DNA from: Infirmifilum sp. NZ
Lineage (GTDB): Archaea > Thermoproteota > Thermoprotei > Thermofilales > Thermofilaceae
Length of the DNA stretch: 64,000 bases
Reading direction: 5' to 3'
NCBI RefSeq assembly: GCF_022693705.1
Contig: NZ_CP094288.1
Coordinates: 1,132,443-1,196,442, forward strand
Positions within the stretch are counted from its first letter, which is position 1. Each line of letters opens with the position of its first letter. Shown piece after piece: positions 1-64,000 of this stretch. The translations under genes and the position numbers were made by a program. Below the pieces are notes generated by a model. That model was not told where the DNA came from, searched no databases, and saw only the letters and a list, made by a program, of their open reading frames with translations.

Positions 1-5
1 GGAAG

Positions 6-239
6 ATGGTCAAAGGATACATACTTGTATCCACGAAGCCAGGTAAGGAGTACGAGGTTGCGAGTGAGATAATGAAAATACCCTTTGTTAGCGACGTCGA
101 TGTGACCTACGGGTTGTGGGATATAGTCGTTAGGGTTGAAGCCCCATCGCTTTCGGATTTAGACAGAATTATCTCCAATATCAGGAGCCTAAAATTCATC
201 GAACAAACAGCAACCCTTATCTCTCAGGAGATAAGCTAG
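6..239 (+). CDS. Stand-alone Lrp/AsnC ligand-binding (RAM) domain protein
   Basis: This 77-residue protein is made only of the alpha/beta effector-binding domain of Lrp/AsnC regulators. The family pattern of a first strand (GYILVST), a helix, a strand ending in a glycine turn (VTYGLWDIVVRVEA) and a last helix-strand pair (LDRIISNIRSL) is visible. No helix-turn-helix is present, and the ATG lies only six bases into the window after a GGAAG ribosome-site-like sequence. Stand-alone RAM proteins are common in archaea; they form dimers or larger rings and may sense amino acids or pair with full-length Lrp proteins. The gene is convergent with top6A. Function beyond the fold is unknown. Confidence 0.85.
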   Translation: MVKGYILVSTKPGKEYEVASEIMKIPFVSDVDVTYGLWDIVVRVEAPSLSDLDRIISNIRSLKFIEQTATLISQEIS

Positions 240-321
240 TGACAGAACTCCAGTACCAGTGGATAAATACTCCGGGATAATTTTACCCCGAGATGAATCA
301 CTCTAGGGGTAATCCGATGCC

Positions 322-1452
322 CTAAATTATCCACTCTCCCTTGTTTATCTTCTCTGGGATGTAGGAGTCAGAGAGAAATCTGAACCCGTGACCGCTGAGA
401 GCTTCTATCTCAACCTTTTGCCCCTTTTCTATGAAGAGATTGAGCTCCTCGAGCCACCTCTTTGACTCCTTAAACCACGGGTAGTTTAAGAGTTCTTTCG
501 CGCGCTTAATGTCCCTCTCAGTAGCCTTGATTATGAAGTTTCTAGGTATTTTGTATTTCTCGATATCTGTAATTGAAACACCCAGGAAGCGGGCCTCGGG
601 GGTGGCGAGGCGCTCGCTCTCGTAGCTCAGGGTTATCGATCCGCTCCTGTACACGCTGTAGATGTAGAAACCGTAGCTGTCGCCATCAGTTAGCACGTAC
701 ACTGGCAGGTCAAACTCCTCCCATAGCCTGCGAACCATTCTCCTCGTGCTTCTATCGGGCTGCCCTTTCCCCGTGATGAGTATACAGTTATTCTTTTTCC
801 AAAACTCGTCCTCGTTCAGTTGCTCGAAGATAGCGCCTTTCTCGACCACTAGCACGTATTCCGCCTTGACCTCGAGTATTTCGAGGCTATCCACATTCGA
901 AGGAATAGCGTAGGCACCGCTACCGAGCCTTGATAAGTCTATGATTTCTCCTTTGCTTCTGATCGTCATGCGTCCGACGATTCTGCCTTTGGCATCGTGC
1001 ATTAAGCCCATGTGCTCTCGAAGAAGCCCTGTAGCTACCTCTATATCCTGTATCACTGCGTTACTCTCACGCTGATCGTCCCAAGTGTTCTCCCCGAGAG
1101 GCCTCCCATTTTTATCCGTGAGTGTGTGCTTGCCACGATAGTAGAGGTCACGTATTGTTGGGTGAACACCCTCTCTTCGCGCCTCCAGAATGAGTTTAAG
1201 CATCAGGACGGTCTGCATGAACCTTTTCGACTCACCTACGTCAAAGAACTCCCTTCGGGCGGTCCTTGGGCCTAGCAAGAGCATTTTTTTCTTGCTGTCC
1301 CAAATGGTGTTAGCGAGGGTTCTCACGGGTATTTCGAGGTAGGGTGGCTGACCCCTCAGAATCTGGTCTGCCACGCGTTTTCCGAGCTCCTCGAGCTTTC
1401 GAATGACCTCCTCCTCTGAGGGGGCTTGAACTCCTCCCTTCCTACTCGACAT
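322..1452 (-). CDS. top6A: DNA topoisomerase VI subunit A
   Basis: Catalytic subunit of the type IIB topoisomerase that cuts both DNA strands to relax supercoils and unlink chromosomes. The 376 residues match the family length. A CAP-like domain carries the active-site tyrosine in IRDLYYRGKH (about residues 104-105). A Toprim domain follows, with its glutamate in LVVEKGAIFE and the DxD in VLTDGDSYG. The start ATG overlaps the 3' end of top6B by 11 bp, so the two subunits are probably translated in a coupled way from one mRNA, as is usual in archaea. The ending (GEWII) is complete. The assignment is secure. Confidence 0.97.
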   Translation of the reverse strand: MSSRKGGVQAPSEEEVIRKLEELGKRVADQILRGQPPYLEIPVRTLANTIWDSKKKMLLLGPRTARREFFDVGESKRFMQTVLMLKLILEARREGVHPTIRDLYYRGKHTLTDKNGRPLGENTWDDQRESNAVIQDIEVATGLLREHMGLMHDAKGRIVGRMTIRSKGEIIDLSRLGSGAYAIPSNVDSLEILEVKAEYVLVVEKGAIFEQLNEDEFWKKNNCILITGKGQPDRSTRRMVRRLWEEFDLPVYVLTDGDSYGFYIYSVYRSGSITLSYESERLATPEARFLGVSITDIEKYKIPRNFIIKATERDIKRAKELLNYPWFKESKRWLEELNLFIEKGQKVEIEALSGHGFRFLSDSYIPEKINKGEWII

Positions 1453-2980
1453 ATTGCTCCACCTTCTTCTTCCCTAGCTCCTTCAAAAGAATTTCCTCGA
1501 GCTTCCTTTCAAGTAAAGTAGGCTCTACTGAGGCAACCTCCGCGATTGCCGCGACGACTTCCGGCATATAACGCCTAATCGTGGACTCTTTTTTCTGAAT
1601 CTCATGGAGCTTCTCCATTCTCGTTATATATGACCTCAGCTTCCTGGCAGCCTCCCTAATAGCTATCTCCAGCTCATGCTCTATTTCGGGAACGTCCGCT
1701 ATGGCTTCTTTACCCACACCTTTAAAGGGTATCTTCGTAGAGCAGACGTGAGTGACTACCGCGAGCGGAGCCGGGAACTTTACTTTGTACACGCTCCAAT
1801 CAATTTCGTCAACGACCTTTCTGGAAACGTCGACACCCTCGTCGTACAGCAGAGGCATTTTGTTTGCAAAACGCAGGATCATTGGTTGGTCCTGAGGCGG
1901 GATTTCCCCACCATAAGCAACTGCAACCTCGACTATGAACGGGTGTCCTCCGTAAGATGAGGGAGGTCTAGTTACAGCTTTAACGAAGCTCGGCTTCAGA
2001 GTGCTCCTAACTCCTTCCTTTAAAAGTTCCTCCCCTATCGGTGAGAGAGTAATGGGTCGAGGACGGCGCCAACCCTCGAACGAGCGCATTTTTGAAGCAA
2101 GGGCTTCGAGGTCCTGAAGCCTGAGCTCCTTTACCCTTAGGGAAGGATCGAAACCAGCCCACTGAAGGAACTCCTGCGCTATTTTCTCACCCACACCTTC
2201 AAAGCTTTTAACTAAGAACTCCCTCAAAGTGGTGTTCGAATCCTGGATGTTTTTTGTGAGCTCCTTGAGAACTTCGACATCTACACCCTTCGGGTGGTAC
2301 TGACCTATCTTCGGTGGCTCAGGAAGTTTTTTTGTGACCCTTTTGAAGACGACTTCCTCCTCAGGTGTCTTAAACCTTATAGTTGCATAGGGGGCTATGA
2401 GCGCGGTTCGCTTAATATATTCTTCAATGCGCTTCTTTGCCTGTACCCACGAGCCCTCAAGTGTGAGCCTCACGGAAGTTCCATGAACCTTAGGGTTGTC
2501 CTTCTTCCTTATTCTCATTCTAAGAATGTGCGGTATGTTTTTGTCGACATCTATGTATAGCAGGTACTCGCCTATGAACTCGGAGTTCACTGGGGCACTC
2601 TTGACATAGATCGGCTGAGCCGTCGTCATCTGCGCGTAGAGTACGGCCATTTTTACTCCAAGTCCAAAGACACCCCTTGTTTGTCTCACTACGTACTTAG
2701 ACCCGTAAAACACTCGGCCAAAAACATTCGGGATTTCATGTATTGGTATGCCTGTTCCGTTGTCTGTGACTTTTACTGTCACTCTCTCAGAGTTGTTAGG
2801 ATCAAGGGAGATCTCAATTCTTATGTCAGGCAGAATACCGTGGGTTTCAGTGGCGTCCAGGGAGTTTTCAACCAGCTCACGTACAGTCTGGTATAGAGCC
2901 CGCGCTGGATTGGAGAAACCTGCTATCTCCTTGTTTCTATGAAAGAACTGTGCCGGCGATAATCCACGATACTTCTCCAA
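1442..2980 (-). CDS. top6B: DNA topoisomerase VI subunit B
   Basis: ATPase subunit of topoisomerase VI, which dimerises on ATP binding and gates DNA passage through the A subunits. The GHKL (Bergerat) fold is clear: ELVENSLDA (N box), VTDNGTGIP (G1), a GSK loop and GVFGLGVKMAVLYAQ (ATP lid). The H2TH and transducer domains follow. The length of 512 residues is usual. The start is a TTG at 2978-2980 preceded on the coding strand by GGGGAAGATAA, a good ribosome-binding site, and the protein opens with the conserved SPAQFFHRN. It is first of the top6B-top6A pair, with an AT-rich leader beyond 3000. Confidence 0.97.
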   Translation of the reverse strand: MEKYRGLSPAQFFHRNKEIAGFSNPARALYQTVRELVENSLDATETHGILPDIRIEISLDPNNSERVTVKVTDNGTGIPIHEIPNVFGRVFYGSKYVVRQTRGVFGLGVKMAVLYAQMTTAQPIYVKSAPVNSEFIGEYLLYIDVDKNIPHILRMRIRKKDNPKVHGTSVRLTLEGSWVQAKKRIEEYIKRTALIAPYATIRFKTPEEEVVFKRVTKKLPEPPKIGQYHPKGVDVEVLKELTKNIQDSNTTLREFLVKSFEGVGEKIAQEFLQWAGFDPSLRVKELRLQDLEALASKMRSFEGWRRPRPITLSPIGEELLKEGVRSTLKPSFVKAVTRPPSSYGGHPFIVEVAVAYGGEIPPQDQPMILRFANKMPLLYDEGVDVSRKVVDEIDWSVYKVKFPAPLAVVTHVCSTKIPFKGVGKEAIADVPEIEHELEIAIREAARKLRSYITRMEKLHEIQKKESTIRRYMPEVVAAIAEVASVEPTLLERKLEEILLKELGKKKVEQYVE

Positions 2981-3066
2981 TTATCTTCCCCACTCGACTG
3001 AAAAGAAAGCCCAGATAAACCTGATTTCAAAAAGAATTAATTTCAAACAAGAGACGCTTTAGAAGT

Positions 3067-3192
3067 TTAAATGATTACACGAGGTCCATAAAGTTTTATT
3101 TTTCTTCTCTTAGCTTGAGAGATTCTGGCTGAGCGCAGGTGGTACCCAATCGCTGCAATGAGTAACAACGCTGCGGCGGGTATTACGAGCAT
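3067..3192 (-). CDS. Possible 41-residue single-span membrane protein
   Basis: A short frame in the roughly 430-bp gap between top6B and the next rightward gene. It starts with ATG (an in-frame TAG lies five codons upstream, fixing the start) and ends with TAA. The predicted protein has one hydrophobic stretch (residues 1-17, LVIPAAALLLIAAIG) followed by a basic tail rich in Arg and Lys (KRRKIKL). This is a typical layout for a tiny inner-membrane protein with a cytoplasmic tail. There is no recognisable family and only a weak ribosome site. It could be chance; the rest of the gap (2981-3066 and 3193-3412) shows only AT-rich promoter-like sequence for top6B. Confidence 0.3.
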   Translation of the reverse strand: MLVIPAAALLLIAAIGYHLRSARISQAKRRKIKLYGPRVII

Positions 3193-3412
3193 ACTACGGT
3201 TGGACTACATAGCTTCCTAGAAATACGTATCGTTTAACAAGCCTCAAACATGCAACCCTTTCGCAAACTAACTTTAGACGGGAGCTGAAGGTGCTGAGGC
3301 AGGTAAAACCGGAAGAGGGCTCGTTGATGAGTGGAGGGATGAACTTGCTAAGCGCAGGTTTAAGCAGGGTACTCGTGGCAAAGTAAAGCTCATGAAAAGC
3401 CATTAAGGTGCC

Positions 3413-5272
3413 TTGGAGCTTGGTATTGAAGGGGTAGATGTGCCGAATGCGAGCGTACTGAAGAGGATTTCCGCTAAGCTATATTGGGATCTGAAGCTCA
3501 ACAGCCCACTTGCCTACAAGCGCGGGGACTTAGCGGTGGCGCTGAGTCTAACGCCCCCAGGGGACGCGTGGCCGGTTGTCGGATACTTCTACAAACACGT
3601 TTGGGGGGTTATTGAAGACTACTTCTCCAAATCGGGGCATCGTGTTGACGAGGTTTTGCAGAAAAGAAAAGTGATGCTGGCGAACAAGGTGATGTACCCT
3701 GATTATGGAGTTGAGCTCGCTTTAGACGCTCAGGTCATAGGCCACGTCGTCTACGACATACGTAGAGGTACTTGGCGTTTCCGCCCCTTGTATATGACTG
3801 TCTCAAGGATGGTGGAAGAAGAGGTGGGTTTCTATGCCGTTACGAGGCTAGAAAAGCTAGCTAGGGGATTTGTGCTGAAGCAAAAACACCTTGAGAGATA
3901 TGTACTGCCCAGGGGGGATGAGTACGTAGCTCTTGCAACGCGCGACTTAAGCTTGCTGGGCGTCGGAGTGCCTCTGAGAAATGAAAGGATCTACGTTCTG
4001 AAAACATGGATTAGCAGACCCTACGGTATTCTCGAGAGGGATCCGGACTGGTGGGAGGTGACGAGGCTTCACGAAGAATACCTAGCTGAAAAGGAGATTG
4101 AGGCAATATCCTTCCTGAGAGAGATTCACAAGAAGTACAGGCTCCCGGTAGTGGTGTCGTTTTCCGGCGGTAAGGACAGTCTCGTAACCCTCAACCTTGC
4201 GGTTAAAGCGTTTGGAAGCGAGAAAATCAAGGTTTTATTCAATGACACCGGGATAGAGTTTCCGGAAACTGTAGAATACGCGCATAGGATATGTGAACGC
4301 ATGGGCGTGGAGCTTATTGTTGCGGATGCCGGCAATGCCTTCTGGCGCGGGGTCTCCGTAATGGGACCCCCTGCGCGAGACTTCAGGTGGTGTTGCAAGG
4401 TCACTAAGTTTGCTCCAACAGCCCGTGCTTTGAAAAACCTCTTTCCGAGCGGAGTACTGAGCCTAGTGGGTCAGAGGAAGTTTGAATCCATGCAACGCGC
4501 GCTTTCGCCTCGAGTCTGGAGGAACACGTGGTTGCCTAACGTTGTAGCCGCGTCTCCTATACAGGACTGGACTGCACTAGATGTATGGCTCTACATCTTT
4601 AGGGAGAGGTTGTTACCCAATCCACTTTACTACTACGGTTTAGACCGTCTCGGTTGCTGGCTTTGTCCTGCAACTGAAATGGGTGAATTCGAACTCGCGA
4701 AACGAGTCAACGAGTCACTTTACTCGACTTGGGAGAAAGTTCTACAAGAATACGCTAGCGAAAACTCGCTCGGAGACTACTGGGTACGCTACGGGCTCTG
4801 GAGGTGGGTACACCCGCCTAAAGACATACTTCGCGCTTTGAACCTACGTGAGACGCCTGTCAGGAGAGGTGCACGAGTAACGTGGAAACATTCTGGGAAA
4901 GTGATGATTTTTGAGGTGGACAAACCTCGGACAAAGCTCAGCGGAGATAGGTTCAGCAACTTACTCTATACGTCAAGAAAGGCAAGGTCGTCAGCGAAGA
5001 GGATAGAGGTCGAGCACAACAAACTAATTGTAGAGGTCAGCGAGGCCTCACAAGATGTTGAAGAGGAGTTAGCCCGGGTTGTTATACGCGCTTTCTACTG
5101 TGTGGAATGCCTAGAGTGCGCTAACTGGTGCCCTACAAATGCTATATCATTGAACCCGAACGGGGGAATAACCGTTGACGAGGAAAGATGCTTGGGATGC
5201 GGCATGTGTCAGAGGAAATGCCCTGTTGCAGAGTACACGCTCAAGCTTCACGGGCGCCTCACGAGCGGCTGA
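3413..5272 (+). CDS. PAPS reductase-like PP-loop protein fused to a 2x[4Fe-4S] ferredoxin domain
   Basis: A 619-residue protein. The central part is an adenine-nucleotide alpha hydrolase (PP-loop) domain of the PAPS/APS reductase and ATP-sulfurylase-small-subunit superfamily: VSFSGGKDSL at about residue 250, FNDTGIEFPET, then RWCCKVTKF and GCWLCPATEMGE (conserved Cys near 324 and 415). A C-terminal bacterial-type ferredoxin domain has two CxxCxxCxxxCP motifs near residues 562 and 592, so two [4Fe-4S] clusters are likely. The N-terminal 240 residues are unassigned. The annotated start is a TTG; a GTG at 3440 preceded by GAAGGGG is an attractive alternative. Sulfur transfer or activation is likely, but the substrate is unknown. 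No sulfate-assimilation genes lie nearby. Confidence 0.88.
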   Translation: MELGIEGVDVPNASVLKRISAKLYWDLKLNSPLAYKRGDLAVALSLTPPGDAWPVVGYFYKHVWGVIEDYFSKSGHRVDEVLQKRKVMLANKVMYPDYGVELALDAQVIGHVVYDIRRGTWRFRPLYMTVSRMVEEEVGFYAVTRLEKLARGFVLKQKHLERYVLPRGDEYVALATRDLSLLGVGVPLRNERIYVLKTWISRPYGILERDPDWWEVTRLHEEYLAEKEIEAISFLREIHKKYRLPVVVSFSGGKDSLVTLNLAVKAFGSEKIKVLFNDTGIEFPETVEYAHRICERMGVELIVADAGNAFWRGVSVMGPPARDFRWCCKVTKFAPTARALKNLFPSGVLSLVGQRKFESMQRALSPRVWRNTWLPNVVAASPIQDWTALDVWLYIFRERLLPNPLYYYGLDRLGCWLCPATEMGEFELAKRVNESLYSTWEKVLQEYASENSLGDYWVRYGLWRWVHPPKDILRALNLRETPVRRGARVTWKHSGKVMIFEVDKPRTKLSGDRFSNLLYTSRKARSSAKRIEVEHNKLIVEVSEASQDVEEELARVVIRAFYCVECLECANWCPTNAISLNPNGGITVDEERCLGCGMCQRKCPVAEYTLKLHGRLTSG

Positions 5273-5445
5273 CCGCATATTTGGCATTTACCGAATGTTT
5301 TCCTAGCACAGGTAGGGCAGTACGAAACACCGCACTTTTCGCAGAAGAAGTACTCGTCTCCTCTGTAGATCTTCTTCCCGCACCTGACACAGCGACCTAG
5401 GACAAGCGTCTTAGGTACGTACGCCATACCTATTGCACCCCTCAA
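5248..5445 (-). CDS. Small double zinc-ribbon protein
   Basis: A 65-residue protein with four CxxC pairs (CVRC, CEKC, CPTC, CQIC), enough for two zinc sites in a treble-clef or B-box-like arrangement. Its 3' end overlaps the 3' end of the convergent PP-loop/ferredoxin gene by 25 bp. Upstream, between 5446 and 5570, lies an AT-rich stretch that can hold its promoter. Such proteins are common in Thermoproteota and may bind nucleic acid or protein, but no function can be assigned. ATG codons occur at residues 1 and 7 and either could be the start. Confidence 0.7.
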   Translation of the reverse strand: MRGAIGMAYVPKTLVLGRCVRCGKKIYRGDEYFFCEKCGVSYCPTCARKTFGKCQICGQPLVRRP

Positions 5446-5570
5446 CCACTGCGGCTACACTATTTAAAAGTTGCCCCCATTAACCGACATTAAGGATCGC
5501 ATTCCCCGAGATATTTATCTAAAGAATACCCAAAAATTAACCTCAGGCTAGAGATCCCCAAGGTGTATTC

Positions 5571-5945
5571 CTAGGACTTGTGACTGCGCAGGAAAATTGC
5601 GGTTATCACTAGTGTATCTCCACCGCACTTGGGGCACGTTCCAGCTTTTTCAAATAGCTTGTCACCGTTTTTGTACGAACGCTCAGTCTCAAATCCACAT
5701 TTCTCACACTGAAGTAGCGTTATCAAGATCCTTTTCTCCGGCTTTGTGGACACGAGTTTGTAGAGAGACCAGCCCACGTACCCCTCAATCATCACTAGTA
5801 GGATGGATCCAGAGAGGTAAGCGTCGTACCCTGTCCTGAAGTACAGGTATAACAATGCAGCGAGCATCAAAAAGCCCCCGATTAAGAGTAGGACGTAAAC
5901 TGGAATCCATCTTCTTTTAGCCTGGGAAACAGGGTCTAAGTTCAT
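5571..5945 (-). CDS. Two-helix membrane protein with C-terminal zinc ribbon
   Basis: A 124-residue protein with two predicted membrane helices (about residues 15-35, VYVLLLIGGFLMLAALLYLYF, and 43-64). A cytoplasmic C-terminal zinc ribbon of two CxxC pairs (CEKCGFETE and CPKCGG) follows. Its ATG overlaps the stop of the DUF1512 gene upstream by 4 bp, so the two are almost surely co-transcribed and may act in one membrane complex. The family is not named; the fold call rests on hydrophobicity and the cysteines only. Confidence 0.75.
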   Translation of the reverse strand: MNLDPVSQAKRRWIPVYVLLLIGGFLMLAALLYLYFRTGYDAYLSGSILLVMIEGYVGWSLYKLVSTKPEKRILITLLQCEKCGFETERSYKNGDKLFEKAGTCPKCGGDTLVITAIFLRSHKS

Positions 5946-7030
5946 GGCACTCCCACCGTGTTTCCAACGCCTATGATTACTAAAGTAGAGCCTACAGGCT
6001 GTGCTCTGATGAAGTCCTCTATTATACCCACAGCCTCTCTAACGCCTTTGTATATCTCTTCGGTCATTACAGAGAGAGCCTCGGCCTCTGACATTTTTAT
6101 GAGTACAGCGTAAAGAGGAATGCCATTCTTCGTCGCCAGTTCCTCGATAACGAAACGTTCGGCCCCGATACCCCCCATTGCAACTCCATAGCCGTAGGCA
6201 AGCATCCCAGATTCCTCGCCCTCGTACTTCAGGGCGGCGTCGACTGTTAGGATTTGCGATACTTTCTCCCGCTCCAGAAGCCACTGCAGTGCATCATCTA
6301 GTCTACCCACAGTGCCTCCGGGTCCTCTCGCTTTTATTACATAAACTCTCCTACCGTCAAGCTCTAAGTGGTAAACATGGGTGTCTTCAACAGGTTCAAC
6401 GGGTTTACGGTCCCGCGCATACTTCCTAACAAGGTAGCTTGTCACGAGCGGTCCAGCAGAGTCGCCTATAGGTACGCTTCGCTCAAACGCCTCAAGGGCC
6501 CCCTCGATGGCCTTGACCTCCTCCATTACGAAAGGCATTTGAGCGCTGAGCTGCATAAGCAGCCACAAACTCCTAAACTTCCTCGCAATAAGGTAGTAGT
6601 GGTTTAGGAGCTTGTATATGCTGTTTAGCGCCCTTGCAATCTCCACTATGTTAGACAAGTTTTGCACTTCAACGCGTGAAGCTTTAGGAGCTATCCGAGC
6701 TATTCGTTCCTCTAACCCTTTCTCGCCTGTCCGGACAATGTGCTTAATCTTCTTGACGATGCCGTATGGATCTATATCGACCGGAAGTATGATATACGTT
6801 TCTACAAGCTCGCTCACTTTGCTCGAAAGCAGCTTTTCATCTTGTACATCGCTGTACCGCTTGATCTGGCCCATCAGGAATCGCAGGGACTTATCCCTAG
6901 CGTTTCTGAATACAAGGAGGTAATTCTCTACCTCGCTGATCGCTCTGAGAATTTGCATCTCTTGAGTGAAGAACGAGAAGAAAGCGAGTATGATAAGCCA
7001 AAGTATCAAGCTGTAAGTGTCGCCGTCCAT
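5942..7030 (-). CDS. DUF1512 family membrane-anchored protein
   Basis: A 362-residue protein of the archaeal DUF1512 family, whose function is unknown. One N-terminal hydrophobic segment (residues 7-20, LILWLIILAFFSFFTQ) anchors a long helical region of about 150 residues. The C-terminal half is an alpha/beta domain with conserved glycines (RGPGGTVGRLDDAL, YGVAMGGIGAERF and VIIGVGNTVGVP). Gly-rich loops of this kind suggest a nucleotide or phosphate site, which is inference. It is first of a two-gene operon with the zinc-ribbon membrane protein (4-bp overlap). The start ATG at 7028-7030 sits roughly 30 bp after an AT-rich box (TATATTTTTAAA on the coding strand). Confidence 0.85.
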   Translation of the reverse strand: MDGDTYSLILWLIILAFFSFFTQEMQILRAISEVENYLLVFRNARDKSLRFLMGQIKRYSDVQDEKLLSSKVSELVETYIILPVDIDPYGIVKKIKHIVRTGEKGLEERIARIAPKASRVEVQNLSNIVEIARALNSIYKLLNHYYLIARKFRSLWLLMQLSAQMPFVMEEVKAIEGALEAFERSVPIGDSAGPLVTSYLVRKYARDRKPVEPVEDTHVYHLELDGRRVYVIKARGPGGTVGRLDDALQWLLEREKVSQILTVDAALKYEGEESGMLAYGYGVAMGGIGAERFVIEELATKNGIPLYAVLIKMSEAEALSVMTEEIYKGVREAVGIIEDFIRAQPVGSTLVIIGVGNTVGVP

Positions 7031-7483
7031 CCGTTACACCCAAGCTAGATGAGAGAGTACCCTTCCGCTTTAAAAATATATGTGGTTGCTCGAACCCTAA
7101 CGATATTCAGCCCTCTAGGCAACATTTACTACAGCGTTTGCGAGGAAACGAAGGATAAAACCACTTGACCAATAAGGAGAAGTGATAGGTGTAGCTTCCG
7201 TTCCAGGCACTGCGCTACCTCATTGCCTTGTCTCAAAATGATGGAGATTCAACCGATAGCCGAAAGCGCCCATCAAGGGTGGCCTCTAGAGTAGGACAAC
7301 CCACAACTAAGCCACTGAACTCCTTGTTCGAGTGAAAGAGGCGGCTCTGAACAGTTGCAGGCGCAATACGGCTAGGCGGCGGTGAAAACAATTGTAATAC
7401 AACCGTATGGTTTTTTCGCTATAACATATAGCGTTTTTTTCTATTTTATGTGCTCTCCACCTTATACAGGGCGTAGATCGGGG
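7031..7483. other. Gene-poor gap of about 450 bp
   Basis: The left end holds the promoter of the leftward DUF1512 gene (AT-rich box near 7067-7083). The right end, 7390-7450, is AT-rich and should hold the promoter of the PRC/coiled-coil gene. Between about 7090 and 7380 I see no convincing frame, tRNA or C/D-box signature on either strand. The downstream frame stays open back to 7382, but those 34 codons are not family-like. Confidence 0.5.
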
Positions 7484-8071
7484 ATGCGCGGAGTAGTTTT
7501 AAGCGAGATAAATGATAGGAAACTTCTCGAGAAAATAGTGAAGAAAGAAGTCTATGATCACAACAACTCTAAGGTAGGTGTCATCTGGAAAATCTACATC
7601 GCCAAAAAAACTAAGCAGCCATTGAAAGTCGTGATAAAACGCGTAAACGGAGAGTTTCTTGAAACCACGCCTGATAAGCTCAGAATTACGGGAAAGAAAA
7701 TAGTTCTACTGGATCACTCGTACGAGGGGGCATTGGCCTTGCTGGAGAGACTCTGGGAGATAGCAGAGGAGCTGAGGAAAATAAAAAACGACCTGTTAGT
7801 CTTAGGAGAACGCCACCTCGTGATGAAGGAAATCTCCTACGAAGAATATATGGAAGAGAGGAAGCGACTCGAACGAAAAAGGCTTCTCTTAAAGCTGGAA
7901 GCGTACACTATTCTTGACACTCTCAGCTACTTCGTGCATCAAGAGGGGGTTCAGCTCACGCCAGATGATGAGAAGAAATTGTTCTACTCGCTAGACATAC
8001 TAAAGAACAGCCTCCCGGTTATATCAGTTGAGAGGCTGAAAGAAGTGTTTAAATACAGAAACATTGAATGA
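7484..8071 (+). CDS. PRC-barrel-like plus coiled-coil protein, CdvA-like layout
   Basis: From the ATG at 7484 the protein has 195 residues. Residues about 15-70 read as a PRC-barrel-like beta domain (KEVYDHNNSKVGVIWKIYI, later TPDKLRITGKKIVLL). The rest is strongly helical and charged, with likely coiled coils around LLERLWEIAEELRKIKNDLL and SYEEYMEERKRLERKRLLL. A PRC-type barrel followed by a coiled coil is the layout of CdvA, the membrane-binding partner of ESCRT-III (CdvB) in crenarchaeal cell division. Thermoproteales are reported to lack Cdv, so this is a layout match, not an identification. The frame extends upstream to 7382, but the added residues look unlike protein. The gene stands alone, rightward. 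Confidence 0.6.
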   Translation: MRGVVLSEINDRKLLEKIVKKEVYDHNNSKVGVIWKIYIAKKTKQPLKVVIKRVNGEFLETTPDKLRITGKKIVLLDHSYEGALALLERLWEIAEELRKIKNDLLVLGERHLVMKEISYEEYMEERKRLERKRLLLKLEAYTILDTLSYFVHQEGVQLTPDDEKKLFYSLDILKNSLPVISVERLKEVFKYRNIE

Positions 8072-8142
8072 CGGCGTCATAATCGCAAGCTTTATAAAAA
8101 TCAGCGAGATAAGGTATCTAAACTGCCAGAACAGGTGTCTCT

Positions 8143-9984
8143 ATGGCCGATCTCAAGATAGAGTTCTCCCAGAAATCGGAGGAACCTCACATCGACTATA
8201 AGCTACTTTTAAACGCGAGCTACTCCGAGATTAAAGAAACCGCTGAGAAATTACGCCCGCTCCTCATGCCTAAACCGGGCGTGGACTATAAGCTGTACCT
8301 TTCCTTCAAGCCGCAGCTTCGGGAAGGAGAGGAGCTGATCACGTACACTCAGTCCGCGTGTCCAGAGTGCAACTCTCTCTTAACTGCGGCGGTGTTTAAG
8401 AGAGACGGCAAGGTTTGGATCAGGAAGGTTTGTCCTGAGCACGGCGAGTTCGAGGAACTTTACTTCGGGGATGCCAAGGTATATGAAAGATTTAGGAGCT
8501 TTCAGAGAGACGGAAGGGGGAACACTGTTACCCACGTCCCCCTTATGGCACTATGCCCGTACAACTGCGGGGTGTGTCCGAGGCACAAATCCAATGCGGC
8601 TTTGATCAACATAGTTCTAACCAACAGGTGCGACTTGAGCTGCTTCTACTGCTTTTTCTACGCGTCTCGAGCAGGATACGTGTACGAGCCCACGCTTGAG
8701 CACATAAGGTACATGCTTCGGCAGGCAAGGTTGGCCGAGCCTGTAAAACCTCCTGCAATACAGTTAACAGGAGGTGAGCCGACGCTCCGCGACGATCTGA
8801 TAGACATTATAAGAATGGCAAAAGAGGAGGGATTCACGCACATACAACTGAACACCAACGGCATTCGCTTGGCGTTTGACCCCGATCTAGCGGTGAAGGT
8901 CCGGAAGGCTGGTACAAACGTCGTGTACTTAAGCTTTGATGGTGTCTCGCCTTTAACCAACCCTAAAAACCACTGGGAGGTTCCATACGCCTTGGATAAC
9001 CTCAGGAAAGCAGGGCTCGGTGCGGTACTTGTCCCGACGGTTATAAGAAGCTACAATCTGAGTGAGGTTGGGAAGATAATACAATTCGGATTGAGACACA
9101 ATGACATCGTTAGAGGCGTAAACTTCCAGCCAGTCTCCATAGTCGGGCGCATGCCCAGAAAAGAGCGGGATAAGGAGCGGGTGACGATCCCGGATGTGCT
9201 CAAGGCGATAGAGGAGCAGACGGAGGGCCAGATAAGAGTCGAGGATTGGTATCCTGTACCGAGCGTTGTTCCCATTTCGAGGTTCGTGGAAGCGCTAACT
9301 GGTAAACCCCAGATCGCCTTCACGACGCACTTCGCATGCGGCGCTGCTACTTACGTTTGGCAGGATGACGGCGAAATAATACCGATAACCAGGTTTGTGA
9401 ATGTAGACGAGTTCCTAGCTTTCCTTGATCAGAAGGCCGACGAGCTAGAAAAGGGCAGAAACAAGTACATTGTTATGCTTGAACTCACGTGGAAACTGAG
9501 AAAGTTCGTCGACCTCGAAAAGGCGCCTAAACGTCTCAGGAAAGGTAACAAGCTTCTTAGGATTCTCTACGAGGTCTTCGTAAAGCACGATTACGAGAGC
9601 TTAGGTGAGTTCCACTACAACACGCTGTTCCTGGGCATGATGCACTTCCAGGATCTCTACAACCATGACGTGGCGAGAGTTATGAGGTGTGACATACACT
9701 ACATAATGCCTGACGGGAGGCAAGTCCCGTTCTGCTCTTTTAACGTGCTTTCCGATCTATACAGGGACAGGGCGCAGAAGGCCTTCTCGTACTCCATAAG
9801 CGACTGGGAGAAGATAAGCGGGAAATCGATAAGGGAGATGAGCTACAAGAGGAACATCAGGAAACTTATCGCCGGAGAGCCTTACAGGAGGCACTACCAG
9901 GGCATTATAGACGTCGACGCGATACCATATGAGCAGCACGTTCTGGCTTCAAAGAAGTTCGGTATACCGGTGATCGAAGACTGA
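8143..9984 (+). CDS. tes: Radical SAM tetraether lipid synthase (Tes family)
   Basis: A 613-residue member of the MJ0619/Tes family, which couples two archaeol-type lipids through their chain ends to make GDGT tetraethers. The radical SAM motif CDLSCFYC (Cys about 164, 168, 171) binds the cluster that cleaves S-adenosylmethionine. Extra Cys sets precede it (SACPEC near 72, CPEHGEFEE near 97, CPYNCGVCPRHK near 137), as in Tes, which has additional metal sites. TGGEPTLRDDL is the family's GGE motif. A TATA-like box (CTTTATAAAAAT, 8089-8100) and an AGGTG before the ATG support the start. With GGGP synthase (56.9 kb) and geranylgeranyl reductase (20 kb), it covers three steps of membrane-lipid synthesis. 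Confidence 0.9.
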   Translation: MADLKIEFSQKSEEPHIDYKLLLNASYSEIKETAEKLRPLLMPKPGVDYKLYLSFKPQLREGEELITYTQSACPECNSLLTAAVFKRDGKVWIRKVCPEHGEFEELYFGDAKVYERFRSFQRDGRGNTVTHVPLMALCPYNCGVCPRHKSNAALINIVLTNRCDLSCFYCFFYASRAGYVYEPTLEHIRYMLRQARLAEPVKPPAIQLTGGEPTLRDDLIDIIRMAKEEGFTHIQLNTNGIRLAFDPDLAVKVRKAGTNVVYLSFDGVSPLTNPKNHWEVPYALDNLRKAGLGAVLVPTVIRSYNLSEVGKIIQFGLRHNDIVRGVNFQPVSIVGRMPRKERDKERVTIPDVLKAIEEQTEGQIRVEDWYPVPSVVPISRFVEALTGKPQIAFTTHFACGAATYVWQDDGEIIPITRFVNVDEFLAFLDQKADELEKGRNKYIVMLELTWKLRKFVDLEKAPKRLRKGNKLLRILYEVFVKHDYESLGEFHYNTLFLGMMHFQDLYNHDVARVMRCDIHYIMPDGRQVPFCSFNVLSDLYRDRAQKAFSYSISDWEKISGKSIREMSYKRNIRKLIAGEPYRRHYQGIIDVDAIPYEQHVLASKKFGIPVIED

Positions 9985-9995
9985 GGCTCTCGGCT

Positions 9996-10478
9996 ATGAT
10001 GCTCAAGGCATTCGAGCTTGAGCTTCAGTCTCATGATCCTAAACCTCTTCACATTGAAGTGAAAACCCATCTTTTTGGGTTCGCGGAGAAAAAGTTCTTC
10101 TTGGTTGCGCCAGAACGCGTCAGAGAGCTCGGTGAGGAGGACTTTATCGACTTTGACTCTACGATTGCTCAATTAATAGGCGTGTCTATTAACGATCTTG
10201 TACATGGGGATTATGGAGTTAAAACACTTGAGTACAGTCTTACGCCTGGAAACACTTATCTGCAGGTTGTTCAAGTTAGGGATAAACTAAGCGGAAGGGC
10301 AAGCGTATTTTTTAAGGTTTTTCAAGCCACTCATGGTGGTCTAGATGAAAAATACTCAGACAACCAATACGTGAAGAAACCTGTTCGCGAAAGACTTAGA
10401 TTAATTGCAGAAGTTTTGGGAATCGACTTACCGACATTGGAAGAGGAAACTGCAAAGCTCGGGATAAAGTTGGATTAA
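9996..10478 (+). CDS. Conserved-looking protein of unknown function
   Basis: A 160-residue soluble protein, start ATG (tandem ATGATG) 11 bp after the tes stop and hence probably co-transcribed with it. It begins with strand-rich sequence (KAFELELQSHDPKPLHIEV, FGFAEKKFFLVAP), continues with a second strand-rich block (EYSLTPGNTYLQVVQVRD) and ends in helices (RERLRLIAEVLGIDLPTLEEETAKLGI). No Cys, no membrane helix and no motif I recognise. A link to lipid synthesis is suggested only by position. Confidence 0.7.
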   Translation: MMLKAFELELQSHDPKPLHIEVKTHLFGFAEKKFFLVAPERVRELGEEDFIDFDSTIAQLIGVSINDLVHGDYGVKTLEYSLTPGNTYLQVVQVRDKLSGRASVFFKVFQATHGGLDEKYSDNQYVKKPVRERLRLIAEVLGIDLPTLEEETAKLGIKLD

Positions 10479-10571
10479 TAATAATTCGTTTTTTGTCGAT
10501 TAAATAGCTTTTAGTAGAGTTAACTATATATAGTTTGCCCGCATAGAAACATCAAGTTTAAAAGTCAACCT

Positions 10572-10907
10572 GTGGTTCCTATGGAGAGTCGCATACGCGA
10601 GGAGAAGGAGAAACTTCTTGAGCATTTGGAGATTGTCGTGAGACAACTTATCTCCTCGACGAAATCTTCTCAGATTTCAATAAAGCTTCGCACCCTTCTG
10701 CGCTACGCATACGTCTCGTATGTGAAGAGAACATCAGACATCAATGTTATTCGAGGATTAGTACCTAGGGTTAGGCCACCGGCATGGCTCACAAACCAGT
10801 ATTACTACAGAGAGATCGAGGGAATGCTTAGAACGAAGTTCAACGCGAGAATAGAGAACAGAAGACAGTTTAGGTACGTTGTTCTCTACAAAAGTAACCA
10901 AAAATAA
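10572..10907 (+). CDS. Small basic protein of unknown function
   Basis: About 108-111 residues, rich in Arg and Lys, mainly helical. The frame opens with GTG at 10572, but the ATG at 10581 (MESRIREEKEKLLEHLEIV) is the more natural start. AT-rich sequence and TATAT-like boxes at 10520-10562 supply a promoter. The basic middle (KLRTLLRYAYVSYVKR) and C-terminal half (RTKFNARIENRRQFRYVVLYK) could suit a nucleic-acid-binding role, which is inference. Not recognised. Confidence 0.6.
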   Translation: MVPMESRIREEKEKLLEHLEIVVRQLISSTKSSQISIKLRTLLRYAYVSYVKRTSDINVIRGLVPRVRPPAWLTNQYYYREIEGMLRTKFNARIENRRQFRYVVLYKSNQK

Positions 10908-10919
10908 GCCTTAAGTTAT

Positions 10920-11405
10920 TTACCTGGTTTTTACGGCTTTACCTCTTTTAGTTCTGCCCATCTCCCAGCCAGGTAGCATTGCTCTACCTGCCCCCACAAC
11001 CTCTCCTCTCTCGGATTTGACGCATACTTCGTCCCCTGGGAGAATCTCTCCATCCGATGCGACAACGTGTTTTGAGAAGAGGGTCCTGCCATCGGCAACA
11101 AACGTTGCGACGTCATCGGGTACCGTAACGCACGGCAGAGATCCACTCTGTACAAGCTCTCTCACGGTTCGCCAGCCCTCCTTACTCAGTATAATGAACC
11201 CGTCACTCGCCCTTATAGTGGCGAAAAGCTTTCCATCGATCAGAACCTGCTTTATCCGACCCGTTTTCCGAGACCTCACTACTGTAAGCCTGGCCTTAAT
11301 GTCATCGAGCTTAATCTCAATGCCCAACTGATACCTCAAAATGCTCTCTAAGACCCGCAATTCATAATCAGTAGCAAGGCTCATCCAAGCCCCCCACGCT
11401 CTCAT
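10920..11405 (-). CDS. PUA-domain RNA-binding protein
   Basis: A 161-residue protein whose C-terminal half is a PUA domain, the RNA-binding fold of pseudouridine synthases and archaeosine transglycosylases. Seen motifs are LPCVTVPDDVATFVADGRTLFSKHVV, cut here into LPCVTVPDDVA and ADGRTLFSKHV, then PGDEVCVKSERGEVVGAGRA. The N-terminal part (RYQLGIEIKLDDIK, IDGKLFATIRASDG) resembles the pre-PUA domain of archaeal stand-alone PUA proteins. ATG codons occur at residues 1 and 8; MSLATDYELR is a plausible true start. It is convergent with the basic protein to its left and divergent from tRNA-Arg. Confidence 0.8.
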   Translation of the reverse strand: MRAWGAWMSLATDYELRVLESILRYQLGIEIKLDDIKARLTVVRSRKTGRIKQVLIDGKLFATIRASDGFIILSKEGWRTVRELVQSGSLPCVTVPDDVATFVADGRTLFSKHVVASDGEILPGDEVCVKSERGEVVGAGRAMLPGWEMGRTKRGKAVKTR

Positions 11406-11580
11406 CGCCCCTCTGCATCACGCTAGTTATTATGATTTTCTAGCGATCCGTGTTTTTCACGCTCGGGGGTGGTATTGGCTAAAAGCGAATTGACCGAACA
11501 ATTCCTACTGCTCGCCCACCACAACGATGAGTTGTTCCGGCAAAAAGCTTAAGATGATCAGGTTACATTTTCCTGAAGAA

Positions 11581-11654
11581 GGGCCCGTGGCGTAGCTAGG
11601 AAGCGTGGCGGCCTGCGGAGCCGTAGGTCCCGGGTTCAAGTCCCGGCGGGCCCG
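11581..11654 (+). tRNA. tRNA-Arg (anticodon GCG)
   Basis: A complete 74-nt cloverleaf. The acceptor stem GGGCCCG pairs with CGGGCCC, the anticodon stem GCGGC pairs with GCCGT (one G-U), and the T stem CCGGG pairs with CCCGG. The anticodon loop is CTGCGGA, giving anticodon GCG for codon CGC. The discriminator is G, CCA is not encoded, and no intron is present. A TATA-like AAAGCTTAAGA near 11545-11555 lies about 30 bp upstream. Confidence 0.95.
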
Positions 11655-11711
11655 CTTCTTCGGGTTAGAAGAAAAATTTAAAAACTCAGGTGATGTGTAT
11701 GTCTGTCGCTT

Positions 11712-11891
11712 ATGTCACGCGTCTTAGCTCTACCTAAGTGCACGTCGTGCGGCAAGCCGATACCTCCGTTCGAGAAAGCAACCAGTTTTAGGTGTCCTCA
11801 GTGCGGGGAAGTTGTTATATGGCGGTGTGAAAGGTGCAGAAGGCAGGGAAACAGCTACGTTTGCCCGAAGTGCGGTTTTCGCGGTCCGTAG
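11712..11891 (+). CDS. Small zinc-finger protein, HVO_2753 type
   Basis: A 59-residue protein starting at ATG 11712. Four CxxC knuckles (CTSCGKP, CPQCGE, CERCRR, CPKCGF) form two zinc ribbons. This size and pattern, directly before the aEF1B gene, is the archaeal family typified by HVO_2753. The TAG stop is followed at once by the GTG that opens aEF1B, so the two are co-translated. A TATA-like box (AATTTAAAAACT, 11671-11682) lies at promoter distance. The family's role is not well defined; a link to translation is suggested by the conserved neighbourhood. Confidence 0.85.
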
Positions 11892-12173
11892 GTGATCGGA
11901 TTGGCTAAGGTGGCTATTTTAGTTAGGATTCTTCCAGAAGATGCTGAAATCAAACCAGAGGATCTTTACCAAAGGATCTCTCAGAAACTTCCTGAAAAGT
12001 ACCAGATTGCTCAGTACCAGTCTGAGCCTATAGCTTTTGGACTAGAAGCTCTGCGCATGGTCATACTTATGCCAGAGGACGTTGAGGGCGGAACGGAGGA
12101 GATAGAAAGTATTTTATCAGGAGTACCCGGAGTGAGCCAAGTAGACGTTTTAAGCGTGAGCCGCATTTCTTAA
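11892..12173 (+). CDS. aef1B: Elongation factor 1-beta
   Basis: Guanine nucleotide exchange factor for archaeal EF-1alpha. It is small (90-93 residues) with the ferredoxin-like fold of the family: AKVAILVRILPEDAEIKPEDL, seen here as VAILVRILPED plus a helix, the central EPIAFGLEALRMVILMPED, and a last helix-strand pair (EEIESILSGVPGVSQVDVLSV). The frame begins with a GTG that abuts the stop of the zinc-finger gene; a TTG at 11901 (giving an AKVAILV start) is the likelier first codon from family length. It ends 29 bp before a convergent HTH gene. Confidence 0.93.
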   Translation: MIGLAKVAILVRILPEDAEIKPEDLYQRISQKLPEKYQIAQYQSEPIAFGLEALRMVILMPEDVEGGTEEIESILSGVPGVSQVDVLSVSRIS

Positions 12174-12202
12174 ACAACCTTGTAGTTTTTACTCAGAACC
12201 TG

Positions 12203-12868
12203 TTACTTATACTTCCTCTGCAGCACTTCAATCCACGGGTTATCTTTTATGAAGCTAGGAAGCTCTCCACTAGGTGAAGGATCTTCATCTTCGTGGAAAA
12301 CTGGCCTATTGATGTTGTTACGTAATGCTGATGTGTACTGAATTAACTCTATTCTCTTCGAAAAATTCTCAAAATTTTGGTTTAAGCGTTCAAGGCTGTC
12401 GATCAGCCTTCTCAGTAGGAGACCGTCGGTAACGTTTTCGGATACTGGAAGTCTTTGAACACTTGGAGGAGCTTTTATACGCGTCTCGGAGGCCACGAGA
12501 ATCTCCTCAAAGGCACTGAGCACAGCTTCCCGAACGCTTTTTTCTAAAGCTTCTGTAATTTCTTCTAGGAGCTCTTTCTTGATCCTATCTACAATATCTT
12601 GAGACATTGCTGACTCCGCGACCTGCGTTTCCCGTGTCTGCACGGAAGGTTGCTGTAAAGCGCCTCTTAGGTAGAAGGCGCTTGGGTCGAGACCGTGCTC
12701 GCGCGCGAGCTTACGGTATTTGTAGAGAGCTTTATACACCGTTCTCTCCGAGACACCCAGTGCCGAGGCTATATCCTTCGCTGATCCTCCGCGCCGGAGG
12801 AAGTACTCCACTATCCTACGCTCAGTATCTGTAAGCTCCGAAAGTACCTTCTCGACATCAACAGTCAT
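12203..12868 (-). CDS. Helix-turn-helix protein with long coiled-coil tail
   Basis: A 221-residue protein. Residues 10-45 form a sigma-region-4-like HTH (TDTERRIVEYFLRRGG, AKDIASALGVSERTVYKAL). A linker leads to a coiled-coil region (residues about 88-125 and 150-180) and then an acidic, proline-containing tail (HEDEDPSPSGELP). This resembles a DNA-binding regulator that dimerises through its tail, but no named family is recognised. It is convergent with aEF1B, and its upstream side faces the tRNA-Pro gene. Confidence 0.75.
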   Translation of the reverse strand: MTVDVEKVLSELTDTERRIVEYFLRRGGSAKDIASALGVSERTVYKALYKYRKLAREHGLDPSAFYLRGALQQPSVQTRETQVAESAMSQDIVDRIKKELLEEITEALEKSVREAVLSAFEEILVASETRIKAPPSVQRLPVSENVTDGLLLRRLIDSLERLNQNFENFSKRIELIQYTSALRNNINRPVFHEDEDPSPSGELPSFIKDNPWIEVLQRKYK

Positions 12869-13033
12869 ACGAACGTATTACTGCTCACTGGGGGCGCTTA
12901 TAACCCCTACTCTGTTTCACGAAAGTTAGAACACCCGTAGCTTTTCCAAACAGTGTTTACGCTTTGTTTATTTCTATGAAATGAATCTACAGGGATCCTA
13001 CACCATTAGTGGTAGCATTCACCTTGGCGAGAG

Positions 13034-13107
13034 TGGGGCCGCCGGGATTTGAACCCGGGACCACCAGCGCCCCAGGCTGGCATCCTTCCAAGCTAGACTA
13101 CGGCCCC
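13034..13107 (-). tRNA. tRNA-Pro (anticodon GGG)
   Basis: A complete 74-nt tRNA on the minus strand. The acceptor stem GGGGCCG pairs with CGGCCCC and the discriminator is A. The anticodon stem CCAGC pairs with GCTGG around loop CTGGGGC, giving anticodon GGG. The T stem CCGGG/CCCGG encloses TTCAAAT. There is no intron and no encoded CCA. It shares acceptor, T arm and much of its body with the intron-bearing tRNA-Pro at 45.7 kb. Confidence 0.95.
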
Positions 13108-13210
13108 CAAGTCTAGGAGGAACCTATCAACGCCACCTTAAAAAGTTTGCCCGCGCTCTCTGGCTCGAATTTGTCTGACGTGTATCGCAATTCTCTTGCC
13201 TGTAGAGGAC

Positions 13211-13345
13211 ATGGTTTTTAGGTGTAGGTACGCTGAAAAGCGAGAGGCGTGTACAGCAAGCGTATGCGAGGGTTTTTGCTACGACAATGTTTTTATTAGT
13301 TTAGAGAAGGAACAAACAAGGGATGATAGGTCAGAGTTACACTGA
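13211..13345 (+). CDS. Possible 44-residue Cys-rich protein
   Basis: In the 350-bp gap between tRNA-Pro and the methyltransferase gene there is a short frame opening with ATG after AGAGGAC and ending in TGA. The predicted protein has four cysteines (CRYAEKREACTASVCEGFC) and a charged tail (LEKEQTRDDRSELH). Four Cys in 19 residues could bind a metal or form disulfides. The frame also stays open for about 15 codons before the ATG. No family is recognised and it may be chance. The rest of the gap (13108-13210 and 13346-13461) shows nothing else. Confidence 0.3.
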   Translation: MVFRCRYAEKREACTASVCEGFCYDNVFISLEKEQTRDDRSELH

Positions 13346-13461
13346 AGAGATGATGAGAAGGTATTTGCTTGACTCCGTAGTAGGGAGAATAACCACATGA
13401 GCTAGTCTGCGCTGAGAAAGCAAGGGTTAAGTATGCAGATTTAGAGGATCAACGAGACACG

Positions 13462-13944
13462 TTACTGTGCTTTAAGCAAGAAGATATCGTCTCCCCCGCT
13501 CTCGATTATCTTCTCTATTATCATCCCGGTCAAATCTACCTTACTGTCGAAAACTTTCTTAATTGACACGGCGATCTTCCCGCCCGGTTTGATGACCCTA
13601 GCTATCTCCATCATAGCGTTAATAGCCTCGTGTAAAACGGTAATACAGGCTACGCCGTCGAATGACCTGTCTCTAAAGGGCAGATTGCCGGCATCGGCTC
13701 TCACAGCATCACCTATAACTGTGAGATTTTTTCTCTTGAATACATTGAGCATGCCACGAGATAGATCCAAGCAGATGTAATACTCCGTAGCGCGGAGTAG
13801 GGATCCAAGCATTCCAGTTCCACACCCAATATCGAGCAAATTTTTGGCGCCGTCCAGGAACATTCCTGCGATCATATTCTTGCGTAGCTGCTCCGCTCCA
13901 TAAAGATCCTCGTATCTTTTGGCTATTTTGTCGTAAGGTAGCAC
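13462..13944 (-). CDS. Class I SAM-dependent methyltransferase
   Basis: From the GTG at 13942-13944 the protein has 160 residues, beginning LPYDKIAKRYEDLYG, the usual opening of the UbiE/Methyltransf_11 type. Motif I is LLDIGCGTGMLGSL, motif II is near CLDLSRGML, motif III is VRADAGNLPFRDRSFDGV and motif IV/V is HEAINAMMEIARVIKPGGK. The frame continues 45 codons upstream, but these overlap the divergent neighbour and look unlike the family. The small size and simple Rossmann core say methyl transfer; the substrate is not evident. It is divergent from the gene at 13982. Confidence 0.85.
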   Translation of the reverse strand: MLPYDKIAKRYEDLYGAEQLRKNMIAGMFLDGAKNLLDIGCGTGMLGSLLRATEYYICLDLSRGMLNVFKRKNLTVIGDAVRADAGNLPFRDRSFDGVACITVLHEAINAMMEIARVIKPGGKIAVSIKKVFDSKVDLTGMIIEKIIESGGDDIFLLKAQ

Positions 13945-13981
13945 AGTTCTCTTTTTTAAGCAGTGAAAGAGGAAGTTAAAA

Positions 13982-14998
13982 GTGTGGCGCCGCGTAGTGA
14001 TTAAAGGGTCTACACTTATCGGAGCCACTATAGCGTTCTGGCTGCGTCGTTTCTCGCCTAGAACGAGGATAGTTTTCACAGAGCCTTTTTCTGACGTTTA
14101 CAGTGTGAGAAGCTTAAAGGAAATATTGAAGGGAAGTGGGGGCGTCATTTATTCCAAGCGGTATCTTTCGCAGGTTCTCTTGGTTGAACACGAACCCGTT
14201 TCCAAGGTGGGGGATCGCGATGTGTTAATCAATGCAGTTGAACCATCCTTAAAGGGATCCCCCATAACGTCTGTTCGTGCAATTGAAGAACTTCGTAGGA
14301 TGCTGATAGGAGAAGCCGTTTTTCCGCCATGCCCCCTCTCACTGCAGCTGGTTCTGTACCTGCGGATGGCCGGCATTAAGGCGTTTATATCCAAAGAGTC
14401 ATCTGGGTACTCGCGGTTACCTGTCAGCTTGAGTGCTGGCTTGCTGACTGAAAACCCCCCAGATCCACGCTTGAGTGACGTCTGCAGGGAGGGAAGCGTT
14501 TTCGTCAAAACAGCTAGAGGAAGCATCTCTTTGCCAGTTGAGCCTTTCCTCGATGAAGCTGTTCACAGTATCTCAGCAATGCTCGCATGGAGTCTGGCGT
14601 CGGATACTGAGCTTGCAACCGCTAAAACACTGGCTGTTGAGCTGGGAGACCTTCTCTTCATCGAGAACGATGATAACATTCAGGTCAGGGTTGGAAACTT
14701 TCCGCCCGACTCATCCTCTGTTAAAACATCTCTTCATGGTGACTCGTGGTTACGACTACAATTGGACAAAGTAAACAAGAGAATTGTAGGAGTTAGCGGA
14801 GCTTTATCAAGAGGCGAGTTGCCTCTAGCCCTTCTTCCGTTGCTAGACACTGGGAATGTTTGCGACCCCAAGAACTTGAGGATCTTAGCAGTAGTTAAAA
14901 GCCCTCTTTTCTCTGACAATAAGTTCCTTGATCTGCTTCTCGCTGCTTGGTTTAAGACATGCCGACGTCCTTCAGCTCCTCCCACGAGATCTCTATAG
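13982..14998 (+). CDS. Unknown protein with Rossmann-like N-terminus
   Basis: A 338-residue protein from a GTG start. The N-terminus (VVIKGSTLIGATIAFWLRR, then TRIVFTEP) resembles the beta-alpha-beta start of FAD- or NAD-binding enzymes but lacks the full GxGxxG. The middle has no oxidoreductase motif I can identify. One hydrophobic stretch (SISAMLAWSLAS) is too short for a confident membrane helix. The 3' end overlaps the convergent dehydrogenase gene by 47 bp, so the last 15 residues (CRRPSAPPTRSL) may be read-through. It may be a degenerate member of a dinucleotide-binding family. Confidence 0.65.
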   Translation: MWRRVVIKGSTLIGATIAFWLRRFSPRTRIVFTEPFSDVYSVRSLKEILKGSGGVIYSKRYLSQVLLVEHEPVSKVGDRDVLINAVEPSLKGSPITSVRAIEELRRMLIGEAVFPPCPLSLQLVLYLRMAGIKAFISKESSGYSRLPVSLSAGLLTENPPDPRLSDVCREGSVFVKTARGSISLPVEPFLDEAVHSISAMLAWSLASDTELATAKTLAVELGDLLFIENDDNIQVRVGNFPPDSSSVKTSLHGDSWLRLQLDKVNKRIVGVSGALSRGELPLALLPLLDTGNVCDPKNLRILAVVKSPLFSDNKFLDLLLAAWFKTCRRPSAPPTRSL

Positions 14999-15992
14999 GG
15001 GAACCCTTCTTTGCAGACTCTAGCGCTTTTGCAACACACTTTAGAGCAATGTACCCTTCTAGCACGGAAACTCTAGGCTTGCGCCTTCTTTTAACAGAAT
15101 CCAGAAAATCTAAGAGCTCGAGCTTGAGGGGCTCTTCTTGCTGATAGGAGAGCTCGATGCCGATAGTTTCCTTGTGGAGGGAGGTCTTAAAGTTTTCGAG
15201 TTGGAATCCCTCTATGCCGTTATCGATGATGATGCGTCGCAGAATGTAGTTAACTGTTATAACAGAGCTCTCGGTCCTAAGGGAGAAGCTCCGTCGCTTA
15301 TAGTTGGGAGCCGTCCGCCAGCTCGCAGTTAGTTGCGCAGTCCTTGCACCCGGGTATTCAAACATCGCTTGAACTTCTACCTCGTAGGGAAAGTTCTGGG
15401 TGTGAAAGGCTACCGCGTAAACTCTCTGCGGGAGATCTCCGAAAAAGAGGTTAGCTATGTCGACGTCATGTACTAGAAGGTCGTGGCCGACCCCCAAGTT
15501 GAGGGTGTAGTTGCCAGCGGGGCCAGGACCTAGCCTTTCAGACGTAAATGACAGAACCCTCAGCCCCCCAGTTCTGACCACGTTTTCTGCAACTCTCACT
15601 ATGGGGTTGAACCTCTCGATGTGCCCGACCATGAGAATTCTGTTACTTCTAGACGCGGCTTTTAAGAGGTCGTAGCCCTGCTCGGGTGTTTCAGCTAAGG
15701 GTTTTTCCACAAATACATCGCACCTCTCTATCAGCGATTTCACTACACTGTAATGATGCACCGTGGGCACCGTCACGATCGCCGCGTCCAGATCCTTCTC
15801 GCGGGAAACCAGATCCTCCACGTTGTCGTAATATGTGTCTGCGCCGTATAAGCTAGCTATTTCCTTAGCTCGAGAGGGATCAACGTCGACGACGATAAGC
15901 CTGTTCACAGCATCTCCTTGAAGAGAGGAGAGTACCCTAACGTGGTTTCGACCCCACCTCCCTACGCCGATTACAGCTATGTTGAGCGACAT
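14952..15992 (-). CDS. Gfo/Idh/MocA family NAD(P)-dependent dehydrogenase
   Basis: A sugar-type oxidoreductase of 346 residues from ATG 15992. The Rossmann fold opens with LNIAVIGVGRWGRNHVRVL. The family's catalytic lysine lies in FVEKPLAE, and the C-terminal domain carries VGHDLLVHDVDIANLFFGD. Relatives oxidise UDP-sugars, inositol or glucose; the closest known roles in archaea are in making precursors of surface glycans, which is inference here. Thirty-one more codons are open upstream, but they look non-family-like and approach the divergent aMBF1 promoter. The 3' end overlaps the unknown gene at 13982 (convergent). Confidence 0.88.
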   Translation of the reverse strand: MSLNIAVIGVGRWGRNHVRVLSSLQGDAVNRLIVVDVDPSRAKEIASLYGADTYYDNVEDLVSREKDLDAAIVTVPTVHHYSVVKSLIERCDVFVEKPLAETPEQGYDLLKAASRSNRILMVGHIERFNPIVRVAENVVRTGGLRVLSFTSERLGPGPAGNYTLNLGVGHDLLVHDVDIANLFFGDLPQRVYAVAFHTQNFPYEVEVQAMFEYPGARTAQLTASWRTAPNYKRRSFSLRTESSVITVNYILRRIIIDNGIEGFQLENFKTSLHKETIGIELSYQQEEPLKLELLDFLDSVKRRRKPRVSVLEGYIALKCVAKALESAKKGSPIEISWEELKDVGMS

Positions 15993-16118
15993 TCGATTCA
16001 ACACTCGTAAGAATGCCTCTCCCTTTATCTTTTGTCCCGGCATGCCACTTTTGTGGAGAGGAAGAAATTCAGCCACCTCAGACAAATGTTTTAAAAGTGC
16101 AGCCCATTATATTCTCGC

Positions 16119-16601
16119 ATGGTTAAGTGTGAGCTGTGTGGAGCCGAGATAAGAGAGATAGCCTACCGGATAGTTCTCGATGGTGCAGAGATGATAGTAT
16201 GCCCACGCTGTGCCCACGGGAAAACCGTATTAGGCACCGTCAGACTAGGGCTTTCCCAACCGAAGCAGGTCTCAAGGCAGAAACAAGTAATGCGAACCAC
16301 GCGGGAAGACGTTGAAGAGGTGATTGTAGATGGGTACGGCGACATAATAAGGCAGGCACGCGAGAAAATGGGGCTTACACGTGAACTATTGGCGGTCATG
16401 GTTGGTGAGAAGGAGTCTACGCTAAGGAGAATCGAGGCGGGCCAGCTTGAACCAACCATAGACCTTGCTCGAAAGCTGGAGAAAGTGTTGAAAGTAAAAC
16501 TCATCGAAAGATACTCAGTTAGTGAAGGCGCCTATTACTCCGACCGAGATATAGGCGGCTACGACGTTACCCTTGGGGATATAGCTGAGTTCAAAGAGTA
16601 G
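16119..16601 (+). CDS. mbf1: Multiprotein bridging factor, aMBF1
   Basis: A 160-residue archaeal MBF1: an N-terminal zinc ribbon (CELCGAEI and CPRCAHG), a flexible basic linker, then a Cro/XRE-type HTH (IRQAREKMGLTRELLAVMVG, ESTLRRIEAGQLEPTIDLARKLEK, given here in part). Eukaryotic MBF1 bridges activators to TBP; the archaeal protein associates with ribosomes and affects translation. A TATA-like GTTTTAAAAG (16088-16097) about 25 bp before the ATG suggests a leaderless mRNA. It is followed 2 bp later by hflX, also ribosome-linked, in a three-gene run with trm56. Confidence 0.93.
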   Translation: MVKCELCGAEIREIAYRIVLDGAEMIVCPRCAHGKTVLGTVRLGLSQPKQVSRQKQVMRTTREDVEEVIVDGYGDIIRQAREKMGLTRELLAVMVGEKESTLRRIEAGQLEPTIDLARKLEKVLKVKLIERYSVSEGAYYSDRDIGGYDVTLGDIAEFKE

Positions 16602-16603
16602 TT

Positions 16604-17848
16604 ATGACTAAAAGGGCTGTTTTAGTCTTCCGCTTTGACCAGAAGGTTAATCCCTCTAGTGTCCGTGAAATGGAAGAGCTCGCCGCCGCAGCAGGGTACG
16701 AGGTTGTCGGGTCTCTTATTCAAACGAGGCCAGAGGACCCCAAATATAACATTGGTAGAGGCAAGCTACCGGAGTTGCATGAGAAGGTGAGGAATGGGAA
16801 GGTCGATAAAGTGATTTTCTTTAACATGTTGAAGCCGAGCCAAGCCTACAACCTGAGGAAAGAGCTGGGAGTAGACGTTATTGATCGTTACGAGCTAATA
16901 CTTGAGATATTCGCTAAGAGGGCGGGTAGCAGGGAGGCGAAGCTTCAAATCGAGCTAGCGAGGCTAAAAAGAGAGCTTAGCTTTGCTAGGGAGTACATCA
17001 ACCTCTCTAAGCGCGGTGAGCTTCATGGCTTTCTTGGAGGTGGTAAGTACGCTGTAGACGCCTACTATACTTACGTTTCTAGCCGCGCGGCATTAATCGA
17101 GAAGCTCCTCGAAAAAGTACGGACTCAAAAGAGCGCGAGATGGGTCAGAAGGGGGGAAGCGGGTTTTTACAGCGTCTCTTTGGCCGGTTACACTGGTGCG
17201 GGAAAATCGACTTTATTCGCGAGGTTGACGGGAGAGGATGTATACATTGACGGCAGGCCCTTTGCCACACTGTCTACGACTTCAAGGCGGATCAAAGTCT
17301 GCGGTTACCCTGTCATACTGACAGACACAATTGGCTTTATAGACAGCCTGCCGGAGCAGTTGCTCGATGCGTTCTACACGACGCTCGGCGAAACGCTCTT
17401 TGCCGATGTGGTAGTCCTAGTGGTAGATATCGCTGAAAGCTTAGAGGAGGTAAAGCGAAAGTTCAACGCTAGTATTGAGATTCTGTCCGGTCTCGGAGTG
17501 CCGCTTAAGAAAGTGGTAGTCGCAGCTAACAAGACCGATGCAACAAGCCCTGCGGATGCCGAGAAAAAACTGTCCGTGCTCAAGGCGAGCGGTCTACCAG
17601 TAGTTCCCGTGTCCGCGAAGCAGGGCATGGGTTTAGAGGAGCTCAAAGGTTTAGTGGCGTCTAAACTACCTGAAAAAGTTCTCGAAACTATCTTCGTCAA
17701 ACCCGGGGAAACTAAAGTCCTTGAGGAAGCTCTGACGAAATGCAGGGTGATTGAAATTAGCGGGGCCCATGATGGTGGGGTAAAGATCGTGATAGAGGGC
17801 AGAGCCAACGTTGTTGAGAGGATTAAAGCAAGGTGTCAGGGATCGTGA
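16604..17848 (+). CDS. hflX: GTPase HflX
   Basis: A 414-residue ribosome-associated GTPase, thought to split or rescue stalled ribosomes. The N-terminal HflX domain (RPEDPKYNIGRGKLPELHE, FFNMLKPSQAYNL) and a coiled-coil helix (KLQIELARLKRELSFAREY) precede the G domain. The latter has G1 GYTGAGKST, G2 threonines at FATLSTTSR, G3 DTIGFIDSLP and G4 NKTD. A short C-terminal domain follows. It starts 2 bp after aMBF1 and overlaps trm56 by 16 bp. A GGGFLGGGK-like segment (HGFLGGGK) matches the family's Gly-rich linker. Confidence 0.95.
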   Translation: MTKRAVLVFRFDQKVNPSSVREMEELAAAAGYEVVGSLIQTRPEDPKYNIGRGKLPELHEKVRNGKVDKVIFFNMLKPSQAYNLRKELGVDVIDRYELILEIFAKRAGSREAKLQIELARLKRELSFAREYINLSKRGELHGFLGGGKYAVDAYYTYVSSRAALIEKLLEKVRTQKSARWVRRGEAGFYSVSLAGYTGAGKSTLFARLTGEDVYIDGRPFATLSTTSRRIKVCGYPVILTDTIGFIDSLPEQLLDAFYTTLGETLFADVVVLVVDIAESLEEVKRKFNASIEILSGLGVPLKKVVVAANKTDATSPADAEKKLSVLKASGLPVVPVSAKQGMGLEELKGLVASKLPEKVLETIFVKPGETKVLEEALTKCRVIEISGAHDGGVKIVIEGRANVVERIKARCQGS

Positions 17849-18420
17849 GCACGCAAGACTCGAACCTCGAAGTCTACGTGCTGAGAATTGGGCATCGGCC
17901 AGTGCGCGATCACCGCGTGACCACCCACGTGGGTCTTGTTGCGCGTGCTTTCGGGGCTCGTGGCTTGTTCTTAGAAGAAAGGGTTGAGAAATCAGTGATA
18001 GAGACTCTTGTACGCGTCTGTGAAACGTGGGGCGGTGAGTTCAAAGTTGAGATCGTAAGTGACCCTTTGCGATTTATAAGGGAGTGGAAACGTGCTGGAA
18101 AAGTTGTCCACCTCACAATGTATGGCTTGAATATCGCCGAAGGAAATACTATAGATTTACTCAGGCAGTCTAAAGATAAGTTGCTGGTAGTCGTCGGCGG
18201 TGAAAAAGTTCCTTGGGAGGTCTACGACCTCGCCGACTTTAACCTAGCTATAGGTAATCAACCGCACAGCGAGGTTGCAGCTTTAGCCGTTTTTCTTGAT
18301 AGGCTTTTTGACGGTAAGGAGCTGATCAGAGACTTTCCCGGGGCTAAAATTAAAATCATACCTTCTCCAAAAGGTAAGAGAGTAGTCAAGCTAAAAAATA
18401 GCTGTAGAAACTCTCTCTAG
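17833..18420 (+). CDS. trm56: tRNA (cytidine(56)-2'-O)-methyltransferase
   Basis: aTrm56 of the SPOUT superfamily methylates the 2'-O of C56 in the T loop of archaeal tRNAs. Family motifs are VLRIGHRPVRDHRVTTHVGLVARAF, seen as IGHRPVRDHR and THVGL, then HLTMYGLNI, VVVGGEKVPWEVYD and ADFNLAIGNQPHSEVAALA, which include the trefoil knot that binds SAM. The 195 residues suit the family. It overlaps hflX by 16 bp and ends the aMBF1-hflX-trm56 run. Its presence fits a lineage other than Pyrobaculum, which uses a C/D-box guide for this site. Confidence 0.94.
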   Translation: MSGIVSTQDSNLEVYVLRIGHRPVRDHRVTTHVGLVARAFGARGLFLEERVEKSVIETLVRVCETWGGEFKVEIVSDPLRFIREWKRAGKVVHLTMYGLNIAEGNTIDLLRQSKDKLLVVVGGEKVPWEVYDLADFNLAIGNQPHSEVAALAVFLDRLFDGKELIRDFPGAKIKIIPSPKGKRVVKLKNSCRNSL

Positions 18421-18448
18421 AGATTTTCTAAAAACATAATTAACATAA

Positions 18449-18643
18449 TATGCGGAGCGACTTCTTAAAAGTGATAAACTGAAGTCGCTATGGATCCAAG
18501 CCCTACAAGCGTTACTCGACGCATATTTCAACATTCTCTTTAACTCTCAGGGACTCGCGAAGGCAGGGGCCAGACACGCGGGAGAAACGTGGGAAAAACA
18601 AAGAGTACTACTAATGCGTGAAACCGAAGCTGATGCAGTGTAA
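18449..18643 (+). pseudogene. Start-less coding remnant, repeat copy R4
   Basis: In the gap between trm56 and TFE there is a 64-codon open frame that runs from a stop to TAA and has protein-like sequence (AERLLKSDKLKSLWIQALQ, ALLDAYFNILFNSQGLAKAG, ARHAGETWEKQRVLLMRET). No ATG, GTG or TTG opens it, so it looks like the 3' part of a broken gene. Positions 18497-18520 match 54863-54886 at 22 of 24 bases, and similarity continues downstream with indels, making this the fourth copy (R4) of the repeat family R1-R3. A 9-bp inverted repeat lies at 18456-18464/18481-18489. Function unknown. Confidence 0.4.
18456..18489. repeat. 9-bp perfect inverted repeat
   Basis: AGCGACTTC at 18456-18464 and GAAGTCGCT at 18481-18489 are exact reverse complements separated by 16 AT-rich bases. 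It lies 36 bp after the trm56 stop. The arms are not followed by a T run, so it is not a classic terminator. It could be an RNA hairpin at the 3' end of the trm56 mRNA or part of the decayed repeat. Confidence 0.5.
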
Positions 18644-18777
18644 CTTAGAAGGAGTGAGAGTAACATAACAGTTTTCCTTATACGAAAGTAAAGGAGGTCT
18701 GCAGAAGCCGGGACAAGGGTACTAATTTATATGGTGAGGAGTAGTACAGAATAGTAGTTTAATGCAGGGGTGGTTTG

Positions 18778-19275
18778 ATGCCCGATGAGGATACGATTGT
18801 TTTACTCGCGAGGAAAATCCATGGTGAGAAAGCGGAGAAAATTATGCGTCTCTTATCTGAAAGGGTTGAGATTTCAGACGAGGATATAGCTAAGGAGCTT
18901 AATCTCGACCCGGCTGAGGTCAGGAGAATTCTTAATGAATTGTTTGAATCAAGGCTGGTAAAGTATCGTAGGGCTAGAGACGAAGTCATAGGATGGTATA
19001 AGTATTTCTGGCGGATAACGGATGAACCCGTTGCTAGAATTCTAGAGGACAGAAAACGCCTAGCACTGGCCCTTCTAGAAAAAGCCCTGAGTTACGAAAG
19101 AAGTGATGATTTTTTTGTATGCCCACGCTGCGGTAAGAGATTCTCTTCTAGCGAGGCCGACAACAACGGCTATGTATGCGACGCTTGCGGGGAAGTGTTG
19201 GAGCCTTTTGACAACTCTAAAATTATTCTTAAGCTCGAAAACGCTATCAAAAAACTAAGTGACTTCACTCCTTAA
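18778..19275 (+). CDS. tfe: Transcription factor E, alpha subunit
   Basis: TFE-alpha, counterpart of the TFIIE large subunit, helps RNA polymerase open promoters. The N-terminal winged helix (DEDIAKELNLDPAEVRRIL, LFESRLVKYRRARDE), a helical linker with GWYKYFWRI and a C-terminal zinc ribbon (CPRCGKRFSS and CDACGEVLEP) match the family. The length of 165 residues is normal. The start is the ATG at 18778, preceded by GGGGTGG; a TTG just before it also reads in frame. TATA-like sequence (AATTTATATGG) lies near 18724-18734. It is monocistronic. Confidence 0.95.
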   Translation: MPDEDTIVLLARKIHGEKAEKIMRLLSERVEISDEDIAKELNLDPAEVRRILNELFESRLVKYRRARDEVIGWYKYFWRITDEPVARILEDRKRLALALLEKALSYERSDDFFVCPRCGKRFSSSEADNNGYVCDACGEVLEPFDNSKIILKLENAIKKLSDFTP

Positions 19276-19390
19276 TTTGGTGGATACCTGCTCCTCCCTT
19301 TCTGTTCCTACTGGTTTTCTTATCTCCCCGTTATCTTTGGTCGGTCTCGGGCTCACGCTACGGGGGCTAAGCATCGGCCATTGCGAGCCT

Positions 19391-19439
19391 GCCCCTCGAG
19401 GGGCTTCCGGGAGAGGAGCAGCCGGCGGCCGCCGGCTGC
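19391..19439. repeat. Two GC-rich perfect palindromes
   Basis: GCCCCTCGAGGGGC (19391-19404) and a 22-base uninterrupted palindrome at 19418-19439 (arms GCAGCCGGCGG and CCGCCGGCTGC) lie 13 bases apart. They are followed by another GC-rich, partly self-complementary segment (CCGCGGGCCGGGGCC). In RNA these would form very stable hairpins with small loops. In DNA they are cruciform-prone or could bind a dimeric protein. Confidence 0.7.
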
Positions 19440-19572
19440 GGCCAACCGCGGGCCGGGGCCTCCAGTCGCCTTGCCACGCTCTCCCAGACCTTGTCGCCTA
19501 CCTCAACTGCGGGCTGAAGTAGCGGGGCGGGGATCAAACCTTCACACATGCTGTGCCGGCTAAAAGCCTGAA

Positions 19573-19690
19573 CCGATGTCGCTCGAACACCCTCCCGCAC
19601 CCCCTCACTAACCTGCTGGAAGCGAGGGAAGACACGAGTAGAACAAGAGAGGAAACAAAGGAAAAACTAAAAAGTAGCATTGCTTCGCAA
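19573..19690 (+). repeat. Dispersed repeat copy R1
   Basis: Its most conserved part, 19648-19687, matches 54112-54151 (R2) at 35 of 40 bases, including an identical 19-base end (AAAAAGTAGCATTGCTTCG). Similarity with indels continues leftward to about 19573 or further. The conserved end contains a TATA-like GGAAAAACTAAAAAG. The copy lies about 110 bp beyond the 3' end of the 5S rRNA gene. Confidence 0.65.
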
Positions 19691-19799
19691 ACAGCAGATA
19701 ACGTCTCCTGTCCTCAAACCTCCTCCGGCCTTAGCAACTGTATTAATAAAATCAACCAGGCTTAAGCGAACAATGCAAGACACATGTGCAGTATAAAGT

Positions 19800-19917
19800 G
19801 GCCCCAGCACCGCCCTTTCCCGGGGCACGCGGACCCCAGTACTCAGGACGGCGCACCCCCCTTAGCTTCCGGGTTCGGAATGAGACCGGGCGTTGCAGGG
19901 GTGCTATGGCCGGGGCC
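19800..19917 (-). rRNA. 5S ribosomal RNA
   Basis: About 118 nt on the minus strand. The 5' GGCCCCGGC and 3' GCTGGGGCC ends pair to form helix I. The hallmark loop sequences are present on the coding strand: CATTCCGAACCCGGAAGCTAAG (parts CATTCCGAACCC and GGAAGCTAAG) and CGCCGTCCTGAGTACTG. It is not linked to 16S or 23S genes, as is usual in Thermoproteota. The ends could be off by a few bases. Confidence 0.95.
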
Positions 19918-19938
19918 AGTATGACACGTATTTACAGG

Positions 19939-19953
19939 GGTATAAAAAAATTG
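19939..19953 (-). promoter_or_regulatory. TATA box of the 5S rRNA gene
   Basis: On the coding strand AATTTTTTTATACCC is centred about 27-30 bp upstream of the 5S 5' end, the normal archaeal spacing for TBP/TFB promoters. Confidence 0.6.
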
Positions 19954-19963
19954 CGTTGAAGCA

Positions 19964-21127
19964 CTAAGACAGGAGGGCCTTCGCAAGTTTTATACTAAAG
20001 ATCGGGTGCTTTAGGAGCTTTGCAGCGACACTCGTAATGTTTTCTCCGTTAGCTAGGTTCACGACGTCTTCTGGGGAAAGGATGTCCGCGAGCTGGTTAA
20101 GCTCGTCATCGCTCAGCTTCTCGATTACGTTCAACGCCTTTAGGCTGTCTCTTATTCTCTTACCCCAGTATTCATTGTACTTATCAACATACCTGCGTAG
20201 CATTTTAGAAGATAAATCGCCACTCTCTAAAGCCTCAGCGGAAACTTCAGCCGCTATTTTACCACCGGCTATCGATGTGTGTATACCCCCTCCGGTTAGC
20301 GGTATTACTTGACCTGCTGCCTCGCCGATCAGCACAACATGATCTTGCACTATTTGACTCAGCATTCCCCCGATTGTTACAGCTGCCCCTCTAAACTCGA
20401 TGATCTTAGAGCGGCTGAACATCTCTGGGTGAACTTTGATGAACTTGTCTAGGTAGCTCTTCGGGGCAGCGCCTTGGACTCCTATTCCGACATTTGCGAG
20501 AGTTCCGTCCTTTGGAAAAATCCAGACGTACCCCTTAGGCGCTATGCTATTACCCAGGTAAAAGTATGTGAGTTCAGGGTCCGGTACCTTAACATCCGTC
20601 ATAACGTACTGTATCGCTGGTATGACTTTTCTCTCGCCGGCTTTCTCTAAGTTGAACGTTTTTGCCACGAATGAAAGGTACCCGTCAGCTCCGACGAGAA
20701 GAGGGGCTTCAAGACTCAGTGTTCTAGTGTTTACTCTAACCTTTCCATCCTTCAGAGTAACTTCTCTCGCGGGTTCTCGCATGAAGATATCCGCGCCCTT
20801 CGATGCTGCATACTCGGCCATTACCCTAAGGAAATTTCTCTTGTCTATAACATAACCCATTTCTCCCTTCTCTGTTATGAGCACTTCTTTGCCGTTTGGG
20901 GCTACAACTGCTGCCCCCTTTATGGGCCTTGAGACAAAGCGGGGGGCATCGCTCTTTGAAACTTCTGCTGTTTGGAGCACACGAGCACTAATACCCTCTC
21001 CGCAAGGCTTAACGGCAAGGGTCTCGTTTTTTTCGATGACAGCGACTCTGAAGCCTTTCTCGGCCAGCTTCCTGGAGAACATCAGTCCCGCGGGGCCAGC
21101 ACCTACGACTATAGCGTCGTAACTCAT
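19964..21127 (-). CDS. Geranylgeranyl reductase family flavoprotein
   Basis: A 387-residue FAD enzyme that saturates the double bonds of archaeal lipid chains (digeranylgeranylglycerophospholipid reductase type). The N-terminal FAD fold is YDAIVVGAGPAGLMFSRKLAE, followed by the family's PCGEGIS motif. A second nucleotide motif is PLLVGADGYLSFVAK, and the flavin-binding C-terminal motif is HVVLIGEAAGQVIPLTGGGIHTS. It faces the HxlR regulator gene across a 59-bp spacer that holds two operator-like dyads overlapping the promoters, so it is probably regulated by that protein. Confidence 0.92.
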   Translation of the reverse strand: MSYDAIVVGAGPAGLMFSRKLAEKGFRVAVIEKNETLAVKPCGEGISARVLQTAEVSKSDAPRFVSRPIKGAAVVAPNGKEVLITEKGEMGYVIDKRNFLRVMAEYAASKGADIFMREPAREVTLKDGKVRVNTRTLSLEAPLLVGADGYLSFVAKTFNLEKAGERKVIPAIQYVMTDVKVPDPELTYFYLGNSIAPKGYVWIFPKDGTLANVGIGVQGAAPKSYLDKFIKVHPEMFSRSKIIEFRGAAVTIGGMLSQIVQDHVVLIGEAAGQVIPLTGGGIHTSIAGGKIAAEVSAEALESGDLSSKMLRRYVDKYNEYWGKRIRDSLKALNVIEKLSDDELNQLADILSPEDVVNLANGENITSVAAKLLKHPIFSIKLAKALLS

Positions 21128-21137
21128 TTTTATCAGG

Positions 21138-21172
21138 GGTATAAGTTATATACCAGGTATAAAAATTGTACC
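21138..21172. promoter_or_regulatory. Twin operator dyads between lipid reductase and HxlR regulator
   Basis: Two 17-bp dyads of the form GGTATA-N5-TATACC: 21138-21154 is perfect and 21156-21172 has one mismatch (TGTACC). Their centres are 18 bp apart, close to two helical turns. They overlap the TATA-like sequences of both divergent genes, the reductase starting at 21127 (leftward) and the regulator at 21187 (rightward). This is the expected layout for an autoregulating winged-helix dimer. Confidence 0.7.
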
Positions 21173-21186
21173 ATTGAAGATTACGA

Positions 21187-21621
21187 ATGAGGAGAGGGAC
21201 CATCGAGCAGGAAGTGGAAGAGAAAGTTCGCCACGTACTAAACGGCGTCTCTGAAACTCTTGAAAAATTCGTGGAAGAGGGAAAATTGTCTTTGGTTGAA
21301 GTCAAGATGATAATAAGCTCTCTAGAACCTAGCTTCCGAATTCTCTCAAAAAAATGGGCTCTAACTTTGCTCTATGCTCTTCTATTGGCAGGGCCCTCAT
21401 CCTTCAATCAACTACGTACGGCTACAGGGATTAGCAAAAGAAGCCTTGCTTTGCGCCTCAAGGAGTTGGAAGTTCACGGTTTGATCGCACGGGAGGTCAA
21501 ACCTGGACCTCCAACAACAATTCTCTACAGGTTAACTGAAGCAGGTCGTGACACCGCGCTTCTCATGGTGCCCCTCATCTACTACCTTTCCAGGCAGACA
21601 CATCTTAACCTTCAATCTTAA
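21187..21621 (+). CDS. HxlR-type winged-helix transcriptional regulator
   Basis: A 144-residue regulator. Residues 45-125 form an HxlR/MarR-like winged helix: PSFRILSKKWALTLLYALL, SFNQLRTATGISKRSLALRLKEL (recognition helix) and HGLIAREVKPGPPTTILYRLTEAGR (wing). The first 45 residues add a helix that may serve dimerisation. No Cys is present, so redox sensing is unlikely. Divergent from geranylgeranyl reductase with two dyads between them, it probably controls that gene and itself. Confidence 0.88.
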   Translation: MRRGTIEQEVEEKVRHVLNGVSETLEKFVEEGKLSLVEVKMIISSLEPSFRILSKKWALTLLYALLLAGPSSFNQLRTATGISKRSLALRLKELEVHGLIAREVKPGPPTTILYRLTEAGRDTALLMVPLIYYLSRQTHLNLQS

Positions 21622-21799
21622 CTGGCTGCTTCCCGCGTCCCTTTTACTGGTCGGAGACCCATTCTTGCTGGGTAGTTATGGTCCCCCTCAACCTATCTCC
21701 AATCCTGAGGAGTAAGGGAAAAGTGCTGGTCAAACACGTAAGATACGGGGAAACTAAAGATATTGTCACATCAGCTTAACCCCCTAGGCCTGCGGATTT
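21622..21799. other. Short gap before the transfer cluster
   Basis: Convergent 3' ends flank 178 bp. I see no gene. The segment GGGGAAACTAAAGATATTG near 21746-21764 faintly resembles the conserved end of the R1/R2 repeats, too weakly to call. Confidence 0.3.
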
Positions 21800-22846
21800 C
21801 TAAGCTAGAGCCGCTTGTCTTAACTTCAAGAAAACCTTGCGCGGCCGGGGGTCGCCTTGCCGGTAGAACAGGGCTGCCCCTCGGGTAGAGAAAAGAACAT
21901 GGTCGCGTTCGTCTGCTGTGAGGGAAAACAGCGACTCGACATCCCGTACGTAGCTTTCGGGGCCAGCGAGGATGATCACGAATCCGGCAAGTTGGAAAAC
22001 CCGGGGGTCGAACTCCCTGGGGAGTTGACTGATTGCTATGACGCCATAACCCCACTTTCTCACTTCTTTAAACAGCGAAAGTAGGTAGGGGGAGTGGACG
22101 TGCGCCTCTTCTAAGACTACAACCATCTCGAGCCTCTGCCTTGCGCCCCTCGCCCTCATGTAGCCATGTAGCAACAGTAGCAGGACTTGCGTCGCAAACG
22201 CCACAAGCTCCCGGGACGCCATCAAAGGTAGAGTGAAGTAGACGTCCTGCTCTGCCAGCTCGGTTATTCTGTAATCATTTCCGTGGAGCCGCGATATATC
22301 ATCAAACAACCTTTCAAGGTCAGGGTCTCCGTTAGCCAGTTTCTTAAAGGGCTCGAGGCTCTGTTCTCTTAAGCACTCGGCAATAATCTCGCGGATAACG
22401 TTTCTAGCCCCCCTCAAACCGTATATCAGCTCGACATATCTACCCAACTCCCCTGCGTATTCTAGCAGATCCCAGCCGGTAGCCGTAAGAAGATCTATCC
22501 TGTCACTCGTAATTATCAGGCGTCTGGTGAACAATCTCGCGTACGCCTCTTCGCCATGTGGATCTATAACCCAGGTCTTCACTCCACTTTCCCGTGCTTC
22601 AAGTATTAAGTGCCTTGCTAGCGTAGACTTGCCGCTGCCGCTAGTTCCCAAGATTACTCCATGCATGTTAGGCAGTTTTTCAGGGTTGAGAAAGATGTCC
22701 CTGCCTCTCTCGTCGATGCCTAGGTGAAAACCAGTGCTCTCTTCTCTCGGGGCTAGGACCGATAGCGGGGATATAACGGGAATTATGTCTCCTGCGAGGA
22801 GGAGCACTTTTTTCTCCATGAGTGAGCGTATGATCCTGTCCATCAT
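21800..22846 (-). CDS. HerA/VirB4-like ATPase (CedB/TedB-like)
   Basis: A 348-residue FtsK-HerA superfamily motor. The Walker A is ILGTSGSGKST (residues 66-75), Walker B is MVVVLEEAH (241-249), and the sensor segment is YGVIAISQLPREF (267-279). An N-terminal beta segment with DERGRDIFLNPEKLPNMHGV is typical for HerA, VirB4 and CedB proteins. It is shorter than VirB4 and lacks any membrane helix. Family members thread DNA or drive pilus assembly. It ends a five-gene leftward run (9-bp gap after the Cys-rich membrane protein) with VirB2-like and VirB6-like proteins, so a DNA-transfer motor is the best guess. Confidence 0.85.
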   Translation of the reverse strand: MMDRIIRSLMEKKVLLLAGDIIPVISPLSVLAPREESTGFHLGIDERGRDIFLNPEKLPNMHGVILGTSGSGKSTLARHLILEARESGVKTWVIDPHGEEAYARLFTRRLIITSDRIDLLTATGWDLLEYAGELGRYVELIYGLRGARNVIREIIAECLREQSLEPFKKLANGDPDLERLFDDISRLHGNDYRITELAEQDVYFTLPLMASRELVAFATQVLLLLLHGYMRARGARQRLEMVVVLEEAHVHSPYLLSLFKEVRKWGYGVIAISQLPREFDPRVFQLAGFVIILAGPESYVRDVESLFSLTADERDHVLFSTRGAALFYRQGDPRPRKVFLKLRQAALA

Positions 22847-22855
22847 CGCTATACG

Positions 22856-23926
22856 CTATTCCAGTACTTTTAACGTGAATACGTCATGGGAAAAGTGGAG
22901 ACCCATCCGGTCATATACTTCGCGCACGTGAGGAGTTGCTAACAGGATGGCCGATGCCAGGTAAACGGGCTCCCGTCTTTCCCACCTTCTCCTGCTCGCA
23001 AGGAAGTACTTCTGGCTCTGGTGGATTGTGCTCAGCTTATCCAGGGCCGTTCCAAACTCGTAGCTCCGGTATGCCTTTGCGTCTATCTTGCTTGAATGCT
23101 CCCACGAAGCCGGCTCAAGCCTGAAGGCAAGGTACTCTATCGATTGTGCAAGTCTGTAGTTGATCCGCGCCCTGGAGAACACCTCGCGGAGGCTTGGGTA
23201 AGTGTATGTTACTGTGGACTCTCGTAAGCTGTAAACTTGGGTCTCGCGGCTCAGGCTTACGGAGTAAATATCACCTTTGATTAGGGGTATAATCATTACC
23301 TGAAGCACTAGGAGGACGAGGAATGGAGGGAAATAAGGCGTGAGGATTGCGGTCAGAATAAGCACTCCCAGAAGCCTTATAGGACTACTTCTAACCTGTT
23401 TCAACCAGGCTGGCCTGAGGATTTCCCTAACCTCGTCTGCCCTCAGCCTCCTGAGGGTACATCCGGTAAGCTCTGTTCCCAGCCCAATGGTCTCTTTAGC
23501 CTCTAGTAGATTGTTTGCGAGATCGCAAAGCCTAGTCACGCATCTCTTCGCCAGCAGGAACACTCTCCCCCTTTGCACTACGAAGAAGTACTGTCCACCT
23601 GAGGTGAATGCTGCGTTGAAAAGCGTCATAGAGCGTGCCCAGAACTCTCTTTCGTCGAGGTCGTAGCAACCATGACGGCAGTCCAGCACCTCGAAGCCTA
23701 TGTATCCGCAATACAGGTTACTCATCCTACCGTAGCACGCGTTCTCGAGGCACTCGAGGCTCTGTAACGGGCATCCTCTCAGCGTAAAGCTCACGAATAG
23801 CTTGTAGATCTCTTTAGCTGACACGGTGAACGAGAGCGAGATTAAAAGGTAGGCTAGTGGAAGCGAGTAGGTTGTCAGCGAAAGACCTGAGAGGAACAGA
23901 AGAAGGGAGACTATACTTCTGTTCAA
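22856..23926 (-). CDS. Cys-rich membrane protein of the transfer cluster
   Basis: A 356-residue protein not recognised from sequence. Hydrophobic helices lie at about residues 5-38 (SIVSLLLFLSGLSLTTYSL) and 190-225 (LLGVLILTAILTPYFPPFLVLLVLQ, in part). Between them eleven cysteines, eight of them clustered at residues 52-87 (CPLQSLECLENACYGRMSNL, YCGY, LDCRHGC), suggest a disulfide-bonded domain, presumably outside the cell. The C-terminal 130 residues are helical and basic. It is squeezed between the large VirB6-like protein (21-bp gap) and the HerA ATPase (9-bp gap). A structural part of the transfer channel is inferred from position only. Confidence 0.75.
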   Translation of the reverse strand: MNRSIVSLLLFLSGLSLTTYSLPLAYLLISLSFTVSAKEIYKLFVSFTLRGCPLQSLECLENACYGRMSNLYCGYIGFEVLDCRHGCYDLDEREFWARSMTLFNAAFTSGGQYFFVVQRGRVFLLAKRCVTRLCDLANNLLEAKETIGLGTELTGCTLRRLRADEVREILRPAWLKQVRSSPIRLLGVLILTAILTPYFPPFLVLLVLQVMIIPLIKGDIYSVSLSRETQVYSLRESTVTYTYPSLREVFSRARINYRLAQSIEYLAFRLEPASWEHSSKIDAKAYRSYEFGTALDKLSTIHQSQKYFLASRRRWERREPVYLASAILLATPHVREVYDRMGLHFSHDVFTLKVLE

Positions 23927-23947
23927 TGCCCCGCCCCTCCTCGAGTA

Positions 23948-26365
23948 CTATTGGCTTTCTCCCAGCCTTCGAGAGTCCTTTTCACTAGCTCGCCTGAAAT
24001 CCAGGTACAGTTCGCGAGCCCATTTTACATTTTCTCCGCTACCTAGCCGTTTAAGCGCCTGGAGTCGATAGTTCAGCAGAAGCGCTTTTCTCGAGAAGAT
24101 GGGCTCTTCGTAGATCTTGTACCTCTTGAGGAGCGAGAGGTACAACTCATGATCAAATGCTGTCGCGTAGATAACCCCAGTGTCGACCCCACTAAGGGTT
24201 TCTGCATTTTCTATGAGCTTGATTAGTTTTGAAACCTCCTCTTGGTTTCTCGGGGAGGATCTCAGGTCGTTTAAAGCCAGTTGCTTGTAGGTCGTTAGGA
24301 TCCGCGTGTAGAGATCCCTATCTAGCGTCATTATATAATTGTCAGCAGCTTCGAAGTTCAGTTGCCTATAGGAGAATCTCCTGTAGCCGCGAAACGCGTG
24401 GTACATTATATGTAACTTCAGGGGTAGCTGGGGGAGTTTTTCCTTCACTGCTAGCCTTACAGGCCCCTCAAGAGCTCTCAGGCTTTTTTGGGAACGAAGG
24501 TGCATGTTCAGGAGTTTTCTGACCCTGCTGCTCTTTCTACGCGCCCCCCGTTCGCTTACCGTCACCTCGAATAACTCCCTTTCGGTTCTCTTAGAGAATG
24601 TGGAAGCGCGTTTTTTCTTGAATAAATTCTCCACCTCGTTTACTCGGGTTGGTTCGTCCAGATGATTTTCAATCCAACGCTCCTCATCCTCCCTCCTCTC
24701 TCTGTCTAGGACTTTCTTGGCCCAGCTGAGTAACGGTGGCTTTATGAGGCTGCGGGGATGTGGTAGGAGAGCTTTAGCCCAATCGCTCAAGTAAAATGCG
24801 CTTACTCCAGCGAAGCTTAAAAGTGCCGAGGCAGTGATCAATAAAGTCATCACAATCCCAAATAGCTGTGCGATGGGGTTTAGAACTTCGATGACATTCT
24901 CGGTTATCCACGCCGTAAAGCGGGTGACAGGATCCCATGAGCTAATATAAGTCGGGGCTGTTGTCGCGTTCCACTGGGCGATACCCCATATTGTCAAGTT
25001 CAGATTAACCGTCGTGTTGCCCTCTATGGAGTCGCAGTGAGCAATGCTAATGTGGAGCGCGTACTCGCTGAAACCCGGGATGGGCGTCTCGGTCAGATTG
25101 AGTGGTACTTCCCCGTTTACGGAGATTCCTCTGGCAACACGTTGTAGCCACTTCCTGTAAGCTTCACTGGCTTGTTGGAGCCAGCCGGGATCTATGAGCT
25201 TGCCTGGAGGCTTCTCGTCGCTCACCGTGATGTTAGGCTTGCACCCTCCAAGATTCGGGCTGTACTGCACGCGGTACGGCCCCCCTCGTACGAGAACCGT
25301 TACACCGCGCTTTAGTTCGTGAAGTGAAAATGAGTAGGTGACATACTCCTCTCCCTTATTCGACCGCACAATAGAGTCTCCCACATAGGCCAACACGTGG
25401 CCTGAGTGTCCGTTACCCTCTTCGATAGGCTCTACCGGTAACCATACCTGGACATCAGTGGTATAGCCTTCTTTAACTTGAAAGACGGCTGGCCAGACGT
25501 AGCAGTTGCAGCTCGAGTACTCGCGCGGGGAGTAGCAGCACGCATGGAGCGTAAAGTTGGTCCAGTAGTGAACCAACCAGAGGGCAGTGTAGTTTCCAAT
25601 CGGGAGCAACACCGCCGAGCCCTCGCGGATCCGGGTCACGTACACGTGGCCCCAATCATCTCGGAGAGCTACCAACACATCTGGCTTGAAAAAAGGAGTA
25701 GCGGAAACGTCCTCTACGTGAAACTTCACAACCCCAATGTTGCTCTCAACGGGGATCCCAACACTTAGAGGCTGAAGGCTCAAAGTGTACGTTTGAACGG
25801 CGGTGGGTATCAAAACGGCGAGGATGAATGCGACAAACCACACGGGTAAAGTGAGCCTTCGCACCCTCGGTACAAGCAATGTAGGTGTCAGCGAAACAAG
25901 CAGGCCTTGAAAGCTCGGGGAGAAGTTTAAAACGGTTAGCAAGCCTCGAAGCAATGCGAAGGCGAGTCCAGTAGAGGTGGCTAGCAGTTCCAGGGGTCCC
26001 AGAGCAGCGTGCATAGATGTTTGATAACCCGCGACGACCGTCGGAGCCGTCGAGCTCCCTGCCTCCGCGAAAACAATGCCTAGTACAACATCCAAAACAG
26101 CCACTGCTTTCGAAAGATCCAGAAGCCGGTCAAGGAATGCGCTTAGCGAGGCTATACTCCTATCGATAGTGCTCTTAGCAGAATCGAAAAGCCCTGGCCC
26201 GGCCATAGAGAGGAGTGGCTCTAATGCCACCACTATAGACACCGCCAGTAGCACTTCAGCCAGTTCTCTGGAGAGCCAACTCACCGCCTCGCTCCTCCGC
26301 CCCGTGAACCATTTACCCAGGAAAACGAGCAGCACTACCAAAGGGCCGACCGACCACGCGATCAT
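23948..26365 (-). CDS. Large VirB6/CedA/TedA-like membrane protein
   Basis: An 805-residue protein. About six hydrophobic helices in residues 1-200 (GPLVVLLVFLGKWF, EVLLAVSIVVALEPLL, AVLDVVLGIVFAEA, LLATSTGLAFALLRGLLTV, LPVWFVAFILAVLIPTA) resemble the polytopic core of VirB6/CedA. Residues 200-490 form a polar domain with many N-x-S/T sequons and a Cys-rich patch (ACCYSPREYSSCNC), probably outside. Another helix pair (about 500-535) is followed by a 265-residue basic, helical tail, probably inside. The opening KWFTGRRSEAV is shared with the next gene upstream, so the two cores are probably paralogues. Its ATG overlaps that gene's stop by 4 bp. Confidence 0.7.
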   Translation of the reverse strand: MIAWSVGPLVVLLVFLGKWFTGRRSEAVSWLSRELAEVLLAVSIVVALEPLLSMAGPGLFDSAKSTIDRSIASLSAFLDRLLDLSKAVAVLDVVLGIVFAEAGSSTAPTVVAGYQTSMHAALGPLELLATSTGLAFALLRGLLTVLNFSPSFQGLLVSLTPTLLVPRVRRLTLPVWFVAFILAVLIPTAVQTYTLSLQPLSVGIPVESNIGVVKFHVEDVSATPFFKPDVLVALRDDWGHVYVTRIREGSAVLLPIGNYTALWLVHYWTNFTLHACCYSPREYSSCNCYVWPAVFQVKEGYTTDVQVWLPVEPIEEGNGHSGHVLAYVGDSIVRSNKGEEYVTYSFSLHELKRGVTVLVRGGPYRVQYSPNLGGCKPNITVSDEKPPGKLIDPGWLQQASEAYRKWLQRVARGISVNGEVPLNLTETPIPGFSEYALHISIAHCDSIEGNTTVNLNLTIWGIAQWNATTAPTYISSWDPVTRFTAWITENVIEVLNPIAQLFGIVMTLLITASALLSFAGVSAFYLSDWAKALLPHPRSLIKPPLLSWAKKVLDRERREDEERWIENHLDEPTRVNEVENLFKKKRASTFSKRTERELFEVTVSERGARRKSSRVRKLLNMHLRSQKSLRALEGPVRLAVKEKLPQLPLKLHIMYHAFRGYRRFSYRQLNFEAADNYIMTLDRDLYTRILTTYKQLALNDLRSSPRNQEEVSKLIKLIENAETLSGVDTGVIYATAFDHELYLSLLKRYKIYEEPIFSRKALLLNYRLQALKRLGSGENVKWARELYLDFRRASEKDSRRLGESQ

Positions 26366-27141
26366 ACTCTCACAAAGTTGACGTAGATCCCCTCGAAGAT
26401 TCCGGCGAAACCCACTCCAGCCGCCGTTGCTAGCGATAGAGCTACCGCGCTTAGGGTCATTGCCTCACCTAAAGCTACGGCGGTCTCACCTGCAATGCTC
26501 GCTACGTTGACCCAGTCTGCCGGAGAAAAAGGCGAGGGTCTATGGACCCTGCCTATAGCTTTCGCCGTCACAGAGTTGCTGTACAACAAGCCTAAACTCG
26601 TTGCGAGATAGATTGCCAGAAAACTACTGCCCCACCTTCGAAACTTAGGGACTGGTAGCAGAGCAGAACCAACCAGGGCGAGATATTGTGAGGCTGCAGC
26701 TACAACCCTCGAGGCGAAGCTTAAGTGCAGGAAAAATACCGCAGCTATAGATAGCTCGGTTACAGACCAGCCCGTTGCTGCACCAAGTACGCTAGCGAAT
26801 GGCGATGTAAGAGGCGCGGACGCCAGAACCGCCCGCTCGCTCTGGACGTAAAGGATCGTTTCGACGGCTAGTCTGCTGGCATTAGCAAATGTCAAACTGC
26901 TCTCGTTGAGTCTCTCACTGACGAAGCCCGCGGAGTTGAGGCTTATAGGTATTCCGATCGAGCCAGCTATGCTGTCAGCGGCTGAGAAGATCACCTGAAG
27001 GATAACGGTGTAGAGCAATACATTCACGGCTGCCTCGAAATCGTAGACAGCTTCACCGCGTCTACCTAATGTCCACTTGAGCGTTCCGAGTGCGAGGTAC
27101 AGTAGTGCCCCACTCGCGGCGACGAGATCAACAACCAGCAT
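26362..27141 (-). CDS. Small VirB6/CedA/TedA-like membrane protein
   Basis: A 259-residue protein, nearly all hydrophobic, with about six helices (AASGALLYLALGTLKW, VLLYTVILQVIFSAA, LSIAAVFFLHLSFASRVV, YLALVGSALLPV, FLAIYLATSLGLLYSN, AVALSLATAAGVGFAG). Residues 20-31 (LKWTLGRRGEAV) match the corresponding part of the 805-residue protein, and the order of helices is similar, which points to duplication. Candidate inner-channel subunit of a conjugation-type apparatus. It begins right after the stop of the pilin-like gene and overlaps the next gene by 4 bp. Confidence 0.7.
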   Translation of the reverse strand: MLVVDLVAASGALLYLALGTLKWTLGRRGEAVYDFEAAVNVLLYTVILQVIFSAADSIAGSIGIPISLNSAGFVSERLNESSLTFANASRLAVETILYVQSERAVLASAPLTSPFASVLGAATGWSVTELSIAAVFFLHLSFASRVVAAASQYLALVGSALLPVPKFRRWGSSFLAIYLATSLGLLYSNSVTAKAIGRVHRPSPFSPADWVNVASIAGETAVALGEAMTLSAVALSLATAAGVGFAGIFEGIYVNFVRV

Positions 27142-27636
27142 CTACACTCCCTTCGATAGCGTGCCTACAATTATGGTCCAGCCACGCCTCAGCAGACTAT
27201 CCATGATCTGAGCAATGCTGGAGATCTCCGGGATGCCCAGCGAGTTAAGCACGTAGACGACGAAGAAAGTTATCGGTATGATCGCGAGTGTTTCAGCGGC
27301 GCGTATAAATTTAGACACGGCGAGGCTTCTCCCAAAGCTCCCTCCGGTTACCCACGAAAGGGCGGCGTCCAAAATAAGTATAATAAAGCCGAGAACGCCG
27401 ATACCGAAGGTTATCGCGGACAGGAGGGCTAGGATATCAACGAATGGCTGAAAGATCTTCAATACGATCTCCTCAGGCTGCAGAAGCGAAGGTGCGTTTA
27501 GCGCAAGGGGGACAATGGCGGCGATCTTCTCGTCGACGTTGCGCCACTCCACCACTTCTTTCCTTCTTGCTCTTCTAAGCGATGCTTCGAACCTAACCTG
27601 GAGAATTTTCAGCTTAATTTTATCCTTAAAGTTCAT
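27142..27636 (-). CDS. Candidate conjugative pilin (VirB2/TedC/CedA1-like)
   Basis: A 164-residue protein with a basic N-terminal 35 residues (KLKILQVRFEASLRRARRKE) and two hydrophobic helices, about 64-91 (FVDILALLSAITFGIGVLG and on) and 113-134 (AAETLAIIPITFFVVYVLNS). A glycine-containing loop (VTGGSFGRSLAVSKF) separates them. The two-helix hairpin after a long leader is the layout of VirB2-type pilins, with which archaeal CedA1 and TedC are homologous. It is the first gene of the leftward operon; an AATATAAACTT box (27654-27664) about 25 bp upstream suggests a leaderless mRNA. It could instead be a simple membrane anchor. Confidence 0.6.
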   Translation of the reverse strand: MNFKDKIKLKILQVRFEASLRRARRKEVVEWRNVDEKIAAIVPLALNAPSLLQPEEIVLKIFQPFVDILALLSAITFGIGVLGFIILILDAALSWVTGGSFGRSLAVSKFIRAAETLAIIPITFFVVYVLNSLGIPEISSIAQIMDSLLRRGWTIIVGTLSKGV

Positions 27637-27651
27637 CGTTGAAACTTAGCC

Positions 27652-27707
27652 GCAAGTTTATATTGAAAAGTGAGAGAAGGAACCGCGTTTATTCGTCTTA
27701 TTAATGC
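27652..27707. promoter_or_regulatory. Divergent promoters of the transfer cluster
   Basis: Leftward, the box AATATAAACTT on the minus strand (27654-27664) sits about 25 bp before the pilin-like start at 27636. Rightward, TCTTATTAATG (27696-27706) sits about 30 bp before the ATG of the ParA-like gene at 27733. Both spacings suit leaderless archaeal transcripts. The two operons therefore share one 96-bp control region and are likely expressed together. Confidence 0.55.
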
Positions 27708-27732
27708 GTGCATGTAAACAAGCAGGGATACT

Positions 27733-28446
27733 ATGGTTATCGTGGCGTTTGCCTCCGGTAACAAAGGGGGGACTGGGAAAACAGTAACCGCCAGCCTCTT
27801 AAGCTATCACCTTGCGAAGAGCGGTAGACAAGTACTCCTCATTGATTTAGGCGAATACGGCAGTAGCACCCAGCTAACCCTGGAGAGGGACCCCGGCCCA
27901 CCGTACCTCAACGACTATTTCCTGGGAAACGCCTCCTGGGGCGATGTTATCGTGACAAGTCCATTTAGCGACAACCTGCATGTCGCCCCAAGCCGTGGCG
28001 AGATAGGTCCCGTGGACGCCGAAACGCTTGAGTACTTGCTAGACCGCGTGAGCAGCCACGTTTCGCACGTGTTTATAGATCTGCCCGCTTACCCCGGTTC
28101 GCTATATGACCCCATAGTTGGCTTAGCCGAAATAATTGTCCCGGTATTTAATCCTGATTCTCTGTCCTTCCAGGCGGTTAAAGAGTGGTTAAAGCGGAGA
28201 GCTTTTCGCAGCAGAAAGCTTGTGTTACCGCTTCTCAATAAGTACTTTACGATGATGGGTGAGTGGAAAGAGAAAGCAGAGGATGAATTCGGATCGGTGT
28301 TCACGCTTCCGTTCGACTCTGCTCTCCTGTTTTCGCTTACAAGCACTATTGAAGACGCTTACTCCCTATCAAATCGCCGTGTTAAAGATGAGCTGAGGCT
28401 CCTAGCTTACCGCATTGAGAAGCCGTTGCTGAAGGTGACAGGCTGA
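27733..28446 (+). CDS. ParA/MinD-type ATPase
   Basis: A 237-residue deviant-Walker ATPase. The P-loop is NKGGTGKTVTASLLSYHLA (KGGTGKT at residues 11-17, with the signature lysine). DLGEYGSSTQLTLE follows, Walker B is HVFIDLPAYPG, and VFNPDSLSFQAVKEWLKRR lies further on. Members position plasmids, chromosomes or membrane machines such as pili. It opens the rightward operon; its TGA overlaps the ATG of the coiled-coil gene. In this setting it may place or recruit the transfer apparatus, which is inference. Confidence 0.9.
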   Translation: MVIVAFASGNKGGTGKTVTASLLSYHLAKSGRQVLLIDLGEYGSSTQLTLERDPGPPYLNDYFLGNASWGDVIVTSPFSDNLHVAPSRGEIGPVDAETLEYLLDRVSSHVSHVFIDLPAYPGSLYDPIVGLAEIIVPVFNPDSLSFQAVKEWLKRRAFRSRKLVLPLLNKYFTMMGEWKEKAEDEFGSVFTLPFDSALLFSLTSTIEDAYSLSNRRVKDELRLLAYRIEKPLLKVTG

Positions 28447-28790
28447 TGTCGTTAAGGAGACCTTTCGCGAATGGGTCGAGGGTTGCTGAACGCGCTGAGA
28501 AACAGTCTTTACCAATTCCGTCACCGCCTATGAGGATGGAGACAACCTTAGGAGTCGTGGAGGATAAGGATATGCTTGAGCGTGGGTTAAGGACTCTTGA
28601 GGAGCTTCTAAGGAGTCTGGGATTTGAGGGAGCCTTAGCTGAGAAGGTTCGCCAAAGGATGGTGGAGATTGATAGGGATATTAGCAGAATAGAGGCTGAA
28701 ATCGCGAAACTTGAGGGTGAGAGAAATCGCCTGTTAAAGGAGAAGGAGAGAATAGCTTCGGTTATCAGAGCATTTTCTGGTGTTGCTTGA
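28446..28790 (+). CDS. Small coiled-coil protein
   Basis: A 114-residue protein with a disordered, Pro- and Arg-rich N-terminus (about 30 residues, SLPIPSPPMR) followed by helices. The C-terminal 50 residues are a strong coiled coil (VEIDRDISRIEAEIAKLEGE). Start and stop codons overlap both neighbours (ATGT with the ParA-like stop and TGATG with the VirB11-like start), so it is translationally coupled between the two ATPases and may tether them. It is not recognised. Confidence 0.8.
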   Translation: MSLRRPFANGSRVAERAEKQSLPIPSPPMRMETTLGVVEDKDMLERGLRTLEELLRSLGFEGALAEKVRQRMVEIDRDISRIEAEIAKLEGERNRLLKEKERIASVIRAFSGVA

Positions 28791-29941
28791 TGAACCTTCT
28801 GAGAACCTTTCGAACATCCAAGACAGGAAAGCAGAGTAGCCAGGAAATTGTGAGCGTTGAGGATCTTATACCTAGTGGTTCTAAATTACTGGTTAAAAAC
28901 CCGAGCGGTTTCGTTGTCAGTTACGATGGGCGCGTAGATGTAATTCCCTTGAGGGAGCACGACATATGGGGCAGGCTATCACCAATCTTTCTATCCCAGG
29001 AGGCCGAAGAGGTGTGGCTTTTCGAGGGAAAAACAATCGTCACAATAAAGAACGTTGGGAGGGTGAGCATTGTTGGAGCACCCACAAGGGAGGAGCTAGA
29101 AAACATCATTGTAAAGATAATTGCCGCAACGGGAGTAAAAGTTGACATGAGGCGCCCTAGAGGCGTCGTGGACGTCGACGACTGGAGAGTCTCCCTTCAG
29201 CTTTCCTCGGGCGGTCAGTTGCAACTGGTTGCAACTCGCTTCGCGAGAGTGCCGGCGATCACAGAAATCCTGCCTCCGCTTGCAGCTGCCAGGCTTCTTC
29301 TTTTGCTGATGAGACCATCGGTCGTACTTATTCTCGGACCACCTGGCTCAGGAAAGTCCACGCTGCTCAACTCGCTAGTGAGGGAGGTGGCACTTAGGTA
29401 CCCGTTTCTTCATATCGCAGTTGTCGAGAAGTACAGGGAGCTAGTGTTTAGGGACGGATGGTTCACGTGGGTAATTAACGATAACTTGGCAGAAGGAGTA
29501 AGGTTTGCAATGAGGTACTACCGACCCGACGTTCTAGTGGTTGGAGAAATAATGGCAGAGGACGTGTGGAGCATAGTCGAGCCAGGACGCGCAGGCCTTC
29601 CGACAATAACAACTTTTCACAGCCCGTCTATAAGGAAAGCTGTAAAAGTGCTTTCAGATGCTCTCAGAGCTCACCTTGGGTACGGCGACGAGAACAGCGC
29701 GCTCCAATACATCGACGTTTTTGTTCAAACGCGCAAGAAAGTCACTCCCAGCGGTGTGGAGAGGCAGGTTGAAGGCATCTACGTGAGCGACGGGCAACGA
29801 CTCTTCCCAGTATACGCCGACGGAGACTTTGCCGCAGAAGAAGATTTCCTGAAGGCAGTGCCAGATCAACTGTACGTGGGTGCCGCGAACCAAGCCTTAG
29901 CTGAGGTCTATAGTAGTTTTGGCTTGAGTCTCAAGCGGTAA
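28790..29941 (+). CDS. VirB11/GspE-like secretion ATPase
   Basis: A 383-residue hexameric-type ATPase of the type II/IV secretion superfamily. The N-terminal domain of about 165 residues is beta-rich. The P-loop is ILGPPGSGKST (residues 181-191), the Walker B-like acidic segment is PDVLVVGEIMAED (246-258), and the His box is TITTFHSPSIRKA. VirB11, archaellum FlaI and type IV pilus ATPases belong here; no archaellum or pilin gene with a class III signal is nearby, which favours a VirB11-like role. The ATG at 28790 shares its first base with the preceding stop. The next gene starts 5 bp after its stop. Confidence 0.88.
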   Translation: MNLLRTFRTSKTGKQSSQEIVSVEDLIPSGSKLLVKNPSGFVVSYDGRVDVIPLREHDIWGRLSPIFLSQEAEEVWLFEGKTIVTIKNVGRVSIVGAPTREELENIIVKIIAATGVKVDMRRPRGVVDVDDWRVSLQLSSGGQLQLVATRFARVPAITEILPPLAAARLLLLLMRPSVVLILGPPGSGKSTLLNSLVREVALRYPFLHIAVVEKYRELVFRDGWFTWVINDNLAEGVRFAMRYYRPDVLVVGEIMAEDVWSIVEPGRAGLPTITTFHSPSIRKAVKVLSDALRAHLGYGDENSALQYIDVFVQTRKKVTPSGVERQVEGIYVSDGQRLFPVYADGDFAAEEDFLKAVPDQLYVGAANQALAEVYSSFGLSLKR

Positions 29942-29946
29942 AAACT

Positions 29947-31389
29947 TTGAAAGCGGAGGAGCTCTTCGAAAAAGCGGGCCTACAGCCGAGGTCTGGGCAA
30001 CTTGAAGTCGCGCAACTGATAGCCGAGCTTGAAGGTGACGTGCTACTGGTGGCTCCGACGGGCTGGGGCAAGACTCTGGCTGTCCTCGCGGGGCTGAAGG
30101 CCTCGCATCGGCTGCCGGTGCTGTGGCTGACGAGGGCGCTGGAGGTCGGGAGGAGGGTTGTTGCCGACGCCTCGAGGCTGGGCTTGAGGGCCTTCGTGGC
30201 GGCGGGGAGGGAAAAACTGTGCCCCTACGCCAGGAGCGTCGAGGACACGGCGGAGTTCTGCAGGGCCTTCAGGGCGCAGTGCCCCCACTTCCTCTCGCTG
30301 GTCAGGGAGGGGGTGGGGGACTTGTGGGCGGAGAGCTGGGAGGAACTACCTAAACTGCTACCGGGAGTATGTCACTACTACGCCCAGGACGCCGTGATCA
30401 GCAGGGCGGACGTCGTTGTACAGAACTACTACCGCAGGGTGAGCGGCTACTACAGCGCTGCTGTCGTGGACGAGGCCCACAACTTGCTGGCGCCGAGGGT
30501 TTTGAAGTACGATCTCGCCAAGCTGGAGCTAGCACTGGACGAGCTGAAAACTAGGGAGCCGAGCCTGGTGCCAGTTGTAGAGGAGGCTTTTTCAAAACAG
30601 GGTGCTGCTGAGGAGGCACTTGAGAGTGTACTCCAGCTTTACAGAGAGATGCTTGGTAAGGTGCATACTGCTTTAGTGCCGCTTGTAAGGCTGCTAAAGG
30701 CGGTAGTGAGGGGCGGGGTAGTCTACCGAGAAGCAGGAGCAATTGAGGTTTACATGCCTCCGTGGAAGCCCAACATTAACCCCCGCATATACCTTAGTGG
30801 TACGGTGCCGGAGCCCCTCGAAAAGCTCTTCGGGGCGCAGGTTGTCAGGGTGCCTCAGCAGCCCAGGAGGGCTCTGGTCGTCACGGACCTGACGAGCAAG
30901 TACGGCTCGGAGACCATTTGGGGCTACGTTAAGTTGCTCGCGGCGCTGAGGCGGCGCTACTCGAGGGTTCTGGCGTTCGCCACCGAGAGGGTTGCGAGGC
31001 AGGTGATCGCTGGGGTGGATTTCTACGAGGAGCGCCTCCCGGCGGAGTGGAGGGGTGTGGCGCTCTACACTGTCTACGGGCGCTTCAGCGAGGGGGTGGA
31101 CCTGTCAGCGGACGCCGTAGCCCTCCTGGGGGCACCCTTCCTACCGCCGGAGGTGGAGGCGAGGTACGAGCGCTACTACAACCGCTTGGGCATCAGCGGC
31201 GACGCTGCGAGGTGGGTGCCCATGGTGACCACAACCCTGCAGTGCGTCGGGAGGGCCACCCGGAAGCCCGAGGACAGCCCACTTATAGTCCTGGCGGACT
31301 ACAGGTTCAGGCGCTTCGACTTCAGCCCGACACTGGTGCTCGAGGAAGTGGACTTGAGAAGTTTAGAGAAAGTTCTAGTATCGCGTTAA
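29947..31389 (+). CDS. XPD/DinG-type Fe-S superfamily 2 helicase
   Basis: A 480-residue 5'-3' helicase of the XPD/Rad3 group, shorter than archaeal XPD (about 550-600). Motif I is VAPTGWGKT (residues 35-43). Four cysteines at about 92, 105, 112 and 142 match the [4Fe-4S] domain, motif II is VVDEAHN (174-180), and motifs V/VI include YGRFSEGVDLSADAV and QCVGRATRKPED. The start is TTG, 5 bp after the VirB11-like gene, so it probably shares that operon. Base composition is odd: hand counts give about 72% GC at 30061-30120 and 31081-31140, 52% at 30601-30660, against 42% in the upstream gene. Transfer or gene conversion is likely. Confidence 0.88.
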   Translation: MKAEELFEKAGLQPRSGQLEVAQLIAELEGDVLLVAPTGWGKTLAVLAGLKASHRLPVLWLTRALEVGRRVVADASRLGLRAFVAAGREKLCPYARSVEDTAEFCRAFRAQCPHFLSLVREGVGDLWAESWEELPKLLPGVCHYYAQDAVISRADVVVQNYYRRVSGYYSAAVVDEAHNLLAPRVLKYDLAKLELALDELKTREPSLVPVVEEAFSKQGAAEEALESVLQLYREMLGKVHTALVPLVRLLKAVVRGGVVYREAGAIEVYMPPWKPNINPRIYLSGTVPEPLEKLFGAQVVRVPQQPRRALVVTDLTSKYGSETIWGYVKLLAALRRRYSRVLAFATERVARQVIAGVDFYEERLPAEWRGVALYTVYGRFSEGVDLSADAVALLGAPFLPPEVEARYERYYNRLGISGDAARWVPMVTTTLQCVGRATRKPEDSPLIVLADYRFRRFDFSPTLVLEEVDLRSLEKVLVSR

Positions 31390-32300
31390 AGCGCAAAAGA
31401 CTCTCTGAAGAGTTTCGTCGTAGAGGCCAGTGGTAAAGCTCTGTCTCGCGAGACAATGACGGTGTCTTCGAATTGGCTTACGAAGCCAAGCCCCTGCTCA
31501 ACCAGCATTGGATAGTGATACACGCGCCTCAGCTTCACCAGCTCTTCGAGTTGCTCCTTGCTTACTATCCTATTCACAACCCAGCGCTCAGAGAAAGGTA
31601 GCCCCCTAAATTCCCTCCATAGTGTTTCCAGCACCTCGTTCAGTTCGCCTTCGCGGGGGATTTTCTTCACCGAGACAACTCGGTAAATGTTACTCCAACC
31701 CTTTTCCACGACAAAACCAGCCCCATCAGTTGCAAAAGGCTCTATGGCGAAAACTTCACCCTCAAGCATTTTAGCGGCAAAGTACTCGAAGCCTGGCACG
31801 TTCGGCACACTCTTGCCCGCATGAAGCTCGAAACGCTCTACTTTATGCCCGGTTAGATTTCTGATGGGTCGTAATCCATAAGAGGATATCTTCCTCGTAA
31901 TGGCAGCTCCTACCTCGTTCACGCTTACACCAGCTTTAATGATGGCTAAAGCCTCTTCGAGTGCCTCCAGGCTGGCCTTTACGATATTGTTAAACCTACT
32001 GCTTAATGGAATAGTAATCGCCGTATCGGCGATATAACCCTCGACGTGCACGCCGAGATCCACCTTAACAAGAGCTCCTCGAGGAACCGCGCTCGTATCC
32101 TCGATACTTGGCGAGTAGTGAGCGGCGACTTCGTTAATAGCGATGTTAACCGGGAAGGCCGGCTTACCTCCTCTAGAAATTATGAACCCCTCAAGTCGCT
32201 CGGCTATCTCTATTAAGGGCACACCTTCATCAACTATATCTATAGCGAGTTTAAGAGCCGAGGAGGCTATCTGGCCTGCGCGAGCGTACTTCTCCTCCAT
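31386..32300 (-). CDS. map: Methionine aminopeptidase, type II
   Basis: A 304-residue two-metal enzyme that removes the initiator methionine from nascent proteins. The pita-bread fold and its metal ligands are visible: KVDLGVHVEGYIADTAITI (two Asp), a His in RNLTGHKVERFELHAGKSVP, and glutamates in FAIEPFATDGAG and FEDTVIV. The His in AAHYSP is the substrate-binding one. Length and the helical insertion agree with archaeal type II enzymes. It is convergent with the helicase gene (4-bp overlap) and has its own promoter side at 32301-32330. Confidence 0.95.
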   Translation of the reverse strand: MEEKYARAGQIASSALKLAIDIVDEGVPLIEIAERLEGFIISRGGKPAFPVNIAINEVAAHYSPSIEDTSAVPRGALVKVDLGVHVEGYIADTAITIPLSSRFNNIVKASLEALEEALAIIKAGVSVNEVGAAITRKISSYGLRPIRNLTGHKVERFELHAGKSVPNVPGFEYFAAKMLEGEVFAIEPFATDGAGFVVEKGWSNIYRVVSVKKIPREGELNEVLETLWREFRGLPFSERWVVNRIVSKEQLEELVKLRRVYHYPMLVEQGLGFVSQFEDTVIVSRDRALPLASTTKLFRESFAL

Positions 32301-32718
32301 ACTGCGTGTTCAAGAGCCTTAAAGCCTTTAGCATAAATTCGTAACTATCAGACCCCTGCTATCGCGCGATCTTACCTCGCACATCAAGTAGTAATTCTCT
32401 GGGAAACAGCGCCGCCTCACTTCTACCGTAACTCATCTAAGAGAGACACCTCTACCCCAAACTCCGACCGTCCTTAAACCGACCTCCTGTGCCTAGCTAT
32501 CATTAATGCTTTAATAGACTCGGCATGGGCCTCTAGCCTTGTGACGAGCGAAAACTAGAGTGCAAGAAATGGCTCTTTGAATCTATGGAAGCCGAAGCGT
32601 TAGTGGGGCTGGGTACCCTTAAAGGACAAGTGGCCTGCAAAGCTTGCGAAGCGACCAGAGGAGCACGGAACAATGGTAAGTATTTAAACCGTACCAGTTG
32701 GTTTACACCGAGTAAACC
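32301..32718. other. Gene-poor gap of about 420 bp
   Basis: Both flanking genes are transcribed away from this gap. Near its right end GTATTTAAACC (32681-32691) is a good TATA box about 30 bp before the GTG of translin. A 56-codon open stretch without a clear start (about 32547-32729, containing CKKWLFESMEAEAL and VACKACEATRGARN) looks partly protein-like and overlaps that promoter; it may be a coding remnant. Nothing else is seen. Confidence 0.4.
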
Positions 32719-33354
32719 GTGGAGGTGTTAGGTAAGGATCTTGAAAAGATCAATAAATTGTTAACCGAGCTTGATGAGAAAAGAGAAGAAATTCTGACAC
32801 TGACACGTGAGCTAACGAGAAAAGCGAGAGAAGCCATTTTCAGCCTACACAGAGGCGATCGGGAAAGAGGCATTCAAAGCCTTGAAGAGGCTCGCCGTCT
32901 CCTTAGGAGGATCCTCTCTTTCCGCGAGGGCTTTCCCAACATCTACTACGCCGGGTATGTGATATCGGCTCAAGCTGAATACGTTGAGGCGGAAATGCTC
33001 TACTCAATCTTAAGCGGGACTGCACCACCGTCGTTTGAGGATCTGGGCGTTGAGCCCCAAGCCTACCTTCAAGGTTTGGGCGACCTTATAGGCGAGCTGA
33101 GGAGAAGCGCTTTGGACGAGCTAAGGCGGGATAACTTTACCAGAGCGTGGGAGCTAGTAGACCTCATGGAAAGAATATTCTACGAGTTAAGCAAGTTCTC
33201 TCTTCCCGAGGCGTTGACACCTGGGTTAAGGCACAAAGTGGACGTTGCGAGAGCGCTCATCGACAGCACTAGAAAAGACATCCTGGTGTCGGAGAAATCC
33301 ATTAAGCTGTCAAGGAAAATAGATCATCTCCTCTCTGGTGGAGCGGGTGATTGA
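32719..33354 (+). CDS. Translin family protein
   Basis: A 211-residue all-helical archaeal homologue of translin/TRAX, proteins that bind single-stranded nucleic acid; some act as RNases. Characteristic pieces are REEILTLTRELTRKAREAIF, LEEARRLLRRILSF, YAGYVISAQAEYVEAEMLYS and LGDLIGELRRSALDELRRDN, ending with helices equivalent to VDVARALIDSTRKDI. Acidic residues in the YVEAEM helix correspond to the metal-binding face of TRAX-like RNases. The start is GTG with a TATA box about 30 bp upstream, hence probably leaderless. It overlaps the endonuclease V gene by 17 bp. Confidence 0.92.
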   Translation: MEVLGKDLEKINKLLTELDEKREEILTLTRELTRKAREAIFSLHRGDRERGIQSLEEARRLLRRILSFREGFPNIYYAGYVISAQAEYVEAEMLYSILSGTAPPSFEDLGVEPQAYLQGLGDLIGELRRSALDELRRDNFTRAWELVDLMERIFYELSKFSLPEALTPGLRHKVDVARALIDSTRKDILVSEKSIKLSRKIDHLLSGGAGD

Positions 33355-34015
33355 ACGATTCTCTATCGAGAAAGCAAGGATAGCCCAAAAGAAGATAGCT
33401 GAAAAAGTGAAAGAAGTAGACGAGATAGATTTCCCTTTAAAGTACGCTGCGGGGGTCGACGTAGCCTATGTTGATGATAAAGCCGTTGCATCAGCTGTAG
33501 TTGTGGACTACCCCGGGTTGAGAGTTATTGAAAGCAAAACCGTGGTTGTTGACGTACAGTTCCCCTATATACCCACTTTACTCGCCTTTAGAGAGGTTTG
33601 GCCGGCTTATAAGGCCGTGAAATCTCTGAGCACACCTTATCAAGTGCTGTTTGTTGACGGAAACGGGAGACTGCACCCGTTTAAAGCCGGATTTGCATGT
33701 CATCTTGGGGTAATTCTCGATAAACCCACCATTGGAGTTGCCAAAAAACTGCTAGTGGGTGAGGTTTTTCAAAAGCGGGAGAACTTAGGGGTAGTTGTTT
33801 ATAGAGGCGAGGTTTTGGCCTATGCCATAAAGCTTGGAGAGCGGAGTAGAGCTATCTACGTGAGTGTAGGGCATAAAGTAACTCTTGAAACTGCCCTAAA
33901 ACTGACTATAAGCTTTACCAAAAAGAACTCCTCGATTCCAGAACCATTAATTCAAGCTCACAGAATAGCGACCAGGTCTAGGTTGGAGTTTTTACGTTCG
34001 CGTAATAGCTCCTAA
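33338..34015 (+). CDS. nfi: Endonuclease V
   Basis: A 225-residue repair nuclease that nicks DNA one base 3' of deoxyinosine. Family motifs are YAAGVDVAYVDD (first catalytic Asp), FPYIPTLLAFREVWP (wedge region), VLFVDGNGRLHPFKAGFACHLGV (second Asp, written here as one motif in two parts FVDGNGRLHP and AGFACHLGV) and PTIGVAKKLLVG. The GTG start lies inside the translin 3' end, suggesting co-translation. The 3' end overlaps the convergent RibL-like gene by 38 bp. Confidence 0.95.
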   Translation: MERVIERFSIEKARIAQKKIAEKVKEVDEIDFPLKYAAGVDVAYVDDKAVASAVVVDYPGLRVIESKTVVVDVQFPYIPTLLAFREVWPAYKAVKSLSTPYQVLFVDGNGRLHPFKAGFACHLGVILDKPTIGVAKKLLVGEVFQKRENLGVVVYRGEVLAYAIKLGERSRAIYVSVGHKVTLETALKLTISFTKKNSSIPEPLIQAHRIATRSRLEFLRSRNSS

Positions 34016-34685
34016 GTCTGTCCCTGTAGAGCGTCGACGAGTAACCCTCGATACGCTCTTTGAGCACTACCACCTTTGTGTCCACTCCTAGGGAGTCAAT
34101 CGCTTTCTCGACAGCCTGAACGAGCCTTTCTTGGTCACTTCCGAGCACAATGTAGTCAGGGTTCACTCTCTTAATAGCGTTCTCGAAGTTCGGCGGGTAG
34201 TCACCGAGGAACGCTTCCTCCACGATCTTCAGGCTGTTTAGGATTTCGACCCGATCGCCTTCGCTGAAGATAGGCAGGTGACCCTTGGTTTCCAATACGG
34301 TTTGATCTCTAGCAACGACGACGTACACTCTGCCGTACTCGCCGGCTTTCCGCAGAAAGAATATGTGTCCTGGATGCAGTATGTCAAACACACCGCCAAC
34401 CAGGACTTTTTTCGCAGAGCCAGCAGCGGGACCGCTCCTCCACTGAAATTCTGCAAGGCCTAAGAATCTTAAGGCATCGAGGAGCCCCTCGGCGTAGCTC
34501 GAACACGCGATTGATGTAATGCAATCACCTCGATTAAGGTAAAATTGCGCGTCCTTCAAGTATAGCTTGACCTGCTCTATTACTGTTTGAAGCCTCGACG
34601 CAACATTGGAATGATTTAGTTGCCTCAGGGCCTCCTCTACGTTCTCTATGTACTTTGAAGCCTTCTCTTTACAGACTCGCTCCAA
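33978..34685 (-). CDS. ribL: DUF357 plus cytidylyltransferase (RibL-type FAD synthase)
   Basis: A 235-residue fusion. Residues 1-80 are a helical DUF357 domain (QVKLYLKDAQFYLNRGDCIT, SIACSSYAEGLLDALRFLG). Residues 95-225 are a cytidylyltransferase-like domain: VLVGGVFDILHPGHIFFLRK (HxGH), VVARDQT, then DYIVLGSDQ and the YSSTLYRDRL end motif (ISSTxxR type). Archaeal RibL makes FAD from FMN with CTP or ATP. It overlaps dphB by 40 bp, so the two form an operon, and it is convergent with endonuclease V. The pairing of both domains in one chain is typical of Thermoproteota. Confidence 0.85.
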   Translation of the reverse strand: MERVCKEKASKYIENVEEALRQLNHSNVASRLQTVIEQVKLYLKDAQFYLNRGDCITSIACSSYAEGLLDALRFLGLAEFQWRSGPAAGSAKKVLVGGVFDILHPGHIFFLRKAGEYGRVYVVVARDQTVLETKGHLPIFSEGDRVEILNSLKIVEEAFLGDYPPNFENAIKRVNPDYIVLGSDQERLVQAVEKAIDSLGVDTKVVVLKERIEGYSSTLYRDRLRSYYANVKTPT

Positions 34686-35479
34686 CCGGTAAGCACCTCG
34701 CGTTTAACTCCAAGCCTGTAATGCAAGAAATCTATTTCTGTATCGTGTAGGACGCCCGGAATGATTAAAGAGTGAGGCGGTGGGGATTTTTCTAGCTTTG
34801 TCGCCTCCTCTAGGCTACCGATAAAGATTTCCTCATCTGGTGACAGTGCCCTGGAAACTCCTATCACTAGCATGTTGGGCTCGACTACTCTCTCGCGGAA
34901 CCTCTCCTCGAGCCCCAGGAGCACAGAAGCGGCATCAGGTATGCTCATGAACACACCATCCTCAGTCCTCATTTCCAAGAGGAGCAATGTGTGCAAACCC
35001 CGAGAGAGATTGTCACCCAGAACCTTGTATGTTGTGTATGGAAAGTACCCAACCCCCTCGTCTGGAAAGACGAGAGTGGCTATTCTGCCAAACTTGTAGA
35101 CGTGCAGGCCTGTAGAGCAGAGGATAGCGTCGAAAACAGAAGGTGCAGGGTATATTTCTACGGGGACTCCGAGCCTGTAAGCCTCGGAGACTATGTATGC
35201 ATGCGTTGTGGCGAAGAAGGGGTTTCCGTAGGTCAGAATAGCAACCTTATTAGTCCGCGCCAGTTCGAGTATTTCGCGGAGCCTGCCATTCTCTAAGTCG
35301 CTGCGAGTCAGGCCCTCCACTTTCTTCCCAATAACATCTTCCAGAACTCTTTTCGAGAAGCCAGGCGTGATGCTCGTGTACTCCTCTAGGAACACCAGCT
35401 CAGCTGTCTTTAATGCTTCAACGAGTCCAAGCGAGACGTCCCGAAGACCCCAGATACCTACTCCTCCGACTATCAGCAT
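34646..35479 (-). CDS. dphB: Diphthine synthase
   Basis: SAM-dependent methyltransferase that methylates the modified histidine of elongation factor 2 on the way to diphthamide. From ATG 35479 the protein has 277 residues, normal for DphB. The Rossmann-like tetrapyrrole-methylase fold shows as VGGVGIWGLRDVSLGLVEAL, YTSITPGFSKR, AILTYGNPFFATTHAY, YPAPSVFDAILCSTGLHVYKFG, LLLEMRTEDG and LIIPGVLHDTE. The open frame continues 65 codons upstream, but those residues are not family-like. It ends inside the RibL-like gene (40-bp overlap). Confidence 0.95.
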   Translation of the reverse strand: MLIVGGVGIWGLRDVSLGLVEALKTAELVFLEEYTSITPGFSKRVLEDVIGKKVEGLTRSDLENGRLREILELARTNKVAILTYGNPFFATTHAYIVSEAYRLGVPVEIYPAPSVFDAILCSTGLHVYKFGRIATLVFPDEGVGYFPYTTYKVLGDNLSRGLHTLLLLEMRTEDGVFMSIPDAASVLLGLEERFRERVVEPNMLVIGVSRALSPDEEIFIGSLEEATKLEKSPPPHSLIIPGVLHDTEIDFLHYRLGVKREVLTGWSESVKRRLQST

Positions 35480-36319
35480 ACTAACGATGCATTTATAGTG
35501 TACCAGCAGCGCCTTTTTAGATTTCCCGAGTTTCTTCCCGCGATCAACTCGCGACCCCCGCTTACTACGGACTGGAAGAGGTTGTGGGAGGATGTCTACT
35601 AACGCCCTACAGCTTTTAGCCTTTAGTCGACACATTACATGAGAATTTTTGTACCCCAGCATCCACTTAAGCATGAGAGTTGAGGTAAGTGTGGGATCTG
35701 GGCGCCGCTCGTGGCTCGAAACAACGGCTCCGTGAAGCTTTTCTGGCGCTCTAAAGGGAGCAAAGCCGCACCTAAGGGTCTACGCCACGGAGTACGTTAA
35801 TGGTGACTTGAAAAGACTATGCTCAGGAGACACCAGGGAGGCGTTTGCGGGTAATATCCGCTACGTCTACCTTACACTAAGGGCACATAACCCGCTCGTG
35901 TTGCTCGGCCACGGTGCCGTGGACTTGGAGTGCGAAAGTAATGCATTAGGCCCCATCAGGCGTGTAGCTTCGGCCACCTCCGATGTTACGTGGCCGTCGC
36001 TACCCGCGTGAATACCTCACCTTGCGCTTAAAGCCGTAGGCTGGAGAGGCTGTCGCGCTTGTATAGGGTATTGTTCGTGAATACGTTGAACCGGGGACAA
36101 GTGTCGCCTAGCACCTCGCCTCGCTCCGAGAGGGAAAATCCAGGGTTACCTCGAAGAAGGCCTCTCCGGACTAGTGAATGGGAGTAATGTGACGGTCGCG
36201 GCCGAGTACCACCAAGCATTCTCATAAATCTAGTATACCTCGAGGAGCATTCCGAAGAAATTAATAGCTATAGCTACTGAGTAGCCGTCTTAATTTAGGC
36301 TTTAAGCCCCTTAATAGTG
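35480..36319. pseudogene. Gap with probable decayed coding sequence
   Basis: About 840 bp lie between dphB and tfb. Rightward, 35730-36011 is open for 93 codons without a good start, with protein-like stretches (ALKGAKPHLRVYATEYVNGD, YVYLTLRAHNPLVLLGHGAV). Further on, in another frame, about 36130-36226 reads GKIQGYLEEGLSGLVNGSNV and on to VAAEYHQAFS, between scattered stops in all frames. This pattern of protein-like pieces broken by stops and frame changes suggests a dead gene. The identity of the ancestor is not recognised. Confidence 0.35.
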
Positions 36320-37270
36320 CTATTTTTTTACCGGAAGCTTTATCCCGAGTTTTTTAACGAGCTCCTTATAGCGATTACGCACAGTAACTTCAGTAACCTT
36401 CGCAGCCCGAGCGACCTCTTTCTGGGTCCGCATTTCTCCATTCTGAATTGCAGCAATGTATATTGCTGCTGCGGCTAATCCTGCGGGATCCTTACCTGCG
36501 GTGAGCCCCGCGTTTCTAGCTTGCTCGATGATCTCCATAGCCCTTTTGATCGTGGAGCCTGACAGTCTCAGCAACGACCCGATACGAGGTACAAAGTCAG
36601 AGGCGTTCGGTAGCGGAACCTTTATTGCGGCCTCCCTCAACAGTAGCCTATAGCATCTTGCCACGTCCTTTCTCCCGGCCCTAGTGTAGAGAGCTATCTC
36701 ATCCAATGTTCTCGGCAACCTCATTTCTCTGCAGGCTGCATAAACAGCGGCCGCCATCACAGACTCGATGCTTCTGCCTCTCACAAGATTACTGTCTAGC
36801 GCTTTTCGGTATATCTCAATAGCTCGGTCCAGGACAGACTTAGGCAGACCGAGCTGAGCTCCAAGCCTCTCAAGCTCCACAACTGCCTGAGCCAGGTTCC
36901 TTTCAATAGAGCTTTGGGCTCTGGCTCTCACCTGCCACTTCCTAAGCCTAAGCATCTCTATCTTCTTCCTAAGGCTAATCTCACGGCCTGCCGCGTCGCG
37001 CCCAGCCCAGTCGATGTCTGTGACGAGGCTTTCGATCCCAAATCTCGAGATAGGTGCTCCGACCCTACTCCTTCTCTCCCTTTCCTCTGGCGTAAACGCC
37101 CTCCACTCTGCCCCCCTGTCAATTTCCCTTTCGCTCATCACGTAGCCGCAGTTTGCACAGATTATTTCACCGCGAGTGGCATCATAGATTAACTTCGTGC
37201 TGCCGCACTGTGGGCACTTAAGCTCTTCTTCAGATTCAAATTCTTCTTTTGCATTCTCCCTTTTAGCCAT
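36320..37270 (-). CDS. tfb: Transcription initiation factor TFB
   Basis: Archaeal TFIIB, which recognises the BRE next to TATA-TBP and recruits RNA polymerase. From ATG 37270 the protein has 316 residues: an N-terminal zinc ribbon (CPQCGSTKL and CANCGYVMS), a B-finger region ([21 protein letters not shown]) and two cyclin folds ([20 protein letters not shown] and on; [20 protein letters not shown] and on). [19 protein letters not shown] ends the protein and contains the BRE-contacting helix. CCTTAAATAGG at 37285-37295 (minus strand) lies about 20-25 bp before the ATG, supporting this start and a leaderless mRNA; the longer frame back to 37345 is unlikely. Confidence 0.95.
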
Positions 37271-37349
37271 GCCACTCACCCGAAACCTATTTAAGGATTT
37301 CTCCAATTTACTTATAAAGTTTTCTGTCAAAGAAGAGGTGTACATGTGC

Positions 37350-37757
37350 CTATACGAGTTTTCCGCTAGCTTCCCTCAGGAATAGTACTGTGACACCGTT
37401 CTTCTCAGCTCTTGTCTTCATTCTCTTATCTGCCGTAGCGAGAATAAGTCCCTCTTTCTTGGCTAGGGATATTAGCGTTGAATCCACGTCTCCCTCTTTG
37501 GTCTTCACCTCAATAACTGAGAACAAGTTACTGTGCTTAGAAAGTACATCCTTTAGCATAGCTAGCGCAATCGATGCACTCCTACCTCTTTTGGAAGCCT
37601 TAGAGAGAGCAAGCCTCTTTAACTCCTCCACAACAGCATCGGCAATTAAGATACGGCAGACTGTGATTTCACAGTCAAAAAGCACATCTAAGAGGCTCAA
37701 CCTCCGCTCAGAAACGAACAAGAGAACGCTTGTATCAACTAGCAGTGACACGCACAT
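37350..37757 (-). CDS. PIN-domain protein
   Basis: A 135-residue single PIN-domain protein of the metal-dependent RNase superfamily. Acidic active-site residues are in [10 protein letters not shown] (first Asp), [11 protein letters not shown] (Glu), [16 protein letters not shown] (Asp) and LATADKRMK (Asp). The central basic segment [17 protein letters not shown] and the overall order resemble the Fcf1/VapC9-like archaeal proteins involved in RNA processing. No antitoxin gene adjoins it, which argues against a toxin-antitoxin pair. It is leftward, upstream of tfb. Confidence 0.85.
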
Positions 37758-37911
37758 TGTGTTGCCTCGACTCTCATACCACTACTAACATCGTAATAAA
37801 AATCTTCTTGATCTATTGAATGCATTTCATGAAGATTCTCCTTAAGAAGTAAAAGTATTGCTCTACTATCAGAAAAAATATCAAAAACTTTTACAAAAAT
37901 TTATTTAATTC

Positions 37912-39291
37912 ATGATGAAGCTTTCAACAAGGGCTTCGATGCCTTCGCAAACACCACCTTCGAGGAAAAGAGTCATTATAATGGGAGCCGCAGGTCGCGA
38001 TTTTCACAATTTTAACGTTCTCTTTAAGAACAACCCCAACTACGAAGTCGTTGCTTTCACAGCTACGCAAATCCCATTTATCGAAAATCGCACGTTCCCG
38101 CCAGAACTGGCCGGTCCATTGTATCCTAACGGGATACCGATTTACCCCGAGGATCTCCTGGAAGACCTTATAAGGAAGTACAACGTCGATGAGGTCTATC
38201 TTTCGTACAGCGACCTGCGTTTTAACGATGTGATGGATAAGGCAAGCCGTGTTATAGCCGCCGGGGCGAACTTTGTTCTACTCGGAGCTGAAAAAACGAT
38301 GCTGAAGTCAACTAGGCCAGTTATAGCAGTGACTGCCTCGCGAACGGGGGCTGGGAAGAGTACCATCACACGTCTCATAGCCAGGGGCCTGAAACAGCAC
38401 GGAGTAAAGTTCGTCGTCGTTAGACACCCGATGCCATACGGTGACCTTAAGTCCAGCGTGGTTCAAAGGTTTGCGTCATTTGAAGACCTAGATAAGTACA
38501 AGTGTACAATAGAGGAGCGCGAAGAGTACGAGCCTCACCTCGCCATGGGTAGCATCGTGTACGCGGGAGTTGACTATGAGAAAATTCTTAGAGAAGCCGA
38601 AAAAGAGTCGGAGCTCATAGTGTGGGACGGCGGGAACAACGACTGGCCATTTTTCAAGCCTGATCTCTATATAACGGTGGTTGACCCTACAAGGCCGGAT
38701 GACGTTTTGGGCTCTTACCCGGGTTACGTTAACGTGAAGTTGGCTGACGTTATAGTCGTCAATAAGGTCAACGTGGTCGATAAGTCCGCAATTGAGCAGG
38801 TTGAAAAAAGCGTTCGTGAGGTGAATAAAAAGGCAATTATTGTTCATACGGTCTCGGAGGTTAATGTGGATGTTCCTGAGCTTGTTAAGGGTAAACGTGT
38901 AGTGGTAGTCGAGGATGGACCTACAGTAACCCATGGGTCGCTGAGCCATGCAGCAGGGTACTTTGCTGCGAAGCTTTACGGTGCTAGAGAGATTGTAGAC
39001 CCACGTCCTTACGCAGTCGGCACGATCGCTGAGGCGTACAGGAAGTATGCTCACATAGGGCCCGTTGTCCCGGCACTAGGGTACTCTGAAACCCAGATCA
39101 GAGAACTCGAGGAGACGCTTAACAAAGTGCCTGCAGATACCGTCGTTCTCGGCACCCCATCAGACCTACGTCGCTACCTCAGGTTAAATAAGCCGGCTGT
39201 GAGGGTGTTTTACGAAGCTCGCGATGTAAGCAACCCTGGGCTATTAGAGATACTATCTGACTTTATCACGAAGAAGGTAAAACCTCGGTGA
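37912..39291 (+). CDS. cpgS: Cyclic 2,3-diphosphoglycerate synthetase
   Basis: A 459-residue ATP-dependent enzyme that closes 2,3-bisphosphoglycerate into the cyclic thermoprotectant found in some archaea. The N-terminal domain (RVIIMGAAGRDFHNFNVLF, DEVYLSYSDLRF) is followed by a P-loop domain (VTASRTGAGKSTITRLIARG), SELIVWDGGNNDWPFFKPD and VVDPTRPDDVLGSYPGYVNV, all typical of this family. Related proteins occur in many archaea that do not make the compound, so the exact product is uncertain. The start is one of two adjacent ATGs; ATTTATTTAATTC just upstream is a TATA-like region. Confidence 0.85.
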   Translation: MMKLSTRASMPSQTPPSRKRVIIMGAAGRDFHNFNVLFKNNPNYEVVAFTATQIPFIENRTFPPELAGPLYPNGIPIYPEDLLEDLIRKYNVDEVYLSYSDLRFNDVMDKASRVIAAGANFVLLGAEKTMLKSTRPVIAVTASRTGAGKSTITRLIARGLKQHGVKFVVVRHPMPYGDLKSSVVQRFASFEDLDKYKCTIEEREEYEPHLAMGSIVYAGVDYEKILREAEKESELIVWDGGNNDWPFFKPDLYITVVDPTRPDDVLGSYPGYVNVKLADVIVVNKVNVVDKSAIEQVEKSVREVNKKAIIVHTVSEVNVDVPELVKGKRVVVVEDGPTVTHGSLSHAAGYFAAKLYGAREIVDPRPYAVGTIAEAYRKYAHIGPVVPALGYSETQIRELEETLNKVPADTVVLGTPSDLRRYLRLNKPAVRVFYEARDVSNPGLLEILSDFITKKVKPR

Positions 39292-39378
39292 AGATAGATC
39301 TTTCTGGACGGTGTTTACTCGAGGCCTCCTGGTAGATAATAATATAATCCTTCGAGAGCAAATATATTCTCAGTCGGT

Positions 39379-40449
39379 ATGGAGGAAGGCAAGGTACTTG
39401 TCCTATGCGTGGATAGGGACAACGATGTGGGTGATACTCTAGGCGTATCCACACCGGTCGTAGGAGAAGAAAGCATTCTGAAGATCGCGCTCGACTACAT
39501 TCTGAGGCGTCCAGAGGACTCAGACTCTAACGCCCTCTTCGCGGCTATCCAAACGTACAGGGAGCTCAAGGCAAAAGGGTATGAGGGCAAAGTCGAAGTT
39601 GCCCTGCTGGCAGGCGTGAAGGAGGAGGGAGTTGAAGCTGACATGAAAATACTACGCGAGCTCGACTCTATCCTATCCAAAGATAAGTACACGGGAGCAA
39701 TACTCGTGTCAGACGGACCTACAGATGAGGCGGTCGCACCGCTTATACAATCCAGGCTTCCACTCATCTCAATTAGGCGTGTGATCGTTCAGCAGTCTCG
39801 CGGAGTAGAGGAGACATTCGTCCTAATGGTCAATTACCTAAAGAAGCTCGTGACAGAGGAAAAGTACCGTAGATACTCCCTAGGTTTAACTGGAGCCGTC
39901 CTAGTCGCTTACGTTGTCCTCTCGACGCTGGTTCCGCAGTTTGTATGGCCTATCATACTACTTCTCACAGGGGCCGCTCTTTTCGTAAAAGGGTATGAGC
40001 TCGACGTGGCACTACGAGAAATCTACGCTTCGAGGCCGATAACGTTCGCCACCCTGCTACTTTCTTCGCTGCTACTGCTCTTGGGCGTTATACAGGGTCT
40101 ATCGGTCTTCGTCCAAAGCCTCTCCAAGGGGGTCTGGAACGCCCTCGGAGATATGCTTATAGCTCCGGTGGGAGCCCAGCTAATAGTTGTAGATCTACTC
40201 GTTCTGTCGGTTGCCCTGCTAATCTTCGGTAAGTTAGTAGACGCCGTCTTATCGCGTAAGCCGCCGCTGTACTCAGATGCCTTCGCGATTACCACGATAC
40301 TCATATCTCGGCAGTTGCTGGTAGAGGTTGCCAAATACCTCTCCGGAGGAGGTGACATAAGAGCGATTCTAACATGGTCTTTCATAGTTCTAGGGTTCGT
40401 GGTTTTCTCGGTAGCAATAATGCCTCTTGAGAGGAAAAGCGGGAGGTAA
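39379..40449 (+). CDS. DUF373 family membrane protein
   Basis: A 356-residue protein of the archaeal DUF373 family. Residues 1-160 form a soluble alpha/beta domain (VLVLCVDRDNDVGDTLGV, LLAGVKEEGVEADMKILREL, ILVSDGPTDEAVAPLIQSRL). The acidic DRDND motif is the family hallmark. The remaining part has about six membrane helices (LGLTGAVLVAYVVLSTLV, VWPIILLLTGAALFV, FATLLLSSLLLLLGVIQGL and others). The function is unknown. It is first of a run with the tRNA methyltransferase (3-bp gap) and RNase Z, so it may be co-expressed with tRNA maturation enzymes. Confidence 0.9.
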   Translation: MEEGKVLVLCVDRDNDVGDTLGVSTPVVGEESILKIALDYILRRPEDSDSNALFAAIQTYRELKAKGYEGKVEVALLAGVKEEGVEADMKILRELDSILSKDKYTGAILVSDGPTDEAVAPLIQSRLPLISIRRVIVQQSRGVEETFVLMVNYLKKLVTEEKYRRYSLGLTGAVLVAYVVLSTLVPQFVWPIILLLTGAALFVKGYELDVALREIYASRPITFATLLLSSLLLLLGVIQGLSVFVQSLSKGVWNALGDMLIAPVGAQLIVVDLLVLSVALLIFGKLVDAVLSRKPPLYSDAFAITTILISRQLLVEVAKYLSGGGDIRAILTWSFIVLGFVVFSVAIMPLERKSGR

Positions 40450-40452
40450 TAC

Positions 40453-41496
40453 TTGGATCGCAACGTAAGTAAGCTACTCCTAGTATTCAAATGGAATCTC
40501 GGAGAATGTAGCCAAGTAGACATCTCCAATATGCTTCGTTTATTATCGGGAAGTGGAGTTGTAAGGGAGTTGAGCAGGAACCTCTACGAGGTGGAGGGAA
40601 GCGTCGACCTAGGAGAGCTGATGGAGCACGCATACCGGTCTGTAACATTGAGCGACGTCATTGTTGTTAGAGAAGAGGTGGAGATTGGGGATTGTACTCT
40701 GGATGCGGAACCAGGAAGCAAGGAGTGGTTTCGCTCAGTCAAGATGGTCATCATTGGTGAAAAACCAAATAAAGTCCGAGTAGTGAACTGCCTTTTGGGA
40801 AAATTTATCCAGAAGAGCAACCTCTCCCTTGGTGAAATTTATCCCGAGCATGGCCAAAGATTTTTCCTTCTAGTAGACTTCGCAAGGGAGAAAGCTTACT
40901 GGGGTGAGATATTCCACAGCTTCAGGAGAGATAGATTCACGTACCGCTCGCCCGAGAAGAGACCATACTTGCAGTTCTCGGCTCTTTCACCGAAGTTGGC
41001 TCTCTTCCTAGTAAACTTATCCACTCAGGGACTCGGTGCAAGTAACGAGACCAGGACGTTTCTGGACCCGTTCTGCGGCTCGGGTAGCACGCTCATCGAA
41101 GCGGCTCTTTTAGGGTTTTACGCGGTGGGGGTTGAAATACACTACAGACCGGTTCGGGGGGCTCGGAGGAACGTGATTTTCCACGGCCTCTACGAAAGAG
41201 TAGACCTCATACTTTCAGACGCTTCAATGCTCCCTTTAAGGGCGAATGCTGTGGACGCGATAGCATTTGATCCGCCGTACGGCCGGCTCGCCTCCGCGAA
41301 GGGGCGAAGCCCCGATGAAACACTCAAACTCGCACTTCGGCGTGTAAAGGAGGCTCTAAAGAAGAGAGGGTCGTGCGTTTTCCTTTATCCATATGAAGGC
41401 GCCAATGCAGAGTTGAGGGATTTGGGGTGCGAGGAGATCTGCTGGATTCGCGAGCACTCAAGCCTCACGAGGTCAGTTTGGCGGTGTACTAAATGA
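40453..41496 (+). CDS. trmG10: tRNA (guanine(10)-N2)-methyltransferase
   Basis: A 347-residue enzyme that makes m2G/m2,2G at position 10 of tRNA. The N-terminal THUMP-related region (LLVFKWNLGECSQVDISNM, DCTLDAEPGSKEWFRSVKM) binds RNA. The catalytic domain has TFLDPFCGSGSTLIEAALLG (motif I), VGVEIHYRPVRGARRNV, LILSDASMLPLRANAVDAI and the DPPYGRLASAKG motif IV for N-methylation. The start is TTG, 3 bp after the DUF373 stop. Its stop overlaps the RNase Z start by 4 bp, making a probable tRNA-maturation operon. Confidence 0.92.
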   Translation: MDRNVSKLLLVFKWNLGECSQVDISNMLRLLSGSGVVRELSRNLYEVEGSVDLGELMEHAYRSVTLSDVIVVREEVEIGDCTLDAEPGSKEWFRSVKMVIIGEKPNKVRVVNCLLGKFIQKSNLSLGEIYPEHGQRFFLLVDFAREKAYWGEIFHSFRRDRFTYRSPEKRPYLQFSALSPKLALFLVNLSTQGLGASNETRTFLDPFCGSGSTLIEAALLGFYAVGVEIHYRPVRGARRNVIFHGLYERVDLILSDASMLPLRANAVDAIAFDPPYGRLASAKGRSPDETLKLALRRVKEALKKRGSCVFLYPYEGANAELRDLGCEEICWIREHSSLTRSVWRCTK

Positions 41497-42431
41497 TCGC
41501 CAGGATAATGTTCTGGGGTGTTAGCAGCACGCGGCCTTTCAAGGGAAGGCTGCCTCCCTGCACCGTGGTAAAGCTCGACGGGAGAATTGTACTCCTCGAC
41601 TCTGGAGAAATGTGTCAGGGAGCATTTGAGTACTTCGGGTTAAGCTACAACTCCCCATTGATTATTCTGATCTCGCATCTTCACGGCGATCATACATACG
41701 GGCTGGTGCCACTTTTGGAGTCATTGCAACTGGCTGGCAGGAAGGAACCGGTCGAGATCATAGGACCGCTGGGCGTAGGTGAGATAATTCCGGCACAGCT
41801 TTTGCTGAAGCAGGAATACCCGGTAAGGGTATTGGAGATTTTAGGCGACGAAGGCAGAATCCCGCTGGGCGGCGAGGAGCGTCTATCGGTTAGGTACATC
41901 AGGGCCCCCCACTCATACATATCGTACTCCTATGTGCTAGAAACACGCGAGAGAATACGTTTAGATGGGAGGAAACTACAGGAAGAAGGCATACCGGGAA
42001 AGCTCAGGAGAAGGCTTCTGGACAGGGGACAAATACGCTACAGAGGGAAGGTATACTTCCTTGAGGACTTCACTTTGGACAAAATCCCCGGTTTGAAAAT
42101 CTCATACAGTGGCGATACGCTACCTAACGCCCGATTTGGAGCAGCAAGCCGGGAAGCAGATGTCATGATACACGAAAGTACATTCCTCCATGCTGACTGG
42201 ATCGGCAGAGAGAGTATCGCCCACTCAACCTCCCGAGAAGCAGCATACCTGGCGAAGAAAGCTAGAGTCAAGCTTTTAATCCTCACACACTTCAGCACTC
42301 GTTACACCGAACTTGAGCCCCTGCTTGAGGAAGCCAAAGCCGTTTTCCCACGTGTTGTGTTGGCCGAGAGAGGCCTGGTGGTGGAGGTCAAAGCTGGGCG
42401 ACCAAGGGTCATAACTATCATGAGGGCGTAG
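41493..42431 (+). CDS. rnz: Ribonuclease Z
   Basis: A 312-residue metallo-beta-lactamase-fold nuclease that trims tRNA 3' ends. Metal ligands are LISHLHGDHTYGLVPLL (HxHxDH), an HSYISYSY region with His, YSGDTLPNARF (Asp) and LLILTHFSTRY (His). The flexible arm region is around RKLQEEGIPGKLRRRLLDRG. Length and motif order match the short (RNase Z-S) archaeal form. Since the tRNA genes here lack encoded CCA, this enzyme should prepare their 3' ends for CCA addition. It overlaps trmG10 by 4 bp. Confidence 0.95.
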   Translation: MIARIMFWGVSSTRPFKGRLPPCTVVKLDGRIVLLDSGEMCQGAFEYFGLSYNSPLIILISHLHGDHTYGLVPLLESLQLAGRKEPVEIIGPLGVGEIIPAQLLLKQEYPVRVLEILGDEGRIPLGGEERLSVRYIRAPHSYISYSYVLETRERIRLDGRKLQEEGIPGKLRRRLLDRGQIRYRGKVYFLEDFTLDKIPGLKISYSGDTLPNARFGAASREADVMIHESTFLHADWIGRESIAHSTSREAAYLAKKARVKLLILTHFSTRYTELEPLLEEAKAVFPRVVLAERGLVVEVKAGRPRVITIMRA

Positions 42432-42506
42432 TAATACTAGTTAGAACCAGTTGCACGCTGTGTGAGCCGACTTTTGATATTTGCCGGCAAAGAATCTTGC
42501 CGCTCC

Positions 42507-42959
42507 TCAGCCGTGACACCTGAACTCGGCTTCTTCGTTTACTGGCCGCCCCTCACGTGTTTCGGGCACAAACCAGTTAAGAAACAGTTCTCGGTCACAC
42601 TCACCTATGTCGACTAGTACTGATATCGCTCCAAGAGGGCTTTCACCGAACTCGAAGGTGCAGAAGCTGACACGTCCCTGGAAGGCGGCCTGTTTATTCA
42701 GATAGAATTTGAACATCTTCTCAGTAGAATCTCTCAAAACATAGCTTCGCGCAGCGTCGAGTATTCTCTGACTTTTGATGAGATTAGACAGCTTCTCGAG
42801 AGGTTTGTAAGACTCAGACCGACAGGTTACTTCTCGATAATCCTCGAAATTCTGGATGGAGCACTCATCTTTGCTGAATGACAGTACGTTTAGGATAGCT
42901 CTCAGGACCTTTTCCTCAGACTCAGTTGCATAGAGTGGAGCTCGAGCTACAACCATCAT
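42507..42959 (-). CDS. UPF0201 RNA-binding-type protein
   Basis: A 150-residue protein of the archaeal UPF0201 (DUF54) family, with a ribosomal L5-like fold in known structures. It has an N-terminal strand (VVARAPLYATESEEKVLRAI), a helical centre (SQRILDAARSYVLRDST) and a C-terminal sheet (RVSFCTFEFGESPLGAISVLVD). In other archaea the same domain is fused to a UPF0200 kinase-like domain; here the UPF0200 gene lies 32 bp upstream on the same strand, so the two are partners in an operon. The molecular role is unknown. Confidence 0.82.
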   Translation of the reverse strand: MMVVARAPLYATESEEKVLRAILNVLSFSKDECSIQNFEDYREVTCRSESYKPLEKLSNLIKSQRILDAARSYVLRDSTEKMFKFYLNKQAAFQGRVSFCTFEFGESPLGAISVLVDIGECDRELFLNWFVPETREGRPVNEEAEFRCHG

Positions 42960-42991
42960 ACTGTGACCGCAAGGAGAGGGTACTTATAAGC

Positions 42992-43591
42992 TTATACAGG
43001 AGATCTCTCTACTTCTACGTTAAGTAGCTTATTCAATATGTTTTCAACCTTTCTCTGGAGCTCATCGATCTCTATATCTTCGTTGACAACCATGATGTCT
43101 GCTAATGCGATGACAGAACCTATTCCGAATCCCAGCTCGCGTCGGTCTCTTTCCACGAACTCCTCCCACGTCGACGGGTCGTCCTTACGCGCCCTCCTCA
43201 GCAATCGGTTAAAACGAGTTTTGGGTGAGGAGTGAAAAGCAACCACGACAGCTTCTTTTGCATTCTGCCGAAGATAGTCAAGCTCCTCTAGGCTTCTCAA
43301 TCCCTCGATAACAGCTACAGTACTCCCTGTTTTGCATGCTTTCTCATAAGCCAGCATCGCCACCGCCGCTTTGCCACTTTTGTCTCGCAACTCCTTGGCT
43401 ATTCTCGCGAGGTTACTATCATTAACTTCTAACCCTCGCTCCTGTGCTATTTCGCGCACAATGTCACCCATATTTACAACGGGTAGACCCTTTCTCCTAG
43501 CAATTTCACCGAAGATGCTTTTTCCCGAACCGGGCATGCCTGTAACCAGTATTAGCTTCTCCACCCTGCATTCCGAGCTGCGCGCTGGCAT
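42992..43591 (-). CDS. UPF0200 P-loop kinase-like protein
   Basis: A 199-residue P-loop protein of the UPF0200 family, related to nucleotide kinases and dephospho-CoA kinases. Walker A is LVTGMPGSGKSIFGEIARRKG. A NMGDIVREIAQERG segment resembles the NMP-binding region, and VAVIEGLRSLEELDYLRQ and the Arg-rich lid NRLLRRARKDDPSTWEEFV follow. The substrate is unknown. It is first of a pair with the UPF0201 gene. The first ten residues (MPARSSECRV) may be too long; a GTG at residue 10 is another possible start. Confidence 0.85.
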   Translation of the reverse strand: MPARSSECRVEKLILVTGMPGSGKSIFGEIARRKGLPVVNMGDIVREIAQERGLEVNDSNLARIAKELRDKSGKAAVAMLAYEKACKTGSTVAVIEGLRSLEELDYLRQNAKEAVVVAFHSSPKTRFNRLLRRARKDDPSTWEEFVERDRRELGFGIGSVIALADIMVVNEDIEIDELQRKVENILNKLLNVEVERSPV

Positions 43592-43697
43592 ACTCTTCCT
43601 AAGAGATACTCAAGGCTTAAAATTAGTTCTGTTTCAACCCTGAAGCAAAAAGTAAAGAAAAAGGAGAAGAAAAGAATATTTGTTCCTTAATGTTGTT

Positions 43698-45374
43698 TTA
43701 ATCGAACTCGCTCTTCTCCTCTCCTTCTTCTTTCTTCTTCTCCTCCTTCTTCTCCTCGAGCTTTGAAGCGCTGATTATGTCGTCGATGCGGAGGATCATC
43801 GACGCAGCCTCGGTTGCGATTTTAATCGCATGGTCTTTAACGCTCGCCGGCTCAAATATTCCTAGAGCCAACATGTCCGCGACTCCACCGTTATTTACAT
43901 CGACACCGTAACCCCACTTCGCGGGGTCTTCGTGGGCAGACCTTAAGTCAGCGATTATGTCGATGGGGTCTAGCCCAGCGTTCTCAGCGAGGGTTCGCGG
44001 AATAGCTTCTATCGCGTTGGCAAAAGCCTCTATTGCGAGCTGCTCCTTCCCACCGACCTCGGTGGCGTACTTGCGGAGCTCCCTAGCGATTTCGGCCTCG
44101 ATCGCGCCACCGCCCGGGACGATGTACGGGTGCTTGAGGACGTCCGCGACAGCGTACAGTGCGTCTTTGAGCGACCTCTCAGCCTCGTCCACGGCTCTCT
44201 CGAATCCGCCTCTGACGAGGATTGTGACGCTCTTGGGGTTGGGGCAGCCCTCGACGAAGACCATCTTCTCGTCCGCCACCTTCCTCTCCTCCACGAGCTT
44301 CGCGGTGCCCAGGGCCTCGGGCGTGATGTCCTCAACCCTAGTCAGGATCCTCGCCCCAGTAGCCCTAGCAAGCTTCTCCATATCACTCTTCTTCACACGC
44401 CTAACAGCCAGAATCCCAGCCTTAGCCAAGTAGTACTGCGCAACATCATCAATACCCTTCTGGCAGAAAACCACATTAGCACCACTCTCCTTGATCTTGT
44501 CGACCATCTCTTTCAGTATCCTCTCCTCCTCCTCGAGGAACTGCTGCATCTGCTCGGGAGAGGAGATCCTGATCTCGGCGTCGATCTCCGTCTTCTCGAC
44601 CTCGAGCGGCGCATCGAGCAGGGCGATCTTCGCGTTCTCAACCCTCTTAGGCATAGCAGGGTGGACAACCTCCTTGTCGACTATGATGCCGTAGACCAGC
44701 TGTGTGTCAAGGAAGGCGCCTCCCTTCTTTTTGATGATCTGTATGTTGTCGATATCCACACGTACCTGACCGTTAACCTCCTCTGCGACTTGCTTCACGG
44801 CTCTCACTGCTAGGTCTGCGAAGTAGTCCCTTAGGGCGGCAACGGCTTTGCTCCTCATGGATGTTGCCGCAACCTTCTTTAGAGTTTCCACGTCATCCAG
44901 GCTTACCTTGATGGCCTTCTGCTTAATGACCTCACGTGCTTTCTCCATTGCCTTCTTGTACCCGCCCACTATTATCGTCGGGTGGATGTTCCTCTCTAGG
45001 AGTTTTTCAGCCTCCTTTAGGAGCTCGCCGGTTAAGACCACTGCAGTCGTTGTCCCATCGCCAACCTCCTTGTCCTGAGCCTTAGCCACCTCTACCATCA
45101 GCTTCGCGACAGGGTGCTGCACGTCCATTTCATCCAGAATTGTTGCTCCATCATTAGATATTGTTATATCGCCGAGCGTGTCAATGAGCATTTTGTCCAT
45201 GCCTTTAGGGCCAAGAGTCGTCTTAATGGTCTCAGCGATAGCTCTCGCAACCATTATGTTAAGATGAAGCGCTTCACGGCCAGTCTGCCTCGAGGTTCCC
45301 TCCTTCAGTATCAATACAGGAACTCCACCCAGCTGCGCCACCGACGCCATACCCTCACCACCAGGTGATGCCAT
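43698..45374 (-). CDS. ths: Thermosome subunit (group II chaperonin)
   Basis: ATP-driven protein-folding chaperonin, 558 residues from ATG 45374. Equatorial and ATP-site motifs are [41 protein letters not shown] and, near the end, VNNGGVADM. The helical protrusion of group II chaperonins lies around residues 240-290. The acidic/Lys-rich tail ([19 protein letters not shown]) replaces the GGM tail of bacterial GroEL. The ATG follows GCGAGGAAA, and a TATA box at 45410-45420 would start the mRNA about 12 bp upstream. A GTG at 45389 is a less likely start. A single subunit gene is seen here; others may lie elsewhere. Confidence 0.97.
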
Positions 45375-45407
45375 TTTCCTCGCCTGCACCTCATGAAAAT
45401 TATCGCT

Positions 45408-45420
45408 TCTATAAAAATTT
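45408..45420 (-). promoter_or_regulatory. TATA box of the thermosome gene
   Basis: On the minus strand AAATTTTTATAGA lies about 40 bp before the ATG at 45374, placing transcription start near 45386 and leaving a short leader with a GAGG ribosome site. A strong promoter is expected for this abundant heat-shock protein. Confidence 0.6.
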
Positions 45421-45502
45421 TTCTCAACTCACCGCTAAGTTCATACCCATTAGCATCATGCGGCTTCCAGTAGCAGTAACTAAGCCTGAAAGCTTGAGGA
45501 GG

Positions 45503-45587
45503 TGCGGGGGCCGGGATTCGAACCCGGGCAGGCCGACGCCAGCGGATCTTAAGTCCGCCCCCTTCGTCCAGGCTCGGGCACCCCCGC
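45503..45587 (-). tRNA. tRNA-Leu (anticodon TAA)
   Basis: A class II tRNA of 85 nt on the minus strand. The acceptor GCGGGGG pairs with CCCCCGC, and the discriminator is A. The anticodon stem GCGGA pairs with TCCGC around CTTAAGA, giving anticodon TAA for codon TTA/TTG. The extended variable arm (TGGCGTCGGCCTG) is typical of leucine tRNAs. No intron, no encoded CCA. Confidence 0.95.
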
Positions 45588-45688
45588 ACTATTGAAAGAA
45601 TTCTACACGCTGTTAAAACTTTTTTCTAGTATTGCAAGACAAGGGCGGTAATTCAGGTGGTCAGAAGGAGAGTAGTTCTGTGCAAAAG

Positions 45689-45782
45689 TGGGGCCGCCGG
45701 GATTCGAACCCGGGACCACCTGGGCCCAAGCCAGGCATCAGGAACCGCTACGGGTTATCCTACCAGGCTGGACTACGGCCCC
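45689..45782 (-). tRNA. tRNA-Pro (anticodon TGG) with a 20-nt non-canonical intron
   Basis: A minus-strand tRNA of 94 nt. After removing 20 bases at about 45737-45756 (AACCCGTAGCGGTTCCTGAT on the coding strand), a normal 74-nt tRNA remains. It has acceptor GGGGCCG/CGGCCCC, D stem GTCC/GGAT, anticodon stem CCTGG/CCAGG around CTTGGGC (anticodon TGG) and T stem CCGGG/CCCGG. The intron lies between the D stem and anticodon stem (about position 25/26), not at the usual 37/38. Its exact borders can slide two bases because AT is repeated at both ends. Introns at such sites are known in Thermoproteales and Thermofilum and need the heteromeric splicing endonuclease. Confidence 0.92.
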
Positions 45783-45840
45783 CGGAGATCCCAGATGAAC
45801 TTTTATCGCTGGCCAATGTTTATTTTTTTCGGGCGAGAGT

Positions 45841-46581
45841 GTGGAGGTTGTTGTAGGAACGTGCGGTTTCTCCGGAAAAGGAGGACGTAGAAACTACTAC
45901 AACTCTTTTAGGGGTGTTGAGGTGCAGGAAACCTTCTACAGGCCAGTGCCGCTCGAAACCCTGCGCCGCTGGAGGAGTGAAGCACCAGAAGGTTTCGAGT
46001 TCACGCTTAAAGCTTTCCAGGGAATCACGCATCCAGCCAGCTCGCCGACCTGGAGAAGGGCGAAGGGCATCAAGCCGACGGAAAACCACGGCTTCTTTAG
46101 ACCAACTAGGGAGGTTTTCGAAGGGTGGGAGTATACGAGAAGCGCGGCTCAAGCCCTGGACGCGAGCGTCGTCGTCTTCCAAACGCCCCCCAGCTTTGGT
46201 CCCACAGAAGAGAATGTGTCTAACGTGGACACATTTTTCTCGAAGATAGACAGAGGGTCATTGACTCTAGGATGGGAACCGCGTGGAGAATGGCTCAATC
46301 GTCCAGAGCTTCTAGAGGGGATTTTCAAAAAACACCATCTGATCCACGTTGTAGACCCGTTCAGGCGCATGCCCTTAGTCGAGTCTAAGGTGCAGTATTT
46401 CAGGTTGCACGGCATAGGAAGAGGAGAGGTAAACTACTCCTATAAGTACACCGAGGAAGACCTGCTCCGCCTGCTCTCCATTATAGAAAGCCTCAGCGCC
46501 TCAAAAGTATACGTCTTCTTCAACAATATTCAAATGTTCCAAGATGCGTTGCGCTTTAAAGAACTGCTTGAGAGGCGCTGA
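45841..46581 (+). CDS. DUF72 family protein
   Basis: A 246-residue TIM-barrel protein of the DUF72 (YecE) family, whose function is unknown. Family marks are VVVGTCGFSGKGGRRNYYNSF, shown as VGTCGFSG and YYNSF, then VEVQETFYRPVPLETLRRWR, FEFTLKAFQGITHP, VVFQTPPSF, LGWEPRGEW and YFRLHGIGR near the end. The start is GTG. It is convergent with the PGI/PMI gene with no gap between stop codons. The family is linked in some genomes to Fe-S proteins, but no Cys cluster is present here. Confidence 0.9.
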   Translation: MEVVVGTCGFSGKGGRRNYYNSFRGVEVQETFYRPVPLETLRRWRSEAPEGFEFTLKAFQGITHPASSPTWRRAKGIKPTENHGFFRPTREVFEGWEYTRSAAQALDASVVVFQTPPSFGPTEENVSNVDTFFSKIDRGSLTLGWEPRGEWLNRPELLEGIFKKHHLIHVVDPFRRMPLVESKVQYFRLHGIGRGEVNYSYKYTEEDLLRLLSIIESLSASKVYVFFNNIQMFQDALRFKELLERR

Positions 46582-47679
46582 TCACCTCTCGGCTTCTCGT
46601 AGAAACGTCAAGCCGACTCTGGACTCTAGGTGTGTCTTAAGCCGTGAAATGATGTCAACAGGTGTCGGGTCAACCCCCCGTAGGAGAGCGAGAGCTACAG
46701 AAGCTACATCGGCTTTGAAAACCAGTGAGAGAAGCTCGCCGGCTCTGCCTCCACCCTCCCCATAGAGGTTGTAGTAGGGAACGCCTTTGCTGCTTAGAAG
46801 CTCCTCCAAGAACTCAATCCTAGCCCGCATGTACTCCGGCTCCTCCCGCCCCCTCAAGAAAATTACCGAAAAGTTGGCCAGAGGGCCACTCCAGCCCATT
46901 ATCTCGTTATGGTTACCCTCAGGGAGCTCGCCGAAGAATGCGTGAACCTTTGAGTTCTCATTTAACTGTGTCTTAAACCTGTAGGCTGGGGAAGTGTAGG
47001 GAGAGTACCCGTACACGAGTGGAACCAGACCCTTCGCGACGTCCTCATGGAGTAGCCTGGCTAATGCGGCCCCCTCACTGAAAGCCCCCTCAAGCCTGCT
47101 CTGGAGCTCTCGAGCCGCTTCTTCAAGCCAGCTAACTGCGTCGATACCGGTTACAAGGGATAAAACTGAGGTAAGGGCGGAGGTTATATGCGGGAAGGCG
47201 GCTCTGGGCGGGATGCCAGGAGGTAAGCGAAGAAGAGGTACTCCCTTCTTCTCCGAGATCTCGGCCATTTTGCCTCCGGACGTGACAGCTACAATCGGGA
47301 TCCCCCTTTTGAGCCCCTCGGAATAGACTCTCAGGGTTTCCTCGGTGTTGCCAGAATAGCTGACCGTCACGAGAAGGTAGTTCTTGTCTATAAACTTCGG
47401 TAGCTTTGCGTCCCTATTCAAGACAAGAGGCTTATCGGTTTTATCCGCGATTAAGTCGTAGAGGAAAAGTCCGCTAATAAAGGAGCCACCCATGCCGCTG
47501 ACAACCACCCCGCTAAGGCGTGAGAAGTCAAACCTGAGTAAACTCTCAGCTTCCTCCCTGTACCTACGTGTGCTCTCCAGGACGCTGTGAGGTGTATGGA
47601 TAACGTGTAGGAGCATTCCCGAAGGGTCATGCTTTCTGGCCTCCGAAGAGATCAACGTATATGCCTTGTCTTCCAGCAT
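46582..47679 (-). CDS. Bifunctional phosphoglucose/phosphomannose isomerase
   Basis: A 365-residue SIS-domain enzyme that interconverts fructose-6-phosphate with glucose-6-phosphate and with mannose-6-phosphate, typical of Crenarchaeota. Motifs are VVVSGMGGSFISGLFLYDLI, LLVTVSYSGNTEETLRVYSEG (SIS Ser/Thr residues), IPIVAVTSGGKMAEISEKKG, PPRAAFPHITSALTSVL and, for the catalytic region, NSKVHAFFGELPEGNHNEIMGW (parts ENSKVHAFF and EGNHNEIMGW). It is last in the leftward run surface protein - radical SAM - hisS - PGI/PMI, 24 bp after hisS. Confidence 0.94.
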   Translation of the reverse strand: MLEDKAYTLISSEARKHDPSGMLLHVIHTPHSVLESTRRYREEAESLLRFDFSRLSGVVVSGMGGSFISGLFLYDLIADKTDKPLVLNRDAKLPKFIDKNYLLVTVSYSGNTEETLRVYSEGLKRGIPIVAVTSGGKMAEISEKKGVPLLRLPPGIPPRAAFPHITSALTSVLSLVTGIDAVSWLEEAARELQSRLEGAFSEGAALARLLHEDVAKGLVPLVYGYSPYTSPAYRFKTQLNENSKVHAFFGELPEGNHNEIMGWSGPLANFSVIFLRGREEPEYMRARIEFLEELLSSKGVPYYNLYGEGGGRAGELLSLVFKADVASVALALLRGVDPTPVDIISRLKTHLESRVGLTFLREAER

Positions 47680-47703
47680 TGTGATTAAGAGCGTTTATGG
47701 CGA

Positions 47704-49026
47704 TTAAAATCCTTTTGAATAACCAAGAAGCTTAACGGCTTCATCAATGGTCAATTTCTGCTCCGTCCAGTTCTCAAGATCCCGGAGGGTCAGACTCCCC
47801 TCAGAGACTTCTCGTGCGCCGATGATCACGGCATACTTAGCTCCCTTTTTACCAGCTTTCTCGAGTGTTTTCGAAAGGGATCTACCAGTATACTCAACAG
47901 TCACACGTAGAGCCGTCTTCCAGCGCAGTGTCTCTGCCACTTTAATGGCGTATTTTAGCAATTCTTCATCGCTACCTACCGGCACCACCACGGCGTCAAA
48001 CTCACTGAATGTGACATCAATCCTGCCTAGGGTTCGTAGCACTTCTATAAGCCTATCAACACCTATGGCCATACCCGTTGCCGGCAGACGCGGACCACCC
48101 AGAGAGCTTATCAGGTCATCGTACCGCCCGCCACCAGCAACGCTACCAACTTCTCCTCCCAGAGGCGTCTTGACCTCAAAAACAAGGCCCGTATAGTATC
48201 CCAAACCTCTGACTATTCCGAAGTCTACCCTTGCTCTCAGGTCGTAAGCGCTTTCAAGTAAATCCAAGGTTCGGGATAAGAATTTCAGCCCCTCGACCGC
48301 CTTTTGGGATCTAACCTCTATGTTGAGATCAGCACTTGACAGTTGCTCGAGCATTTTCTCGGCACTTGACCTCTCTGCTCCTAGCCTCGAAAGCTCATCT
48401 ACAACATATTCTTTTCCTTTTTTATCAAGTTTATCAAGCGCACGTAAAGCCTCGTTGACTCGGTTTTCAGGCAATCCCGTTGACAGGATTAAATCCTCCA
48501 CGACGCTTCGGTGGCTGATATGGATTTCAAATTCCTGAAGCCCCGCGCTCCTCAAAGCTCTGTGAGCGATTGCTATGACCTCCGCGTCGCCCATTGGGTC
48601 ATCTATCCCTATAAGCTCAACGCCGGCCTGCCAAAACTCCCTGAGCCTCCCCTTCTGAGGTTCCTCATACCTCCAAACGGGCTGTATGTAGTAGAAGCGT
48701 ATTGGTTTAGGCATGTCAAGGCGCGAGGCCACGATTCGAGCTATAGGTGTTGTCAGCTCAAATCTTAAACCTAAGTCTCTGCCAGCCTTGTCCTTAAAAG
48801 CGTATATCTGATCTACGACTTCCTCACCGGCCTTAGCTATGAGAACCTCGAGGTGCTCGAAGGCTGGGGTCTCGATCTCTCCGTAGCCGTAGAGCTCGAA
48901 AACTTTCCTGATGGACTCGCATACCTTCCTTTTAATGTATGACTCCTCGGGCAGCCTGTCCTTCGTGCCCCGCGGTGGCCTTAGAAGTGCCTCTCCGGTC
49001 ATTTCACTATTCGAAGATTCTCGCAA
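47704..49026 (-). CDS. hisS: Histidyl-tRNA synthetase
   Basis: A class IIa synthetase, about 440 residues, that charges tRNA-His. Motif 1 is near FELYGYGEIETPAFEHLEVL, motif 2 is YIQPVWRYEEPQKGRLREFW, the His-specific segment is GLGYYTGLVFEVKTP, and motif 3 is LPATGMAIGVDRLIEVL. The C-terminal anticodon domain (FDAVVVPVGSDEELLKYAIK and on) is complete. The longest frame starts with TTG at 49026 and overlaps the radical SAM gene by 20 bp; the ATG at 49002 (before TGEALLRPPRGTKDR) gives the usual length and may be the true start. Confidence 0.95.
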   Translation of the reverse strand: MRESSNSEMTGEALLRPPRGTKDRLPEESYIKRKVCESIRKVFELYGYGEIETPAFEHLEVLIAKAGEEVVDQIYAFKDKAGRDLGLRFELTTPIARIVASRLDMPKPIRFYYIQPVWRYEEPQKGRLREFWQAGVELIGIDDPMGDAEVIAIAHRALRSAGLQEFEIHISHRSVVEDLILSTGLPENRVNEALRALDKLDKKGKEYVVDELSRLGAERSSAEKMLEQLSSADLNIEVRSQKAVEGLKFLSRTLDLLESAYDLRARVDFGIVRGLGYYTGLVFEVKTPLGGEVGSVAGGGRYDDLISSLGGPRLPATGMAIGVDRLIEVLRTLGRIDVTFSEFDAVVVPVGSDEELLKYAIKVAETLRWKTALRVTVEYTGRSLSKTLEKAGKKGAKYAVIIGAREVSEGSLTLRDLENWTEQKLTIDEAVKLLGYSKGF

Positions 49027-50014
49027 TATATATATTGTCTTTATTTCGGACTACCCTCGCTTGAACGCGGGTCCCCGTTGAGAGACCTCTGCCCCCGCCA
49101 ACCAGCGTGACCACCCTTCCCTTAGAGACCCCAAGTAGCTGACCGCTGAGCCAACCGGGCCCAACAACCTTGACCGTAATCCTCTCCCCTACTTCGAAAG
49201 CATAAGGCACTCTCTCAGCCTTTGTGATCCCAAAGTCCCGCGGACTTAGCACGAGTTTTACACTATACTCATCCTCCCACTTGCGTAGGGCATGGTAAAA
49301 CTCCTTCCAAGATAGAGGTTTAATCCCAGGCACCTTTCTTCCGTATTTGTGCGCCTCGTACTTCTGGATTCCTAGAGGAGGCCACTTTTTACCCGCCCCT
49401 ATTTTAAGTGCCCACTCAATGATCTGCGGAATCTCGGAGTCGTTGTATCCAGGAACCCAGACAGGGGCTATGAGTAAGTCCATCCGCAGGCTCGACGCTA
49501 TGTATTCCGCAACCCTCATCACGCGGGTAACATCGAACCAGGGCGTGCCGGAAAGTAGTTTAGCTCTCGTAGCATCAATGGCATCTACCGAGAGGTTAAT
49601 CCGGTCTAGACCAGCCTCGTCCAACTCTTCGGCTAGCCTCTCAGAGAGCAGAGCTCCGTGGGTCTCGAGGGCAACGGTGAGTGCTAAGCCTGAGTTTTTC
49701 AAAAGCCGTACAAGCTCAACTATTTGGGGATGAGTAAGGGGGTCTCCCACGGCGTCTATGTAGGCGTGAGCGGCGTCGAGACCTTTTACGCGAACACTCC
49801 AAGCATACCACTCAACCAGGTACCTGGGGGAAACAACAAACTCGGCCGTCCGCATGCGAGACCGAGGTCCAGCATCAACGGAGCAGAAGATGCAGGAGAG
49901 CGGACAAAAAGAGGTAGGCCTAAGTTGCAGGAGGTTTGTTCCCCGGTCGATCACTCCGAAGGCTATATGCCCGATAAGGGGAAGTTCCCCGTCGATTCTG
50001 TAGAGGGCTCTCAT
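49007..50014 (-). CDS. Radical SAM protein with C-terminal TRAM-like domain
   Basis: A 335-residue radical SAM enzyme. The cluster motif is FCPLSCIFCSVDAGP (CxxxCxxC at about residues 37-44), followed by AYIDAVGDPLTHPQ (in place of GGEP) and LSVDAIDATRAKLLSG. The C-terminal 60 residues form a small beta domain (VGERITVKVVGPGWLSGQLL, VVTLVGGGRGLSTGTRVQAR) resembling TRAM-type RNA-binding folds. An RNA-modification role is plausible from that domain, but the substrate is not known. It lies 9 bp after the surface-protein gene and overlaps hisS. Confidence 0.85.
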   Translation of the reverse strand: MRALYRIDGELPLIGHIAFGVIDRGTNLLQLRPTSFCPLSCIFCSVDAGPRSRMRTAEFVVSPRYLVEWYAWSVRVKGLDAAHAYIDAVGDPLTHPQIVELVRLLKNSGLALTVALETHGALLSERLAEELDEAGLDRINLSVDAIDATRAKLLSGTPWFDVTRVMRVAEYIASSLRMDLLIAPVWVPGYNDSEIPQIIEWALKIGAGKKWPPLGIQKYEAHKYGRKVPGIKPLSWKEFYHALRKWEDEYSVKLVLSPRDFGITKAERVPYAFEVGERITVKVVGPGWLSGQLLGVSKGRVVTLVGGGRGLSTGTRVQARVVRNKDNIYIARIFE

Positions 50015-50023
50015 CCCAATCCC

Positions 50024-52135
50024 TTAAAAGAACAAGCCCTCCTCCTCTTCCTCCTCCTCTTTCCTCCGTCTGAATATATTGCGTAGCTTCTCTGTGAAGC
50101 TCTCGCTCTCCTCTTCCTCCCCCCCAGCTCCAGTTTCGAACATGTGCCTGAACGTGGAGATGGCAGAGTACTTCTTGTAGGCTATAAGCCCCGCTACGCT
50201 GACTATTGTTGCAGCGCCTATAACGGTGGCGGTCTGCAAGAGGGTGAGCTTGAGTAGTGGAGTATCCACCAGGATATCGAAGAAGACGGTGACCTCCCTC
50301 TCCTCTCCGCTGAGTCGCTGAGTATACGAGGATGAACCGTACACGACTTTTACTCCAAGGGTCGCCCCTGGAGGGGCAGGGACGCTTGAGAACAGCGCGT
50401 TTCCACCCTGGTCTGTAACATCGTGCGCTGTGAACAGCGTTTTGTTTCCAGTGAGAACCTCCACCTGCACTTCAGCTCCCATGATCGGCCTGTTGAACCA
50501 GCTCTTAACACTCACTTTAAACGAGACGAGTGGAACCTGTATCGTTGCGTTCCGAGAAGCAGTGCTGATAACTTGGTCCGCTACAGGAACATTGCTGCAT
50601 TGTACGATTACCCTCGCATCAGCCCTCGGAAGGTTCTTGAAGAAGACCTGTCCGTCGCGCACAGTGCCCGAGACCGAGAGCGCGCCCGCCGACACGTTGA
50701 CAAGGCACCCCGTTACCGGATCGTTGTTCTTGTCAATTACTCGCACGGCGAAGTCATATACAGGGATCGTGGACTCGATGATTCCTGATCCGCCTACGCT
50801 TGTGAGTGTTGAGGACTGAGCCCCCGCGTACGAGACTTCGACCCTTACGTTGCCGCCCAGCGGTAGGACACCTAGTAGCACAGTTTTATAGCCCTCGTTT
50901 CCCTCAGATAAGCTGGAAGTGGACCAGAGGAGTATTTCTTTCCCACCTTGGATGTAAAAGGCTTTTGCTGAAACCCCTCTTGGTATTGTGCTTGACCCCT
51001 CAGGCTTGAATACCACGTAGGTGAAAACTAGGGGGAGCTGTATATCTGAAATTAAGTCTCTCATGTTTACTCGGTCGCTGTACAGCTGACCCACCACGGA
51101 GCTAGTCACGGTCAGGCTGTAGCTTCCTGGGACCCCTTCCGCTATCTCTAGCGTGTTTGAACCTGAAAGAGTGTAGCTCCTTGTCTCGCCGAGAGGGGTT
51201 ACTACGGTAACCGTTAAGTCTTGGGATACCAGAGGCTTGCCGCTGGCGTCGAAGAGTCTTAGCATTATGTTGCGCATGACACCGACTGTCACAGTGTAAT
51301 TCCAGCTCCTATTGTCTACAGCGATAACCGTTTCAGCTATCTTCTTCCCGTGAAGATAAATGCGTAGCGTGTAATCTCCGGTAATAGCCCCCTGCAGTTT
51401 AAGCGCATCTTGGGATAAGAAGTCAACTCTGCTCACGAGAACACTGGAGTAGTACACCTCTGCGGAGCCGTTCAGCCCGAGAGCCGAGGAGCCATCGGCG
51501 AGCCTGAAGTTGAGCACAAGCTGGCTCCAAACTGGTAGGGGCACTACAACGGGAGGGGTATCGCAGCTCACCATAACATTGCCAGACTTGGTGACGTTCC
51601 CGTAGTTTCCCCAACGATACGTTACAGAGTACTGGAGGTTACCAAAGGGTAGCCAAACGTCCACCGTGTCGCCAGTCCGAGGAGACAGTTTGAGAGCTGA
51701 AACCGAGAGTTCGTACCCCTGAATGCCCCTCATCATGAGGTCAATGGCCCTGAACTGCACTTTTGAGATGTTAGCTCTTACGCTCACCTCAGTTGAATTA
51801 TAGACTGGGATTTCCCCCTTATACACGAGGAACCCGAGGTATTTCACGATCAGGGAGTAGTTCCCAGCTGGAATAGTAACGAGAAGCGTGTCCTGATCTT
51901 GAAAGGGCCAGGTCTGATTACTACCCTTAAGCTCAACGGTGAGGTACTTCAGGTATTCTGCAGCAATCTTCTCACCCTTGCAGGAAAAAATCTTTACGGT
52001 GACGTTAAAGCTGGTTGCGTTTGCAAACTCTGTTTTCCCGGGGTTTGAGGAGGTGCTTGAATAACCGTGAATACACACTAGGCTGACCAGCACGCTTAGC
52101 GCGAATGATGCCAGCAGGAGTCGGAGTGTGCTCAC
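50024..52135 (-). CDS. Large membrane-anchored surface protein with acidic tail
   Basis: A 703-residue protein with an N-terminal signal sequence (LRLLLASFALSVLVSLVCI) and a long beta-rich outer part. The latter has repeated Ig-like or carboxypeptidase-regulatory-like units (for example DASGKPLVSQDLTVTVVTP, DKNNDPVTGCLVNVSAG, RPIMGAEVQVEVLTGN) and many N-x-S/T glycosylation sequons. A C-terminal membrane helix (LQTATVIGAATIVSVAGLIA, about residues 635-655) precedes a charged cytoplasmic tail with Glu runs and a basic patch (EKLRNIFRRRK). It could be an S-layer-associated or adhesion protein; the substantial inner tail suggests an intracellular partner. It heads the run leading to PGI/PMI. Confidence 0.8.
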   Translation of the reverse strand: MSTLRLLLASFALSVLVSLVCIHGYSSTSSNPGKTEFANATSFNVTVKIFSCKGEKIAAEYLKYLTVELKGSNQTWPFQDQDTLLVTIPAGNYSLIVKYLGFLVYKGEIPVYNSTEVSVRANISKVQFRAIDLMMRGIQGYELSVSALKLSPRTGDTVDVWLPFGNLQYSVTYRWGNYGNVTKSGNVMVSCDTPPVVVPLPVWSQLVLNFRLADGSSALGLNGSAEVYYSSVLVSRVDFLSQDALKLQGAITGDYTLRIYLHGKKIAETVIAVDNRSWNYTVTVGVMRNIMLRLFDASGKPLVSQDLTVTVVTPLGETRSYTLSGSNTLEIAEGVPGSYSLTVTSSVVGQLYSDRVNMRDLISDIQLPLVFTYVVFKPEGSSTIPRGVSAKAFYIQGGKEILLWSTSSLSEGNEGYKTVLLGVLPLGGNVRVEVSYAGAQSSTLTSVGGSGIIESTIPVYDFAVRVIDKNNDPVTGCLVNVSAGALSVSGTVRDGQVFFKNLPRADARVIVQCSNVPVADQVISTASRNATIQVPLVSFKVSVKSWFNRPIMGAEVQVEVLTGNKTLFTAHDVTDQGGNALFSSVPAPPGATLGVKVVYGSSSYTQRLSGEEREVTVFFDILVDTPLLKLTLLQTATVIGAATIVSVAGLIAYKKYSAISTFRHMFETGAGGEEEESESFTEKLRNIFRRRKEEEEEEEGLFF

Positions 52136-52307
52136 GTTCAGTGCGTAGAATAGAGGTTAGGGTATTAAACGGTTGTTGTTCAAGCCCCTGTAACCGACGG
52201 CGCTGTTGCACGGGGAGTTGCAGACCCTCATGAGCAATTGTGTGGCGATGGTTTGTGCGCGAAGAGCACCAAAAGCATTAAAACTCCTACGCGGAATTAA
52301 GGCAGGT

Positions 52308-52652
52308 ATGTCCGTCGACCAGAGTCTAGTTGCGAAGTACCAGCAGGCTATTGATGAGCTTCGAGCAGTTGTGCTAAACCTTCAGCAGTATAAGGCGAGG
52401 TTACTAGAGGTTGAGAAGACGCTGAGAGAGCTCGAGAAGACGCCAGACCAGTTTGTCTATAAAGCAATGGGGGGAATCCTCATGAAAGTTCCCAAGGAGG
52501 AGGTTTCCCGTGACCTCGCGTCCGAGAAAGAACTGCTTCAGGTGAGGATCGAGGAGTTCTCCAAGAGGGAGAAGCTTTTACGCGAGCGAGTCAGCTCGCT
52601 TGAAAAGCAGCTCAGAGCGTCGCTTCCATCGCCTAGTGGGACTGCGGAGTGA
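52308..52652 (+). CDS. pfdB: Prefoldin subunit beta
   Basis: A chaperone subunit that with prefoldin alpha forms a jellyfish-like hexamer delivering unfolded proteins to the thermosome. From ATG 52308 there are 114 residues, the family norm. Two coiled-coil helices (SLVAKYQQAIDELRAVVLNL and ASEKELLQVRIEEFSKREKL) flank the beta-hairpin QFVYKAMGGILMKVPKEEV, a strong prefoldin-beta signature. AAAAGCATTAAAACTC at 52270-52285 is a TATA-like region about 30 bp upstream, so the mRNA is nearly leaderless; the frame's upstream extension to 52206 is not family-like. Followed by DUF3194 with a 4-bp overlap. Confidence 0.93.
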   Translation: MSVDQSLVAKYQQAIDELRAVVLNLQQYKARLLEVEKTLRELEKTPDQFVYKAMGGILMKVPKEEVSRDLASEKELLQVRIEEFSKREKLLRERVSSLEKQLRASLPSPSGTAE

Positions 52653-52939
52653 AGGGTAGCACCGTTTCCGAGCCTGATGCTCACGATATTGTTGATGAGG
52701 TAATACTCTTTGCGCTCAGGCGGATAGAGGAGAAGCTCCCCTACGATCCAAGTCTCCAGGTGATCGTCTCCGTGTTCCTGGGCGAAGACTGGCCTTACGA
52801 CTTTTCTGTGGAAGTACGCATTTACTCGAGGGTGCTAGACAGGGAGAGGCTTGCAAAAGTGGCAGAAGAGGTCGCGGAGGAGGCGATAAGCCTGGCTGAG
52901 AAGAAGTTGCGCGAAAAGGGCTTAAAACCCTTACCTTAG
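52649..52939 (+). CDS. DUF3194 family protein
   Basis: A 96-residue protein of the DUF3194 family, commonly found next to prefoldin beta in Thermoproteota. It has a simple alpha-beta-alpha layout (HDIVDEVILFALRRIEEKLP, QVIVSVFLGEDWPYDFSVEV, RLAKVAEEVAEEAISLAEKK). The start is a GTG overlapping the prefoldin stop by 4 bp, and the DHH gene starts 2 bp after its stop. The conserved setting suggests a role linked to protein quality control or translation, but the function is unknown. Confidence 0.88.
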   Translation: MKGSTVSEPDAHDIVDEVILFALRRIEEKLPYDPSLQVIVSVFLGEDWPYDFSVEVRIYSRVLDRERLAKVAEEVAEEAISLAEKKLREKGLKPLP

Positions 52940-52941
52940 GT

Positions 52942-53949
52942 GTGTGCTCGGTGGATTTAGACCGTGCTGAGGAATTCCTCAGGAGTTTTACAGGCAAAAA
53001 GCTCATCATAACAACTCACAAGAATGCGGATCCCGATGCTATTGGTTGCGCCTTTGTGGTCAAAAAAGTGTGCTCTAGCTTAGGCGTTGAGGCTGAAGTG
53101 TGCTTACCAGAGGGGCCGAGTAGTGTTTCGAAAAAGATTATGGAGACTCTCGGCGTCCAGTGGCGGGAGAGGTGCCAGGAGGCCGACGGGGTAGTCGTCT
53201 GCGACACGTCAAACGCCGTGATGCTGGGGGATATCCGACCCCTGCTCGAGGCAGAAACGGATATACTTGTGATAGACCACCACTTCCCGCCCGGCATACT
53301 TGCGGAGAGGGCTAAAGCGTCCGTTATAGCGCGAGAACCCGCCTCGACGGTGATCGCCGTCCTGCTGGCCGATAGGCTGAAGGTGGAGATCGATAGCAGG
53401 ACAGCTCTAATTGCCTTAACAGGCATACTATACGACACGAGGAGATACCTCTACACGTCTCCTAGCACATTTCTCGCCAGCAAGATTCTGCTCGAGAGCG
53501 GAGCCGACTACGCTCAGGCTTTAAAGTTAATAGAGGAAAAGGAGGACCGCTCCGAGCTAATCGCGAGGCTTAAGGGTGTTCAAAGGGCAAGTATAATCGA
53601 CGTTTGCGGTTACATAATCGCCGTCACCGAGTCAAGCGCCCACGAAGCATCCGTAGCAAGGACGCTCGTCTCACTGGGAGTCGACCTGGCGATAGTTCTA
53701 GGAGGCCATGACGCGACGAGAGTCAGCGTAAGAGCCTCCGAGAGGCTACTGGAGAGAGGCTTTGACAGCTCCAAGCTCGTATCCAGCGTTGCAAAGATGC
53801 TTGGAGGAGAGGGGGGAGGGCACCCCGGCGCCTCGGGGTATACAAACCTCGCCTCAAAGAAGCTTAGAGGGATTCGGAACAGAACGCTGAGACAGTTTTT
53901 GTTAGACGCGATCGCCGAGGTAATGGCGTTCTGCGAGCAAACGGTTTAA
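52942..53949 (+). CDS. DHH/DHHA1 family phosphoesterase
   Basis: A 335-residue metal-dependent phosphoesterase. Motifs are THKNADPDAIGCAFVVKK (DxD), VVCDTSNAV, ILVIDHHFPPG (DHH) and LIALTGILYDTRRYLYTSP. The C-terminal DHHA1 motif is GGEGGGHPGASGYTN. Such proteins include oligoribonucleases/nanoRNases, cyclic-dinucleotide phosphodiesterases and RecJ-like exonucleases. The compact size favours an NrnA- or GAN-like enzyme rather than RecJ; the substrate is uncertain. The frame begins at GTG 52942, 2 bp after DUF3194, closing a three-gene operon with prefoldin beta. Confidence 0.92.
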   Translation: MCSVDLDRAEEFLRSFTGKKLIITTHKNADPDAIGCAFVVKKVCSSLGVEAEVCLPEGPSSVSKKIMETLGVQWRERCQEADGVVVCDTSNAVMLGDIRPLLEAETDILVIDHHFPPGILAERAKASVIAREPASTVIAVLLADRLKVEIDSRTALIALTGILYDTRRYLYTSPSTFLASKILLESGADYAQALKLIEEKEDRSELIARLKGVQRASIIDVCGYIIAVTESSAHEASVARTLVSLGVDLAIVLGGHDATRVSVRASERLLERGFDSSKLVSSVAKMLGGEGGGHPGASGYTNLASKKLRGIRNRTLRQFLLDAIAEVMAFCEQTV

Positions 53950-54034
53950 AACCGCAACACAAAACATGCAGGTAACCTCTAGTGCCTTGTCGATGCACAT
54001 GGTATTCCTTGAGGCGAGGACCGCTGCAGTTCTG

Positions 54035-54151
54035 AGGTCTAGGAGCGCTAGTCGCGCAACTCCTGATCCCCTTACATCCGCTGGAAATGAGGAAGGATAA
54101 GGTCAAGCACCAGAGGAGGCAAGGGAAAACTTAAAAAGTAGCATTGCTTCG
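54035..54151 (+). repeat. Dispersed repeat copy R2, contributes the SWIM gene promoter
   Basis: Positions 54112-54151 match R1 at 35 of 40 bases, and leftward similarity with indels reaches about 54035. The conserved GGGAAAACTTAAAAAG (54123-54138) is a plausible BRE-TATA box whose start site would fall close to the TTG of the SWIM gene at 54171. This copy therefore may be exapted as a promoter. Confidence 0.65.
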
Positions 54152-54170
54152 GGATCAGCGGGCCGCCCGT

Positions 54171-54497
54171 TTGTCTCGAAGGCTTTCTACTCAGGCAAGG
54201 AAAGCCCTGGCAGAGGGGAGAGTGAAAAAGATTGAAATCGAGGGTTTTGGGGCAGGGGAAAGAACCGTTGAACTCTATGCTGTAGAGAGCAAAGACAGGA
54301 AAAGGCTTCACATTGTTGTTCCCGGCGTTTTCTGCTCCTGTGAAGACTTCCTATTCTCGGTTTTCTACAGAGGCAGGTCGAAAGCCTGCTACCACATGAT
54401 TGCAGTAGAGCTGGCCATAAAGGAGGGTGTTCAGCTGAAGAAAGAGCGCATCAGCTTCAACGAATTATACGTAAAGTTTCTCTCAAGCCTATCCTAA
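54171..54497 (+). CDS. SWIM zinc-finger protein
   Basis: A 108-residue protein with a SWIM zinc motif: FCSCEDFLFSVFYRGRSKAC followed by YHMI, i.e. CxC...CxH. SWIM domains bind DNA or protein; archaeal stand-alone forms are sometimes partners of RadA paralogues or Rad55-like recombinases, though none is adjacent here. The TTG at 54171 (before SRRLSTQARKALAEG) is preferred over the frame start at 54144, because the upstream residues fall in the repeat R2 and in the promoter. Repeat copies R2 and R3 flank the gene in direct orientation. Confidence 0.85.
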   Translation: MSRRLSTQARKALAEGRVKKIEIEGFGAGERTVELYAVESKDRKRLHIVVPGVFCSCEDFLFSVFYRGRSKACYHMIAVELAIKEGVQLKKERISFNELYVKFLSSLS

Positions 54498-55134
54498 CGA
54501 GGCTACTCAGCAACAGCCCGCGACTGCAGCATCCCAATCACTGGTAGTGGGCACGCCCATATCAGCTACTCGTGTCGATGTTTAAGCCACGGCTGGCGTG
54601 TCTGCCACTTCACTGGTCTGAAAAACACTTTCCCGGGTGGACACGGGGGGCTCATGATGAACGGCTCTCCAGGCTGTATACCTGGTGCTTCTGGTGGCGA
54701 GAGCGCTACTCAGCGGTCTCAGCTGCCTCAGGCGTTGTAGCACCACCATTAAGCCTGTGAGCTCGAATCTCCCGGCCATATGCCTTGACACTTGCCTCGA
54801 GTATAACTGCACTGGTGGGTCGGGGGCATGATCCTTTACGTGCACTGTGACAGCCGCAGACTCAAGCCCCACAAGCGTTACTCGGCACCCTACTCCTCTA
54901 ACCCGCGATGGCAGGGAAGGCGCACGTCGTACCGGGAAGAGATTGGGGAAAATCTAATAAAATGTGGTATTGCTGCGCGTAGCCGCTTGAGTGATACGAC
55001 CGATCCATTACTCCTAAAAGAATCCATTCGGCATAGTGAAATCATAGGTGTGCCACGCATGACCCATGTTCGCATCTAAGGATTTAAAGGTAAAAACGTT
55101 TTAGTAAGATGACCGCAGAATTCAGGTTAGCGCA
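54498..55134. other. Gap of about 640 bp with repeat copy R3
   Basis: It holds R3 (54863-54985), possibly extending left to about 54760, and at its right end the RPA promoter (GGATTTAAAGG near 55080-55090). The leftward stretch 54582-54872 is open for 96 codons, but its sequence is not convincingly protein-like. Bases 54500-54860 are somewhat GC-richer than the flanking genes. I see no tRNA, CRISPR or known RNA. Confidence 0.45.
54863..54985 (+). repeat. Dispersed repeat copy R3
   Basis: It begins with a 24-base block matching R4 (18497-18520) at 22 of 24 and ends with AAAATGTGGTATTGCTGCG, which matches the R1/R2 end at 14 of 19. It links the two halves of the family, since R4 shares its left part and R1/R2 its right part. 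The frame-breaking indels between copies argue against a functional gene. Confidence 0.55.
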
Positions 55135-56562
55135 ATGGAGAGAGTACCAAGCGCAGACAACGATGTTCAGCGCGTAGTCGAGGAGGTTTTGAGGAGTAAG
55201 CCCAACCTCACCCGAGAGCAGATTGAGAGGATGATCGACGAGAAAGTCAAAGAGTTCGGAGGGATAATAAGGAGAGACGCAGCCGCCCTCATGGTCGCGA
55301 AGGAGCTGGGGGTAGTTCTTTCTCGCGAGTCAACTCCCTCATCCCTCACGGTTTTGAAGATCAGGGATCTCGCCTCAGGTTTCCGAGGCGTTGATGTCGA
55401 GGGCCTAGTGGTGTTCAATTCTGGTTTGAAGCTATCGCCTACAGGTAAGAAGTACCTGCGTTTCGCTATAGCCGACGAGACTGGCATCATCTGGGGGGTT
55501 CTATGGGATGAGCAAGCAGAAAGCATCGGAAAGGCCTTAAGGGTGGGCACCAAGGTGAGGCTTATTAAAGTGTCCATTAGAAGGTACAGAGAGAGAAACG
55601 AAATATACTTCGAGAAATCCTCCTCGGTTAAAGCTCTAGCTCAGAGCGAGCTGACAGAGCTTCTTCAGTATATCGAGAGGCATAAACCGGGAACTCGAGT
55701 AATAAGAGTCGTGAGGGGCGTCGCCAGAGCCGGCAGGCGCTGCATTTACGGTGTTAGTTTAGATGGGTGTGAGCCAGCGGTAGTGATCCTACCGGCTACG
55801 ACAGCCCCAGAGGCGGACCTTGTCGCTACGAGCGGTTGTAGCGAGTTTTCCAAGAAGGGCATCCTCACCATAAGATGCGATGCCCCCTCGCAAGTATCCG
55901 CTGTTCCGAGCGGTGAAGGCGAGGTTTCGCTCTGCACGCACGCTCAGAGCAATGAGCTGTTTGGGTTTAAGGCTGAAGTCTTGGGCTACCTTCTCTTTAG
56001 AAGAGAGGGAGGGCGGGTTTACTTGGCCACTGAAAACAGCAAAGATGGGATAGCCGTTCAGCACCTCGTAATATTCCGGGACACCAGTCTTGCCATGCTC
56101 GCTGGGACCATTGGAAAAGTTTGTGAAATTGTGGGGGCTTATTCGGTAGACGGTACTTTTAGAGAGAGCGAGTGCCTCAATGCCGTTGTTATAGAGAGCA
56201 AACACCCGTCAAGGTATGTATTCTCGAAGTTCACGGGTCAGGCAGGGCACATTTTGAACAGGGCCGCGGTGATATCTCTCAACTCTCGCCTTCGCTGCCT
56301 AAACGGTAACCCCTTATTCCACCTATCCATGGTTCTTGACGATGGCGTGGCGACGCTACGTGGTATTAGCAACAGCGCAAGAGTTTTTGAGAAAATATAC
56401 TCGATGAACGTCAAGGAGGGGTGCGAGTACACCCCCTCGGCCTTGGAGAAAATTCTGTCCTACGTCAACCAAGAGCTTTTGGGGACAGATGTCCTGCTAA
56501 GAGCTAGGATGATGCCTGGTGACCAATACTCGTTGTTCGTAGACGACGTAGCTTTAGTGTAA
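55135..56562 (+). CDS. Replication protein A-like single-stranded DNA-binding protein
   Basis: A 475-residue protein with a small helical N-terminal domain (EEVLRSKPNLTREQIERMID, FGGIIRRDAAALMVAKELG) typical of archaeal RPA. Then come at least one clear OB fold (LKIRDLASGFRGVDVEGLVV, KYLRFAIADETGIIWGVLWD, VRLIKVSIRRYRERNEIYF) and further OB-like regions (AQSNELFGFKAEVLGYLLF and on; YVNQELLGTDVLLRARMM). No C-terminal zinc finger is obvious, though several Cys are scattered. It would coat single strands in replication and repair. Many Thermoproteales lack RPA, so its presence fits a Thermofilum-like lineage. Confidence 0.85.
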   Translation: MERVPSADNDVQRVVEEVLRSKPNLTREQIERMIDEKVKEFGGIIRRDAAALMVAKELGVVLSRESTPSSLTVLKIRDLASGFRGVDVEGLVVFNSGLKLSPTGKKYLRFAIADETGIIWGVLWDEQAESIGKALRVGTKVRLIKVSIRRYRERNEIYFEKSSSVKALAQSELTELLQYIERHKPGTRVIRVVRGVARAGRRCIYGVSLDGCEPAVVILPATTAPEADLVATSGCSEFSKKGILTIRCDAPSQVSAVPSGEGEVSLCTHAQSNELFGFKAEVLGYLLFRREGGRVYLATENSKDGIAVQHLVIFRDTSLAMLAGTIGKVCEIVGAYSVDGTFRESECLNAVVIESKHPSRYVFSKFTGQAGHILNRAAVISLNSRLRCLNGNPLFHLSMVLDDGVATLRGISNSARVFEKIYSMNVKEGCEYTPSALEKILSYVNQELLGTDVLLRARMMPGDQYSLFVDDVALV

Positions 56563-56621
56563 ACCACGGACACATAAGTACTTATATCTAGGCTGACATC
56601 TTCTAGAGGCAGGCTGGTAGT

Positions 56622-56921
56622 ATGGGAAGGCGCAGGCGGAAGCGTGCACGTCCGCGTTTGGTTCCCAAGAGGAAGCTACCCACGGTGTTCCAATGCCCCT
56701 CATGCGGAGCGACGGCTGTGAGCGTTTCAGTCACTAAGGGCAAGGAGAAGAAGGCCATAGTGACCTGTGCGAACTGCGGGCTAAGAGGCGAGTACGAGTA
56801 TAATCCTTACCTGCACCCAGTGGATTATTTTAGCAAATTCCTAGATGATTTCGAGGCAGGCAAGCTTGTGACTGTTGAGAAACCATCGAGCGGTGAGGAG
56901 GATGAAGAAGAGGTGGGTTAG
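56622..56921 (+). CDS. elf1: Elf1-type transcription elongation factor
   Basis: A 99-residue archaeal Elf1. It has a basic N-terminal tail (GRRRRKRARPRLVPKRKL), a zinc ribbon (CPSCGATAVSVSV and CANCGLRGEYEY) and an acidic C-terminus (EEDEEEVG), as in the eukaryotic factor that helps RNA polymerase through obstacles. A TATA-like ACTTATATCTAG (56580-56591) lies about 35 bp before the ATG. The gene overlaps the GGGP synthase start by 20 bp, so both are on one mRNA. Confidence 0.93.
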   Translation: MGRRRRKRARPRLVPKRKLPTVFQCPSCGATAVSVSVTKGKEKKAIVTCANCGLRGEYEYNPYLHPVDYFSKFLDDFEAGKLVTVEKPSSGEEDEEEVG

Positions 56922-57681
56922 GGAGTACATTTTAGAGCGAATAAGGGAGCGGGGCGCCATACATATGACTCTACTTGACCCAGACAAGACGCCGCCGGAG
57001 CAGGCCTCTAAGATAGCCAGAGAGGCCTTCGCGGCTGGCACCTCAGCTATCATGGTGGGGGGTAGCACGGGCGTCTCTGAGGGTATGACGGACGAGCTGG
57101 TTCTCGCTGTCAAGAAAGCTGTGGATATACCGGTGATCCTCTTCCCGGGGACTCCTACGGCGCTGAGCAAGTACGCAGATGCGGTTTGGTTCCTCTCCGT
57201 CCTAAACTCGCAGAACCCTTACTTCATAGTGGGGGCCCAGGTGCAAGGCGCGCCGATCGTTAAAAGGTACGGGCTCGAAACCCTTTCGCTCGGGTACATC
57301 CTCATGGGATCCGGAGGGGCCGCGTCGCTTGTTAGCTACGCTAGACCACTACCCTTCGACGCAACCGAGGTGGTGGTGGCCTACGCGCTGGCGGCGGAGT
57401 ACATGGGCTTTAACTTTGTCTACTTGGAGGGCGGGTCCGGTGGCCACCCCGTTCCCCCCGCTCTCGTAAGGATGGTTCGAGAGAACGTGACGATACCCAT
57501 CATCGTTGGGGGTGGAATAAGGGAGCCGGAGACCGCCAGAGAGCTAGCCAAGGCAGGTGCCGACATCCTCGTCACTGGAACGATTGTCGAGGAGTCCGAG
57601 AATGTGCAGGAGAAAGTTAGAGAGATTGTGAAAGCTATGGAGGAGGGGGCTAGGGCCCGAAGACTCCGAGATGCGCCATGA
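56902..57681 (+). CDS. Geranylgeranylglyceryl phosphate synthase
   Basis: First committed enzyme of archaeal lipid synthesis: it joins geranylgeranyl diphosphate to sn-glycerol-1-phosphate. From ATG 56902, preceded by GTGAGGAGG, the TIM-barrel protein has 259 residues. Motifs are GAIHMTLLDPDKTPPEQ (Asp for Mg), SAIMVGGSTGVSEGMTDELV, VILFPGTPTAL, FVYLEGGSGGHPVPP and IIVGGGIREPETA (phosphate-binding loop). It overlaps elf1 by 20 bp and the convergent Sec61 beta gene by 32 bp. Together with the geranylgeranyl reductase and Tes genes it outlines ether-lipid synthesis in this organism. Confidence 0.96.
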   Translation: MKKRWVREYILERIRERGAIHMTLLDPDKTPPEQASKIAREAFAAGTSAIMVGGSTGVSEGMTDELVLAVKKAVDIPVILFPGTPTALSKYADAVWFLSVLNSQNPYFIVGAQVQGAPIVKRYGLETLSLGYILMGSGGAASLVSYARPLPFDATEVVVAYALAAEYMGFNFVYLEGGSGGHPVPPALVRMVRENVTIPIIVGGGIREPETARELAKAGADILVTGTIVEESENVQEKVREIVKAMEEGARARRLRDAP

Positions 57682-57853
57682 TCACGATCAACGCTAGAAG
57701 GAAAGTCCCGGCTACAACGACCTCGGGCCTGACCTTTATCCCTCCTATGTCCTCCTCGTAGAACGTCAGCAGACCTGCGGCTGGAAGCGCTGTAGGCTTC
57801 CGTTCTTTCTCGCCTTTGCTCCCTTTCTTGCTTTTAGACCCGCTTTTGCTCAT
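57650..57853 (-). CDS. Protein translocase subunit Sec61 beta
   Basis: A 67-residue single-span protein: a Lys/Ser-rich cytoplasmic N-terminus (SKSKKGSKGEKERKP), the conserved amphipathic segment AAGLLTFYEEDIGGIKVRPE and a membrane helix (VVVAGTFLLALIVIMAHLG). This is the archaeal Sec61-beta/SecG-type subunit of the SecY channel. It overlaps the convergent GGGP synthase 3' end by 32 bp. TATA-like sequence (TGTATATACA, 57885-57894) lies about 35 bp upstream of its ATG. Confidence 0.95.
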   Translation of the reverse strand: MSKSGSKSKKGSKGEKERKPTALPAAGLLTFYEEDIGGIKVRPEVVVAGTFLLALIVIMAHLGVFGP

Positions 57854-57909
57854 AGATAGCTCAAGTATAAGCTACCCTTACTTACATGTATATACATTTC
57901 GCCTACTGG

Positions 57910-58497
57910 TCAGTCAGTGCTCGCCTTTTTAATGCCGACCCTCTCGATCAAGAGTGGAATATTATAGTTCTCGGAGTAGAAGGTGCTTAATCCACTTTCG
58001 TCATCGAGGACTACCGTGAAACCGCATCGGCGCTGCTCGATTATGAGCTTCAGCTCGCTCTCGACTGCTGTTGTATCCACATCGGGGTCGAGTACCCGAA
58101 GCTTTTGAATGGCGTCTAGGAAAAGCTGTAGTATGCCCTCAACATTCGTTATAAACATCTCCGCGTCTATCCCGGGGTCGAGCTCCAGCCCGAGCTCCGG
58201 TATAATCACACGAGCAGTCGGGGACCTTACAACCTTCACCTCGAAGTCCTCTGGCTTCTCAACTCTAAAGTACACGCGGAGGTGCTCTCTTTGTTCAAGC
58301 GGGACGATATCGTTCTTCCTGTACCCGCACTTCTCGCACCGCTTGCTGGCTATTAGTACCTTCCCGAGGACAGGTATTTCGTACTCGGCCTCCGTGATGT
58401 GCAGTGGACCCCCGCAAAGGGGGCACTGCATCGTAAACTCTCCCAGTTTTTTACCGTATATGGAGGGATTGTCTTGAAAGTCCTCGACGTTTGGCAT
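57910..58497 (-). CDS. ZPR1-type zinc-finger protein
   Basis: A 195-residue archaeal ZPR1 with a single ZPR1 module. The zinc finger is CPLCGGPLHITEAEYEIPVLG with the second pair in CEKCGYRKNDI. A beta-rich domain (VKVVRSPTARVIIPELGLEL, MFITNVEGILQLFLDAIQKL) completes it. Eukaryotic ZPR1 is a chaperone for elongation factor 1A, and a similar role has been suggested more widely. It is divergent from the SSSCA1-like gene with only 37 bp between the two starts, which must hold both promoters (TTATATATTGG at 58506-58516). Confidence 0.93.
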   Translation of the reverse strand: MPNVEDFQDNPSIYGKKLGEFTMQCPLCGGPLHITEAEYEIPVLGKVLIASKRCEKCGYRKNDIVPLEQREHLRVYFRVEKPEDFEVKVVRSPTARVIIPELGLELDPGIDAEMFITNVEGILQLFLDAIQKLRVLDPDVDTTAVESELKLIIEQRRCGFTVVLDDESGLSTFYSENYNIPLLIERVGIKKASTD

Positions 58498-58534
58498 TGA
58501 CTAAGTTATATATTGGGCTGATATTGTATTTTTT

Positions 58535-58918
58535 GTGTCTGAGGAGGAGAAGGCTGTTCTAGCCAAGATGGCTTCCTTGCTGAAGTCCGGGGCAACGATG
58601 CTCGACAAGCTTTGCCCCTACTGCTCAGTACCTCTATTCCGCCTGAAGTCCGGTGAGGTTGTGTGCCCCAAGTGCGGGCAAAGGTTTGTCATTGTATCAA
58701 GCGATGAGGAAGAGGTCCGTGCCCGCTCCGCGCTGGCTCTCAGGTCCTTAGAGCAGACTGTAGTTGAGCGCATGGAGCTTCTGCGAGACGAGCTTGCTAG
58801 GGCTTCAAGCCCCGCTGACGTCTACGAGGTTGGGAAGGCCGTTATGATACTCCTCCAGATACTTGAGACGGCATACAGAGTGAAGACCCTTGCCGAGTCT
58901 CACCCCGGTAAGAGTTAG
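58535..58918 (+). CDS. SSSCA1 (Sjogren autoantigen 1) family zinc protein
   Basis: A 127-residue protein of the family named after human SSSCA1/ZNRD2. It has an N-terminal helix (AKMASLLKSGATMLDKL), a zinc ribbon (CPYCSVPLFRLKSGEVVCPK then CGQRF) and a helical tail (TVVERMELLRDELARA). The function in archaea is unknown. The start is GTG, right at the distance expected for a leaderless mRNA from the box TTATATATTGG at 58506-58516. It overlaps the nucleotidyltransferase gene by 29 bp. Confidence 0.9.
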   Translation: MSEEEKAVLAKMASLLKSGATMLDKLCPYCSVPLFRLKSGEVVCPKCGQRFVIVSSDEEEVRARSALALRSLEQTVVERMELLRDELARASSPADVYEVGKAVMILLQILETAYRVKTLAESHPGKS

Positions 58919-59609
58919 GGATAAGACTCCTGTGGTTTATCCCGAGTGGAGGTGGAGGCTACTAGAAAACCTCAGGGAGAGGGCTCTGGAGCTACTTCGA
59001 GCCTTAGAGGGCGTGGGTGCATCCCCTGTCGTCATAGGTAGTGTTGCACGGGGTGATGTGACGCCTTCGAGCGACATCGATGTGCACTTCACGGCTTACG
59101 TGCCGTCGTGGCGCGTAGTGGTTGCCCTTGAGAGAGCTGGCATCTCGGTTAGGGGCTTTCGCGTGATTCAGGCATCACCCTCTACAGCGATCAGGATAAT
59201 TGTCGTGGTGGATGAGGGCATCGAGATCTCAATCCCAGTTTCGAGGCTGAGCAAAACCGAGGAAGAGTTCCCGAAATACGCGGGCGCCGTCTCGCTGAGA
59301 GAGATCAAGTTGGGGGTACGAGTCCCGGGCGTGAATAAGCGTCTTCTCTTCGTCGAGCCCACAAGCTACGGTCACGATGAGTGGTCCATCATTGGCTTTG
59401 AGAGCGAAGCTGCGAGATTGCTGGGGATATCCTTGGACACTATTTTAGAGAGAAGATTCATGCGGATTAGGCGTGCAAGAGAGGGTAAAGCGGGATTCTA
59501 CGTACACCTCGAGATCCCAGTGGGCGAGAGCCCTGAAGACAGGATATGCGAGGCGGCAAGGACGAACCCAGTAATACGACGAGCAGTAGCCACGGTTCTC
59601 GGGTGCTAA
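58890..59609 (+). CDS. Nucleotidyltransferase-domain protein
   Basis: A 239-residue protein of the DNA-polymerase-beta-like nucleotidyltransferase fold. The active-site motif is VVIGSVARGDVTPSSDIDVHF (GS...SDID), with a third acidic residue probably in IEISIPVS. The rest (RLLFVEPTSYGHDEWSIIGF, RRFMRIRRAREGKAGFYVHL) is conserved-looking but not assigned; the substrate may be RNA or protein. The start is TTG inside the preceding gene; a later start is possible because the first 15 residues look non-family-like. It is convergent with XPB (4-bp overlap). Confidence 0.8.
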   Translation: MPSLTPVRVRDKTPVVYPEWRWRLLENLRERALELLRALEGVGASPVVIGSVARGDVTPSSDIDVHFTAYVPSWRVVVALERAGISVRGFRVIQASPSTAIRIIVVVDEGIEISIPVSRLSKTEEEFPKYAGAVSLREIKLGVRVPGVNKRLLFVEPTSYGHDEWSIIGFESEAARLLGISLDTILERRFMRIRRAREGKAGFYVHLEIPVGESPEDRICEAARTNPVIRRAVATVLGC

Positions 59610-61489
59610 AAGGAGTCTATCCTCCTTTGGTAGGAGGGCTTGATCTCGTCGGTTTGACCCTTCTTTGTTGCTTCGACATATTTTTTCAGCCCCTCGAAAA
59701 CGTAGAGCTCACGAACCCACGACCTGCGCAAGTACGCGTACTTCTCCTTGGGGTTCGTGATGTTGATTATCTCAAACACTTTAGCTGTCTTATCCGGCTG
59801 GTAGCCTAAAACCCTGCCTATCCTCTGTATCATCTGCCTGCCCTCACCGCTCCCCTCATATATAACCGCGAGCTCGGCGTCTGGAACAGTTATGCCTTCA
59901 TCCAGCACAGTCGTGGAAACGATGACGTTGGCTCTTCCCTCTAGGAAATCTCGGAACAGGAGCTCCCTTTTGGCGCTTGGTGTTTGGCCTGTTACCAGAA
60001 CAGCCTTGATCCCTTTCTCCTGCAGGAAGCTATAAACTGTTTCTGCCGTCTTTAAGTATTGGGTGAACACTATCGCCTTTGACCCTGGGTACTCGCGCAG
60101 GATCTCGTAGAGTCTGTGAAGCTTCTCCTCTTCACTTTCAGTAAAGAAGGCTTGAAAGCGCTCAATAGGGGCGACAACCTTCAGCCTCACAAGGTCCTCG
60201 TATGACAGCGTGTACAGCAACCCCCCGCAAAGCTCGTAGAGAAGGTTATGGTTGTTATCTCTCCGCGTGGGAGTCGCCGAGAGAGCCAGCCTGTACAGAG
60301 CGTCGAGCTGCAAAGCTACGTTTTTAAACGTGGTGGCTGGGACGTGATGGGCCTCGTCGAACACAACGAACTCAAACTTGTCCCTTATGAGCTCGATGTA
60401 CTTCACAGCGCTCGAGTAAGTCGCGACGGTTATTTCTCGTATCTTTTGCTCGCCGGCTCCGAGGACCCCGATGAAGTGGCGCGGAAGGGAGAGGTACTTT
60501 TCCAGGTAGTCCAGCCAGGTGGCCATGAGCTCCTGGGTCGTGACGAGTATAAGCGTAGGTTTCCGGAGGTGCTGAATAGCCTCAAGAGCTATGAAGGATT
60601 TCCCTCCTCGCGTGAAAATAGCGATCGTGCCCCTCTTGCGCTTGGCCCAGAGGCTGAACGCCTCCTCCTGGTGAGGTAATAAGGTGAAGTTCTTGCGAAG
60701 AGGAGTTTTTATGTCGGGTTTCTCGGTTATCTGGACTTCGGGCTTCAGGCCTATAGCGGCCAGCCTCGACAGATACTTTTCCAACAGTGCTACAGGTGCA
60801 ATAAGCGTCTTGTCACCCCAGCGCATCCTCGCTACTTTCAGCGTGCGCTGGACAAGCTCTGAACCCTGGTACTCCCCGTCTGGACCTATAACAGGCTTCT
60901 CGACGTTGTAAGTCAAAACACCCTCGTTGAGTAAGAGCATAGCGAGGTCTCTGTCAACGTATTTGAACGAGAGCCTAAGAGACGCCTCCTCTCTGTACAC
61001 CTTCACGCTGAACAGGTCGACGCTGTACTCCAGCTGAACGCCATACTTTTCGCGCAACCTCTCAGCGAACACCTTTAGACTGAGGAGGGAAGTGAGGTAA
61101 AGCCTTCCGTTCCTGCTCGTCACCATTCCGCTGAAGTCAGCATCTCGAAGTATTTTATCGATGAGCTGTGCAGGACCTCGCACCTCCAGAAAACCCGTGA
61201 CACTGAGCCTCTCACCGCGGCTCCCTGCACTCGAGCCGTAATTGGCGAGAATAACGTGAACTTGATCTTCCGTGAGGGTTGATAACTCCCTGAGAGAGTC
61301 GAGAGTCTTCACCAGCTCTTCCCTGTCAAGCCTGAGAAGCTTCTCCTCGGAGATCACCCAAACTTTTCTTGACTGATCGAAATACGCTATCTTCCTAGCG
61401 TTTACGAGAAACCTCTCGAACTCCTCCGCGCTAAGGCCTTTCCTACGTTCGAATTGCAGCCTCAGACCCCCGTAGTCATCGATCACCAT
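59606..61489 (-). CDS. xpb: XPB/Rad25-like superfamily 2 helicase
   Basis: A 627-residue DNA helicase. The N-terminal 230 residues include damage-recognition-like segments (RIAYFDQSRKVWVISEEKL type). The motor has the Q-like LLPHQEEAFSLWAKRKRG, motif I FTRGGKSFIALEAI, motif II VVFDEAHHVPATTF, motif III LALSATPTRRDNNH, and motifs V/VI VIVSTTVLDEGITVPDAELA and QMIQRIGRVLGYQPDK. Motif I reads IFTRGGKS rather than the usual PTGSGKT: the GKS lysine is kept, but the proline and first glycine are changed. It works in DNA repair with nuclease Bax1 in other archaea; no bax1 is adjacent here. Confidence 0.9.
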   Translation of the reverse strand: MVIDDYGGLRLQFERRKGLSAEEFERFLVNARKIAYFDQSRKVWVISEEKLLRLDREELVKTLDSLRELSTLTEDQVHVILANYGSSAGSRGERLSVTGFLEVRGPAQLIDKILRDADFSGMVTSRNGRLYLTSLLSLKVFAERLREKYGVQLEYSVDLFSVKVYREEASLRLSFKYVDRDLAMLLLNEGVLTYNVEKPVIGPDGEYQGSELVQRTLKVARMRWGDKTLIAPVALLEKYLSRLAAIGLKPEVQITEKPDIKTPLRKNFTLLPHQEEAFSLWAKRKRGTIAIFTRGGKSFIALEAIQHLRKPTLILVTTQELMATWLDYLEKYLSLPRHFIGVLGAGEQKIREITVATYSSAVKYIELIRDKFEFVVFDEAHHVPATTFKNVALQLDALYRLALSATPTRRDNNHNLLYELCGGLLYTLSYEDLVRLKVVAPIERFQAFFTESEEEKLHRLYEILREYPGSKAIVFTQYLKTAETVYSFLQEKGIKAVLVTGQTPSAKRELLFRDFLEGRANVIVSTTVLDEGITVPDAELAVIYEGSGEGRQMIQRIGRVLGYQPDKTAKVFEIINITNPKEKYAYLRRSWVRELYVFEGLKKYVEATKKGQTDEIKPSYQRRIDSF

Positions 61490-61570
61490 GCAATATCACA
61501 GATCACCTCCTTCTTCATCGGCTGTTATGAAAATCTAACTTATAGGGTATAAGCATATTGCTTGCCGGAA

Positions 61571-61584
61571 GAAAAAGTTTAAAT
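61571..61584 (+). promoter_or_regulatory. TATA box of the S3Ae gene
   Basis: GAAAAAGTTTAAAT, a good BRE-TATA combination, lies about 40 bp before the GTG start at 61618. This puts transcription start near 61606-61610 with a leader of roughly 10 bases. Confidence 0.55.
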
Positions 61585-61617
61585 GACGTTACACGTAGGC
61601 AAGCTGGGGTTTACTCC

Positions 61618-62238
61618 GTGAGCACTAGGAAGGCCAAGGACAAGTGGGCGATGAAGAAGTGGATCAAGGTGCTAGCGCCCAGGGCATTCGGCTATGCTGA
61701 ACTAGGTCTAATCCCGGCTAACGAGCCTGAGAACGTCATTGGCAGGACCGTCGAAGTAAGCTTTTACGACATCACAAAGGATATTTCTCAGCTACATATT
61801 AAGCTGAAGTTCCAGATAGTTAAAGTTGAGGGGACTACAGCTTACACGCAGCTCAAACAGATGGAGCTCACGCGAGACTACATACGAAGCCTCGTGAGGA
61901 GGGGGACATCCAGGATAGACGCGATAATAGACGTGGAAACGAAGGATGGAGTTAAGCTCAGGGTGATGGGCATGGCCGTCACCGTGAGCAGAGTTAAAAC
62001 CTCGCAGAAAAAGGCTATCAGAAAGATTATGTTTCAAATAATAAGCGAAAAAGCTAGCCAGCTCGACTTCGACACCTTCATACAGCAGGCGGTTCTCGGT
62101 AACATAGCCTCGGAAATCGAGGCTAATGCCAGAAAGATATACCCAATTAAGAAGGCTGAAATCAGGAAGATAAAAGTCCTCACACCCACATTCCAGATCC
62201 CCTTGGCTAAACCCGAAAGCATAAGCGTTCAGGCCTAA
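61618..62238 (+). CDS. rps3ae: 30S ribosomal protein S3Ae
   Basis: Archaeal/eukaryotic small-subunit protein eS1 of 206 residues from the GTG at 61618 (followed by STRKAKDKWAMKKWIKVLAP, the family opening). Conserved blocks are GRTVEVSFYDITKDISQLHI, LKFQIVKVEGTTAYTQLKQM, ELTRDYIRSLVRRGTSRIDA, VKLRVMGMAVTVSRVKTSQK and FDTFIQQAVLGNIASEIEAN. The frame is open 20 codons further upstream, but that stretch carries the promoter. It is divergent from XPB and monocistronic. Confidence 0.96.
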   Translation: MSTRKAKDKWAMKKWIKVLAPRAFGYAELGLIPANEPENVIGRTVEVSFYDITKDISQLHIKLKFQIVKVEGTTAYTQLKQMELTRDYIRSLVRRGTSRIDAIIDVETKDGVKLRVMGMAVTVSRVKTSQKKAIRKIMFQIISEKASQLDFDTFIQQAVLGNIASEIEANARKIYPIKKAEIRKIKVLTPTFQIPLAKPESISVQA

Positions 62239-62752
62239 GTAGCAACAGTACTTTTTAGTTTTCCCAAAAATTTTCCTGAATCCAATTCATATCCTTCCAT
62301 GTTCCATCCAAGTTTAAAGGAGTTGTACGAGCACTCGATAATGCCTACGTATCTCGGGCCGCATCAGTTACAGTACATGTGAAGGTTTACATCCAGCACC
62401 TTCAACCTCGCAAAAAGGGATAAGTAGCGAAGACATAATTTCTCGTTTCTCAGCATACGCACCGAAAAGGAGATGAATCCCGAATGGCGAGAAGTCAGCG
62501 TCGAGCAATAACCATTTCCCGGTACGTCCACACGGTTGCCAGTCGGGTGCTTTGAACAACGCGAAAAGACAATTTGCCCACAGCGACGCGGGCTGGAGTC
62601 CACTGGAGCCATCCCCCGGAAAAGGGGACCCGTGATATCCCGAGGAGAGGTCCCCCCATTAGTTAAGGGGGTAAATGAGGCAGGCGCGACCTAAGATGAG
62701 CGTGGTCATGAACGCTTCTCGAAGCCACTTGAAGGCCGAGCCTCGGTGCCCA
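62239..62752. other. Gap of about 510 bp with hairpins
   Basis: Between the S3Ae and AspRS 3' ends. Leftward frames at 62364-62612 contain some protein-like pieces (GKWLLLDADFSPFGIHLLFG) but no coherent gene. On the right, CCCC-GGAAAA-GGGG (62614-62627) and CCCCC-CATTAGTTAA-GGGGG (62653-62671) can form two hairpins just beyond the AspRS stop. The segment 62600-62750 is GC-rich. It could be a 3' UTR structure or an unrecognised RNA. Confidence 0.4.
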
Positions 62753-64000
62753 TCAGGGGACCAGCCTGAAGCGGTCTCTTGGGAATAGCACGACTTCTCG
62801 TATGTTCGAGAGCCCCAGCATAGTCATTAAGAGTCTATCCAGGCCTAGACCGAAGCCGCCGTGAGGAGGCATACCGTACTTAAATGCCTGTGTGTAAAAG
62901 CTGAACTCCTCTGGATTCAGCCCTTTAGCTTTGAGGTTTTTGAGTAGCTCGGTGTACCTGTGTTCTCTCTGACCTCCTGAGGCCACTTCGATACCCCTTA
63001 TGTCGAGGTCGAAAGACCTGCTCAGCTTGTCGTTCTCCCTCATGATGTAGAAGGGTTTTGCGTCCCAGGGGTACTTCGTGATAAAGTAAATCGGGTAGCC
63101 TTGATTCTGCAAGTGCTCTCCCAGGGCTTTCTCCGCCTGTGTGTCTAGGTCGTCCCCCCACTGCAGGCTGAACCCGAGCTTCCCCAGCGTGTCTAAAGCC
63201 TCGCTGTACGTTACCTTTGGTATATTCGCCGGCTCCTCTAGGAGCTCGAATCCCACCTCCCTCAAGGTCTCACCCATTTGTGACCTAAGGTACCTTATTG
63301 CACCTCTGACGAAGTCCTCCAGTATCCTCATAACGTCCTCCTCGCTGTCGATGAACGCCATCTCGACGTCGAGCCCCCAGCTTTCGTTCAAGTGCCTAGG
63401 GGTGCTGAACTTCTCAGCCCTAAAGTACGGTGCAATTTCGAATACTCGCGGCACCCCGCACATGAGCATCTGCTTGTACAGCTGGGGGCTTTGAGAGAGG
63501 TAAGCTTTCCTTTCAAAATAATCCACTGTGAAGAGGGTGGCCCCTCCCTCGGCTCCAGCACCGACGATCTTCGGGGTGTTCACCTCCAAGAACCCCTGCT
63601 TTGCGAAGAACTCGCGAGTGAAACCCATGAGCTTGCTTCGCGCGATGAACACGGCTCGAAAGCGGGGCAGCCTAAGTGCAAGGTACCTGTAGTCGATGTA
63701 CAGGTCAAAGCTCGCTGGGGTCTTGCCTGTCAAGTCGATCGGCGGTATTTCCAGTGTCTCGGATAGTACGGTTATCCTCGAGGCCTGGATTTCACGCCCT
63801 TTTCTACTCACGACCACCTCTGGGAAAACCCCCTCCACGCGCACCGCTGAGCCTAGCTTGACCCTCGTAGCGGTTGTCCATGTCTCTGGATCGACTTGGT
63901 CTTTTTTAACGACGACCGTTATTGGGGAGAGGTTGAGGTCATCGATGACCTCTAGGAAGGCCACCCTTCCTAGGCTCTTTGCGTTGCTCACCCAACCCTC
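62753..64000 (-). CDS. aspS: Aspartyl-tRNA synthetase, 5' end cut by window edge
   Basis: A class IIb synthetase charging tRNA-Asp (or also tRNA-Asn in the non-discriminating form). At least 415 residues are present. The frame is still open at the window edge and the edge codons read EGWVSNAKSLGRVAFLEVID, the N-terminal OB-fold opening of AspRS, so the true start lies beyond 64000. Motif 1 is near ARSKLMGFTREFFAKQGFLE, the flipping-loop region is GAGAEGGATLF, YLSQSPQLYKQML follows, motif 2 is FEIAPYFRAEKFSTPRHLNE, and motif 3 is GFGLGLDRLLMTMLGLSNIR. Confidence 0.96.
   Translation of the reverse strand, partial: EGWVSNAKSLGRVAFLEVIDDLNLSPITVVVKKDQVDPETWTTATRVKLGSAVRVEGVFPEVVVSRKGREIQASRITVLSETLEIPPIDLTGKTPASFDLYIDYRYLALRLPRFRAVFIARSKLMGFTREFFAKQGFLEVNTPKIVGAGAEGGATLFTVDYFERKAYLSQSPQLYKQMLMCGVPRVFEIAPYFRAEKFSTPRHLNESWGLDVEMAFIDSEEDVMRILEDFVRGAIRYLRSQMGETLREVGFELLEEPANIPKVTYSEALDTLGKLGFSLQWGDDLDTQAEKALGEHLQNQGYPIYFITKYPWDAKPFYIMRENDKLSRSFDLDIRGIEVASGGQREHRYTELLKNLKAKGLNPEEFSFYTQAFKYGMPPHGGFGLGLDRLLMTMLGLSNIREVVLFPRDRFRLVP

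Follow-up and report, generated by a model that had tools for sequence, protein, structure and literature searches.

Introduction

Bacteria pass DNA from cell to cell with type IV secretion systems (T4SS). Two archaeal systems derived from these, Ted (Thermoproteales exchange of DNA; TedA, TedB and TedC) and Ced (CedA, CedA1, CedA2, CedB, CedD and CedE), have been published as DNA-exchange systems that work without relaxases (PMC9905601, PMC11868833). A ParA/MinD ATPase gene is a common, though not universal, member of Ted loci (PMC9905601). In the Sulfolobales, Ced is paired functionally with the Ups pilus, the two being separate loci that are not physically linked. Here we analyse nine genes (g1 to g9, Table 1) of Infirmifilum sp. 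NZ (Thermofilales; G000), contained in a window of 64,000 nucleotides, i.e. the whole stretch of DNA that was analysed. A search of openly accessible journal papers returned no description of the Thermofilum locus. A sequence-only reading had proposed a Ced/Ted-like, T4SS-derived locus; this identity is upheld. The locus resembles Ted more than Ced, and its parts of VirB4, VirB6 and, probably, pilin type are conserved throughout the genus.

Results

Layout and conservation of the locus

All nine genes were recovered as ORFs at the positions in Table 1, g1-g5 on the reverse strand and g6-g9 on the forward strand. The genes of the leftward run are separated by 0, -4, 21 and 9 bp and the divergent gap is 96 bp, in agreement with the geometry first reported (five leftward genes at -4 to 21 bp, four rightward genes and a 96-bp control region). 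The TTG starts of g2, g8 and g9 are plausible. The earlier domain calls (HerA-type, ParA, secretion ATPase and helicase) were likewise recovered as matches to DUF87/HerA in g1 (45 bits), AAA_31/ParA in g6 (44 bits), T2SSE in g8 (37 bits) and Helicase_C_2 in g9 (51 bits, over the cut-off).

Table 1. Coordinates in the window, strand and predicted identity of the locus features.
Feature	Position	Strand	Basis
g1: predicted C-terminal ATPase half of split VirB4/TedB (HerA/FtsK superfamily)	21800..22846	-	DUF87, hhalign
g2: predicted N-terminal half of split VirB4/TedB, with membrane segments	22856..23926	-	hhalign, AF2, Foldseek
g3: large membrane protein, N-terminal second g4/TedA-like domain	23948..26365	-	hhalign, invariant Cys
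g4: TedA/VirB6-like channel protein	26362..27141	-	hhalign
g5: probable TedC-like conjugative pilin	27142..27636	-	position as tedC; weak profile match
96-bp divergent promoter region	27637..27732	.	TATAAA 26 bp upstream of g5 start
g6: ParA/MinD ATPase	27733..28446	+	AAA_31, deviant Walker A
g7: small coiled-coil protein between ParA and ATPase	28446..28790	+	order-wide profile matches
g8: T2SSE-type secretion ATPase, Thermofilales-specific family	28787..29941	+	T2SSE, motifs, tree
g9: compact XPD-family Fe-S helicase	29947..31389	+	Helicase_C_2, aligned Cys

The nine genes are collinear in three further species of the genus (G003, G004 and G005; protein identity 28-72%) and in a second strain (G061), and the locus genes are under purifying selection (dN/dS 0.10-0.22, with 0.43 for g3). 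Collinearity across species together with purifying selection excludes a chance arrangement. G002 retains g1-g6 and g9, with g7 and g8 absent at the locus, and the contig of G001 stops inside ParA, leaving only a partial locus visible. The head-to-head arrangement of g5 and g6 was found in 7/7 genus-level genomes (G001 being partial); in the divergent region the spacing is the same in G061, and ATAAAT lies at -28 in G005. The chromosomal flank, with a geranylgeranyl-reductase-like gene, does not differ among the six genomes of the genus. The nine genes stay together within the genus in G003, G004, G005 and G061, but beyond it the two halves are found apart: the type-IV-pilus-like (T4P-like) module occurs without a g5-type pilin in G016, G022, G024 and G017-G019, and G021 has a g5-type pilin without a T2SSE-type ATPase of the g8 family.

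Parts of conjugative origin, a ParA of the kind typical of mobile elements and the presence of two loci in some relatives (G004, G009) might suggest an integrated conjugative element, intact or decayed, that moves itself rather than cellular DNA. We consider this very improbable. A relaxase search (PF03432) of the whole genome gave no match, the flank is constant where an integrative element would have a variable insertion site, the ORFs are intact and under purifying selection, and g4 and g8 have no plasmid relatives. It is the constant flank across the genus and the lack of plasmid relatives that favour a domesticated machine. The missing relaxase, noted for the locus in the sequence-only reading and now extended to the genome, does not decide between import and export.

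A VirB4/TedB protein divided over two genes

In hhalign comparisons, g1 aligned with the ATPase half of fused TedB (prob 100, TedB columns 366-688 of 694) and g2 with the N-terminal half (prob 93, columns 35-313), and g2 followed by g1 tile the fused protein in order. An AF2 model of g2 (pTM 0.60) was searched against the PDB with Foldseek; the top 9 matches were all R388 VirB4/TrwK structures, the best being 7o43_B (E 8e-4, prob 1.00). Judged by these profiles and the predicted fold, g2 and g1 are one VirB4/TedB divided over two genes. The TedB alignment and the Foldseek placement of the model with R388 VirB4 led us to drop the initial description of g2 as a Cys-rich membrane protein. The split forms are monophyletic (support 99/96), indicating a single origin of the split. 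A 776-aa HerA-type protein elsewhere in the genome (G000:C1:1826 kb) was considered as the 'real' TedB and rejected; its Pfam match is HerA_C, and no TedA/TedC-like gene was found nearby.

Membrane proteins and candidate pilin

The g4 family aligned with the TedA family at prob 97.2 (unrelated polytopic families, used as controls, gave <1) and with CedA at 28-39. In g3, an N-terminal domain of 4-5 TM segments is followed by a Cys-rich domain presumed to lie outside the cell, a further TM segment and a cytoplasmic tail. Its N-terminal part aligned with the g4 family (prob 98.0), it has invariant Cys among its relatives, and its counterpart in fused-TedB loci is the 1240-1290 aa protein that follows TedA (prob 98 global, 85 local). 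These alignments support g4 and the N-terminal part of g3 as two TedA/VirB6-like membrane proteins. The weakest identification of the locus is that of g5, probably a TedC-like pilin. It has a long charged N-terminal extension and a conserved GGSFGR loop between hydrophobic helices, and its relatives in G006, G009, G021 and G023 have signal-peptide-like N-termini. The deeper g5 family aligned weakly with TedC (39 local, 55 global), and an AF2 model built from a two-sequence alignment found no fold match in the PDB by Foldseek.

Of the Ted parts, the TedB/VirB4-like ATPase is represented by g1 and g2, though split unlike published TedB, the TedA/CedA-like polytopic channel protein by g4 and the co-located MinD/ParA ATPase by g6. 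Identity with Ced was tested with family models and rejected: g1 scored 41 of 600 bits against CedD and 20 of 700 against CedB, the CedA, CedA1 and CedE models did not match g3-g5, and CedB is absent among 81 genomes of the class.

ParA, coiled-coil protein and helicase

The deviant Walker A of g6 reads GNKGGTGKT. The g6 family is found order-wide, adjoining the T2SSE ATPase, and profile matches to g7 occur across the order between the two; in four loci with a g8-family ATPase, ParB_N proteins lie near ParA. A dedicated positioning ATPase had initially been put forward as a new feature, but ParA/MinD has already been reported for Ted loci (PMC9905601). Four cysteines of g9 align with the cluster cysteines of the genome's own XPD, in keeping with an Fe-S helicase, and its score against the Rad3/XPD model TIGR00604 (36 of 247 bits) is below the cut-off. 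By sequence, g9 is a relative within the XPD family and not the orthologous XPD. It is the third XPD-type protein of the genome (the others are at G000:C1:427725 and 1052336). Whilst g9 itself is genus-specific, XPD-like genes also lie near TedB-like genes in the second locus of G004 and in G041.

These neighbours bear on whether the leftward run handles DNA at all. A T4SS-like pilus or secretion machine for adhesion or protein export would fit the large presumed extracellular domain of g3, the absence of a relaxase match in the genome and of a recognised coupling protein in the locus. However, ParA and a helicase adjoin the run here, ParB occurs in sister loci, and the Ted and Ced relatives are themselves relaxase-less DNA-exchange systems (PMC9905601, PMC11868833), making this explanation quite unlikely.

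Secretion ATPase and linked T4P-like genes

The T2SSE catalytic motifs (Walker A, Walker B GE and TTxH) are conserved in at least 90% of 22 rows of the g8 family, and g8 is its only full-length member in the genome. Members of this family normally have a type-IV-pilin-like gene and a polytopic partner gene as neighbours, and many of these groups lie within Ted-like loci; TedC/TedA-like genes, a VirB4-type gene, ParA, the ATPase, a pilin-like gene and the partner share one contig in G008, G015, G023 and the second locus of G004. A tblastn search had suggested that the partner was lost in this genus, but a profile search of the neighbouring region overturned this: next to TopoVI, both G000 and G005 carry a partner and a pilin in diverged form. 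These TopoVI-linked pilin and partner genes (76% and 63% identical between the two genomes) have no adjoining ATPase and, in G000, lie just left of the window, ~29 kb from g8, the partner occupying G000:C1:1131025-1132233. The partner showed no detectable homology to the T2SSF platform (hhalign against archaeal T2SSF, prob <=13; no match to Pfam T2SSF) and its assignment as T2SSF was discarded, which leaves the ATPase, the pilin-like N-termini and the order of the genes as the grounds for the label 'T4P-like'.

The find beside TopoVI demoted to a rival the idea of a partner-less ATPase turned VirB11, in which g8 is a functional VirB11 of the T4SS-like machine, working with the split VirB4 in pilus assembly and DNA transfer and independent of any T4P-like filament. 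In its favour, g8 sits inside the T4SS-like locus in G000, G061, G003, G004 and G005 and not next to the partner genes usual for its family, the ATPase tree sets its clade well apart (99/99 with G007; the tree label 'noplatform' means no partner within the fetched locus, nothing more), and its best NCBIfam matches include TrbB, DotB and VirB11. Those scores are all far below cut-off, however (28.4 bits against 249.95 for the VirB11 model TIGR02788), and 15/17 family members outside the window clade share a locus with the partner gene (the exceptions being G007 and the second G017 copy). Moreover, partner and pilin persist beside TopoVI, and in G002 the T4SS-like locus lacks g8. We therefore hold a VirB11 role to be unlikely, albeit the strongest of the rivals. 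The original 'VirB11-like' label gives way to a reading of the gene neighbourhoods in which g8 more probably drives a linked T4P-like system, presumably paired with the TopoVI-linked partner ~29 kb away.

Discussion

A probable domesticated DNA-exchange machine

The locus is probably a domesticated Ted-like, T4SS-derived DNA-exchange machine, with g8 driving a linked T4P-like system; DNA transfer at the locus, and its direction, we infer. In such a machine, g5 would enter the membrane, undergo processing and be built into a thin conjugative pilus on a channel of g4 and g3. Rings of g1 would dock on g2, itself anchored in the membrane, and would power first pilin assembly and then movement of ssDNA. 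ParA and the coiled-coil g7 may position either the DNA or the machine, a role already put forward for the VirC1-like ParA of Ted, whilst g9 could unwind DNA for transfer or process incoming strands for recombination. The motor g8 would serve the T4P-like system for which the genes of the pilin and the membrane partner lie just beyond the left edge of the window. One locus would then join a contact-filament assembly motor to a DNA conduit, recalling the functional pairing of Ups and Ced.

More tentatively, and with rather less than even confidence, we suggest that Thermofilales have a composite machine, in which a T4SS-derived conduit and a T4P-like system are encoded together, with a head-to-head motor and VirB4 as two separable subunits. 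If so, Ups plus Ced would have a counterpart here in which the two systems are physically linked. Linkage with a T4P-like motor suggests paired evolution of contact pili and DNA conduits, which the functional Ups-Ced pairing of Sulfolobales also implies. With a naturally split VirB4, the roles of the two halves in building pili and in moving DNA could be told apart, which is hard in fused proteins. The XPD-like helicase, ParA and, in sister loci, ParB are candidate partners for making and delivering ssDNA without a relaxase. The locus offers a new place for studying how archaea trade DNA for repair.

Comparison with known systems

The locus would extend T4SS-derived DNA exchange to another archaeal order, in a different architecture with a split VirB4; the ParA association was already known. 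The locus shares with Ted (PMC9905601) the clustering of a probable pilin gene with TedA/VirB6- and TedB/VirB4-type genes, a common ParA/MinD, a chromosomal location and no described relaxase. It differs in that TedB is split into g2 and g1, g3 carries a second TedA-like domain, a T2SSE ATPase and an XPD-like helicase are present, the pilin is weakly alignable and the order is Thermofilales. Ced with Ups in Sulfolobales (PMC11868833) likewise combines a T4SS-like machine and paired VirB6-like proteins (CedA/CedE) with a partner type IV pilus, and divides VirB4 N-terminal functions between proteins (CedB/CedD); Ced duplicates the N-terminal half, whereas here it is parted from the ATPase. Bacterial VirB/D4 and R388 T4SS have the same general parts, and the predicted fold of g2 is that of the R388 VirB4 N-terminal domain, but here VirB7-10, VirD4 and a relaxase were not recognised, VirB4 is two genes and g8 falls outside VirB11 by score. 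Archaeal type IV pili (Ups, Aap and Tad-type) are alike in that the T2SSE ATPase family lies elsewhere beside class-III-pilin-like proteins; in the present system the partner is not detectably T2SSF, and the ATPase is short (typically about 380-430 aa) and accompanied by ParA and a coiled coil.

Conservation of the nine-gene locus

An ORF check of the window confirmed the nine genes at their proposed coordinates, on an archaeal chromosome of 1.83 Mb. The leftward run (g1–g5) and the rightward run (g6–g9) face away from a 96-bp gap, in which a TATA-like box precedes g5 by 26 bp. The expectation that the genes, and hence both runs, stay together held within the genus, where all nine are collinear in G003, G004, G005 and a second strain, G061, which has the same order as the window genome (G000); in G002, however, g7 and g8 are missing while g1–g6 and g9 are present, and in a Thermofilum MAG (G001, contig L113) the contig ends within the ParA gene. 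Moreover, the two halves separate in parts of the Thermofilales: the T4P-like module occurs without a g5-type pilin in G016, G022, G024 and G017–G019, and G021 has that pilin without a g8-family ATPase, many of the genomes with separated halves being incomplete MAGs. Between G000 and G061, dN/dS was 0.10–0.22 in eight genes and 0.43 in g3. An HxlR-type winged-helix gene, encoding a possible regulator, lies tail-to-tail with g1 in most genomes of the genus and does not adjoin it in G002.

Split VirB4, channel proteins and pilin candidate

At 348 aa, g1 corresponds to the ATPase portion of a HerA/VirB4 protein and nothing more; in Thermoproteales and other Thermofilales each of its relatives is one polypeptide of about 630–790 aa. 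In hhalign comparisons, using shallow profiles (roughly 2–18 rows) and single-pair E-values, which differ from database E-values, g1 covered the C-terminal half of these fused relatives (probability 100, columns 366–688 of 694) and g2 the N-terminal half (probability 93, columns 35–313), a tiling that matches gene order. An AlphaFold2 model of g2, built from three sequences, was of middling confidence (pTM 0.60, mean pLDDT 66.5), and its best nine PDB matches were all R388 VirB4/TrwK structures (best E 8e-4, probability 1.00). Two independent lines, profile and predicted fold, thus agree that g2 is probably the N-terminal half of VirB4 rather than simply the Cys-rich membrane protein of the sequence-only reading. 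In the ATPase-domain tree the split forms make up one clade (support 99/96), so a single fission accounts for them; G004 and G009 contain both split and fused forms.

The g4 protein matched the TedA family with 97.2% profile probability, and unrelated membrane families (the polytopic partner of g8-type ATPases, T2SSF) gave <1% against TedA, CedA or g4. The N-terminal 260 residues of g3 matched the g4 family (98%), and the locus therefore contains two TedA/VirB6-like proteins; the remainder of g3 includes a Cys-rich domain, presumed to lie outside. By place, size and hydrophobic pattern g5 may be TedC-like, the least secure assignment of the run: its profile probability against TedC was 39–55%, from shallow profiles, and a fold search with a model built from two sequences gave no match. 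Relatives in the sister genus start with signal-peptide-like N-termini. The Ted loci identified for comparison within this analysis (L058 and L085) encode ParA, a TedB-like protein, a 7-TM TedA and a pilin whose signal motif, AVAQA, is that published for TedC. In a Pyrodictiaceae MAG, the N-terminal stretches of CedA and CedE in the Ced locus are hit by the CedA1 profile as well, so a helical hairpin is common to pilin and channel there; g5 and g4 show no such sharing.

Coordinates of features in and around the compared loci
Position	Genome	Feature
window:21187-21621	G000	HxlR-type winged-helix gene
L282:7069-14234 (C1:1125068-1132233)	G000	T4P-like gene set, left of window, beside TopoVI
L086:1243-2145		ParB_N gene near ParA
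L104:7151-8056		ParB_N gene near ParA
L062:12727-13671		ParB_N gene near ParA
L101:5027-5965		ParB_N gene near ParA
L053:13136-17215	G049	Immediately upstream of TedB: genes for ParA, a TadA-type ATPase, a 4-TM protein and a single-TM pilin-like protein
L062:3605-5005	G004	XPD-like helicase
L044:14822-16222	G004	XPD-like helicase
L065:3531-5821	G041	Helicase, HerA-like ATPase, small coiled-coil genes
L048:9383-10483	G012	g1-type ATPase half alone, no g2 or other T4SS-like genes nearby
L049:8765-9823	G007	As for L048
L122:7541-9249		Pyrodictiaceae Ced locus

The g8 ATPase and its probable distant partners

The positioning ATPase (g6) had been read as new, yet ParA is already known as a common member of Ted loci (PMC9905601). 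The main text of both Ced/Ted papers describes no g8-like ATPase among the Ced or Ted components. Counting matches at E < 1e-20, 20 of 26 searched Thermofilales genomes had a g8-family member and Thermoproteales had none. Outside the window locus the gene of this family comes after that of ParA and, in most cases, one for a coiled-coil protein; with it go a class-III-pilin-like protein and a polytopic partner of 360–420 aa. Four of the Thermofilales ATPase loci (G008, G002, G015, G004) encode a ParB_N protein near ParA. Single contigs of G008, G015, G023 and, as a second locus, G004 each carry the g8-type module with TedC/TedA-like and VirB4-type genes; in G049 a TadA-type ATPase, ParA and TedB adjoin one another.

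A protein search had indicated loss of the partner in G000, G003 and G005. This was overturned in G000 and G005, where a diverged partner lies beside TopoVI (E 1.4e-23 to the family profile for that of G000). The G000 set encodes a pilin-like protein (132 aa), the partner (402 aa), secreted proteins of 473 and 743 aa and small single-TM proteins; reading this region left of the window revealed no ParA, coiled coil or ATPase in the set. G005 has the same arrangement (63% identity for the partner, 76% for the pilin), whereas the TopoVI-linked site of G002 encodes ParB, ParA, coiled coil, ATPase, pilins and partner all in one place. The window lineage therefore has the ATPase group within the T4SS-like locus and its usual partners about 29 kb off.

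In G000, g8 is the sole full-length member of its family, and the other two T2SSE genes detected each adjoin their own T2SSF genes. We infer that g8 is the motor of the TopoVI-linked T4P-like system, its position coupling that system to the T4SS-like conduit. That g8 serves directly as VirB11, as the sequence-only reading implied, is a real rival: it is a secretion ATPase in a T4SS-like locus, but its family normally travels with pilin-like and partner genes.

The XPD-like helicase

The compact g9 protein is related to XPD, keeps all four cysteines of the cluster and is distinct from the two longer Helicase_C_2 proteins of G000. G041 also has an XPD-like gene, 2.4 kb away from a TedB-like one, and the recurring association of XPD-like with Ted-like genes supports a putative role for g9 in transfer or repair. 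The G041 locus, in a Thermoproteales-type genome, has a helicase, HerA-like and coiled-coil trio beside its 496-aa TedB-like gene, and a similar trio occurs near TedB in L062. The two G004 helicase genes, in separate Ted-like loci, are near-identical, suggesting recent duplication or gene conversion.

Comparison with Ced and Ted

Of the Ced/Ted-like label first given to the locus, the Ted half stands: Ced membership was rejected, and two of the three defining Ted proteins (TedA and TedB types) point to a predicted Ted-like system of DNA-exchange type. New in it are the division of VirB4 between two genes, a second TedA-like domain and the linkage to a T4P-like motor. In having two TedA/VirB6-like proteins, g4 and g3, it resembles the CedA and CedE pair of Saccharolobus (PMC11868833).
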